Shown here piece by piece: positions 1-41,387 of a stretch of 41,387 nucleotides of DNA. A model generated the notes under the pieces. The model had not been told where the DNA came from, ran no database searches, and worked only from the letters and a program-made list of their open reading frames with translations. Source of the stretch: Gammaproteobacteria bacterium (lineage in GTDB: Bacteria > Pseudomonadota > Gammaproteobacteria > GCA-001735895); the NCBI GenBank assembly GCA_024229615.1, contig JAAESG010000574.1:1-41387 (forward strand). Reading direction: 5' to 3'. The translations under genes and the position numbers were made by a program. Each line of letters opens with the position of its first letter. The first letter of the stretch is position 1.

Positions 1-214
1 ACAACGCTTCGCTGCTTTGCGCAGGTACTCCAACGAAAGATCTTTGAGTCTAGAGCCTCTGTGAGACCCCACTTGAGCAGTATGGTTTTCTTTAACTAGA
101 GTTACAGTATCCGTTATGACAATTTTTCTCGATTGGTGATCAATTTAACTAATTTATTATAGAAAAATATGGCTCGAAAAATCATGCTTTGATGGATTGA
201 ACAATCGATAAATG
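1..214. other. Window edge, unassigned; possible 3' end of a truncated gene
   Basis: On the plus strand, a frame starting at base 2 stays open for 20 codons and stops with TGA at 62-64. Its arginine- and leucine-rich reading could be the C-terminus of a protein cut off by the window edge, but it is too short to recognise, and another plus-strand frame is open for about 30 codons. From about 65 to 214 the DNA is AT-rich and I see no gene or strong signal. Confidence 0.2.
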
Positions 215-240
215 ATAACGGGCCGCTAAGGGCCCGTTAT
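215..240 (-). terminator. Hairpin downstream of pilA, probable terminator
   Basis: Two perfectly complementary 10-base arms (215-224 and 231-240, ATAACGGGCC and its complement) surround a 6-base loop. The hairpin lies about 30 bases past the pilA stop codon. The following run on the minus strand is only moderately T-rich, so termination is likely but the signal is not textbook. Confidence 0.6.
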
Positions 241-268
241 CGGTCGCTAAATCAAGCGATGCTAGATA

Positions 269-727
269 TCACTGGCAGGTAATACCACGACCAGGGGTAG
301 TGGATGAACAACCGTTACCCGTCATGTTCCAGTTAACGCCAGCAGGACTCAGAGTTGGAGTCATAGTAACCACTAACAGGGCAGTAGCAGTAGTAACGCC
401 GGTAGAAGTGATGGTGATAACACCGGCTCCTGAAGTGACGATGCCATCCACATAGTTCAACGTGGCGCCGTTATCACCGACAGCTATATCGGCAGGGACA
501 CCGTTGGTGCCCGGAGTTCCACACAGCGCGTTAGTGATTGCACCTTGCTCTTGCGCGCAAAGTGAAATTGAAGTTTTCCAGGTAGCGGATGCCGCAACTG
601 CGCCAGATACCTTGGTGCGCTGGGTGTAGTCGGCGTATTGCGGAATAGCGATCGCGGCCAGGATGCCGATAATTGCTACGACGATCATCAATTCAATCAA
701 TGTAAAACCAGATTGTTGCTTCTTCAT
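269..727 (-). CDS. pilA: Type IV major pilin PilA
   Basis: This is a 152-residue type IVa prepilin that forms the pilus fibre used for twitching, attachment and DNA uptake. The short leader MKKQQSG ends in the prepilin peptidase site G^[10 protein letters not shown]; Phe1 and Glu5 of the mature protein are present, and the hydrophobic N-terminal helix continues to about residue 30. Cys residues near 56 and 68, and two near the C-terminus that frame a 10-residue loop, fit the disulfide-bonded D-region of pilins. The start is fixed by the leader and by the ribosome-binding site AAGAGGAAA about eight bases upstream. The gene follows pilS-pilR on the same strand and has a consensus sigma-54 promoter, so it is almost certainly activated by PilR. 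Confidence 0.95.
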
Positions 728-801
728 TTGTATTTCCTCTTGTCTAAAAGCTTAATATTCGATTCAGAAATCGACTAATGCCGTTTCATGATGTTATATA
801 A

Positions 802-816
802 GCAATCCTGGTGCCA
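802..816 (-). promoter_or_regulatory. Sigma-54 (RpoN) promoter of pilA
   Basis: The minus strand reads TGGCAC-N5-TTGC, an exact match to the -24/-12 consensus with correct spacing. It sits about 75 bases upstream of the pilA start codon, giving a leader of roughly 60 nt. RpoN-dependent pilA transcription is established in Pseudomonas and related bacteria. Confidence 0.92.
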
Positions 817-873
817 ACTTTCAGAAATATTAATTAATTTAGTTAAAACAGGAGCTTACAAAATATTCAAATT

Positions 874-935
874 TGTCTCTTACAAATCACGAAGCAAACC
901 CTTGACAATATTGTCAAGTTTTTACACGGATTGTC
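874..935 (-). promoter_or_regulatory. Probable PilR binding region upstream of pilA
   Basis: Bases 901-918 form a perfect 18-bp palindrome, CTTGACAATATTGTCAAG. Two more TGTC cores lie at 874-877 and 932-935, making four in all. The palindrome centre is roughly 95 bases upstream of the -24 element, the range used by enhancer-binding PilR in Pseudomonas, whose known sites carry a TGTC core. The assignment to PilR is inferred from motif, distance and neighbours. Confidence 0.65.
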
Positions 936-961
936 AGATATTTACCCCGCATTCGTCGAAA

Positions 962-2293
962 TTACGGACTTTTAAGCTTCAACTTTTCGATGCGATAGCG
1001 CAATTGGCGTAAAGTGATGCCGAGCGCACGCGCCGTTGCTGACTGATTCCAGCGATTATCCTCAAGCGCGCTGATAATTTGCTCCTTTTCGAGGCTCTGG
1101 GTCATTTCGCCGAGGCTCTGCTGTTGATCGTCTGGATCGGGCGCTATATCCGGTAGCTGCAGGTCGGTTATTTCTATCAATTCGTTTTCGCACAGCGCTA
1201 ACGCCCGCTCCAGAATGTTTTCCAGTTCCCGCACATTACCCGGGAATGGGTAACTCTGCAGCGCTGTTAAAGCTTCTTCGCTGATCGAGACGCCGGTTGA
1301 ATTCTGGTAATTGTGTTTTTCGATCAGAAAGTCGGCCAGTTGCAGGATGTCCGTCCCGCGTTCGCACAGGACAGGTACCATAATCCCGATAACGTTGATA
1401 CGGTAATAAAGATCCTGTCGAAAGGAACCATCGGCAACCATCGAATCGAGATCTCGATGTGAAGCGCTGATAATACGTACATCGATGGGTTCTTCCTGCT
1501 GAGCACCGACCGCGCGGATTGATTTTTCCTGGATTACACGCAGTAGCTTGACCTGCATCGCCAGCGGCAAATCTGCGATTTCGTCGAGAAACAGGGTTCC
1601 TCCATGGGCCGCCTTGAACAATCCCTCGCTGTCGCTGGTGGCACCGGTGAAACTGCCTTTGAGGTGCCCGAACAGTTCGCTTTCCATCAACTCGGATGGA
1701 ATCGCGCCGCAATTAACCGCAACAAAGGCGGAATTTGCGCGTGAGCCCTGCAGGTGGATCTGGCGTGCGACCAACTCTTTGCCGGTGCCTGAAGCCCCGC
1801 AGATGAAAACCGGGGCCTGGCTGCGTGCGAATTTGGCGATCGAGCGTTTAAGTTCGACCATCGACGGCGAGTCGCCAATAATCTGGTATCTAGCGTCAGA
1901 AGTATCGCTCGCCAGTTGCGGGGAACTCGGTAAGGTCAATGCCTTGTCCACCAGGTTGCGCAGTGTTTCGAGTGACACCGGTTTGGAGACAAAATCAAAT
2001 GCCCCGCATTTCATCGCCTTGATGGCCAGATCGATGCTGCCGTGCGCGGTAATCACGGCGGTCGGCGTATTTGGACAATACTGCTGGATATGCTCTACCA
2101 GGGTGATGCCGTCTCCATCCGGAAGCTTCATATCGGTTAAACAGAGATCGAAGGATTCGTCATTCAGTAGACGGGTAGCATTACTATAGTCTTCGGCGCT
2201 ACGGGTCTCGAGACCCATGCGTAACAGGGTGATCTCCAGTAACTCGCGGATATCGGGTTCATCGTCAACGATTAAAACACGTTGCTTGGTCAT
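962..2293 (-). CDS. pilR: Sigma-54-dependent response regulator PilR
   Basis: This 443-residue NtrC-family activator switches on pilA with RNA polymerase-sigma54. Residues 1-120 are a receiver domain with acidic residues D10/D11, phospho-acceptor D54 in LTDMKLPDG and a conserved Lys. Residues about 140-370 are the AAA+ domain with Walker A GASGTGKE, the sigma54-contact loop written GSFTGA (the serine variant seen in PilR proteins) and Walker [13 protein letters not shown] Fis-type helix-turn-helix closes the protein ([21 protein letters not shown]). Its ATG overlaps the pilS stop, so the pair is translationally coupled. The length is normal for the family. Confidence 0.95.
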
Positions 2294-3936
2294 TTTTCTT
2301 CCTGTGGGTCGGTCGCCAGCGAGGTCATCTGCAGGATAAAACTGGTACCGTTGTGCGGGTTGATTTGTGCCGAGATAAATGCATTATTGAGCTCACATAG
2401 TTGTCCGACTATATAGAGTCCTAGGCCCGAACCATGGTGGCTGGTGGTATAAAACGGTTCGAAAATCTGATCCAGGATTTTACTGCTGATGCCAGGCCCC
2501 TGATCGGCAATCTCAATGCATAGAGGATAGGCGGGAGTCGCAAAAACGCGAATTGTGATTGGTTTATCACTGGCGCCATGCACGCAGGCATTGGTGCAAA
2601 GGTTGGTCAGAATTTGAGTCAGATGACCGTTATCGAATTGCAGACCGGTATTGCCTGCCTCGATCTCGAGTTGGAAGATATCGGCGTCGGCCAGGCCGGA
2701 TTGACAGAAACGATCGATAAAAGACGGCAACCAGCTACCCAGATCTATATGTTCCTTTACCGTCGAACTGCCCCGTGAGATCGTCAAAATATCCTCGATG
2801 ATGTGATTGATACGCAGCGTATGCTGGTGAATGATTTCCAGCATGCGCTGATCGGATTCGCCCAGTTCATCGTTTTCATCGAGTAGTTCGGTGGCATAGG
2901 AGATTGCACCGAGTGGATTCCTGATTTCATGCGCGATACTGGCTGTTAAATGGCCTAGTGACGCCAGTTTGGCCTGCTGCATGCTATCCCGTATCGAGGA
3001 TACGTCGTTCAGGAAAATCATCGTGTTGGGTTGCCCTTCGCTTTGTAATTCACGGAAACTGACCTGGATATTATCGGTCCCGGTTTCCGAGGGTAACGAG
3101 GCTGAGGTTTCGTCAGTGGCATCTCGCCATGTTTCCAGTTCGGCCAATAACTTGGGGCAGTCGCCGGACAGGGAGATCGATTGCCGGTTGGCAATGTGTA
3201 GCATTTCCAGCGCGGCTCGATTGATATGCCGGATCTGATCATTACGATTCAGTACGATGACTCCGGCCTGCAAATTCTCGATGATCTCCTGGTTGAGTGC
3301 CGACAACAATGCGACATCGCGTTCACGTTGCTGAATCAGCTGCTCGCTGCTGCGTACCCGCATCATCAGGTTGTGGGTTACGATTGCGGTCGCGATGAGG
3401 CTGGCGCCGAGGATTCCAACCTGGGTAGAAGTACCGGTATAACCCGGGATATTGATGACCGAATAAACATGCTGACCCAGCAGGCCTAGCGAAGCCAGTG
3501 ATGCGAACAGTATTGCCAGTGCCTGTTCGGTCAGTAATCCGGTAATCGCTACCGAAATGATTAACAGCATGCCGAGGCCGCTGGAGATGCCGCCACAGGC
3601 GTGCATCAAAAGAATAATGATGATCGTATCGCTGTAGATTTGCAGTGAAACCTGGCTTTGGAAGCCACGCCTTTCGATACGGGTCGCAACAATCCAGATC
3701 AGGGCCAGTACGAGGAAGGCGAAACTGCTCCAGGAATAAAGCGTCAGATCGACTATTTTGAGTAATGGCGATGGACTGACAAAACTCTGGCCGAAAAATA
3801 TTGTGGCTAAGCCGAGGCGATACACATTGAGCAGGCGAACCGAGGTCCAGTTCGTGGTGCGCTTTTTGTAACCGCTATAAAGCGGAGTATTACTGGTCGA
3901 GGTCTGCATGTTCCTGACAGCAGTAGGGCTCGTCAT
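2290..3936 (-). CDS. pilS: Sensor histidine kinase PilS
   Basis: This 548-residue membrane kinase is the partner of PilR. About six hydrophobic segments lie between residues 33 and 200, as in Pseudomonas PilS, followed by a PAS-like region (about 215-320). The HisKA box SIAHEIRNPLG carries phospho-acceptor H336, and the ATPase domain has N box NLCTNACVHG, G1 DQGPGIS and G2 GSGLGLYIV. The start is uncertain: the longest frame overlaps the upstream gene by 47 bases and lacks a ribosome-binding site, whereas Met10 (3909) has CAGGAAC just upstream, although close. The overlaps on both sides suggest a three-gene operon. Confidence 0.93.
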   Translation of the reverse strand: MTSPTAVRNMQTSTSNTPLYSGYKKRTTNWTSVRLLNVYRLGLATIFFGQSFVSPSPLLKIVDLTLYSWSSFAFLVLALIWIVATRIERRGFQSQVSLQIYSDTIIIILLMHACGGISSGLGMLLIISVAITGLLTEQALAILFASLASLGLLGQHVYSVINIPGYTGTSTQVGILGASLIATAIVTHNLMMRVRSSEQLIQQRERDVALLSALNQEIIENLQAGVIVLNRNDQIRHINRAALEMLHIANRQSISLSGDCPKLLAELETWRDATDETSASLPSETGTDNIQVSFRELQSEGQPNTMIFLNDVSSIRDSMQQAKLASLGHLTASIAHEIRNPLGAISYATELLDENDELGESDQRMLEIIHQHTLRINHIIEDILTISRGSSTVKEHIDLGSWLPSFIDRFCQSGLADADIFQLEIEAGNTGLQFDNGHLTQILTNLCTNACVHGASDKPITIRVFATPAYPLCIEIADQGPGISSKILDQIFEPFYTTSHHGSGLGLYIVGQLCELNNAFISAQINPHNGTSFILQMTSLATDPQEEK

Positions 3937-4114
3937 TTATCGATACGATCGAGGATTCTGGAACGTGGACGCCACAATATTTGCATTGCAGCATGTTTTC
4001 TGATTTGTCGGATTTCAGTTGTTCCGGCTCCGCCTCGGGGCTGAACATTCGTTTTAGCAGCCACAGCAGAACCGCGACAATGACCAACAGGATTACCAGG
4101 CGCAGGATGAACAT
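3890..4114 (-). CDS. PP0621-family small membrane protein with a zinc-ribbon-like tail
   Basis: A 74-residue protein with one N-terminal transmembrane helix (residues 2-23), a short charged linker, and a Cys-rich cytoplasmic tail with CKYC, then CC and a His (residues about 44-69), which could bind one zinc ion. Proteins of this type, named PP0621 family, sit directly upstream of pilS in Pseudomonas and relatives, and the position is the same here. The 3' end overlaps the pilS 5' end in another frame. The function is unknown; co-expression with pilS is inferred. Confidence 0.8.
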   Translation of the reverse strand: MFILRLVILLVIVAVLLWLLKRMFSPEAEPEQLKSDKSENMLQCKYCGVHVPESSIVSINDEPYCCQEHADLDQ

Positions 4115-4318
4115 AGAATCGATACTGAGAGTGAGTTACTGGAAGAACGAAGTCTAAGTCTAGTTTTAATCCTGCAAAAGAACAAACCAGGAACATGATT
4201 TGTTTGCAAATAGTCGGAATGGCTCCTATATATCGACTCCCGGGCTGCCCTGAAAGCTTCAAATTATGTCTGTCATAGCGTTCAATCCCGCAAGTACGGA
4301 AAAAATTCAAATGGTGAC

Positions 4319-4347
4319 TTGCTGAACTGAAAGAAGGTCCCTATACT
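4319..4347 (+). promoter_or_regulatory. Sigma-70 promoter of dksA
   Basis: A -35 element TTGCTG (4319-4324), a 17-base spacer and a -10 element TATACT (4342-4347), followed by a very GC-rich discriminator GCCCGCC. That discriminator type is typical of promoters inhibited by ppGpp and DksA, so autoregulation is plausible but not shown. Confidence 0.7.
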
Positions 4348-4390
4348 GCCCGCCTTTTATTGTTAATGGTCATGACTGGAGCGCCAATTA

Positions 4391-4807
4391 ATGACAATAG
4401 AATTACCCGAAGGCTATAAGCCCAGCCCCAAAGAAGATTACATGTCGCCGCAGCACCTGGAGTACTTTCGTCAGAAATTACTGACCTGGCGCGCAGAGTT
4501 ATTGCAGGAATCTGAAAACACGATTTCGCATCTAAAGGAAGAAAACTGGCAGGAGCCTGATATCAATGATCGAGCTACTCTGGAAACGGACGCCGCCCTT
4601 GAATTGCGCACTCGAGACCGCTACCGCAAGCTCGTGAACAAGATCGATTCAGCACTATCCCGGGTCGCCGACGGTACCTATGGCTACTGTGACGATACTG
4701 GTGAGGAAATCGGACTGTTTCGTCTCGAGGCGAGACCCATCGCCACACTCACGGTGGAAGCCCAGGAAAAGCACGAACGCCTCGAAAAGCAGCGGCGCGA
4801 CGACTGA
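4391..4807 (+). CDS. dksA: RNA polymerase-binding transcription factor DksA, single-cysteine type
   Basis: This 138-residue factor binds the RNA polymerase secondary channel and, with ppGpp, mediates the stringent response. The coiled-coil tip is intact (D57, D60 and A62 in EPDINDRA). The C-terminal globular motif GEEIGLFRLEARPIATL is well conserved. Only the first of the four zinc-finger cysteines remains (C100); the positions expected for the others are T103, T121 and A124. This pattern resembles alphaproteobacterial one-cysteine DksA proteins more than E. coli DksA. The start is supported by a GGAG ribosome-binding site nine bases upstream and a good promoter. A bidirectional hairpin follows the gene. 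Confidence 0.93.
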   Translation: MTIELPEGYKPSPKEDYMSPQHLEYFRQKLLTWRAELLQESENTISHLKEENWQEPDINDRATLETDAALELRTRDRYRKLVNKIDSALSRVADGTYGYCDDTGEEIGLFRLEARPIATLTVEAQEKHERLEKQRRDD

Positions 4808-4831
4808 GTCTTTTGTTGCTCGGATAATATA

Positions 4832-4858
4832 AAAACGGTCTGTTAATCAGGCCGTTTT
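4832..4858. terminator. Bidirectional terminator between dksA and the 5'-nucleotidase
   Basis: Eleven-base arms (4832-4842 and 4848-4858) pair with one wobble around a 5-base loop, with A-rich and T-rich flanks on both strands (AAAACGG/CCGTTTT). It ends dksA on the plus strand and overlaps the stop codon of the minus-strand gene that converges on it. Confidence 0.8.
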
Positions 4859-5773
4859 CGTTTCATCGTCCCTGTGCGGCACTCTGGCGGTTGGCACAAC
4901 CCTGGCCGCGCCTTCACAATGTTGATGCTGATCATCGAAGAAAATGTGTGGGGAAAAGGATTCCAGGATCTTGTGTTTGGGGACGCCACCGAGGAAAAAG
5001 GTTTCGTCGATGCGAACATTCCAGGTGCGCAAGGTTCGGATTACGCGTTCATGTGCCGGGCTGTTACGGGCCGTTACAAGTGCAGTGCGTATCGGTGGAC
5101 TGGTTTGTGATGAGCTGTTGTTAAGATCGAATTGTAAATACGACAGCGTTTTAAGCAGTTTGGCGAATGGTCCCTCCGGCAATGGTTTTTCGGCATTCAG
5201 TTTTTCATGCTCGATGAAAGCCTCGAGCCCCCGTTGCTGGTAAATCATTTCCGACTCCTTGGAAAACAATACTGCATCGCCGTCAAAGGCGATTCTAATC
5301 TGCTGTAACGGATCGGCGCGATTGTGGCTGGGTCCGTCATAGATCAAACCCGCGGCGACATTGGACTGGACTGCTGCCTGTACGTCTTCTTCGGTTGCCG
5401 ATAAGAACAAGTCGACCTCGAAGGCATTCAGATACTTGGCTACCGGTTCGCCGCCGGTGAATGCAGCGCGCGTAATATCGAGTTTGTGGCTATCGATCGA
5501 ATTGGAGATGCGTAAACTGGTATCGGCAGAGTTACGGGAGATGATCACAACCTCGGTACGCCGTAACCCCGGGTTTATGGTATTGATATTCAGCATTGCT
5601 TCGATCAACGCAAACCCGGTACCGGGTTTCAGAATGTCGTTTTCGTGCTCCAGCTGGTAACGACAGTAGGCCTCGAGGCCGTCAGTTTCAAATATTTCAT
5701 TTTCACGGCTGAGATCGAATAGAGCGCGTGAAGATACTCCTATAACCAGATAATTGCTGAGATCATAAGACAT
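4847..5773 (-). CDS. Cytosolic 5'-nucleotidase (NT5C1-like family)
   Basis: A 308-residue protein of the cytosolic 5'-nucleotidase family (Pfam 5_nucleotid-type PF06189, recognised by motif memory). It is expected to dephosphorylate nucleoside monophosphates. Visible landmarks are VIGVSSRALFDL near the N-terminus, IAFDGDAVLFS in the middle, TALVTARNSPAHERVIRTL and FFLGGVPK, and the acidic HIFFDDQ near the C-terminus. The Asp-rich and Arg-rich segments fit a HAD-like phosphohydrolase core. Its ATG overlaps the argA stop by one base (TAATG), so the two are likely co-translated, although no metabolic link is obvious. Confidence 0.82.
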   Translation of the reverse strand: MSYDLSNYLVIGVSSRALFDLSRENEIFETDGLEAYCRYQLEHENDILKPGTGFALIEAMLNINTINPGLRRTEVVIISRNSADTSLRISNSIDSHKLDITRAAFTGGEPVAKYLNAFEVDLFLSATEEDVQAAVQSNVAAGLIYDGPSHNRADPLQQIRIAFDGDAVLFSKESEMIYQQRGLEAFIEHEKLNAEKPLPEGPFAKLLKTLSYLQFDLNNSSSQTSPPIRTALVTARNSPAHERVIRTLRTWNVRIDETFFLGGVPKHKILESFSPHIFFDDQHQHCEGAARVVPTARVPHRDDETKTA

Positions 5774-7074
5774 TAGATAGACTTGCTCAGAATCTTGGAA
5801 GCGCGCGCCGGATTGTAACTATCGCGTTTCGCTGTGGGTAGGTTGAAATCGCTGGATTCGATAAAACCATGTTCGAAAAACCAGTGCGAAGTGCGTGTTG
5901 TCAACGTATACAACAAAGTGATGCCGGATGTTTTGGCCCGATCCTCGGCAATTTGCAGCAATTGATTGCCAAATCCAGCGCGCTGATAATTTTCGTGCAC
6001 CGCGAGGCAAGCGATTTCCGCGAGCATTTTCTCGCCGTCCGGGATACAGGCGATACAGGCTATGATCATGCCGTCCTTTTCGATAACCTGGAAATGCATG
6101 ATCTCCAGTTCAATTTGTTCACGCGACCTTTGCACCAGGGCTCCACTGGCTTCCAGCGGTTCGATCAGACTCAAAATTCCGCCAATGTCGTCGATGCAGG
6201 CAGCCCTGCTACCCTCGTAAAACAGGTTGGTTACCATGATTCCATAACCGTCTCGGGTAAATAGCTCGAGCAGCAAACCGCCATCTACCTGCGGATCGAT
6301 AAGATGCACGCGTTTAACCTGCGCCTGAATTGCGAGGATCGCCTGGCCAAGCAAACTGCTCAAATCTGCCGGTGTTGTCGGATCTAGAAGCCTGGCCTCA
6401 CATTGGCTGGTAGATAGCGTACTCGCCAGTGTCTCGGTTTCACTTAGGCCCGATTGGATGAATATCAGCTTGTCGGCCCTGAGTGCGCGAGCAACTTCGC
6501 CTGCCAGTTCCTCGGTGGGTAAGTTGAAGATTTCACCGGTCCGTGAGTAACCCAGGTTGGACAATAGTACGACGTGATTGAGCGCCAGCAGTTCATTGAT
6601 CGCTTCGTGTTTGATTGCGCGGACCTTGCCGGAGTGTTGCATGTCGATTCCATCGATGACCCCGAGTGGCATACCGATGACAAAGTTTCCGCCGACCAGT
6701 GAAATTTCAGAGCCTGACATGGGGGTATTCGGCAAACCCATCGATAGCTGCGAATCAAAATGGGTTTTAACTTCGTTAATCGCCTGCACCACGAATGGCA
6801 AGGCTGCGCTATCGGTAATCCTGATGTTCTGGTGAAACTTCGAATCGAGCCGGTTATTTTGCAAATGCTTATCGATGCTGTTGCGGCTACCGTGAAGAAT
6901 GACCAGCTTAATACCGAGATGGTTGAGCAGGGCGATATCATGCACCAGACCGATAAACCGGTCCGAAAAAATAACCTCATCTGAAACCATGATGACAAAG
7001 GTTTTTTTGCGATGCGCCTTTATATAAGGAGCGGCACCTCGAAACCATTGCACATAGTCTTGCGTATTGCTCAT
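5773..7074 (-). CDS. argA: Amino-acid N-acetyltransferase ArgA (N-acetylglutamate synthase)
   Basis: A 433-residue enzyme that acetylates glutamate with acetyl-CoA, the first committed step of arginine synthesis. Residues about 1-280 are an amino-acid-kinase-like domain (FVIMVSDEVI, LVILHGSRNSID), which in this family is the arginine-sensing part. Residues about 290-433 are a GNAT acetyltransferase domain with the acetyl-CoA loop YQRAGFGNQLL. The length is that of the classical gammaproteobacterial ArgA. It starts a short operon with the nucleotidase and is divergent from the GGDEF-like gene; argD and argF lie nearby on the same strand. Confidence 0.94.
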   Translation of the reverse strand: MSNTQDYVQWFRGAAPYIKAHRKKTFVIMVSDEVIFSDRFIGLVHDIALLNHLGIKLVILHGSRNSIDKHLQNNRLDSKFHQNIRITDSAALPFVVQAINEVKTHFDSQLSMGLPNTPMSGSEISLVGGNFVIGMPLGVIDGIDMQHSGKVRAIKHEAINELLALNHVVLLSNLGYSRTGEIFNLPTEELAGEVARALRADKLIFIQSGLSETETLASTLSTSQCEARLLDPTTPADLSSLLGQAILAIQAQVKRVHLIDPQVDGGLLLELFTRDGYGIMVTNLFYEGSRAACIDDIGGILSLIEPLEASGALVQRSREQIELEIMHFQVIEKDGMIIACIACIPDGEKMLAEIACLAVHENYQRAGFGNQLLQIAEDRAKTSGITLLYTLTTRTSHWFFEHGFIESSDFNLPTAKRDSYNPARASKILSKSI

Positions 7075-7204
7075 TTCTATTGATATCCGCTAAACTCGTC
7101 AAGCACTATATTATAAACGTGTTAGCGAACAAAGACCGAAAAGGGATTTCCCGATCAACACTGAAAGCTTACCCGTCAACACACACCATCTGCAGCAGCA
7201 GGAA

Positions 7205-8350
7205 TTGGTTGCGTTTTTATACAATCGATTCCGCCTGGGTATATTCATTACACTTTTTGTATCCAGCGTGGCTTCGATTCTGGCTTATGTTGAACTTTCG
7301 ATCCAGGGGCGTGAGCACTGGGTCGTTGCCTGGTTCGTTTTACTGTGTTTGATCATGTTGGCGCGTTGGTATTTGCTGCAGAAATTTCTCAGTATTCGCA
7401 ATAAGGAGTTTTTCCCGTATCAGCGATGGCATGACCGTTTCCTGGTTGGCGTTGTTGCCGCCGGCTTGATGCTGGGTTGTGGCGCAGCCTGGCTGATGCC
7501 CTACATCACAGCCAATGTGCAAATCATTCTTCACTCGATGCTGTTGACAATGGGTGCTGGCGCGATCGCTTATTTGTCGACCTCTTTACGCGTTTATATC
7601 GCCTATATGATATCTATTATGTTGCCCGTGACTATCTGGCTATTTCTGCAGCAGAATTCAGGAACCTTTGTGCTTAGTGCGCTTTACATATTCTTCATGA
7701 GCGCCGGGTTTATCAGCGTTAAACGCATGAACGAACTGGTCAACGATGCGCTTTACTATCGATATGACAACGAGACTCTGATCGAAGATCTGCAGCGATT
7801 GCTCGAATCGGTTTCACAAACCAATAAGGCACTGGAGAAAATATCAACCAGCGACGATTTAACCGGCGTGTCGAATTATCGCGCCTTTCGCGTGTGGCTG
7901 GAAGATATCTGGCGGCAATACCAGGGTAACAACGTCCAGGTGTCGTTGATCAAGCTTAATATCGACTATTACCACGAGTTCAATGTTCAGTATGGACAAG
8001 AAACAGGTGATCGCTGTCTACGACAGATCGCTGGAATTCTGAACGACCAGGTTTCTCATCAAAGTCAGATGGTGGCACGTTTGCAGGGCGCCGAGTTTGC
8101 GATATTGCTGCCCGGCGTCAGTTGCGAAAACGCTCGCCCGATAGCACTCGAAATCATGCAGGAATTGAAGCAAAGAAACATTGAACATATCAAGTCACCA
8201 TTGCAAAAGGTTTTAACCATGAGCGTGGGATTGGGTAGTCAGGTGGTCGCGCCGAGTTCTTCCTCACGCGAATTGCTGGTCAGGGCAGATACCGCGCTCA
8301 AGCTCGCCAAGGAACGCGGTCACGACCGACTCGAAATACTGGAAGGCTAG
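7205..8350 (+). CDS. Membrane protein with a degenerate GGDEF domain
   Basis: A 381-residue protein with about six transmembrane segments (residues 12-170) and a C-terminal diguanylate-cyclase fold (about 205-381, entering at TSDDLTGVSNYRAF). The signature is QGAEF (294-298) rather than GGDEF, and the metal-binding DxD is N252-I-D254, so cyclase activity is doubtful; a sensory or allosteric role is possible. The start is uncertain. The frame is open from 7094 but has no ATG or GTG before TTG at 7205; the upstream reading SLPVNTHHLQQQE looks protein-like, so initiation at a rarer codon cannot be excluded. It is divergent from argA. Confidence 0.85.
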   Translation: MVAFLYNRFRLGIFITLFVSSVASILAYVELSIQGREHWVVAWFVLLCLIMLARWYLLQKFLSIRNKEFFPYQRWHDRFLVGVVAAGLMLGCGAAWLMPYITANVQIILHSMLLTMGAGAIAYLSTSLRVYIAYMISIMLPVTIWLFLQQNSGTFVLSALYIFFMSAGFISVKRMNELVNDALYYRYDNETLIEDLQRLLESVSQTNKALEKISTSDDLTGVSNYRAFRVWLEDIWRQYQGNNVQVSLIKLNIDYYHEFNVQYGQETGDRCLRQIAGILNDQVSHQSQMVARLQGAEFAILLPGVSCENARPIALEIMQELKQRNIEHIKSPLQKVLTMSVGLGSQVVAPSSSSRELLVRADTALKLAKERGHDRLEILEG

Positions 8351-8405
8351 CCCGCATTTCTCACGACCTCTCGTCGCCTCGCTACGATTCCCTAAATCCA
8401 GGGGA

Positions 8406-8551
8406 GCTCTGAACAATTCATCCTGAATTGTCAGAGCACGGAGAAACAAAAAATGTGATTTTTGTTTCTCCTTCATTTTCAACGACTTAGCAGTCATTGA
8501 AAATGGCGGTGCGTCCTTGCACCGCGGAAACTCTAATAAATCAGAGTTTCC
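8406..8551. repeat. Array of five abutting hairpins
   Basis: Five inverted repeats follow each other almost without gaps: 8406-8437 (13-bp stem, one bulged A), 8440-8471 (13 bp perfect), 8474-8505 (9 bp plus 4 bp), 8506-8525 (7 bp perfect) and 8526-8551 (9 bp perfect). The first three are each 32 bases long with centres exactly 34 bases apart. The stems differ in sequence, so this is not a simple tandem repeat. CCCT...AGGG pairs lie on both sides (8390-8403 and 8550-8557). It fills the gap between two converging genes and has no T-tracts typical of terminators. Confidence 0.85.
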
Positions 8552-8557
8552 CTAGGG

Positions 8558-9472
8558 TTAATCGATTCCGGGCTTAATTAAAAACTCGAGCAGGGCTTTT
8601 TGCGCGTGCAGTCGATTCTCAGCCTCCTGCCAGACGACGGATTGCGCACTGTCCAGCACTTTAGCCGTGACCTCTTCGCCGCGATGAGCAGGCAAACAGT
8701 GCATAAACAATGCATCGTCGTTTGCAGCTGCCATTACTTCCTCACTCACCTGGTAGGCTGCAAAAGTTTCGACTCGTTGCTGCAGTTCTTCTTCCTGGCC
8801 CATGCTGGCCCAGACATCGGTTACCACCAGGTCAGCACCATTGGCGGCGGACACGGCGGAATCATGTATGGTTATCGAGCTGGCGCCACTTTGTATTAAC
8901 TCTGCATCCGCCTGGTGACCCGATGGGCAGGCAATGCAGAGATTGAAACCGAATCTTATTGCGGCGTTGATGTAGGAATGGCACATGTTATTGCCATCGC
9001 CGATCCACGCCACCGTGGCGCCAGCTATGTCTCCGCGTCGTTCAAACCAGGTTTGCATGTCGGCAAGCAACTGACAGGGATGCAGTAAATCACTGAGACC
9101 ATTGATAACCGGGACCTGCGAGTGATGAGCCAGGGTTTCGACACGATCATGGCCGAAGGTACGGATTAAAATGCCATCCACCATGCTCGAAATAACGCGC
9201 GCACTATCTTCGATGGGTTCGCCACGTCCGAGGTGACTATCGCGCGGGGACATGAAAATGGCATGGCCACCGAGCTGGAACATCCCTGCTTCGAACGACA
9301 CCCGGGTTCGGGTTGAAGATTTTTCGAAAATCATCGCCAGTAGCTTGCCTTCAAGAGGGGTGTGGGATACTCCCTGTTCCAGCTTTAGTTTGACATCGAT
9401 CGCATGTGCGATCAGTGCCCTGAGCTCGTCGCCGGTAAAATCAAGAAGGCTTAAAAAGTGTCGTGAAGGCAT
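8558..9472 (-). CDS. argF: Ornithine carbamoyltransferase ArgF
   Basis: A 304-residue enzyme that joins carbamoyl phosphate and ornithine to make citrulline. The carbamoyl-phosphate motif SSTRTR, the HPCQ motif, and the ornithine-binding [10 protein letters not shown] near the C-terminus are all present. I place the start at [12 protein letters not shown] (9472) because it matches the usual N-terminus and lies four bases after the argD stop; a longer upstream frame runs inside argD. argD and argF thus form an operon, and the product of carAB (29815-34172) supplies the substrate. The hairpin array lies immediately past the stop codon. Confidence 0.95.
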
Positions 9473-9476
9473 GTGG

Positions 9477-10649
9477 TTACTCGGTAAACTGGTTAATGCA
9501 GGCAAGCAGTTTGCTGGCAATTTCTGCGCCCTGGGCTTCACTAAGAATCAGGGGTGGCAGGAGACGGATAACCGACTCGGCGGTGACGTTGATCAACAAT
9601 CCCTGCTGCAGGGCCTGCATCACGAGTTCCTGGCACGGGATTTTCATTTCGACCGCGACCAGCAAGCCTAGATGGCGTACTTCGGCGACCTGTTGATTGT
9701 TCGCGAGTCCCTGCTGTAAAGCGCAAAACAATTGCTGACCGCGTTGCTCTGCATTTTCGGCAATTTTGTTTTCAAGCATACTCTCGAGAACAGTAAACGC
9801 GGCACGGCAAGCGAACGGATTTCCGCCAAAGGTTGATCCATGGTTTCCGGGTTTAAAGACTTCCGCCGCGCTACCTCTGGTCATACAGGCACCGATGGGT
9901 ACGCCATTGCCCAGTGCCTTCGCCAGAGTCATGACATCTGGCACGACCGCTTCGTGTTGGCACGCAAACATCTTGCCGCTGCGCGCCATACCACTTTGAA
10001 TTTCATCCAGCATCAACAACCAGTTGTTGCTATCGCAAATGCCGCGTAGCGCACTGAGATAACCCGGATCGGGAATGACGATACCCGCTTCACCCTGCAC
10101 AGGCTCGACCAGGATTGCGACCACGTTACGACTGTTTTCCGCAATCGCCTCTATCGAGGGAATGTCATTGTAAGGCGCACGCACGAAGCCTGAAACCAGT
10201 GGCTCGAATCCGGCCTGTACCTTGCGGCTGCCGGTGGCACTAAGCGTGGCCATGGTCCGGCCGTGGAAGGCATGCTGCATGACAACGATTTGCGGATTAT
10301 CGATGTTTTTCTGGTGACCGTACAAGCGTGCCAGTTTAATTGCGGCCTCGTTCGCCTCGGCGCCCGAGTTGGCAAAAAACACCCTGTCCATATCTGCGCT
10401 GGCACAGAGCAGATCGGCGAGCTTTTGCTGCCAGGTGATCGAATATAGATTAGAAGTATGCAACAGAGTTGCCGCTTGTTCCTGGATGGCGGAGGTCAGC
10501 GCCGGGTAGTTGTGCCCGAGGCTGGTAACGGAAATTCCACTAAGAGCATCCAGATATTGCTTGCCCTCACTATCCCATAGATAACAGCCATCGCCGTGGG
10601 TAAAACTGACGGGCAGGGATTGATAGGCATTAACGAGGTGATCTGACAT
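9477..10649 (-). CDS. argD: Acetylornithine aminotransferase ArgD
   Basis: A 390-residue class III PLP aminotransferase that converts N-acetylglutamate semialdehyde to N-acetylornithine and usually also serves as succinyl-diaminopimelate aminotransferase in lysine synthesis. Visible motifs are [18 protein letters not shown], the PLP aspartate segment [15 protein letters not shown], the PLP lysine in [14 protein letters not shown], and [13 protein letters not shown]. The length is typical. It is the first gene of an argD-argF operon, separated from the upstream gene by a strong terminator, so a promoter is expected at about 10650-10714. Confidence 0.95.
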
Positions 10650-10714
10650 CGGTTTGTCGCGTGAAAAAAACGCTCAAACATACAGCTATTTTCAGCGATT
10701 ACAAGCTTTTAAGG

Positions 10715-10742
10715 CAAAAAAAGCCCCGTCATGACGGGGCTT
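10715..10742 (-). terminator. Rho-independent terminator of the PuuD-like gene
   Basis: The fully palindromic AGCCCCGTCATGACGGGGCT is followed on the minus strand by a run of seven T. It lies about 25 bases past the stop codon of the minus-strand gene upstream and separates it from argD. Confidence 0.92.
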
Positions 10743-10764
10743 GTAGATCGAGGATATGCCGCGA

Positions 10765-11376
10765 TTAAAATAGCATGCCGTGTCCCTGCGCGGTCATCGC
10801 GAATAACATGGGAATCGATAACAGTGTATTGGTGCGTGAGGCCATCAAGGCCACGGTCTTGGCTTTGGCGATAACGTCGGCTTCGTGGGTGCGGCCATCG
10901 AGGCTGAGAATTTTCTTCTGGTTCGGCCAGATCAACACCCATACATTAAACAACATGATGGTGCCTAGCCATGCGCCCATGCCGATAGTCTGAAAGCCTT
11001 CGGCAAAGGTGAACGCGGCGACAACACCAGAGCCATCACCACCATGCATGGCTTCGAGAGCCATGGCGCCGGTGAGCCAGGTTCCAATTGCGGCCCAACG
11101 GAACCAGAAGAGTGCGTTCGGTGCCAGATACTTGTTGATAGCGGTCGGCCCGGGCCCGCCGTCGTTAGCTTCGGCCAACGCTTTCGCAACTCCGGGAACC
11201 TGTATGAAGTTGAAATAATATAGTAAGCCTATCCAGGTGATACCGGCCAGCACGTGCATCCAGACCCAGAATTCCCACGGGTTAACGCTGCCGCTTGTGC
11301 CCAGAATGAACATCAGCACGAAAGCCAGTACAAAACCGGAAATAATCGTTCCAGATATCGATTTTAAGGGATTCAT
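10765..11376 (-). CDS. Short PuuD-like (urate hydroxylase N-terminal domain) membrane protein
   Basis: A 203-residue integral membrane protein with about four or five hydrophobic segments. It resembles the membrane domain of urate hydroxylase PuuD, notably in FWVWMHVLAGITWIGLLYYF, NALFWFRWAA and IGMGAWLGTIMLFNVWVLIWPNQ. True PuuD continues into a cytochrome c domain, and no CxxCH motif is present here, so urate oxidation cannot be assumed. The conserved His and Trp residues hint at a haem or redox role. The start is at MNPLK because GGAG stands six bases before its ATG; a longer reading would need TTG. It has its own promoter and terminator. Confidence 0.75.
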   Translation of the reverse strand: MNPLKSISGTIISGFVLAFVLMFILGTSGSVNPWEFWVWMHVLAGITWIGLLYYFNFIQVPGVAKALAEANDGGPGPTAINKYLAPNALFWFRWAAIGTWLTGAMALEAMHGGDGSGVVAAFTFAEGFQTIGMGAWLGTIMLFNVWVLIWPNQKKILSLDGRTHEADVIAKAKTVALMASRTNTLLSIPMLFAMTAQGHGMLF

Positions 11377-11454
11377 TGATGACTCCAATATATAAATGTT
11401 TAGAATACGTGATCGGGCTATTTTGCGCTTGCCCTTGCCCGTTACGAGCGGCGG

Positions 11455-11483
11455 AGTATAGGGACTTTCAGTATAGGGCGCAA
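11455..11483 (-). promoter_or_regulatory. Sigma-70 promoter of the PuuD-like gene
   Basis: On the minus strand TTGCGC (11483-11478), a 17-base spacer and TATACT (11460-11455) form a good promoter followed by a GC-rich stretch. It would give a leader of about 70 nt. The sequence AGTATAGGG occurs twice here in direct repeat. Confidence 0.6.
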
Positions 11484-11536
11484 TGTATCTCTGTGGGTGC
11501 GCGGATAGCAGGAAACAACAGCAAATGTGAGGTTAT

Positions 11537-13315
11537 ATGTGCGGTTTATTTGGTGCTCTGAGTTATGACGCAAACGCGATAAGTCCTGATCAAGCGCAGT
11601 GCATGTCGGCCAGGGTTGCGCATCGCGGGCCGGATGACAAGGGCGAGTATTTCGATGGGCCCGTGATGCTCGGACACCGGCGACTGGCGATCATCGACCT
11701 GTCCGCCGCGGGTCATCAGCCGATGCAGGATAGTAGTGCTCGTTATCATATTGTTTTTAATGGAACCATTTACAATTACCCTGAGCTGCGCGAGATTTTG
11801 ATTGCCAGGGGTTACCAATTTGACTCCCATAGCGATACCGAAGTCATTCTCAATGCCTATGCCTGCTGGGGAGATGCTTGCGTTGAACGATTGCACGGTA
11901 TGTTCGCGTTCGCAATCTGGGATTCAAAGTTGCAAAAACTGTTTCTCGCCCGTGACCGCATGGGCATCAAGCCGCTTTATTATGCACAGTCGGGACAGGG
12001 TTTTTATTTCGCTTCCAATCCCCAGGCGTTGCTGGCAACCGGCCTGTTCGCGAGCGACATCGACCCGGTAGGACTGCACCATCAGCTGAGCTTGCATGCG
12101 GTCATTCCGGCACCACGTACCTTGATCAAGTCAATCCGCAAGTGTCGCCCCGCTTACTATATGAATGTAACGCCCGATGGCAAGATCGTCGAGCAGCGTT
12201 ACTGGTCGTTACTGGCGAAGCGACCCGCCGAAGCAATGTCTGCAGACGACTGGAACTCCGCTATCCATGAATCATTGATGCAGGCGGTGAAGAAGCGGCT
12301 CACGATTGCTGACGTACCGGTTGGCGTGCTGCTTTCAGGCGGACTGGACTCCAGCCTTTTGGTAGCATTGTTGGCCGAGGCCGGACAGCACGATATTCGA
12401 ACCTTCAGTATCGGTTTCGAAGACCAGCCGGAGGAACGCGGTAACGAATTTGAATTTTCCGATCCCGTCGCGCAGAGATATGCCACCGATCATCACAAAT
12501 TTCTGATTCCCAATGCCGAAGTGCTGACGCGACTGCCCGAGGCTGTCAATGCGATGGCGGAACCCATGTTTGGTCAGGATGCAATCGCTTTTTACCTGCT
12601 CTCGGAACAGGTTTCAAAGTCAGTCAAGGTGGTGCAAAGCGGGCAGGGCGCGGATGAAGTATTTGCCGGATACTTTTGGTATGGGCAGATGCAAGCGGCC
12701 GAGGGCGATGCGCTTGAGCGTTTCGCGAGTCGTTATGTCGACCGTGAGCATGCAGAATTCTGCGATACGGTGGCACCCGCTTATCGAGGTGAAGACTATA
12801 CTTCTGCCCTGATTGAGGAAAATCTGAGTAGCGGGCAGGCCGATAGCTTTCTCGATGCGGTTTTGCGATTTGATGTCACCACCCTGATAGTCGACGATCC
12901 GGTCAAACGGGTCGATAATATGACCATGGCCTGGGGTCTCGAGGCGCGTGTCCCGTTTCTCGACCACCAGCTGGTCGAACTGGCGGCATCCTGTCCACCG
13001 GAACTGAAACTGAAACATCAAGGCAAGGGTATTCTCAAGGAAATTTCACGTGGTCGAATTCCCGACGCGGTGATCGATCGCCCCAAAGGATACTTCCCCA
13101 TGCCGGCGTTGAAATATGTACGCGGGGATTTTTACCATTTCATGGCGGATACGCTGAATAGTCAGCGTAGTCGTGAACGGGGGCTGTTTAACCGTAATTA
13201 CATCGATCGTTTACTCGATGAACCTGAACAGCATTTTACACGGCTTAACGGCAGTAAACTCTGGCACAGCGCCTTGCTCGAATACTGGCTTCAGCAACAT
13301 ATCGATCAGCCTTGA
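11537..13315 (+). CDS. Asparagine synthase-like glutamine amidotransferase, probable N-acetylglutaminylglutamine amidotransferase
   Basis: A 592-residue protein with an N-terminal class II glutaminase domain (nucleophile C2 in MCGLFG, then RGPDDKG and FNGTIYNY) and a C-terminal synthetase domain with PP-loop LLSGGLDSSLLVALL. Several segments match the subfamily that makes the osmolyte N-acetylglutaminylglutamine amide more closely than ordinary AsnB: HAVIPAPRTLIKSIRK, NEFEFSDPVAQRYATDHHK, SGQGADEVFAGY and DDPVKRVDNMTMAWGLEARV. The usual partners (the N-acetylglutaminylglutamine synthetase and a peptidase) are not in the window. An AGG ribosome-binding site precedes the ATG. Plain asparagine synthase AsnB is the alternative. 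Confidence 0.88.
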   Translation: MCGLFGALSYDANAISPDQAQCMSARVAHRGPDDKGEYFDGPVMLGHRRLAIIDLSAAGHQPMQDSSARYHIVFNGTIYNYPELREILIARGYQFDSHSDTEVILNAYACWGDACVERLHGMFAFAIWDSKLQKLFLARDRMGIKPLYYAQSGQGFYFASNPQALLATGLFASDIDPVGLHHQLSLHAVIPAPRTLIKSIRKCRPAYYMNVTPDGKIVEQRYWSLLAKRPAEAMSADDWNSAIHESLMQAVKKRLTIADVPVGVLLSGGLDSSLLVALLAEAGQHDIRTFSIGFEDQPEERGNEFEFSDPVAQRYATDHHKFLIPNAEVLTRLPEAVNAMAEPMFGQDAIAFYLLSEQVSKSVKVVQSGQGADEVFAGYFWYGQMQAAEGDALERFASRYVDREHAEFCDTVAPAYRGEDYTSALIEENLSSGQADSFLDAVLRFDVTTLIVDDPVKRVDNMTMAWGLEARVPFLDHQLVELAASCPPELKLKHQGKGILKEISRGRIPDAVIDRPKGYFPMPALKYVRGDFYHFMADTLNSQRSRERGLFNRNYIDRLLDEPEQHFTRLNGSKLWHSALLEYWLQQHIDQP

Positions 13316-13479
13316 AACCTGAATCCGTGGGTCCATAGCGGTGCATAACGCAAGCCTTTGATTCCACAGCGGTTCAAAAAATGCCTGCTTAACCTAAGGG
13401 TGAAACTCATATTTTTTGATTCCACTGTGAAATCAAATTCTCACGCTCTGCATCCGCCTTGAACCCACGGATTCAGGTT
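13316..13479. repeat. 164-bp imperfect palindrome (ERIC/MITE-like element or structured RNA)
   Basis: The first base after the amidotransferase stop begins a 17-bp arm (13316-13332) repeated perfectly inverted at 13463-13479. Comparing the left half with the reverse complement of the right half, the similarity continues inward for about 72 columns with about 55 identities, including TTTGATT, CACAG and TCAAAAAAT blocks. The centre, about 13390-13405, is unpaired. All seven transition differences are of the kind that pairs as G-U in a minus-strand transcript. No T-tract follows, so a simple terminator is unlikely. Confidence 0.8.
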
Positions 13480-13488
13480 GAAAAAAAG

Positions 13489-13531
13489 CATTGAATGGAC
13501 TTTCAATGTTGAAAAAAATGATTATGATAAT
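13489..13531 (+). promoter_or_regulatory. Hairpin and Fur-like half site upstream of grxD
   Basis: CATTGAA...TTCAATG (13489-13508) forms a 7-bp hairpin. GATTATGATAAT (13520-13531) matches 11 of 12 bases of two adjacent GATAAT hexamers, the unit of Fur boxes, but the inverted third hexamer is poor. The same AT-rich bases may also supply a -10 element. Iron-linked control of a monothiol glutaredoxin would make sense, but this is a weak call. Confidence 0.3.
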
Positions 13532-13566
13532 ACCTTAGTGAATTACTTGGTTATTTGAGGTATTAA

Positions 13567-13893
13567 ATGGACGTCCTGGAACGTATTAAGCAACAAGTCG
13601 AAACCCATCCGGTCATTATCTACATGAAAGGCACTCCGCAATTGCCCCAATGTGGCTTTTCCAGCAGGACCGCGGAGGCCTTAAAGTCCTTGGAAATAGA
13701 ATTTGCCTATGTCAATGTATTGTCTGACCCGGAGATATTTCAAAATCTGCCGCGTTTTGCGGATTGGCCTACCTTTCCCCAGGTTTACGTCGATGGTGAA
13801 TTAATCGGTGGTTGTGATATTACCCTGGAAATGCATGAATCGGGAGAACTGGAAAAAATCGCCAGGGCGGCACTGAGCGCGCGCGCAAACTAA
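13567..13893 (+). CDS. grxD: Monothiol glutaredoxin Grx4/GrxD
   Basis: A 108-residue monothiol glutaredoxin that binds a [2Fe-2S] cluster as a glutathione-bridged dimer and takes part in Fe-S transfer and iron sensing. The diagnostic CGFS active site is in PQCGFSSRTAEAL, preceded by YMKGTPQLPQ. The GSH-binding segment WPTFPQVYVDGELIGGCD is intact. The length is typical. Clustering with rnt and pyrC recalls the Pseudomonas arrangement, although here a receiver protein lies between and the strands converge. A strong terminator follows. Confidence 0.95.
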   Translation: MDVLERIKQQVETHPVIIYMKGTPQLPQCGFSSRTAEALKSLEIEFAYVNVLSDPEIFQNLPRFADWPTFPQVYVDGELIGGCDITLEMHESGELEKIARAALSARAN

Positions 13894-13908
13894 AGCAATT
13901 CTATCTGC

Positions 13909-13941
13909 AAAAAGCCCCACTGGTTAAAGGGGCTTTTTTTT
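13909..13941. terminator. Bidirectional rho-independent terminator after grxD
   Basis: AAAAAGCCCC (13909-13918) and GGGGCTTTTT (13929-13938) pair around a 10-base loop, with T8 to T9 downstream on the plus strand and T5 on the minus strand. It serves grxD and the convergent response-regulator gene. Confidence 0.93.
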
Positions 13942-13969
13942 GCCGGTGCTAGTACTCCTTGAATGAGTA

Positions 13970-14872
13970 CTAGTATATCGGCGCGCATGCCTGATGTGTC
14001 AGGCTAATGATTTCAGTCACCGAAGGCGCCGGATCGAAACCGTGGCCGTACCAGGTACCGATTGATATGTTCAGCTGTTTACCCTGGTCGGTGGTTTGCA
14101 TGGTGTGTCGTTTGATGCTTTGTATCAGGCGATCAAACAAATCCGGATCGAAAACCTGCGGATCCTGGTAATGTACCGACACCGCGAAGGTATTGATGCT
14201 GAAGCGGAAAACCATATCCATCGGACGCAGTGAAAGCTGAATCGAATTGGCGATCGTCTTCAGTGTTCCCAGGCGTAAAGCATTGTTCGGCGAGGTGACT
14301 TCTATCAATGCAATACCGAGACCTCCACCGCGAGCGTTGCAGTGCTCGATTAGAGATTCGACATGCACCTCGAGCTGAGCGCGATTGGGCAGGTTAGTCT
14401 CCGGGTCTAGCAGACTGAATTGCTTGACCCGCAAGAATTGGCTGGTGAGTGTACGCATGCGCCCGCGTAATTCATTTTGTTGAAAGGCATTGCGACCGGC
14501 TCCATAAACTCTGGCCGCAAGTTCGAACTGATTGGCTGATTTGGAGATGAAATCGTCTACCCCTCGGTCAAACGCAACCACGATACTCGAGGCGGTATCT
14601 TCTGCCGTGAGCAGCACTATGCCGGTATAGCGATCGTTATTTTCATCCCAGCGGCGAATCAGGTCAGTCATCTCAAGGCCGTTCATACCCGGCATCCAGA
14701 AATCAGCCAGAACGACATGTGCGCGTCTTTGATTGAGTAAATAGAGTGCTTCGTCTGCCGAAGACGCGGTACGGATATCTGTGTAACCCGATTTGCCGAG
14801 GCCGGATTTCACCACTTCGCGGCTAAATTGCAGGTCGTCGACGACAATTATAGAGAGATCTTCTTTGCGCAA
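13970..14872 (-). CDS. Response regulator with a degenerate GGDEF-like output domain
   Basis: A 300-residue protein. Residues 1-125 are a complete receiver domain: acidic D12/D13, phospho-acceptor D57 in ADFWMPGMNG, T89 in LLTAED and K111. After a helical linker (about 125-150), residues 155-300 have the outline of a GGDEF domain: entry motif DPETNLPNRAQLE, and at the signature position SINTF (225-229) instead of GGDEF. It is therefore unlikely to make c-di-GMP. No cognate kinase is adjacent. A 9-bp inverted repeat (13949-13973) covers its stop codon, just before the shared terminator. Confidence 0.85.
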   Translation of the reverse strand: MRKEDLSIIVVDDLQFSREVVKSGLGKSGYTDIRTASSADEALYLLNQRRAHVVLADFWMPGMNGLEMTDLIRRWDENNDRYTGIVLLTAEDTASSIVVAFDRGVDDFISKSANQFELAARVYGAGRNAFQQNELRGRMRTLTSQFLRVKQFSLLDPETNLPNRAQLEVHVESLIEHCNARGGGLGIALIEVTSPNNALRLGTLKTIANSIQLSLRPMDMVFRFSINTFAVSVHYQDPQVFDPDLFDRLIQSIKRHTMQTTDQGKQLNISIGTWYGHGFDPAPSVTEIISLTHQACAPIY

Positions 14873-14922
14873 AGCTTAATGGGGAGTCTATTGATTGATA
14901 TCGAGTATAGATTAAATCCTGA

Positions 14923-15531
14923 TTAAGGTTGCACAAATCCCACATCATTGACGATCTTGCAAAACAGCATGGCGGTCATCTCGGCGTCATAGATGGCCGA
15001 ATGAGCCTCGTTTGAATCCCATTCCATACCGGCCGACTGGACCGAACGTGCGAGAACCGTCTGACCATAAGCCAGGCCCGCGAGAGTGACTGTGTCGAAA
15101 GTGCTGAACGGATGAAAGGGATTACGCTTGATACCTGTCCTGCTTGCCGCAGCATTGATGAACTTCAGGTCGAAGTGTGCGTTATGGCCTACCAGAATGG
15201 CTTTACTACAGTTGTGGCGCCTAATTGCCTCACGAACAGGTTTGAAGATTTTGGGCAATGCCTGATTCTCATCGAGCGCCAGGCGAAATGGATGATCGAC
15301 GTCGATGCCGTTGACTTCCATAGACTTCGGATCGAGGTTGGCGCCTTCGAAGGGTTTGACGTGGCAGGAAACGGTTTCGCTACAATAGAACTGCCCAGTT
15401 TCATCGATATCGATAAGTACCGCGGCGACTTGCAGCAGCGCATCGGTGGACTCATTAAAACCCCCGGTTTCAACGTCGACCACGACTGGCAGGAATCCGC
15501 GAAATCGCGTTGATAATTGTGCTTCAGCCAT
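14923..15531 (-). CDS. rnt: Ribonuclease T
   Basis: A 202-residue DEDDh 3'-5' exoribonuclease that trims the 3' ends of tRNA, 5S and 23S rRNA and other stable RNAs. Exo I is [11 protein letters not shown] (D19, E21), Exo II is [12 protein letters not shown], and Exo III is [11 protein letters not shown] with the catalytic His and Asp. The length is close to E. coli RNase T. The start codon lies eight bases inside the 3' end of pyrC, so the two genes are a coupled operon; pyrC-rnt adjacency is also found in Pseudomonas. Confidence 0.94.
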
Positions 15532-16564
15532 TCGCGACTAATTTCCAGTGTAATGTTTGACCTGCTTTGAACGGAATCAGATCGGATTCCGGGTAAGGTA
15601 ATGAATCGGGTATCGTCCACTCGGTCCTTTCAAGTGTAATCGATCCGGTATTTTGTGGAAGCCCGTAAAAATCGGCACCGTTACAGCTCATGAAGGTTTC
15701 GAAATGCGTAAAGTCAGCGCTCGACTCAAACGCTTCCGCATATAGTTCGACGGCGCTGTGGGCCGAATAAATTCCGGCGCAACCACAGGCGGACTCCTTG
15801 GCACTTTTGCTATGTGGTGCGCTATCGGTGCCAGCAAAAAAAAATTTCTCGCCACCACAGGCAGCCTCGAGCAATGCCCGACGATGCCGTTCGCGTTTGG
15901 CCACCGGCAAGCAATAATGATGCGGTCTGATGCCGCCCTGGAATAAAGCGTTGCGATTGATTAACAAGTGGTGTGGGGTGATCGTGGCAGCGAGCGAGGC
16001 ATCGCATGCGCGCACGAACTCGACTGCTTCGCGGGTGGTGATATGTTCGAATACGATGCCGAGCTCGGGGAAATCTTTGCGAATACGCTGCAACTGCCGT
16101 TCGATAAAAATTTTTTCACGATCGAAGATATCCACCTCTGGAGAGGTCACTTCACCATGCACCTGTAACATGAATCCGCTTTTTTGCATCTGCTCGAAAA
16201 CCGGGTAAAGTTTACCGATATCCGTTACCCCGGCGTCCGAATTAGTGGTTGCGCCGGCTGGATAGAGTTTGGCGCCATGAATGAACTTTGATTTGCTGGC
16301 GGTCTTGATATCAGCGATGCTGGTATGGTCTGTCAGGTACAAGGTCATCATGGGTTCGAATCGGGATTGTTTTGGCAACGCAGCCTTAATACGTTCTCGA
16401 TACGCCAATGCTTGCGCGCAGTCTCGCACCGGAGGATTGAGGTTTGGCATGATGATCGCGCGACCAAACTGGTTAGCACTATCGCCGACAATAGCCGTCA
16501 TAAATGACTCGTCGCGCAGGTGCAGATGCCAGTCATCAGGAGTGATGATGGAAATTTTATTCAT
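15524..16564 (-). CDS. pyrC: Dihydroorotase PyrC (class II)
   Basis: A 346-residue zinc enzyme that cyclises carbamoyl aspartate to dihydroorotate in pyrimidine synthesis. The metal-binding HLHLRD is at the N-terminus, the carboxylated lysine lies in [13 protein letters not shown], later ligands are in LQVHGEV and FEHITTREA, and the catalytic Asp is in [15 protein letters not shown]. The length and the N-terminus [12 protein letters not shown] match the E. coli-type enzyme. It is divergent from aceE and coupled to rnt. It shares the carbamoyl phosphate pool with the arginine genes in this window. Confidence 0.96.
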
Positions 16565-16677
16565 CGTTTGATGTTATCTGATATGGAATACTGATATTGC
16601 TATTAGTTATCATAATAACACTGGGCAAGGGTTAATATCCTGTATAATTCCGTCAATTTACAGCAAAGGCGAAGCAC

Positions 16678-19335
16678 GTGGTAGATGAAACCGATATTGA
16701 TCCTGAAGAGACACAGGAATGGATAGAATCTCTCAATTCGGTGCTTGAGCGCGAAGGACCCGAGCGGGCCCATTTTCTGCTCGAGAAGCTGATCGATAAA
16801 ACCCGACGTTCGGGAGCTTACCTGCCTTTCTCTGCAAAAACGGCCTACGTCAATACGATTCCTCTTTCACAACAACGGCCCATTCCAGGCGATCAGGCAA
16901 TCGAGCACAGCATTCGCTCGGTCATTCGTTGGAATGCCGCGGCGATGGTGGTGCACGCCAATCGCAAGGCGAGCGAACTCGGTGGACATATCGCCAGCTT
17001 CGCATCAGCGGCAACCTTGTACGATGTTGGTTTTATGCACTTTTTTCGTGCGCCGAGTGAGGAGAACAAGGGGGATCTGGTATTTTTCCAGGGACATTCT
17101 GCGCCAGGTGTTTACGCGCGCGCTTTTCTCGAAGGGCGAATCAGCGAAGATCAACTAAAGGCTTTTCGTCAGGAAGCGTTGGATGAAAATGGTCTCTCGT
17201 CTTATCCGCATCCGTGGCTGATGCCGAACTTCTGGCAATTCCCGACGGTATCGATGGGACTGGGTCCGATCATGGCGATTTACCAGGCGAGATTTATGAA
17301 GTATCTGGAAAACCGTGGAATTCAGCCGCAACAGGATCGCAAGGTATGGGCGTTCATGGGTGATGGCGAGATGGATGAGCCCGAATCCCTGGGTGCTATT
17401 TCGCTCGCCTCGCGCGAGAAACTGGATAACCTGGTATTCGTGATCAATTGTAACCTGCAACGCCTCGATGGCCCTGTGCGCGGAAACGGAAAAATCATCC
17501 AGGAACTCGAAGCCGTTTTTCGTGGTGCCGGATGGAATGTCCTCAAAGTGGTTTGGGGTTCTTACTGGGATCACCTCTTAGCCAAAGACAAGGATGGTGT
17601 CTTACAGCGTTTGATGGAAGAAACCCTCGACGGCGAGTACCAGGCCTGTAAGGCCAAGGGTGGCGCATATACGCGCGAGCATTTTTTCGGCAAGTATCCG
17701 CAAACGCGTGAAATGGTAGCCGATATGTCGGATGAGGATATCTGGCGTCTGAACCGGGGTGGGCACGATCCGCACAAGGTATACGCGGCCTATGCCGAAG
17801 CGGTCGAATGTACCGGTCGACCTACTGTCATCCTGGCCAAGACGGTCAAGGGTTACGGTATGGGAGAAGCTGGCGAGGGGCAGAATATTACTCACTCGCA
17901 GAAGAAGATGGGTGAAGACTCGCTCAAGGCATTTCGCGATCGTTTCAATATTCCGATTAGCGATGAAGGCATTTCAGAAACGCCTTTCTACAAGTTTCCC
18001 GAGGACAGTGAAGAAATACAGTACATGCGCCAGAGCCGTGAAAAACTCGGTGGATATATGCCGGTTCGCAGTGATACTGCGGAACCGTTAGTTATTCCCG
18101 GGCTCGAGGTCTTTGATGCATTGCTAAAGGATAGTGGTGAACGCGAATTCTCGACCACGATGGCCTTCGTGCGCATGCTCTCCACCCTGGCACGCGACAA
18201 AAACATTGGTAAAAATATTGTTCCGATCGTGCCGGATGAAGCCAGAACCTTCGGTATGGAAGGTATGTTTCGTCAGCTCGGAATCTACTCGTTTAAAGGT
18301 CAGCTTTACGAGCCGATGGACTCTGACCAGGTGATGTATTACCGGGAAGACATCAAGGGACAGATCCTCGAAGAAGGCATTAACGAGGCAGGCGCGATGT
18401 CTTCATGGATCGCTGCTGGATCGGCCTACACCTCGCATGGTGTCAGCATGATTCCTTTTTATATTTACTACTCGATGTTCGGTTTCCAACGTATTGGTGA
18501 TCTCGCCTGGGCTGCCGGAGATATGCAGGTACGCGGATTTCTAATGGGCGGAACCGCCGGTCGCACCACACTTGCCGGCGAAGGTTTACAGCATCAGGAT
18601 GGTCACAGCCTTGTTGTCGCGGGGACCATTCCAAACTGTGTATCCTATGATCCGACCTTCGCTTACGAACTTGCGGTAATCATCCACAGCGGCATGAAGC
18701 GTATGTACCAGCTGAAAGAAAACGTTTTCTATTACATATCGGTAATGAACGAAAACTATCTGCACCCGGCGATGCCGAAAGGATCGGAAGAGGGCATAAT
18801 CAAGGGGATTTACTGTCTCGAGGAAGGTGAGGAGAAGGGTCCAAAGGTACAGTTAATGGGGTCAGGTACGATCCTGCGCGAAGTGATTGCTGCCGCCGAA
18901 CTACTGAAAAAGGATTTCAAGATTAACGCCGACGTATGGAGCGTGACCAGTGTCAATGAACTCGCGCGTGAAGCGCAAAGTTGTGCGCGCTGGAATCAAT
19001 TGCATCCAACTAAAAAGGCACGCCAAAGTTATCTTGCAACGAAGATGCGGGGCCGTAAAGGGCCGGTTATTATTTCGACCGACTATATTCGCGCCTATGC
19101 GGAACAATTACGTGAATTTGTCTGGTCACGTTTCGTCAGCCTCGGTACCGATGGTTTCGGTCGTAGTGATACCCGCGAAAATCTGCGTATTTTCTTTGAA
19201 GTGAATCGTTATTATGTCGTGGTTGCCGCGCTTAAGGCTTTGAGCGATGACGGTGAGCTCGATAGTAAAGTAGTGCAGCAAGCAATAAAGAAGTATGGTA
19301 TCGATCCCGAAAAGCCTGATCCGGTGACGGTGTAG
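16678..19335 (+). CDS. aceE: Pyruvate dehydrogenase E1 component AceE
   Basis: An 885-residue homodimeric-type E1 that decarboxylates pyruvate on thiamine diphosphate and acetylates the E2 lipoyl group. The ThDP motif begins at FMGDGEMDEPES (residues about 226-237) and closes at VFVINCNLQRLDGPVRG. The HSAPGVYARAF and GRTTLAGEGLQHQDGHS segments are also typical. The length equals that of E. coli AceE. Translation starts at GTG 16678; the ribosome-binding site is weak. The promoter is probably the TATAAT at 16643-16648. It heads an aceE-aceF-lpdA operon with gaps of 22 and 2 bases. Confidence 0.97.
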   Translation: MVDETDIDPEETQEWIESLNSVLEREGPERAHFLLEKLIDKTRRSGAYLPFSAKTAYVNTIPLSQQRPIPGDQAIEHSIRSVIRWNAAAMVVHANRKASELGGHIASFASAATLYDVGFMHFFRAPSEENKGDLVFFQGHSAPGVYARAFLEGRISEDQLKAFRQEALDENGLSSYPHPWLMPNFWQFPTVSMGLGPIMAIYQARFMKYLENRGIQPQQDRKVWAFMGDGEMDEPESLGAISLASREKLDNLVFVINCNLQRLDGPVRGNGKIIQELEAVFRGAGWNVLKVVWGSYWDHLLAKDKDGVLQRLMEETLDGEYQACKAKGGAYTREHFFGKYPQTREMVADMSDEDIWRLNRGGHDPHKVYAAYAEAVECTGRPTVILAKTVKGYGMGEAGEGQNITHSQKKMGEDSLKAFRDRFNIPISDEGISETPFYKFPEDSEEIQYMRQSREKLGGYMPVRSDTAEPLVIPGLEVFDALLKDSGEREFSTTMAFVRMLSTLARDKNIGKNIVPIVPDEARTFGMEGMFRQLGIYSFKGQLYEPMDSDQVMYYREDIKGQILEEGINEAGAMSSWIAAGSAYTSHGVSMIPFYIYYSMFGFQRIGDLAWAAGDMQVRGFLMGGTAGRTTLAGEGLQHQDGHSLVVAGTIPNCVSYDPTFAYELAVIIHSGMKRMYQLKENVFYYISVMNENYLHPAMPKGSEEGIIKGIYCLEEGEEKGPKVQLMGSGTILREVIAAAELLKKDFKINADVWSVTSVNELAREAQSCARWNQLHPTKKARQSYLATKMRGRKGPVIISTDYIRAYAEQLREFVWSRFVSLGTDGFGRSDTRENLRIFFEVNRYYVVVAALKALSDDGELDSKVVQQAIKKYGIDPEKPDPVTV

Positions 19336-19357
19336 GCTGGTCAGCAGGAGCATTTAA

Positions 19358-20698
19358 GTGACAGAAAATAAAACAATAACGCTTCCTGACGTTGGTGACT
19401 TTCAGGATATCGAGATCATTGAAATACTGATTGCTGCGGGGGATGTTGTCGAACCCGAACAATCCATAATCGTGCTTGAATCAGACAAGGCGACGATGGA
19501 GATTCCGAGCCCCTACGCGGGGACAATAAATTCGATAGCGGTCAAGGTCGGTGATCGTCTGAACGAAGGCGATCAAATTGCAACGCTGAGTGCCAGTGAT
19601 ACGGCTGCGAATGCGAAAGCTGAAGAACCTCAGCCATCCGCGGCGCCAGTCGAGGCTGAGGCTCCTCCCGTCGAATCCGTCCCTGAATCTGATTCACCGG
19701 CAGCCACCGGTCAGTCAAAAGACGATGTCAGCCCAGGGAAGACATTACGACCGCACCCGGGCACTAGCGCAAGCCAGGCTGCAACCTCGGGTAGCATGAC
19801 AATTCATGCCAGTCCCTCGATTCGCAGGTATGCTCGTGAGCTCGGTGTCAACCTGGAACAGGTTATCGCCAGCGGCGCCAAGGGCCGCATCGTTAAAGCC
19901 GATGTCAAGGCTTTCATCAAGTCTGCCATGGCCGGTGGTGTGGCTTCGGGTGGGGCCGGTATCAGCGTTAGTAGCGTACCCGAAGTAGATCACTCCAAGT
20001 TTGGTGAAATTGAGACGGTTGCGTTGAGTCGGATCCAGAAGATCTCCGGGGCACATCTGCATCGCAGCTGGGTTACGGTTCCCCATGTTACCCAGTTCGA
20101 CGACGCTGACATAACCGAGCTTGAAGCTTTTCGAAAGTCACTGGCAAAAGAAGCTGAAAAGAAATCAGTTCGGCTGACACCATTGATATTTTTGATGAAG
20201 GCAGTCGTCAGCGCGTTACAGGAGTTCCCGAACTTTAACGCCTCTCTCGATGCAAGTGGTGAAAACCTGGTCATGAAAAAATATTTTCATATCGGGATTG
20301 CCGTCGATACGCCCAACGGGCTGGTCGTTCCCGTGGTGCGCGACGTCGATCAAAAAGGCCTGTTCGAACTGGCCGCCGAACTGGGCGAGGTTTCGATTCG
20401 CGCGCGTGATGGCAAGTTGTCTCCAAGCGATATGCAAGGCGGTTGTTTCACTATTTCGAGTCTCGGCGGGATTGGCGGAACCTATTTTACGCCGATCGTC
20501 AATGCGCCCGAGGTGGCGATACTCGGCGTTTCTCGATCGAAAATGCAGCCTGTTTATATTGACGGTGAATTTGAACCGCGCCTGATCCTGCCGATGGGCT
20601 TATCCTACGATCATCGGGTTATCGATGGTGCCCAGGCGGCTCGATTCACCACTTTTTTAAGCCAGGTAATCTCTGACATCAGAAGGATACTTTTATAA
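19358..20698 (+). CDS. aceF: Dihydrolipoyl acetyltransferase AceF (PDH E2)
   Basis: A 446-residue E2 core protein. It has a single N-terminal lipoyl domain (residues 1-80, lipoyl lysine in ESDKATMEIPSP), an Ala/Pro/Glu-rich flexible linker (about 85-145), a peripheral subunit-binding domain (ASPSIRRYARELGVNLEQV, about 148-185) and the catalytic acetyltransferase domain ending in SYDHRVIDGAQAARF with the active-site His and Asp. E. coli AceF has three lipoyl domains; one is common elsewhere, and here lpdA supplies another. The start codon is GTG. Confidence 0.96.
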   Translation: MTENKTITLPDVGDFQDIEIIEILIAAGDVVEPEQSIIVLESDKATMEIPSPYAGTINSIAVKVGDRLNEGDQIATLSASDTAANAKAEEPQPSAAPVEAEAPPVESVPESDSPAATGQSKDDVSPGKTLRPHPGTSASQAATSGSMTIHASPSIRRYARELGVNLEQVIASGAKGRIVKADVKAFIKSAMAGGVASGGAGISVSSVPEVDHSKFGEIETVALSRIQKISGAHLHRSWVTVPHVTQFDDADITELEAFRKSLAKEAEKKSVRLTPLIFLMKAVVSALQEFPNFNASLDASGENLVMKKYFHIGIAVDTPNGLVVPVVRDVDQKGLFELAAELGEVSIRARDGKLSPSDMQGGCFTISSLGGIGGTYFTPIVNAPEVAILGVSRSKMQPVYIDGEFEPRLILPMGLSYDHRVIDGAQAARFTTFLSQVISDIRRILL

Positions 20699-20700
20699 TC

Positions 20701-22419
20701 ATGAGCGAAAAAGAACTGTTACTGCCGGATATAGGCGATTTTGACAATGTTGAAGTTATCGAGATTCACGTTAAAGCCGGAGATTCGGTTAAGGTCGAAG
20801 ACCCGCTGATTACGCTGGAATCGGAAAAGGCAACCATGGATATTCCATCGCCATTTGCCGGCACCATAAAGCAGTTGAGTATTGCCGTGGGAGACAAGAT
20901 TTCCGAAGGTAGCAAACTCGGCATTCTCGAGACCGGCGCCGACGCTGCCAGCGCGAAAGCCCCGCTCGGTCCTAAAACAGACGAAACCGCTGCAGCCGAG
21001 AACAACGCGCAACTGCAGGCTGAAGTCGTGGTTCTCGGAGCCGGGCCAGGTGGATATACCGCCGCCTTCCGTGCTGCCGACCTGGGTAAGAAAGTGGTGC
21101 TGATCGAACGTTATGATTCGCTCGGTGGAGTCTGCCTGAACGTCGGTTGTATTCCCTCCAAGGCGCTGCTGCATACCGCGCAGATCATCAACGAGGCCGA
21201 ACATATGAAGGCCAATGGCGTCGCTTTTGGCAAACCCAAGATCGATCTGGATGGTATTAACGGATTTAAGAATAAAGTGGTCAATAAATTGACCGGCGGC
21301 CTGTCGGGACTTGCCAAGCAACGCAAGGTAACCGTCGTGCACGGGGTTGCCGAATTCATCGATCAGAATAGTTTACAGGTTGATAACAAGGGTGAAGTTA
21401 CCCGGGTCAAATTTGAAAACTGCATCATTGCCGCGGGCTCGCAAGCGACCGAGATCCCGCCGTTTCCAAATGAGGATTCGCGCTTGATGGATTCTACCGA
21501 CGCGCTTGTTTTAAGCGACGTCCCGAAAAAACTGCTGATAGTCGGGGGTGGGATTATCGGCCTCGAAATGGCCACGGTTTACGATGCACTCGGGTCTGAA
21601 ATTACCGTGGTTGAATTTCTCGATAGCCTGATTCCCGGCTGTGACAAGGATCTGGTGCGGGGCTTAAACAAGATAATTTCAAAACGCTATAAAGCGATTC
21701 ACCTCAAGACCAAGGTGTCGGCAATCAAGGCGCAAAAAAATGGGTTAAAGGTGACCTTTGAAGGTGACAAGGCGCCCAAGCCGGAACTGTTCGACAAGGT
21801 ACTGATTGCGGTCGGTCGGCGGCCTAACGGCCACAGGATCGGAGCCGACAGGGCCGGTGTCAATGTTGACGAGGCTGGTTTCATTATAGTCGACAAGCAA
21901 ATGCGCACTAATGTACCCCATATATTTGCCATTGGAGATATCGTTGGCAATCCCATGCTGGCGCATAAGGCGACTCATGAGGGCAAGGTTGCTGCGGAAG
22001 TTATCTCCGGTATGAAGTCTTATTTTGAGCCGATGACTATTCCTTCCGTCGCTTATACTGATCCCGAAGTCGCGTGGATGGGTTTGAGCGAAACCGATGC
22101 CAAGGCACAGGGAATTGAGTATGAAAAGGGCGCTTTCCCGTGGGCTGCGAGTGGACGTGCTCTCGGAATCGATCGCGATGAGGGGATGACCAAGGTTTTA
22201 TTCGACAAGGAAAGCAAGCGTATACTGGGTGCTGGAATCGTCGGCCCCAATGCGGGTGAACTGATTGCCGAAGCGGTGCTGGCTTTGGAAATGGGGGCTG
22301 ACGCGGAAGATATCGGACTGACGATTCATCCACACCCGACTTTATCCGAGACTTTTAATTTCGCGGCCGAGATGGCAGAAGGTACGATTACCGATTTGTA
22401 TATTCCGCGTAGGAAATAA
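20701..22419 (+). CDS. lpdA: Dihydrolipoyl dehydrogenase LpdA with N-terminal lipoyl domain (PDH E3)
   Basis: A 572-residue E3 that reoxidises dihydrolipoamide with NAD. Residues 1-80 are a lipoyl domain (ESEKATMDIPSPF) joined by a short linker to the flavoprotein. The FAD motif is VVLGAGPGGYTAAFRAADLG, the redox disulfide is GGVCLNVGCIPSKALL, the NAD motif is LIVGGGIIGLEMATVY, and the C-terminal dimer His-Glu pair is in HPHPTLSE. The fusion is known from Neisseria P64K and other beta- and gammaproteobacterial PDH operons. It starts two bases after aceF, so it is dedicated to this complex. Confidence 0.96.
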   Translation: MSEKELLLPDIGDFDNVEVIEIHVKAGDSVKVEDPLITLESEKATMDIPSPFAGTIKQLSIAVGDKISEGSKLGILETGADAASAKAPLGPKTDETAAAENNAQLQAEVVVLGAGPGGYTAAFRAADLGKKVVLIERYDSLGGVCLNVGCIPSKALLHTAQIINEAEHMKANGVAFGKPKIDLDGINGFKNKVVNKLTGGLSGLAKQRKVTVVHGVAEFIDQNSLQVDNKGEVTRVKFENCIIAAGSQATEIPPFPNEDSRLMDSTDALVLSDVPKKLLIVGGGIIGLEMATVYDALGSEITVVEFLDSLIPGCDKDLVRGLNKIISKRYKAIHLKTKVSAIKAQKNGLKVTFEGDKAPKPELFDKVLIAVGRRPNGHRIGADRAGVNVDEAGFIIVDKQMRTNVPHIFAIGDIVGNPMLAHKATHEGKVAAEVISGMKSYFEPMTIPSVAYTDPEVAWMGLSETDAKAQGIEYEKGAFPWAASGRALGIDRDEGMTKVLFDKESKRILGAGIVGPNAGELIAEAVLALEMGADAEDIGLTIHPHPTLSETFNFAAEMAEGTITDLYIPRRK

Positions 22420-22446
22420 ACCCTGTTTCTCTGACAAGACGCCCGC

Positions 22447-23244
22447 TTGATCAGCATTGTGTCGGAATTGCATTACAGTGTATCGGGTAGTGGTAAACCT
22501 CTGCTGGTACTGCACGGTCTATTCGGTTCGGGCAGGAATTGGCAATCACACACGCGTCGCTTTGCGAACCATTTCCAGGTATATAACGTCGATCTACGCA
22601 ATCACGGCCGGTCCTTCCATGCCGATGAAATGAATTATTCGGTCATGGCTGCAGATTTGCGGCGGCTGTTGCAGCGACTGGAGTTGGAAAACTGCTACAT
22701 ACTGGGGCACAGCATGGGCGGTAAGGTGGCGATGACACTGGCTATGCTGAATCCTGATCTTGTTACGGCCATGGTTGTGGCTGATATCGCACCGGCCAGT
22801 TATTTCCATCACTATGACGATTTGATAAATCCCATTCTGGCGTTACGCCTGGATACTATCGAATCTCGCGCGCAGGCCGATCAACTGCTGCGACAGAATA
22901 TTCCGGAAGATCAATTGCGTGCATTTCTGTTGCAAAACCTGGTGCGTGAATCTGACAGCTGGTACTGGCGGGTCAACTGGCAGGTCATCCAGCGGGATAT
23001 GGAATGGCTTACCGGGTTCGATGTTTTGCCTGGTGACTGGCGGGTTGATGTACCGACCCTTTTTCTGCGTGGCGGTAATTCGGATTATATCGGTGAAGCT
23101 GAAACCGAAGTGATCAGGCAACATTTCAGCGACTACAGAATCGAGACGATCGAAGCGGCGGGTCACTGGCTGCACGCCGAAAATCCAGACGCTTTTAATC
23201 GGCTTGCACTGGCATTTCTGCTAGGACCTGTCAACATTATTTGA
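22447..23244 (+). CDS. Alpha/beta-fold hydrolase, YbfF-like esterase
   Basis: A 265-residue alpha/beta hydrolase. The oxyanion segment is LLVLHGLFGSGRNW, the nucleophile elbow is LGHSMGGKVAM, an Asp follows in VADIAP, and the catalytic His is in AAGHWLHAENP. The overall pattern is that of the YbfF esterase family; the natural substrate is unknown. No ATG starts the frame: TTG at 22447 or GTG at 22459 (MSELHYSVSG after conversion) are the options, and the second better fits the family. It lies 27 bases after lpdA and may be read from the same transcript. Confidence 0.85.
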   Translation: MISIVSELHYSVSGSGKPLLVLHGLFGSGRNWQSHTRRFANHFQVYNVDLRNHGRSFHADEMNYSVMAADLRRLLQRLELENCYILGHSMGGKVAMTLAMLNPDLVTAMVVADIAPASYFHHYDDLINPILALRLDTIESRAQADQLLRQNIPEDQLRAFLLQNLVRESDSWYWRVNWQVIQRDMEWLTGFDVLPGDWRVDVPTLFLRGGNSDYIGEAETEVIRQHFSDYRIETIEAAGHWLHAENPDAFNRLALAFLLGPVNII

Positions 23245-23283
23245 AACGGCGTAACCCCTCAAGCGAATCGCGTGGGCTAGCGT

Positions 23284-23310
23284 TCAAGAATTACTGCGGG
23301 GCGCCGATAT
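23284..23310 (+). promoter_or_regulatory. Candidate sigma-28 (FliA) promoter of motY
   Basis: TCAAGAAT (23284-23291), an 11-base spacer and GCCGATAT (23303-23310) resemble the FliA consensus TAAAGTTT-N11-GCCGATAA (5 of 8 and 7 of 8 matches). The site ends about 30 bases before a flagellar gene. Dependence of motY on FliA is known in polar-flagellated Vibrio; here it is inferred. Confidence 0.6.
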
Positions 23311-23339
23311 AGGGACTAGTTTGCCGAACCTGTGGATGG

Positions 23340-24200
23340 ATGATGTCGATAAAAAGCAATTTGCTGCCGATACTGCTGTTATGTGTCTGTACCAACGCAC
23401 AGGCCCTCGAACGTCATTACCTCGCTTCGATGGATGCTTCCACCTGGACCCTGACCGAAAATAGCCTGATCCGTTGCCGGATCGAGCATCAAATTCCGCG
23501 CTTTGGCGTGGCGATCTTTTCCCAGGAGGCTGGACGGACCCTGCAACTCGAATTGCGCAGTAAACAGAAATTTAGCAAAGGCATCAATGTTGAATTGCGT
23601 TCCGAGACCACCGAATGGAACACGAAAGAAACACACGCGGTTTTGGCGCGCTTCGAAACCAGCGGCACCAGGCGGCTTTTCAAAATTTCGACGACACTGG
23701 CCGAGAAAATCTATTTTGAACTAAGTCAGGGCTATCAACCCGGTTTTTTGTTTTTTGACGACTACCCGCTAATGGCATCTCTTTCGACGGTAAGATTCGG
23801 CCAGGTGAAAGGAGAATTTGCGGAATGCGTTAACCAATTATACAGATATAACTTCAACGATGTGCGAATCAGCAAAATCCATTTTGATCCGGACGACGAG
23901 TTCGCCAGTATCCGGCAGGAAGAAACCGCTTTCGACAAAATGATGAATTATCTCAGCATTGACAATGCCGTGTCAGAAATCGTCGTGACCGGCCATACCG
24001 ATCGCACCGGGCCGGCCTGCTATAACGATGGGTTGTCAGAGCGGCGCGCCTGGTATGTCTACGATTTGCTGATTGCCCGTGGCATCGATTCTGAACTATT
24101 GCGAGTAGACTACCTGGGCGAAGCATATCCGGTCAGGAAAGGTGGTAGTAAGGCCTCGCTCGCCGCCAATCGTCGCGTTACGGTCGAATTGCGTCGATAA
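23340..24200 (+). CDS. motY: Sodium-type flagellar protein MotY
   Basis: A 286-residue periplasmic protein that forms the T ring of polar flagellar motors and anchors the stators. A signal peptide spans residues about 1-22 (cleavage after AQA). The MotY N-terminal domain shows SMDASTWTLTENSLIRCRIEHQIPRFG. Residues about 170-286 are an OmpA-type peptidoglycan-binding domain with VVTGHTDRTGPACYNDGLS and NRRVTVELRR. Two ATG codons are adjacent at the start (23340, 23343). No other flagellar gene is in the window, so it is a detached member of the regulon, and the candidate FliA promoter supports that. Confidence 0.88.
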   Translation: MMSIKSNLLPILLLCVCTNAQALERHYLASMDASTWTLTENSLIRCRIEHQIPRFGVAIFSQEAGRTLQLELRSKQKFSKGINVELRSETTEWNTKETHAVLARFETSGTRRLFKISTTLAEKIYFELSQGYQPGFLFFDDYPLMASLSTVRFGQVKGEFAECVNQLYRYNFNDVRISKIHFDPDDEFASIRQEETAFDKMMNYLSIDNAVSEIVVTGHTDRTGPACYNDGLSERRAWYVYDLLIARGIDSELLRVDYLGEAYPVRKGGSKASLAANRRVTVELRR

Positions 24201-24216
24201 ACCGCTTTAGAATAAT

Positions 24217-24783
24217 TTAATCTTTGCGATTCAGGCGTGAGTACTTCGAGTTCCAGTAAACTTCGCCAGTGCCTTCATCAAATGCTTGTGCCCGAGCGAG
24301 AATAAAAAGTAGGTCTGAAAGTCGATTGATGTAGCGCGTGGTCATTGGATTTACGGCTTCTGCTTCGCTCAAAGTTACCAGCGAGCGTTCCACGCGCCGA
24401 CATACCGTCCGTGCATGTTGCAAAGTAGCCACCGCCCGGGAACCTCCGGGTAGAATGAACTCCTTCAGTTCATGCAAGTTGGCGTTGAACTCGTCAGCGC
24501 TAGTTTCGAGGCCTTCCGCGTATTCCTCTGTTATCAGTTGTTTACCGGGCTGGCACAGTTCAGCTCCTACATCAAACAGGTCATGCTGCACGGCAAACAG
24601 TACCTGCTGTGCCGGCCCATCCTCGATCAGGCTCAACGCAAGACCAATGCATGCGTTGAACTCATCAATCTCGCCCATGCAATGTACACGTAGATCATTT
24701 TTTGCCAACCTGCTGCCGTCGGCCAGTCCGGTGGTGCCCTGATCCCCGGTACGGGTATACACCTTTGTCAGTCGATTTCCCAT
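24217..24783 (-). CDS. Cob(I)alamin adenosyltransferase, PduO type
   Basis: A 188-residue ATP:cob(I)alamin adenosyltransferase that makes coenzyme B12 from reduced cobalamin. The ATP loop is YTRTGDQGTTGLADGSR at the N-terminus. The GEIDEFNACIGLA segment, FILPGGSRAVATLQHARTVCRRVER and YINRLSDLLFILAR are family hallmarks. Its ATG overlaps the stop of the receptor gene by one base (TAATG), so it is coupled to B12 uptake and lies under the same riboswitch. It is convergent with motY. Confidence 0.93.
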   Translation of the reverse strand: MGNRLTKVYTRTGDQGTTGLADGSRLAKNDLRVHCMGEIDEFNACIGLALSLIEDGPAQQVLFAVQHDLFDVGAELCQPGKQLITEEYAEGLETSADEFNANLHELKEFILPGGSRAVATLQHARTVCRRVERSLVTLSEAEAVNPMTTRYINRLSDLLFILARAQAFDEGTGEVYWNSKYSRLNRKD

Positions 24784-26756
24784 TATTCGAAACTGTAGCC
24801 TGCGGTTAACATGAAATTACGCTCGGGACTGGGTTGATACGCGGCCCCAAAACCAAAATTGGTAATAAAATCTGCATACTCTTCATCTGCCAGGTTATTG
24901 ATCCTAAAGCTTACGTCCCAGGCCTTATTTTGGTAACCAACCCCCGCATTAATCACAGTAACCGAGTCTATTTTATCAGATTGATTAGCGTTATCCCCCT
25001 GGGCATGCATGGGAGAAGTGTAATTCACTTCAAGATAAGTAACGATGAAATTTGTGATTTGATAATCACCCCGTATTTTCACAATTTCATCGGCTACTCC
25101 GGATATGTCATTGCCTTTAAAGACGCCGGACTCAAATTTTGCGTCAACCAGCCCGAGTTCAGTCTTCAGGGTAAAGTCACGACTTATTTGGCTGAGCCAT
25201 GACAACGTCAATCCTTGACGACGGGTTTTATCTAGATTGGTATTTAGTCCAATCGGACCAAAGCCGAAATCTGGGCCCAGCGTAGGATCAAACTCAATTT
25301 CGTCTTGCAGGTCGAGCTGATATATAGATAGAATCACCCACTGATCACCACGGGTTATATCGATGCCGATCTCGAAGGATTCACCAGTTTGGGTGTCGAG
25401 AATCGTCGGCGCTTCGGTTTGTTGAAACTCATCGATCTTCGCGAAACGAAAATTCTCGTCGTAGCGAAACGTTAATCGAGTTTGGTCATCAAGAAGGTAG
25501 GAGAGCCCCAGTTCGGCAACCGTAACATCGTCTTCAACTTCAGTATTAACTTGAGTCGAAAGTGCATCAAGGTAATCAAGGTCATTTTCCAGGCTGGAGC
25601 TACGCATACCAAAAGTCAGTTGTAGCGTTTTGGTTAAATATGGCATGACTTGAAAATATAGGCTGTCGATTTTTTGCTCGCTACTGGATTCTGTGGTGAA
25701 AAACTGATTGGGAATTTCAAGGTCGAAATCGGTTCTTTCCAGATCGATACCGATGACATAGGGCGTGTCGAATCCGGCCCTTATAATGCCTGAAAACTTT
25801 GGGTTGATGGCTTCATGTTTGCGGTCGATAGAACCGTTCTCCGGGCTAGGTGTATCTCGAAAACTTTGTCGTACGTCGGCATCGGTTTCGCGACTCGTCG
25901 CATCGATGCTGAAATTATGCCTGCCAAAACTGCGTTCGTAACCGATACGATAAACGTCGGTGTCCTCGTTTATAAAGTCGTCGACAAACCCGGGATTAAT
26001 CTGTTTTCGATCTTCCTCATACTCGGCTTCTATCAGTGCACCGGGTAGCTCCAACTTGTCTTCGATTTTCTGAACTTCGACGAAAAAGTTATCGTCATCC
26101 CGCGAATATTCCAGCATGCCGTTGAAATTGGAGTTTTCTTCTGCATTGTGGTCACGGTAATGATCGGTCTCGAACTTTTCGGCAGACAGACGATATCCAA
26201 GCGATTCGCTCAATTTCATCGACGAGTTGAACTGGATGCCGCGATAATCGAAGCTGCCGAGCCGAGTGCTGACACGGTGACGACTTTCAGTGGGGCTTTT
26301 GGTGATAATATTTATAACGCCACCGACCGCCTGATCGCCGTAAAGGCTGCCGGCACTGCCGACCAGAACCTCGACGCGCTCGATATCTTTTGGGAATACA
26401 TGATGGATATCGGGTGATGCGGTGTCGCTGTTATTGAGTCGACGGCCATTCACCAGTACCAGGGTGTTAGCATTCGCGGTAGAAGAGAATCCACGCACGC
26501 TGATGTTGGCCTGGGTACCATTGCCGAACAGATCGTCAATTTGCACTCCAGGAATACCTCGCAACAGTTCACTCGTGGTTGTCGCTCCACTCGATTCGAT
26601 CGCTTCGGAAGTCAGCACATAGACCGTGGCGCTGGAATTGTTCTGTGCCTGCTCGGTTCGGGTCGGCGTAATCACGATGGGGCCGAGGTCGGCGAGACTG
26701 GATATCGGCAGCGCTATTGCGCAGACAGTGGTAAGTAATACACGAAAGGATTTCAT
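24783..26756 (-). CDS. btuB: TonB-dependent vitamin B12 receptor, BtuB-like
   Basis: A 657-residue outer-membrane receptor. The signal peptide is MKSFRVLLTTVCAIALPIS..LA, followed by a TonB-box-like stretch GPIVITPTRTE, a plug domain (ELLRGIPGVQIDDLFGNG, VNGRRLNN, VEVLVGSAGSLYGDQAVGGVINI) and a C-terminal beta barrel ending in aromatic Phe-Glu. I take 26756 as the start because the signal peptide begins there and AAGGAGA lies six to seven bases upstream; a longer open frame runs into the riboswitch. The riboswitch upstream and the adenosyltransferase downstream make cobalamin the likely substrate. Confidence 0.92.
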   Translation of the reverse strand: MKSFRVLLTTVCAIALPISSLADLGPIVITPTRTEQAQNNSSATVYVLTSEAIESSGATTTSELLRGIPGVQIDDLFGNGTQANISVRGFSSTANANTLVLVNGRRLNNSDTASPDIHHVFPKDIERVEVLVGSAGSLYGDQAVGGVINIITKSPTESRHRVSTRLGSFDYRGIQFNSSMKLSESLGYRLSAEKFETDHYRDHNAEENSNFNGMLEYSRDDDNFFVEVQKIEDKLELPGALIEAEYEEDRKQINPGFVDDFINEDTDVYRIGYERSFGRHNFSIDATSRETDADVRQSFRDTPSPENGSIDRKHEAINPKFSGIIRAGFDTPYVIGIDLERTDFDLEIPNQFFTTESSSEQKIDSLYFQVMPYLTKTLQLTFGMRSSSLENDLDYLDALSTQVNTEVEDDVTVAELGLSYLLDDQTRLTFRYDENFRFAKIDEFQQTEAPTILDTQTGESFEIGIDITRGDQWVILSIYQLDLQDEIEFDPTLGPDFGFGPIGLNTNLDKTRRQGLTLSWLSQISRDFTLKTELGLVDAKFESGVFKGNDISGVADEIVKIRGDYQITNFIVTYLEVNYTSPMHAQGDNANQSDKIDSVTVINAGVGYQNKAWDVSFRINNLADEEYADFITNFGFGAAYQPSPERNFMLTAGYSFE

Positions 26757-26861
26757 GTGGTTCTCCTTGGAATAGCGAGACACACACAGTTGGCGAGAAG
26801 GATTGTTAACGCGACAAGCTGTGAGAATTACCACCCGTAATTCTGGTCTTGTTGGTTCACT

Positions 26862-26970
26862 TTCAGGCCGGTCTCCGGACTTGGAAGCGATGCTTGGCTT
26901 CTTTACCGTTGCGGGGGCAGTACTCGATTTTCGCGAGATTCCCGATTCTCGTGTTTCCACGCACCTGAAA
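26862..26970 (-). ncRNA. Cobalamin (adenosylcobalamin) riboswitch
   Basis: On the minus strand the leader of the receptor gene contains the core CTGCCCCCGCAACGGTAAAG (26920-26901) and the B12 box AAGTCCGGAGACCGGCC (26882-26866), preceded by the AGGTGC element near 26968-26961. The order and spacing match the cobalamin riboswitch class. A hairpin at 26824-26844 (8-bp stem, loop GGGTG on the RNA) follows and has the position of the kissing-loop hairpin of the expression platform. There is no T-tract before the start codon, so control of translation initiation is more likely than termination. Confidence 0.93.
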
Positions 26971-27068
26971 ACTTGGCGTCATAGTTAGGAATTTTGGCGG
27001 GCTTGTCCAGTCGATTGGGCCGGCATGTCGCGTACAGACACTATTTGCGTCGATTCTCGATCTATCGC

Positions 27069-28673
27069 ATGATCCCAATCTTCTATCACCAACTGCGATA
27101 CGCCGTGCTTAGTTTCAAATCCAGGGCCTGGCAACTGGGGTTGACAGCCTTTTTGCTGGGATTCACTTACCTGTTGAGCCTGACTTCGACGGTGTCGATG
27201 TACGAGTATGATTTGTTTCTCTATACCCTCGGCTTGCAGCCGGCCGATCGTGAGCTTGTCGCAATTACTTCGATTCAGCATGCACCACAATGGAGCCTGA
27301 TACTGGTTTACGGATTAATGCTTGCGGTTTATGTACGCAAGTACACGCGTTCCCGTACCACCGCGCTATCCATTCTGACCGTGGTACTGATCCTGTTCGG
27401 ATTGGTGATGCTGGAACTCATTCTCGCGGTGTTTTTACAGTTTTTCCTGCCGGTCGTGTTCCCGGCACTGGTCATGTTGTTGATGTCGATAACTTACTGG
27501 GTCGTCGGTCTGTATCAGGGTCTGGCCACCCGTTTGCTGGTAGAGCAAAAATCGATTGCCCTCAGCGACGTGCGCGAGCGTATAGGAAAGGGTGATTTAA
27601 GAACCGCACTGACCATGCTCAAGCGTTGCCCCTACAGCGATGATTTGCTGGAAGTTGCCTATGAACTGGGGATGCTGCTCGAGTCGGGCAAGCACTGGGC
27701 GAGCGCACTGAACCTGTATCACTGGTTATCGAAATACGATCCCGGTTTGAGCGACTTTGTCACTCGTGTCGAAGAGATTCGTAGCAACCGCAGCATGTTG
27801 CTGGAACTTGGGAAAACCCCGCCAATAGCCGAGCCCGAAGAACCCGCGATCGGTAATTACCGGCTCATCAAGAAGATTGCCACGGGTTCTACCGCGGTCA
27901 TCTACGAGGCCACCGATACGCGCAGTCACAATCGCGTCGCGCTGAAGGTAATGAGGATACGCAGGGACGAGAAAGTGGAAAGGGAGCGCATCAATCATTG
28001 GCTGCACGAGGCGGAGATCGTGTCTCAGCTCGATCATGACAGTATTGTCAAGATTCACGACGCTGAAATGATCGGTGACAGCGCTTATATTGCGATGGAT
28101 TATATCTCGGGCTACTCGATGTCGTTACGTCTGCGTAAACGTGAGTACCTGACGGTCGGTGAATGCATTCGTATCTCCAAATCGATGTTACGGGCGCTCG
28201 CCGTGGCACATAGTCATGGCGTTATTCACGGCGATATCAAACCGGCAAATATCATGCACGATACGGTTAACAATACTTACATACTGACAGATTTTGGTGC
28301 AGCCTATAGCAAGCGTCGGGAGCGCCATGCCGAAAACATGATTGTCGGCACACCTGCCTATATGTCACCCGAACAACTTGAGGGCAGAAAACTCGATGGA
28401 CGCTCGGATCTGTTTTCGCTGGCGGTGACACTTTATCACCTGCTCACAGGGCAGCAGCCGTTTGCCGGCAGCAGCTTGCCCGAATTGAAGCACAACATCG
28501 TTACCGATGAACCCGATCTGAACCACCTGACACTGCCGGCAGGTATCACCGAGGTGATTATCAAGGCCCTGCAAAAAAAGCCTTATATGCGCTTCGCCGA
28601 TGCCCAGCAAATGCTGACCTCGGTCGAATATTGTGAGAAGCAGCTGTATGATCGGATGCGACAGCAAAACTGA
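27069..28673 (+). CDS. Membrane-bound Ser/Thr protein kinase with a reduced CHASE2-like N-terminus
   Basis: A 534-residue protein from the ATG at 27069; an upstream TTG extension would reach 26994. After TM1 (about 22-40) comes a CHASE2-like start (YDLFLYTLGLQPADRELVAI), then almost at once three transmembrane helices (about 74-150) like those closing CHASE2 domains; the usual large external domain is missing. A helical, TPR-like stretch (about 165-240) leads to a Hanks-type kinase (264-525): glycine loop ATGSTAVIYEA, ATP Lys in VALKVM, catalytic loop HGDIKPANI (Gly replaces Arg of HRD), DFG in TDFGAAY, and GTPAYMSPEQ. No phosphatase or substrate gene is adjacent. Confidence 0.88.
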   Translation: MIPIFYHQLRYAVLSFKSRAWQLGLTAFLLGFTYLLSLTSTVSMYEYDLFLYTLGLQPADRELVAITSIQHAPQWSLILVYGLMLAVYVRKYTRSRTTALSILTVVLILFGLVMLELILAVFLQFFLPVVFPALVMLLMSITYWVVGLYQGLATRLLVEQKSIALSDVRERIGKGDLRTALTMLKRCPYSDDLLEVAYELGMLLESGKHWASALNLYHWLSKYDPGLSDFVTRVEEIRSNRSMLLELGKTPPIAEPEEPAIGNYRLIKKIATGSTAVIYEATDTRSHNRVALKVMRIRRDEKVERERINHWLHEAEIVSQLDHDSIVKIHDAEMIGDSAYIAMDYISGYSMSLRLRKREYLTVGECIRISKSMLRALAVAHSHGVIHGDIKPANIMHDTVNNTYILTDFGAAYSKRRERHAENMIVGTPAYMSPEQLEGRKLDGRSDLFSLAVTLYHLLTGQQPFAGSSLPELKHNIVTDEPDLNHLTLPAGITEVIIKALQKKPYMRFADAQQMLTSVEYCEKQLYDRMRQQN

Positions 28674-28681
28674 AGTTTGGT

Positions 28682-29596
28682 TTATTCTGCCACTACCGGT
28701 GGCGTATCGATGTGCTTGCGGCGTTCCCGCCAGGCGATCAGCATGCCACCTGCGACAATCAGAAATACACCCGGTATGAGTTTTTCAAAGGGCGCTTCAT
28801 CAAAAAATATCCACCCCAGGATAAATGCGAAGGGAATGCCGAAGTATTCATAGGGCGAGAGGCTGGCTGGTCGGGCCAGTCGATAGGCACTGATCAATCC
28901 CAGCACCGCGAACCCGCCTAGCAGCCCCATTGACATCAGCAATAACCAATCTTGCGTTGACTCAACGCCCAGATAACCGGTTGTGGTGAATAAAATTGCG
29001 AGGGAGCCGAATAATGCGCCCACCGATGCATACATATTGATCAATGCGGTTGGAACCGGTTCATCGAAGAGTCGCACACATACCGTCGACAAAGAGTAGC
29101 CCAACGAGGCGCCGATTGGCAGCAAGCTGTAGGGACTGAAGATTTCCGTTCCCGGAGCCATGATGATCAACACTCCGGCAAAGCCGACAAATACGGCCAG
29201 CCAGCGCCACAGGCCGACCTGGTGCTTCAGAATCGGTATCGACAACATGGTAATCAACACCGGGCTGATGTAAGTCAGAGTCGAGGCCGTAGCCAGTTCC
29301 ATCTTGGTAATCGATAGGTAAAAGCAGTATTGCGCGGCGGCGATAAATAGTCCACGAAGCAGGCCAAGCCGCCACTGCCTGATTTTCAACATTCGGCCAC
29401 GGGCGTGCCACTCCTGTGAAAGTGCCAGTACAAGCAGGCTAGGGATCAAACCGAAAACGTTACGAAAACTGGCCAGCTGTTGCACCGGGTAACGGTCCCC
29501 GAGAAACTTTATAATGACGCCCTGCAAGTCAAACAACAGAATTGCGAGCAGCAGGTAAATCACCGCGCGCAAAAAGTGGTTTGAGTCAGGGTGCAT
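28682..29596 (-). CDS. EamA-family (DMT superfamily) transporter
   Basis: About 304 residues with ten predicted transmembrane helices in two EamA repeats, the layout of drug/metabolite exporters. Typical segments are ASFRNVFGLIPSLLVLAL, SLTYISPVLITML-like ASTLTYISPVLITML in the first repeat, and SPYEYFGIPFAFILGWIFFDE in the second. The substrate cannot be told. The start is uncertain: the open frame reaches 29707 but that would overlap the carA promoter; Met at 29596 precedes the first helix directly, and Met at 29629 is the other choice. It converges with the kinase gene. Confidence 0.85.
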   Translation of the reverse strand: MHPDSNHFLRAVIYLLLAILLFDLQGVIIKFLGDRYPVQQLASFRNVFGLIPSLLVLALSQEWHARGRMLKIRQWRLGLLRGLFIAAAQYCFYLSITKMELATASTLTYISPVLITMLSIPILKHQVGLWRWLAVFVGFAGVLIIMAPGTEIFSPYSLLPIGASLGYSLSTVCVRLFDEPVPTALINMYASVGALFGSLAILFTTTGYLGVESTQDWLLLMSMGLLGGFAVLGLISAYRLARPASLSPYEYFGIPFAFILGWIFFDEAPFEKLIPGVFLIVAGGMLIAWRERRKHIDTPPVVAE

Positions 29597-29668
29597 GGAT
29601 TGATTCTCTTTATTATTTCGGGTGGCCATCCTTAAGCGGAGTAATTTAGCAAATTTTTGCAGCAATCG

Positions 29669-29697
29669 TGGACTCATACCGACATTCATCATACAAT
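29669..29697 (+). promoter_or_regulatory. Sigma-70 promoter of carAB
   Basis: TGGACT (29669-29674), a 17-base spacer and TACAAT (29692-29697). Four of six and five of six bases match the consensus. It would produce a leader of about 110 nt before carA. Confidence 0.6.
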
Positions 29698-29711
29698 TTG
29701 CGCTCAAGAAG

Positions 29712-29732
29712 ATGCTGCCTCCGCAGTGTTAA
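29712..29732 (+). CDS. Possible carAB leader peptide
   Basis: A minimal reading frame ATG CTG CCT CCG CAG TGT TAA (Met-Leu-Pro-Pro-Gln-Cys) lies between the carAB promoter and the attenuator-like hairpin. A purine-rich AAGAAG precedes it closely. The two consecutive prolines could slow a ribosome. It may be chance. Confidence 0.25.
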   Translation: MLPPQC

Positions 29733-29750
29733 CGTTTAGTGAATTTCCCG

Positions 29751-29781
29751 ATGGGAGGAACCTGCGGTTCATCCCATTTTT
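29751..29781 (+). terminator. Attenuator-like terminator in the carA leader
   Basis: Arms ATGGGAGGAACC (29751-29762) and GGTTCATCCCAT (29766-29777) pair with one mismatch around a 3-base loop and are followed by a five-base T run (29777-29781), all upstream of the carA start at 29815. CCTCC at 29718-29722 could pair with GGAGG of the left arm and disrupt it. The layout suggests transcription attenuation of carAB. Confidence 0.6.
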
Positions 29782-29814
29782 GTGCGCGCGCATTTTGTTG
29801 AAACTGGAGATTTT

Positions 29815-30960
29815 GTGTACAAACAAGCAATACTGGCCCTGCAGGATGGAACTGTTTTTAATGGCAGGTCGATCGGTGCTGATGGTATTTCAGCTGGCGA
29901 AGTGGTTTTCAATACCGCGATGACCGGTTATCAGGAGATACTCACCGATCCTTCCTACTGTCAGCAACTGATTACCCTGACTTACCCGCATATCGGCAAT
30001 ACCGGTATCAATGATGAAGACGAAGAAGCCGGCAAAATCCATGCAAGCGGTTTGATCATCCGTGACTTGCCTTTACTCGCGAGTAACTGGCGCAGCCAGG
30101 GTGGGCTGCAGCAATACCTTGAAGGTCGCGGGGTGGTTGCGATATCCGATATCGACACGCGTAAACTGACTCGACTTTTGCGCGACAAGGGCGCCCAGTC
30201 TGGCGCGATTATGGCGGGTGACGAGATTTCAGAAGCTAGTGCGCTGGTGGCTGCACGCGGATTTGACGGCCTCGAGGGGTGCGATCTGGCGCAGGTGGTG
30301 ACGACGGAGAAGTCGTACACCTGGACGCAGTCGACCTGGTCGCTTGAGAACGGCTATACAGAAAATACAAATACACCTTACCATGTGGTCGCCTACGACT
30401 ATGGCATCAAGAAAAATATTCTGTGCATGCTGGTAGACCGCGGGGCCCGCGTGACGGTGGTATCCGCGAGAACACCGGCTGAGGAAGTGCTGGCGATGAA
30501 TCCGCATGGTGTTTTTCTTTCCAACGGGCCTGGCGACCCGGAACCCTGTGATTATGCGATTGAGGCGATAGCTAAAATTCTACAAACCGATTTACCGGTG
30601 TTTGGTATTTGCCTGGGTCACCAACTACTGGCGCTCGCCAGTGGCGCCCATTCAGTCAAGATGAAATTTGGACACCATGGCGCCAATCATCCGGTGCAGG
30701 ATCTGGCGACCGGGGTGGTTATGATTACCAGCCAGAACCACGGCTTCGCTGTCGATGAGTCCAGTCTGCCGGATAATTTACAGGCGACACACCGATCGCT
30801 GTTTGACGGCAGCCTGCAGGCCGTGGCCCGCACCGACAAACCGGCTTTCAGCTTTCAGGGCCACCCTGAGGCGAGCCCCGGACCACACGATGTGGCACCG
30901 ATGTTTGACCGTTTTTTTGAAATGATTAGTGCGCATCAGACGCGCTCGGGAACAGTCTGA
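29815..30960 (+). CDS. carA: Carbamoyl-phosphate synthase small subunit CarA
   Basis: A 381-residue glutaminase subunit that supplies ammonia to CarB for carbamoyl phosphate, the shared precursor of arginine and pyrimidines. The N-terminal domain begins [17 protein letters not shown]; the class I amidotransferase triad is visible as Cys in [13 protein letters not shown], with His and Glu in [12 protein letters not shown] chose GTG at 29815 because GGAG stands five bases upstream and the N-terminus matches E. coli CarA; the frame is open further upstream. The stop overlaps the carB ATG by one base (TGATG). Confidence 0.96.
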
Positions 30961-33900
30961 TGCCAAGACGACAAGATATAAAATCGGTTTTGATTATTGG
31001 CGCAGGGCCGATTGTGATCGGTCAGGCCTGCGAGTTTGACTATTCCGGAGCGCAGGCTTGCAAGGCCCTCAAAGAGGAGGATTTGCGTGTCATTCTGATC
31101 AACTCGAATCCTGCGACAATTATGACCGACCCGGATACTGCGGATGCGGTTTATATCGAACCGATTCACTGGAGCACGGTTGAAAAAATAATTGCCAAGG
31201 AGCGTCCCGACGCATTGCTGCCGACCATGGGCGGACAAACCGCGTTGAACTGTGCGCTCGATCTGGTGCGTGAAGGTGTGTTGCAGAAATACGATGTCGA
31301 AATGATTGGTGCGACGCGCGAAGCTATCGACATGGCCGAAGACCGCGAGCAATTTCGCCAGGCGATGTCGCAAATCGGGTTGAAGACACCGAAGGCCTTC
31401 ATTGCGCACAGCTTCGAGGAGGCCTGGCAGGGGCAGTCACAGATTGGTTTTCCGGTGATCATACGGCCTTCTTTTACGATGGGTGGAAGCGGCGGTGGTA
31501 TCGCTTATAACCGCGACGAATTTGACGAAATCATTCGTCGTGGGTTGGACCTGTCTCCAACCAGCGAAGTATTGATCGAAGCCTCGGTGCTCGGCTGGAA
31601 AGAGTTTGAAATGGAAGTGGTACGCGACAAGAATGACAATTGCATCATCATTTGTTCAATCGAAAACCTCGACCCGATGGGCGTGCATACCGGCGACTCG
31701 ATAACCGTTGCACCGGCTCAGACACTCACCGACAAGGAGTACCAGATCATGCGCAATGCCTCACTCGCGGTGTTGCGCAAGATCGGTGTGGAAACGGGAG
31801 GATCCAACGTACAATTCGCGATCAACCCCGAAAATGGCGAAATGATCATCATCGAGATGAATCCGCGGGTGTCGCGCTCGTCAGCCCTGGCCTCCAAGGC
31901 AACCGGTTTTCCGATTGCCAAAATTGCCGCCAAACTGGCCGTCGGCTATACCCTGGACGAATTGCAAAACGATATTACCGGAGGTGCGACACCGGCTTCA
32001 TTCGAACCCAGCATCGATTACGTTGTAACCAAGATTCCGCGCTTTACCTTTGAAAAATTCCCCCAGGCCGATGATCGCCTGTCAACCCAGATGAAATCGG
32101 TCGGCGAGGTGATGGCGATTGGACGTAATTTCCAGGAGTCATTCCAGAAAGCCTTGCGTGGCCTCGAGACCGGTGCACACGGGCTCGATGAAATTGTCGA
32201 TCAGTCGATGGATCCCGAAGAGCTCGAGGATATGTATCGCACAGAGCTGCGCCTGCCTGGTGCGAAGCGAATCTGGTACCTGGCCGACGCTTTCCGTTCG
32301 GGTTACAGTCTCGAACAGATATTTGAACAAACCGCGATTGACCCCTGGTTCCTGGTACAGATTGAAGATCTGGTGCATATCGAAAAAGGTCTCATTGGCC
32401 GTGATATGGATTCTTTCGACGAGGCTGAAATTCGCGAACTCAAACGCAAGGGTTTTTCGGATCGACGCCTGGCTGACCTGTTAAACTGTGACGAAACTGA
32501 CTTCGGCGAAAAACGCCGTGCTCTCGGCATCAGGCCTGTCTACAAGCGTGTCGACACTTGCGCGGCCGAATTTGCTTCCAGTACCGCCTACCTGTATTCG
32601 AGCTATGACGAAGAGTGCGAGGCCGAGACCACTGAGCGCGAAAAAATTGTCGTACTCGGCGGTGGACCCAATCGCATCGGACAGGGTATCGAGTTTGACT
32701 ATTGTTGCGTTCATGCGGCGATGGCGATGCGTGAAGATGGCTATGAAACCATCATGATCAACTGTAATCCGGAGACGGTGTCTACGGACTACGATACTTC
32801 GGATAGATTGTATTTTGAGCCTCTGACCTACGAGGATGTGCTCGAGATTATTCATCTGGAAAAACCAAAGGGCGTCATCGTGCAGTTCGGTGGTCAGACT
32901 CCTTTGAACCTGGCCAGATCGCTCGAGGACGCCGGAGTGCCAATTATTGGCACCACTCCGGATTCAATAGACCTTGCCGAAGACCGCGAAAGATTTCAGC
33001 AAATGATTCAGAGTCTTGGCTTGTTGCAACCCCCCAATCAGATTGCATTTGACGTCGAATCATCTGCACAACTCGCCGAAAAGGTTGGATTTCCGTTGGT
33101 GGTACGGCCATCTTATGTGCTCGGTGGCCGGGCGATGGAGATTGTTTACGACCAGGATGATCTCACGCGTTACATGAAGGAGGCGGTTAAGGTGAGTCGC
33201 GATTCGCCGGTATTGCTGGATCGTTTCCTCGACGAGGCGGTCGAAGTCGATGTGGATGCGATTTGCGATGGCGATCAGGTTTTGATTGGTGGTTTGATGG
33301 AGCATATAGAGCAGGCCGGGGTGCATTCCGGTGATTCGGCTTGCTCATTGCCACCTTATACCTTGTCGGATGATATCCAGCAGCGCCTGTGTGAGCAGGT
33401 CACCGCGATGGCCAGAGCCTTGAACGTGATTGGGTTGATGAATACGCAGTTTGCAATCAAGGGGGACGAGGTATATATCCTCGAAGTAAACCCGCGTGCG
33501 TCTCGTACCGTGCCGTTTGTATCCAAAGCCACCGGTGTGCCACTGGCCAAAATTGCCGCGCGTTGCATGGTCGGCCAAAGACTTGAGCAGCAGGGAAGGA
33601 CAACCCAGGTCGTGCCCGACTTTGTTTCCGTCAAAGAATCGGTGTTTCCATTTACCAAGTTCCAGGGAGTAGATCCTATCCTCGGTCCAGAAATGAAATC
33701 CACCGGCGAAGTAATGGGCATCGGCAAGAGTTTCGCAGAAGCCTTTGCCAAGGGGATGATCGCTTCCGGCGGCAGAATTCCAAACCCCGGCACTGCTTTT
33801 CTGAGCGTTCGCGAAACCGACAAAAAAGCAATTGTGGATCTGGCGACGGAGCTTCGCGAACGAGGTTTCGATCTGGTTGCCACCGGGGGCACCGCAAAGG

Positions 33901-34172
33901 TTATTCGTGAAGGCGGGGTAGATTGCCAACATGTAAACAAGGTTAAGGAAGGACGCCCGCACATCGTAGATATGATCAAGAACGATGAGATCGTTTTAAT
34001 CGTCAATACCACGGAAGGGCGCTCGGCTATCGCGGATTCATATGCTATTCGACGCGAAGCGTTAATGCATTCGGTCTGCTATACCACTACCCTATCGGGT
34101 GGCAGGGCTACTTGTCAGGCGATGTCTCATCGTGAGATAAAAGAAGTCTATTGCTTACAATCTTTACATTAG
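30960..34172 (+). CDS. carB: Carbamoyl-phosphate synthase large subunit CarB
   Basis: A 1070-residue synthetase built of two homologous ATP-grasp halves, each opening with a PreATP domain ([21 protein letters not shown] and [19 protein letters not shown]) and ending in [18 protein letters not shown] or [18 protein letters not shown]. The C-terminal MGS-like domain (about 935-1070), which binds UMP and ornithine in E. coli, is present ([15 protein letters not shown]). It is full length and coupled to carA. Confidence 0.97.
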
Positions 34173-34182
34173 GCCAACACCA

Positions 34183-34659
34183 ATGAATCAAATACCGCTT
34201 ACCGCTGCCGGTGCAGAAAGGCTCAAGCTGGAACTGAAAGAACTCAAGTCGGTCAAGAGACCTGCTGTGATCGAGGCGATTGCGACCGCCAGAGATCATG
34301 GCGACTTGAAAGAAAATGCCGAGTACCATGCGGCGCGCGAAGAACAGGGTTTTATCGAGGGTCGTATCATCGAGCTTGAAGCAGCCCTGTCGAATTCACA
34401 GATTATCGATATCACCAGGCTTAATCAAAGCGGCCGCGTGGTCTTTGGCTGTACCGTGGAACTGCTCGATATGGCGACTGAATCGGAAGTGGTTTATCAA
34501 ATCGTCGGTGATATCGAAGCCGATATAAATGAAAACAGAATCGCGATCAGTTCACCGATTGCGCGTGCCCTGATCGGTAAGGAAGCGGGTGAAGATGCTG
34601 TCGTCGAGGCGCCGGGCGGCACCATGGAATATGAAATTACTGCGGTACGATATGAGTAG
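34183..34659 (+). CDS. greA: Transcription elongation factor GreA
   Basis: A 158-residue factor that enters the RNA polymerase secondary channel and rescues backtracked complexes. The N-terminal coiled coil carries the acidic tip in [20 protein letters not shown], and the C-terminal FKBP-like domain ends [14 protein letters not shown]. The length equals E. coli GreA. It starts ten bases after carB, so it is probably in the carAB operon, an arrangement common in gammaproteobacteria. It shares its target site with the DksA encoded at 4391. Confidence 0.96.
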
Positions 34660-34661
34660 GT

Positions 34662-34970
34662 TCAGATAGCTGCAACGGAGGCAAAACGATTGATCTCCAG
34701 GTTGCAGCGGTAAATGACGATGACATTTCCGATCCTCTCGATCAGTTCAGCTTGATGCTGGTCACAGATAAGTTTGCTGAGTTCACGTTTTTCTGATTTG
34801 TCCAACCCCGGGATACGTAACTTTAATAATTCGTGATGATTGAGTGCCCCATCGATTTCATTGTGCAGGTTGTCGCTCAGGCCTTTTTGTCCGATGGTGA
34901 CAACCGGTTTCAATTTGAGTCGGTGACCTTCGGCGCGCAAACGCTTGATCTGTGCACTGCTTAGTCCCAT
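34662..34970 (-). CDS. yhbY: YhbY-family ribosome assembly RNA-binding protein
   Basis: A 102-residue CRM-domain protein that binds pre-50S particles in E. coli. The N-terminus LSSAQIKRLRAEGHRLKLKP, the VVTIGQKGLSDN loop (GxxG-type RNA-binding element) and the ELIKLRI-like HHELLKLRIPG segment are typical. It is divergent from rlmE, as in many gammaproteobacteria, and its stop is three bases from that of greA. Confidence 0.94.
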   Translation of the reverse strand: MGLSSAQIKRLRAEGHRLKLKPVVTIGQKGLSDNLHNEIDGALNHHELLKLRIPGLDKSEKRELSKLICDQHQAELIERIGNVIVIYRCNLEINRFASVAAI

Positions 34971-35072
34971 ACCACTGCAATCTCAAGTTTGAAAGCGCGC
35001 ATGTTATCACAGCAAAGCAGAGAACTACGCGAAGATTGCCTGGGGGTAACCGCTTGATGCAGACTGTTGGTT

Positions 35073-35690
35073 ATGGCTCGATCAAAATCCAGTAAACGCT
35101 GGTTGCAAGAACATCATCAGGATGCTTACGTACTCAAAGCACGTGAACAGGGATATCGCTCGCGTGCGGTGTTCAAGCTGGAAGAAATACAGAAAAAGGA
35201 CCGAATTCTGAAGGCAGGCCAGTTTGTGCTCGATCTTGGTGCGGCGCCAGGTGGATGGAGTGAGTATGCGAGCCAGATCGTGGGTGACCAGGGCAGGGTA
35301 ATCGCGGTCGATTTGTTGCCTGTAGAAGCAATCGCCGGTGTTGAATTTCTACAGGGGGATTTTACCGAACAGCAAACCCTGGATGAGATACTGAGCCTTG
35401 CCGACGGGGGCCGATTCGACCTTGTATTATCCGATATGGCCCCCAACTTAAGTGGAATGCATAGTGTAGACCAGCCAAGATCGGTTTATCTGGCTGAACT
35501 TGCTTTCGATCTGGCGCGTGCCTTTTTAACGCCGCAAGGCGTTTTTGTCATAAAACTGTTTCAAGGCGAGGGATTTGAGGATTTGATTTCGCAGTTTCGC
35601 TTGAGCTTTAAATCGGTCAAATTTCGCAAGCCCGATTCGTCTCGAGCCAGATCGAGTGAAATTTATGCGGTATGCAGTGGTCTCAGGTAG
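35073..35690 (+). CDS. rlmE: 23S rRNA (uridine2552-2'-O)-methyltransferase RlmE (FtsJ)
   Basis: A 205-residue SAM-dependent enzyme that methylates U2552 in the 23S A-loop late in 50S assembly. It starts MARSKSSKRWLQEH (ATG 35073; a TTG six bases upstream is in frame). The SAM motif is VLDLGAAPGGWSEYA, and the K-D-K-E tetrad is visible in RSRAVFKLEEI, LVLSDMAPNLSG, VFVIKLFQGEG and RSSEIYAVC. Yhby-rlmE-ftsH is conserved gene order. A short CCGC/GCGG hairpin (about 35699-35712) follows. Confidence 0.95.
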   Translation: MARSKSSKRWLQEHHQDAYVLKAREQGYRSRAVFKLEEIQKKDRILKAGQFVLDLGAAPGGWSEYASQIVGDQGRVIAVDLLPVEAIAGVEFLQGDFTEQQTLDEILSLADGGRFDLVLSDMAPNLSGMHSVDQPRSVYLAELAFDLARAFLTPQGVFVIKLFQGEGFEDLISQFRLSFKSVKFRKPDSSRARSSEIYAVCSGLR

Positions 35691-35991
35691 TGGGGTACCC
35701 GCTTTAGTGCGGAAATTTCACGAATCTGCACAAATATCACGCAGGATGTTGATTTCACAAGGAAATTTTCGAAGGAGTCGCGTATCAGTGATGACGCGCG
35801 ATTGAGGAAATATTTCATGTGGAATCAATAGACTAGCGAGATTGTGCATGATTTATAAATTTCCCGGGTTAGTTGAAGATAAAAATATATACAAGAGTGA
35901 GAACCAGTGCGGAAAATGCACTAGTATCTGCTAGAGATAGCAGTAATAATGCTTTGAATCAGGCAGAAAATTAGCCAAAACAGGTGGAATA
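35691..35991 (+). promoter_or_regulatory. 301-bp intergenic leader upstream of ftsH with small hairpins
   Basis: No gene is visible. The last part holds AGTGC-N7-GCACT (35906-35922) and CTGCTA-GAGA-TAGCAG (35928-35943), the second closed by a GNRA-type tetraloop; CGCGT...ACGCG and short AT-rich palindromes such as GAAATATTTC lie further upstream. The ftsH promoter must be here, but I cannot find a clear heat-shock (sigma-32) consensus. It may be a structured 5' leader. Confidence 0.35.
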
Positions 35992-37911
35992 GTGAACGAC
36001 GTAGTCAAGAATTTGGTATTGTGGATTGTCATCGCGGTGGTTCTACTATCGGTATTTCACAGTTTTGGCGATCGTAGTGACAGCTCTCAGACCCTGAACT
36101 ACTCTGAATTCCTGACCCAGGTCAAGCAAGGCCAGATTGGTGAAGTCACCATCGAAGGGCAGAATATCAGCGGTAAAATGGTTTCCGGGGCTCCGTTCAC
36201 TACCTATAGCCCCGAAACCAACAACAACACCATGATCGGCGATCTCGAACGTGCCAATGTGGCTATCATAGGCAAACCTCCAGAGCCGCCTTCGTTACTT
36301 GGGCACATGTTTATCAGCTGGTTCCCCTTTATCGTACTGATCGGACTATGGATTTTCTTCATGCGCCAGATGCAGGGTGGCGGCGGTGGCCGTGGTGCCA
36401 TGTCATTTGGTAAGAGTAAGGCCCGTCTGTTGGGTGAGGATCAGATCAATATCACCTTTAACGATGTGGCTGGCGTCGACGAAGCCAAGGAAGAAGTGGC
36501 CGAACTGGTAGAATTCCTGCGCGATCCTTCCAAATTCCAGAAACTCGGCGGTAAAATACCGCGCGGTATTTTGATGGTTGGGTCACCGGGTACCGGTAAA
36601 ACCCTGCTCGCCAAGGCGATCGCAGGTGAGGCAAAGGTGCCTTTCTTCACGATTTCAGGCTCTGATTTTGTCGAAATGTTTGTCGGTGTTGGTGCCTCCC
36701 GGGTACGCGACATGTTCGAACAGGCAAAGAAACATTCGCCCTGCATTATATTCATCGATGAAATCGACGCAGTCGGTCGGCATCGCGGTGCCGGCCTCGG
36801 TGGAGGGCACGATGAACGCGAGCAAACGCTGAATCAGCTACTGGTCGAAATGGATGGATTCGAGGGTAACGAAGGTGTCATCGTGATTGCGGCTACCAAT
36901 CGTCCCGACGTACTGGATCCCGCATTGTTACGTCCCGGTCGCTTCGATCGCCAGGTAGTGGTTCCGTTACCCGATGTGCGAGGCCGCTCGCATATTCTCA
37001 AAGTGCATATGCGCAAGGTACCGGCGGCGGAAAATGTAGACCCGATGGTCATCGCCCGTGGTACCCCCGGATTCTCCGGCGCCGATCTCGCCAATCTGGT
37101 TAACGAGGCGGCCCTGTTTGCTGCGCGAGCCAACAAGAAGTTGGTGAGTATGGCGGAGTTCGAGCGCGCCAAGGATAAGATCATGATGGGTGCAGAACGC
37201 AGATCGATGATCATGAAGGAAGAGGAAAAGAAACTGACTGCCTACCACGAGGCCGGGCATGCGATCGTCGGTCGTCTGGTACCCGACCACGACCCGGTTT
37301 ACAAGGTCAGTATTATTCCGCGCGGACGCGCCCTCGGTGTCACCATGTTCCTACCCGAAGACGATCGCTACAGTTTCAGCAAGAAACACCTGGAAAGCCA
37401 GTTATCGAGCCTGTTTGGTGGTCGTATTGCCGAGCAGCAGATTTTTGGCGAGGATGCGGTCACAACGGGTGCTTCGAACGACATCGAACGTGCAACCAGT
37501 ATCGCACGCAGTATGGTGACCCAATGGGGTCTCTCCGATCGCATGGGACCATTGTCCTATAGCGAAGAGGAAGGCGAAGTGTTCCTCGGCAAGAGTTACG
37601 GTAAACAGAAGACGGTTTCGGATGATACCGCTCAGGCGATCGATTCGGAAATTCGCGCCATCATCGACCGTAACTATCAACGCTCGGTCGAAATTCTTAA
37701 ACAAAATGAAGACAAGCTGCATTTGATGGCCGATGCCCTGATGAAATACGAAACCATCGATTCGGGTCAGATCGACACGATCATGGATGGTAAGGATCCG
37801 GGCCCGCCTGATGACTGGTCGGATGACGAAAAAGGATCGACTCCGGACGAACCCACGGGAAAAGCCAGCACCGGAGAGGATCCGGATTTGGATCCGGCGA
37901 AATTACACTAG
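35992..37911 (+). CDS. ftsH: ATP-dependent zinc metalloprotease FtsH
   Basis: A 639-residue inner-membrane AAA+ protease that degrades misfolded membrane proteins and regulators such as LpxC and sigma-32 in E. coli. Two transmembrane helices (about 5-23 and 104-123) flank a periplasmic domain. The AAA+ domain has Walker [14 protein letters not shown] (Ser where GPPGTGKT is usual), Walker [12 protein letters not shown] and the arginine-finger region; the zinc site is HEAGH in [11 protein letters not shown]. Translation starts at GTG with AGGTGG five bases upstream. The C-terminus is acidic and probably disordered. Confidence 0.97.
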
Positions 37912-37941
37912 CGCGAATCAAGTTTGGGCTAGCCCATTTCG

Positions 37942-38760
37942 ATGTCAGAGCTGACAATATCCGGTAACTTGCAGGTTATGGGGGTGATCAATGTGACTCC
38001 CGATTCATTTTCCGATGGCGGAAAGTTTGAAAGTTTTGAAAATGCTTTTACACACGCCCGGCATTTGATTGCACAGGGTGTCGATATCCTCGATATCGGT
38101 GGTGAATCGACCCGACCCGGTGCGCCACAAGTCGATCTGCAGGAAGAACTAAAACGGTCTATTCCATTAGTTGGCGCTATTCGCGAAATCTCGAATATCC
38201 CCATTTCTATCGATACCAGCAAAGCAAAAGTCATGCAGGCCGCGGTAGAGGCGGGTGCAACCATGATTAACTGCATTTGGGCGCTTCGGTTAGAAGATTC
38301 ACTGCGCGTGGCGGCGGACCTGGGTGTTAAGGTATGCTTGATGCATATGCAGGGGTCCCCGGCTAACATGCAGCAAAACCCGGCCTATTCCGATGTAGTG
38401 GCGGAGGTAAGGGATTTTCTTAAACAGCGTATCGATGCAGCGCTGGATGCGGGTATCGCAGGTGAGCAAATAATCATTGATCCTGGATTTGGATTTGGGA
38501 AAAGCATCGAGCATAATCTTTTGCTGTTACAATCCTTAGCTGAATTTCGCCAACTTGGAGTGCCTGTACTGGCCGGTTTATCACGTAAAAAAATGATTGG
38601 CACAATTCTCGACAAACCCGTGGATCAACGGCTCTACGGCAGCCTGGCGCTGGCGGTGATGGCGGCTATGTTGGGAGCGGATATTCTGCGTGTACATGAT
38701 GTTGCTGAAACCCTGGAGGAGATAGCGATGGTCAAGGCTTTGGGACGGGCGATCTCGTGA
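37942..38760 (+). CDS. folP: Dihydropteroate synthase FolP
   Basis: A 272-residue TIM-barrel enzyme that condenses p-aminobenzoate with dihydropterin pyrophosphate, the sulfonamide target. Loop 1 is GVINVTPDSFSDGG, loop 2 is GGESTRPGAP, the pterin Asp is in SIDTSKAKV, and the C-terminal LAGLSRKKMIG and RVHDV motifs are present. One deviation: the usual INDV/INDI reads INCI, so the Asp after the pterin-contacting Asn is Cys. The stop overlaps the glmM start by four bases, and ftsH-folP-glmM is standard order. Confidence 0.96.
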   Translation: MSELTISGNLQVMGVINVTPDSFSDGGKFESFENAFTHARHLIAQGVDILDIGGESTRPGAPQVDLQEELKRSIPLVGAIREISNIPISIDTSKAKVMQAAVEAGATMINCIWALRLEDSLRVAADLGVKVCLMHMQGSPANMQQNPAYSDVVAEVRDFLKQRIDAALDAGIAGEQIIIDPGFGFGKSIEHNLLLLQSLAEFRQLGVPVLAGLSRKKMIGTILDKPVDQRLYGSLALAVMAAMLGADILRVHDVAETLEEIAMVKALGRAIS

Positions 38761-40097
38761 GCCGAAAGCACTTCGGTACCGATGGAATTCGCGGACGGGT
38801 TGGGCGATTACCGATGACGGTCGACTTCATCATGAAACTGGGCTGGGCTGCAGGCAAGGTTTTATCCAGCTCTAGCCCGGGACTGGTGGTGATTGGCAAG
38901 GACACCCGAGTATCTGGTTACATGTTTGAATCGGCACTGGAAGCGGGCCTCGCTGCGGCCGGTCTGGATGTCTTGTTGCTTGGACCCATGCCGACTCCTG
39001 CAATCGCCTATATTACCCAATCACAGCGAGCCAGTGCGGGAATTGTGATCAGCGCTTCGCATAACCCGTATCACGACGACGGGGTCAAGTTTTTCAATGC
39101 CGACGGATTCAAATTGCCTGATGTGACAGAGGAAGCCATCGAAGCGATGATGGATCAGGAGCTGGTGATGGTCGAGCCGGAGCAGATTGGTAAGGCCACC
39201 CGTATGGAAGACGCCAAGGGTCGCTATATCGAATTTTGCAAGAGCTCGATCGCATTCCATACCTCTTTACGCGGCATGAAGCTGGTAGTCGATTGTGCTC
39301 ATGGCGCCACCTATCATATTGCCCCAGCTGTTTTTCGCGAACTAGGTGCGGAGGTCATCGAAGTGGGTACCAGTCCCAACGGCATGAACATCAATCATGA
39401 GGTGGGTGCTCTGCACCCGCAGAATATGCGTGCCCACGTACTTGAAAATAAGGCTGATATGGGTATCGCTTTCGATGGGGACGGGGATCGCGTGATGATG
39501 ATGGACTCACGAGGCGATGTGAAAAATGGCGATCAGTTACTCTACATCATTGCCAAAAGTAAATTGATCACTGGGCAACTCGAAGGCGGTGTGGTCGGCA
39601 CCTTGATGACCAATCTGGGTTTTGAGCATGCGCTGAAGGAGCAGGCTGTGCCCTTTGCGCGTGCGGCGGTTGGCGATCGCTACGTTATGGAACAGCTGGT
39701 AGAACTGGGTTGGCATCTGGGAGGTGAGTCTTCCGGGCATATAATATGCCTAGACAAAACCACCACCGGCGACGGTATCATTGCCAGCCTGCAGGTTCTC
39801 GATGCGCTGGTCAGCAGTGGGCAAACGCTCACAGAGGCCTGTGCCGATCTGACCATATACCCGCAAACCATGATCAATGTGCCGATTTCCGGAGCGTTGG
39901 ATCTGGATGCCTCGCCACTGATTCGGGATGCGCTGCATGCGGCAGAATCCGATCTTGCAGAATCGGGCCGGGTACTATTGCGACCATCGGGGACAGAACC
40001 CTTGATTCGCGTCATGGTGGAGGGCCAGGACGAGGTCAAAGTTGAGCAAATTGCGGCTCAACTCGCGCAATCGGTCAGGGACGCCGCCGAAATTTGA
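38757..40097 (+). CDS. glmM: Phosphoglucosamine mutase GlmM
   Basis: A 446-residue enzyme that interconverts glucosamine-6-phosphate and glucosamine-1-phosphate for UDP-GlcNAc, peptidoglycan and LPS. It begins KHFGTDGIRGRVG; the phospho-serine loop is ISASHNPYHDDG, the metal loop is AFDGDGDRV, the sugar loop includes GGESSGHII, and the phosphate loop is RPSGTEPLIRVM. The start codon is GTG within the overlapping GTGA of folP. The length is normal. Confidence 0.96.
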   Translation: MSRKHFGTDGIRGRVGRLPMTVDFIMKLGWAAGKVLSSSSPGLVVIGKDTRVSGYMFESALEAGLAAAGLDVLLLGPMPTPAIAYITQSQRASAGIVISASHNPYHDDGVKFFNADGFKLPDVTEEAIEAMMDQELVMVEPEQIGKATRMEDAKGRYIEFCKSSIAFHTSLRGMKLVVDCAHGATYHIAPAVFRELGAEVIEVGTSPNGMNINHEVGALHPQNMRAHVLENKADMGIAFDGDGDRVMMMDSRGDVKNGDQLLYIIAKSKLITGQLEGGVVGTLMTNLGFEHALKEQAVPFARAAVGDRYVMEQLVELGWHLGGESSGHIICLDKTTTGDGIIASLQVLDALVSSGQTLTEACADLTIYPQTMINVPISGALDLDASPLIRDALHAAESDLAESGRVLLRPSGTEPLIRVMVEGQDEVKVEQIAAQLAQSVRDAAEI

Positions 40098-40207
40098 TCC
40101 TGGGTCACGTAATGACCTTAAAAATGACTCGATTTATCAATTCCGGATTGATTTATTGGACCGAGGTGAGTAACCTTTGGCGCCTTTTAAATGACCGGTA
40201 ACATTTT

Positions 40208-40951
40208 ATGCGCTCGAGCCTAATCGCAGGCAACTGGAAAATGAACGGCAGTCTGCAATCTGTCATTGCTCTGGTTGAAGGCATTAAGGCAGGTGACCCG
40301 GGTAATGCCGAGCTGGCCGTTTGTCCTCCCGCCGTGTTCCTGATGAAGGTGGGTGGTATGCTGGCGAATAGTAATATTGCCCTTGGCGCACAAAATGTCT
40401 GCGATCAGGAAGCAGGCGCATACACCGGAGAGATATCGGCTGCCATGTTGAAAGAAAGCGGCTGTCGTTATGTGATTGTCGGCCATTCCGAACGGCGAGC
40501 GCTCTACCTGGAAACTGATCAACTAGTGGCGGCGCGCTTTGCCATGGCGCTGACCTCGGGTATCACGCCGATCCTTTGTGTCGGCGAAACCCTGGAGCAG
40601 CGCGAGAAAGGCGTGACTGAGGATGTTGTCGCACGACAACTCGATGCCGTTCTTGCGCTTAGCGGAATTTCAGGTATTGGACAGGCCGTGGTTGCCTACG
40701 AACCCGTCTGGGCTATTGGAACGGGAAAGGTAGCATCACCCGATCAGGCGCAGGCTGTACACGCGTTTATTCGCGGCAAGCTGGAACAGATCGACTCCGG
40801 CGTCGCACAACAGGTGCAAATTTTATATGGTGGTAGCATGAATCCGTCGAATGCGGCTGAACTGTTGTCACAACCGGATATCGATGGTGGTTTGATCGGC
40901 GGAGCAGCACTAAAGGCTGACGATTTTATCGCCATCGCCCAATCGGCTTAG
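40208..40951 (+). CDS. tpiA: Triosephosphate isomerase TpiA
   Basis: A 247-residue glycolytic TIM barrel that interconverts dihydroxyacetone phosphate and glyceraldehyde-3-phosphate. The catalytic Lys is in GNWKMNG, the His in VIVGHSERR, and the Glu with loop 6 in YEPVWAIGTGKVA; the phosphate site GGSMNPSNA and GLIGGAAL are intact. The 110 bases before it contain a 5-bp hairpin (GGTCA/TGACC at 40103-40117) without a T-tract. It is followed by secG eight bases later. Confidence 0.96.
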   Translation: MRSSLIAGNWKMNGSLQSVIALVEGIKAGDPGNAELAVCPPAVFLMKVGGMLANSNIALGAQNVCDQEAGAYTGEISAAMLKESGCRYVIVGHSERRALYLETDQLVAARFAMALTSGITPILCVGETLEQREKGVTEDVVARQLDAVLALSGISGIGQAVVAYEPVWAIGTGKVASPDQAQAVHAFIRGKLEQIDSGVAQQVQILYGGSMNPSNAAELLSQPDIDGGLIGGAALKADDFIAIAQSA

Positions 40952-40959
40952 GAAGCAAT

Positions 40960-41337
40960 ATGGAAAATATCAACAGCATTTTATTGATTGTGCAGGTTTT
41001 GTTGTCAATCTCTCTGATCGGATTGATCCTGATTCAACATGGCAAGGGGGCCGACGCAGGTGCGGCTTTCGGCAGTGGCGCCTCGGCGACTGTTTTTGGC
41101 GCGCGGGGTTCGGGGAATTTCCTCAGTAAAATGACTACTGTCATAGCCGTATTATTTTTTATTGTGTGCCTGTCTCTGGCCTATGTTTCGAGCAATCGCG
41201 CAACACCCGATAGCGTGACTGGCAGCGTAACTGCCCAGGAAGAGATGGTTGAACCCACGCAGGAAAATGCTGATATGCCTCCGGTCGAAGGTGAGGTGAG
41301 CAGCCCGCAGGAATCAGATTTACCGCCAGCCGAGTAA
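40960..41337 (+). CDS. secG: Preprotein translocase subunit SecG
   Basis: A 125-residue inner-membrane protein that assists the SecYEG channel. Two helices (about 5-25 and 52-73) enclose the conserved cytoplasmic GKGADAGAAFGSGASATVFGA. The C-terminus (about 80-125) is an acidic, Pro-rich tail longer than in E. coli SecG. tpiA-secG-tRNA-Leu is a common gammaproteobacterial order. Confidence 0.94.
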   Translation: MENINSILLIVQVLLSISLIGLILIQHGKGADAGAAFGSGASATVFGARGSGNFLSKMTTVIAVLFFIVCLSLAYVSSNRATPDSVTGSVTAQEEMVEPTQENADMPPVEGEVSSPQESDLPPAE

Positions 41338-41350
41338 GGTCTGGGTATTT

Positions 41351-41387
41351 GCCGATGTGGTGGAATTGGTAGACACGCTATCTTGAG
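41351..41387 (+). tRNA. tRNA-Leu(GAG), 5' half, cut by the window end
   Basis: The last 37 bases have the tRNA-Leu acceptor strand and D arm (GTGGTGGAATTGGTAGACAC) and stop exactly at GAG in TTGAG, the anticodon position by comparison with E. coli leuU downstream of secG. The rest lies outside the window. Confidence 0.92.

Follow-up and report, generated by a model that had tools for sequence, protein, structure and literature searches.

A palindromic MITE between an amidotransferase and a glutaredoxin gene

The window analyzed here is the whole stretch of 41,387 nucleotides taken from a gammaproteobacterial genome assembly (5.24 Mb, 735 contigs). Its plus strand carries an intact gene for N-acetylglutaminylglutamine amidotransferase (11537–13315; TIGR03104, E = 3.8e-276), followed by a gene for a Grx4-family monothiol glutaredoxin (13567–13893; TIGR00365, E = 4.5e-43). 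The intervening region harbors a palindromic MITE of 160 bp (13318–13477), whose ends were set by comparing 54 full-length copies together with their target duplications. The left terminal inverted repeat CCTGAATCCGTGGGTC (13318–13333, plus strand) was delimited by pattern search and by comparison with IS1380-family ends. The right one, CCTGAATCCGTGGGTTCAAG (13458–13477, minus strand), corresponds to a 20-bp unit found elsewhere as a probable scar. On both sides the element is bordered by the direct repeat TTGAAA (13312–13317 and 13478–13483), assigned as target-site duplication from the sequence and the duplication statistics. Since the interior contains no ORF of 90 aa or more, there is no transposase gene within the 160 bp.

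The initial annotation had described a 164-bp palindrome at 13316–13479, which started one base after a stop codon with a perfect 17-bp arm. The inverted repeat is indeed present, and either strand folds much more stably than shuffled sequence; its borders had to be moved to 13318–13477. The terminal AA/TT of the 17-bp arm belongs to the 6-bp target duplication, which by chance prolongs the pairing by these two bases at each end. The TGA stop codon of the amidotransferase gene (13313–13315) lies inside the left duplication, so that the gene keeps its end, and the element proper is found two bases past the stop. Two further structures are located downstream of the glutaredoxin gene. At 13910–13941 a terminator-like hairpin with a T run (AAAAAGCCCC...GGGGCTTTTTTT) was recognized by eye, and a near-perfect 25-bp palindrome, CTAGTACTCCTTGAATGAGTACTAG, occupies 13949–13973. 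Sites of the latter type occur about 26 times in the genome (reversed control: 0), and they are perhaps a third short palindromic repeat, either a scar or a REP.

Copy number, target-site duplications and distribution

Copies were collected by sequence searches, and copy counts per genome are therefore minimum values. In its own genome the element has 27 matching places in direct orientation at E<1e-18, the window copy and 26 others, with many partial matches sitting at contig ends. The end motif CCTGAATCCGTRGGTTC occurred 72 times with up to two mismatches, compared to 2 occurrences of the reversed control. Among the classifiable sites, at least 17 contained a full-length element (159–161 bp) and at least 20 only the 20-bp unit CCTGAATCCGTRGGTTCAGG; many fragments were found besides.

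Perfect 5-bp direct repeats flanked 31 of the 54 non-redundant full-length copies, whereas 1.4 were expected from shuffled pairing of the flanks. Four more copies displayed a 6-bp repeat, and other lengths were at chance level. The 20-bp copies likewise showed 27 perfect 5-bp duplications (approx. 1.2 expected), which corresponds to 27 of 76 once truncated long copies were removed. The duplications are A+T-rich, mostly with T in the first and A in the last position, and the flanks reveal a symmetric target preference of approximately GAY-TWWWA-RTC. A crude ORF call placed 53 of the 54 full-length copies between genes. By all criteria open to sequence testing the element is a MITE: it is short, lacks a transposase gene, has terminal inverted repeats, is dispersed and is flanked by target-site duplications. 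The suggestion of a mobile palindromic element is thus borne out by multiple dispersed copies, by their target duplications and by terminal repeats common to IS1380-family elements. The ERIC-like variant of that suggestion is not, because Correia and ERIC elements target TA, in contrast to the 5-bp duplications of the present MITE.

Several contigs start or end in or beside the element (C54, C72, C89, C93, C163, C167, C213, C395, C482, C497 and C700, among others); the palindrome probably breaks the assembly. Half elements that stop near the palindrome center were observed as well (L026/L038, C121:8729–8809; L027, C132:10454–10531). They look as if they had been broken at the hairpin tip and then joined to other DNA.

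Within the genus, the end motif (at most one mismatch) was detected in 4 of 31 genomes, the other three of which hold just 2 or 3 occurrences each. One further genome of the taxonomic family, G035, gave clear MITE matches. The matches listed from a scan of 84,980 species genomes included Sedimenticola, Chromatiales, Chromatiaceae, Candidatus Thiodiazotropha, other gammaproteobacterial MAGs and Geothermobacter, as well as scattered single matches compatible with chance. In Geothermobacter hydrogeniphilus, which lies outside the Gammaproteobacteria, a 163-bp copy flanked by the duplication TTCCA was found (L097:5849–6011), and this sequence suggests horizontal transfer. Phage and plasmid collections yielded no match to the element. 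No Rfam family reached its gathering score; there were weak matches to plant and other microRNA precursors, the best with 26.7 bits against a threshold of 70.

Terminal sequences shared with IS1380-family elements

Ends starting with CC in combination with 5-bp duplications raised the suspicion of an IS1380 relationship, as these are features of its member ISEcp1. Consistent with this, the 11 bp at the MITE ends, CCTGAATCCGT, match the ends of IS1380-family insertion sequences. The genome G035 contains, in addition to the MITE, an intact 1652-bp element of this kind (L188:1378–3029) with perfect 16-bp ends, CCTGATTCCGTAACTT, a duplication of CATAA and a transposase of 448 aa (NF033539, E = 1.8e-94; PF13701, E = 1.7e-27). 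Two other IS1380 elements, L230 and the multicopy L219, end in CCTGAATCCGTATTTT/CCTGAATCCGTAACTT and CCTGAATCCGTGTTCC/CCTGAATCCGTGCTCC, respectively, and the fragments L198, L201 and L202 retain one CCTGAATCCGT-type end each. The MITE end agrees in 11 of 11 bp with L219, L230, L198, L201 and L202, and in 10 of 11 with L188. Transposases associated with CCTGAATCCGT-type ends share 42–85% identity with that of L188 in the main stretches of the alignment, while those with other ends (L187, L218) reach about 22%. As the grouping by ends agrees with the grouping by transposase, the MITE end carries in its first 11 bp the terminal sequence of a single IS1380 subgroup. The shared end comprises these 11 bp plus TT, short of a whole terminal repeat.

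In the 735 contigs of the MITE's own genome, no complete IS1380 element belonging to this subgroup was found. Four IS1380 fragments are present, none with these ends, and the single alignable one is 24% identical to L188. The pattern CCTGAWTCCGTRACTT gave three near matches in this genome, two of which are MITE ends. The helper element may lie in an assembly gap or have been lost. A candidate autonomous element with two ends 1469 bp apart (L094) was rejected because the span holds an apparent host gene, a 353-aa ORF presumably of the truD type as judged by eye, and no transposase gene.

From these terminal sequences and duplications, it is very probable that the element is a non-autonomous MITE moved in trans by a DDE transposase of the IS1380 subgroup with CCTGAATCCGT ends. 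No IS1380-derived MITE is described in the accessible portions of the open-licence literature that name both MITEs and IS1380, IS1380 is absent from a 2024 review of prokaryotic MITEs, and the papers listed in a literature search with the terminal sequence were all unrelated.

Short copies and a second MITE family

A second MITE family is present in the genome. It is approx. 222 bp long, has the ends CTAGCCCGCATTTCTCACC and about 40 matching places (L245–L274; e.g. L247:1501–1722). Its ends resemble those of another IS1380 subgroup (L187, L228), and all 8 copies tested fold better on one strand. Members of this family act as carriers of the 160-bp family. Several of them have an empty insertion site, GACATAGTGTC or GCTCGACATAGTGTCAAC. 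In several others the 20-bp unit resides at the same site with ATAGT duplicated, and these copies are exactly 25 bp (20+5) longer. Further carriers contain longer parts of the 160-bp element at this position, which end at contig borders. The 20-bp unit occurs in both orientations.

Because empty, 20-bp and longer states exist at one insertion site, the 20-bp form is very probably a deletion scar; as judged from these sequences, many copies were reduced at their site of insertion to the same remnant of 20 bases. Slippage during replication would leave such a scar; the direct repeats involved, TTCATG/TTCAGG (or CCTGAA), lie one at each end of the hairpin. In the scar L256 the unit ends with TTCATG instead of TTCAGG, the version of the left-end repeat having been kept. 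Nearly precise excision of Tn10 is a similar process; a literature search on this subject produced nothing useful.

Strand bias of the hairpin

The initial annotation had pointed out that all seven transitions between the arms give G-U pairs in a minus-strand transcript. For the window copy, RNA folding yielded −99.9 kcal/mol for the minus strand (z = −15.5; none of 200 shuffled sequences as low) and −76.3 kcal/mol for the plus strand (z = −11.4). DNA folding was biased in the same direction (−53.3 and −42.8). Without exception, the 34 copies of subfamily A and the 18 copies of subfamily B folded better on the minus strand. The consensus of 34 aligned copies comprised 61 pairs at −73.2 kcal/mol on the minus strand, 20 of them with double changes that keep the pairing, in contrast to 27 pairs at −16.0 kcal/mol and one such pair on the plus strand. 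In the minus-strand structure 96.6% of cells were paired, and 20 pairs (67 cells) were changed on both sides. None of 500 shuffles reached this number of double changes, and structures slid along the alignment were far lower.

The RNAalifold structure had been fitted to the minus strand and could favor G-U columns by construction. We therefore repeated the counts with a pairing in which G-U and A-C receive the same score. With this symmetric pairing, the minus strand of the window copy displayed 61 Watson-Crick, 9 G-U, 1 A-C and 8 transversion pairs; the bias of the transitions was real, with nine of ten rather than seven of seven. Subfamily A contained 326 G-U and 41 A-C cells, and recurrent G-U was found in 16 pair columns compared to one with recurrent A-C (sign test p = 0.0003, to be taken as indicative only because copies share ancestry and because subfamily B can be oriented against A with less certainty than the copies of A among themselves). 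In subfamily B there were 90 G-U and 21 A-C cells, with 5 and 0 recurrent columns. The minus-strand preference thus recurs in the homologous copies and is accompanied by compensating changes.

Changes confined to a single copy behaved differently. Among the copies of the own genome 6 such changes led to G-U and 14 to A-C, the opposite direction if any, and in subfamily B they were even (14 and 15). In subfamily A, changes from a Watson-Crick pair that are present in four or more copies comprised 9 to G-U and 0 to A-C, compared to 15 and 13 among single-copy changes (Fisher p = 0.015, likewise indicative). Moreover, in tandem gene pairs the strongly folding strand was sense in 15 and antisense in 12 cases, so there is no orientation preference, and no promoter- or terminator-like site was detected in the element. 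At the locus in the window both flanking genes read the plus strand, i.e. the weakly folding one. Of the proposed long RNA hairpin made from the minus strand, the fold itself is conserved and compensated throughout the family; the missing promoter-like site, the gene orientations (15 vs 12), the unbiased private mutations and, at this locus, the direction of the neighboring genes speak against the transcript.

The only perfect WATCAANNNNTTR motif in the window, the IHF-type site AATCAAAGGCTTG, is located inside the element (13351–13363, minus strand); the estimated chance expectation is about 1 for the window and 0.005 for the element. Of the 34 copies in subfamily A, 31 carry ATCAANNNNTTR on the minus strand, as do 15 of the 18 in subfamily B, almost always at the same position, while its spacer positions are variable in A and not the same in A and B.

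Discussion

Unbiased private mutations and the lack of an orientation preference indicate that any constraint acts on the mobile lineage and not on a host RNA at this site. This is what a constraint, or a biased process, in spreading lineages would produce if copies decay neutrally after insertion; the data do not support use of the hairpin by the host where copies have inserted. Minus-strand pairing is respected by inherited changes and not by post-insertion changes, from which we infer, with about even odds, that spreading elements were selected for a hairpin on one strand. This would act either as single-stranded DNA during replication or transposition or as RNA; G-T is tolerated in DNA as G-U is in RNA, and the data fit both. 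The transposase would bind both MITE ends, and IHF would bend the 160-bp element so that the ends can meet. The stricter proposition that no IS1380-type MITE spreads unless one particular strand can fold into a bulged, G-U-tolerant hairpin is speculative, and we consider it unlikely in this form.

The main rival explanation for the strand bias remains a frozen accident, in which mismatches of one direction in the founder, due to chance or to strand-biased mutation such as cytosine deamination on an exposed strand, were inherited without selection on a hairpin. It concerns the strand bias only and has a substantial chance of being correct, though one short of even. The private changes (6 G-U and 14 A-C in the own copies), the shared ancestry that leaves columns not fully independent and the absence of a gene-orientation bias speak for it. 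It accounts poorly for the bias of variable columns (16 recurrent G-U vs 1 A-C) and for the 20 pairs in which both partners have changed in a compensating way, a number not reached in 500 shuffles. Subfamily B, too, has a different interior and yet shows 5 G-U vs 0 A-C columns and a better minus-strand fold in 18 of 18 copies, and G-U columns alternate with A-U and G-C, a pattern that C-to-T changes alone do not give directly. Template switching during replication can preserve hairpins, one arm serving as template for the correction of its partner (PMC8794818); it could give the double changes but would not by itself explain the preference for G-U on one strand. If structure was selected, a minus-strand RNA, either an sRNA or an mRNA hairpin of the type suggested for transcripts of other bacterial MITEs, is a possible though doubtful form of it. 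The strong strand difference in RNA folding energies is in line with such an RNA, transcripts of palindromic MITEs appear in the accessible part of a study on Coxiella (PMC5896051), and RNA effects of MITEs are described for Neisseria and Yersinia (PMC2229807). The absence of a promoter-like site, of a gene-orientation bias and of constraint on private mutations argues against it, and DNA hairpins also tolerate G-T, with a DNA fold that is biased in the same direction (−53.3 vs −42.8).

Two alternatives concern the element itself. The 20-bp copies match the long ones in frequency, have target duplications of their own, and CCTGAATCCGTRGGTTCAGG is itself a small hairpin, as if they were the basic, REP-like mobile unit and the 160-bp form a BIME-like pair of them. 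This is very improbable, as 20-bp, partial and contig-end-cut longer copies share one target position in the carrier repeat, scar L256 keeps TTCATG as slippage between the imperfect repeats TTCATG/TTCAGG would give, and 20 bp leave little room for two transposase-bound ends. Furthermore, 5-bp duplications surround the 20-bp form too, whereas the RAYT-linked REP/BIME elements make, to our knowledge, none. From the position two bases past the stop codon, one might suspect that the amidotransferase gene has its terminator or a host regulatory hairpin here, but this is contradicted as sole explanation by a dispersed family with target duplications; no terminator-like site was detected, and the transcript of the gene would carry the weaker plus-strand fold, so that this reading has next to no likelihood.

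Tn3-type ends are 38 bp long, which would set the Tn3-derived TIMEs apart from the present MITE, whose ends match IS1380. The duplications alone would fit, as TIMEs likewise have A+T-rich duplications of 5 to 6 bp and are mobilized in trans (PMC4133298). Among the repeats resembling the MITE, Correia/NEMIS, ERIC and YPAL are palindromic and 100–170 bp long, the long NEMIS element contains an IHF site, and the effect of ERIC on mRNA depends on its orientation (PMC2229807). The pneumococcal RUP, an IS630-linked MITE, is likewise small and intergenic, and its ends resemble those of the insertion sequence that presumably moves it, but it is 107 bp long, has a TA target and belongs with another IS family (PMC2229807). 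According to the accessible part of the Coxiella study, QMITE1 and QMITE2 are also long palindromic gammaproteobacterial MITEs with stable predicted RNA hairpins, and the CbsR13 (QMITE1-type) loci share an IHF site with the present MITE; they differ in sequence and direct repeats (7–11 nt in QMITE2), and that part of the study mentions no IS1380 link (PMC5896051). IS1380 insertion sequences (ISEcp1 and ISPme1; L188, L219 and L230 here) have ends beginning with CCT like the MITE, and L188 shares the 5-bp duplication. They are approx. 1.65 kb long, in contrast to the 160 bp of the MITE, which has no transposase gene and forms a palindrome along almost all of its length. New with respect to the open-licence literature is an IS1380-linked MITE that is palindromic almost throughout, folds one-sidedly and has uniform scars; otherwise it is an ordinary MITE.

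The palindromic MITEs are tied in this way to the IS1380 family. Its member ISEcp1 spreads beta-lactamase genes, and for this element the exact pathway of transposition and the fate of the donor site are described as unknown (PMC9330008). The MITE family provides a natural experiment on three questions. Two of them are which strand of a palindrome is constrained, and whether this happens before or after insertion. The third concerns the deletion of long palindromes from bacterial chromosomes, for which a single site in this genome offers the empty state, the scar and longer forms. If the dependence of spread on a one-strand hairpin were true, single-strand folding would be part of how these derivatives of DDE transposons replicate or transpose.
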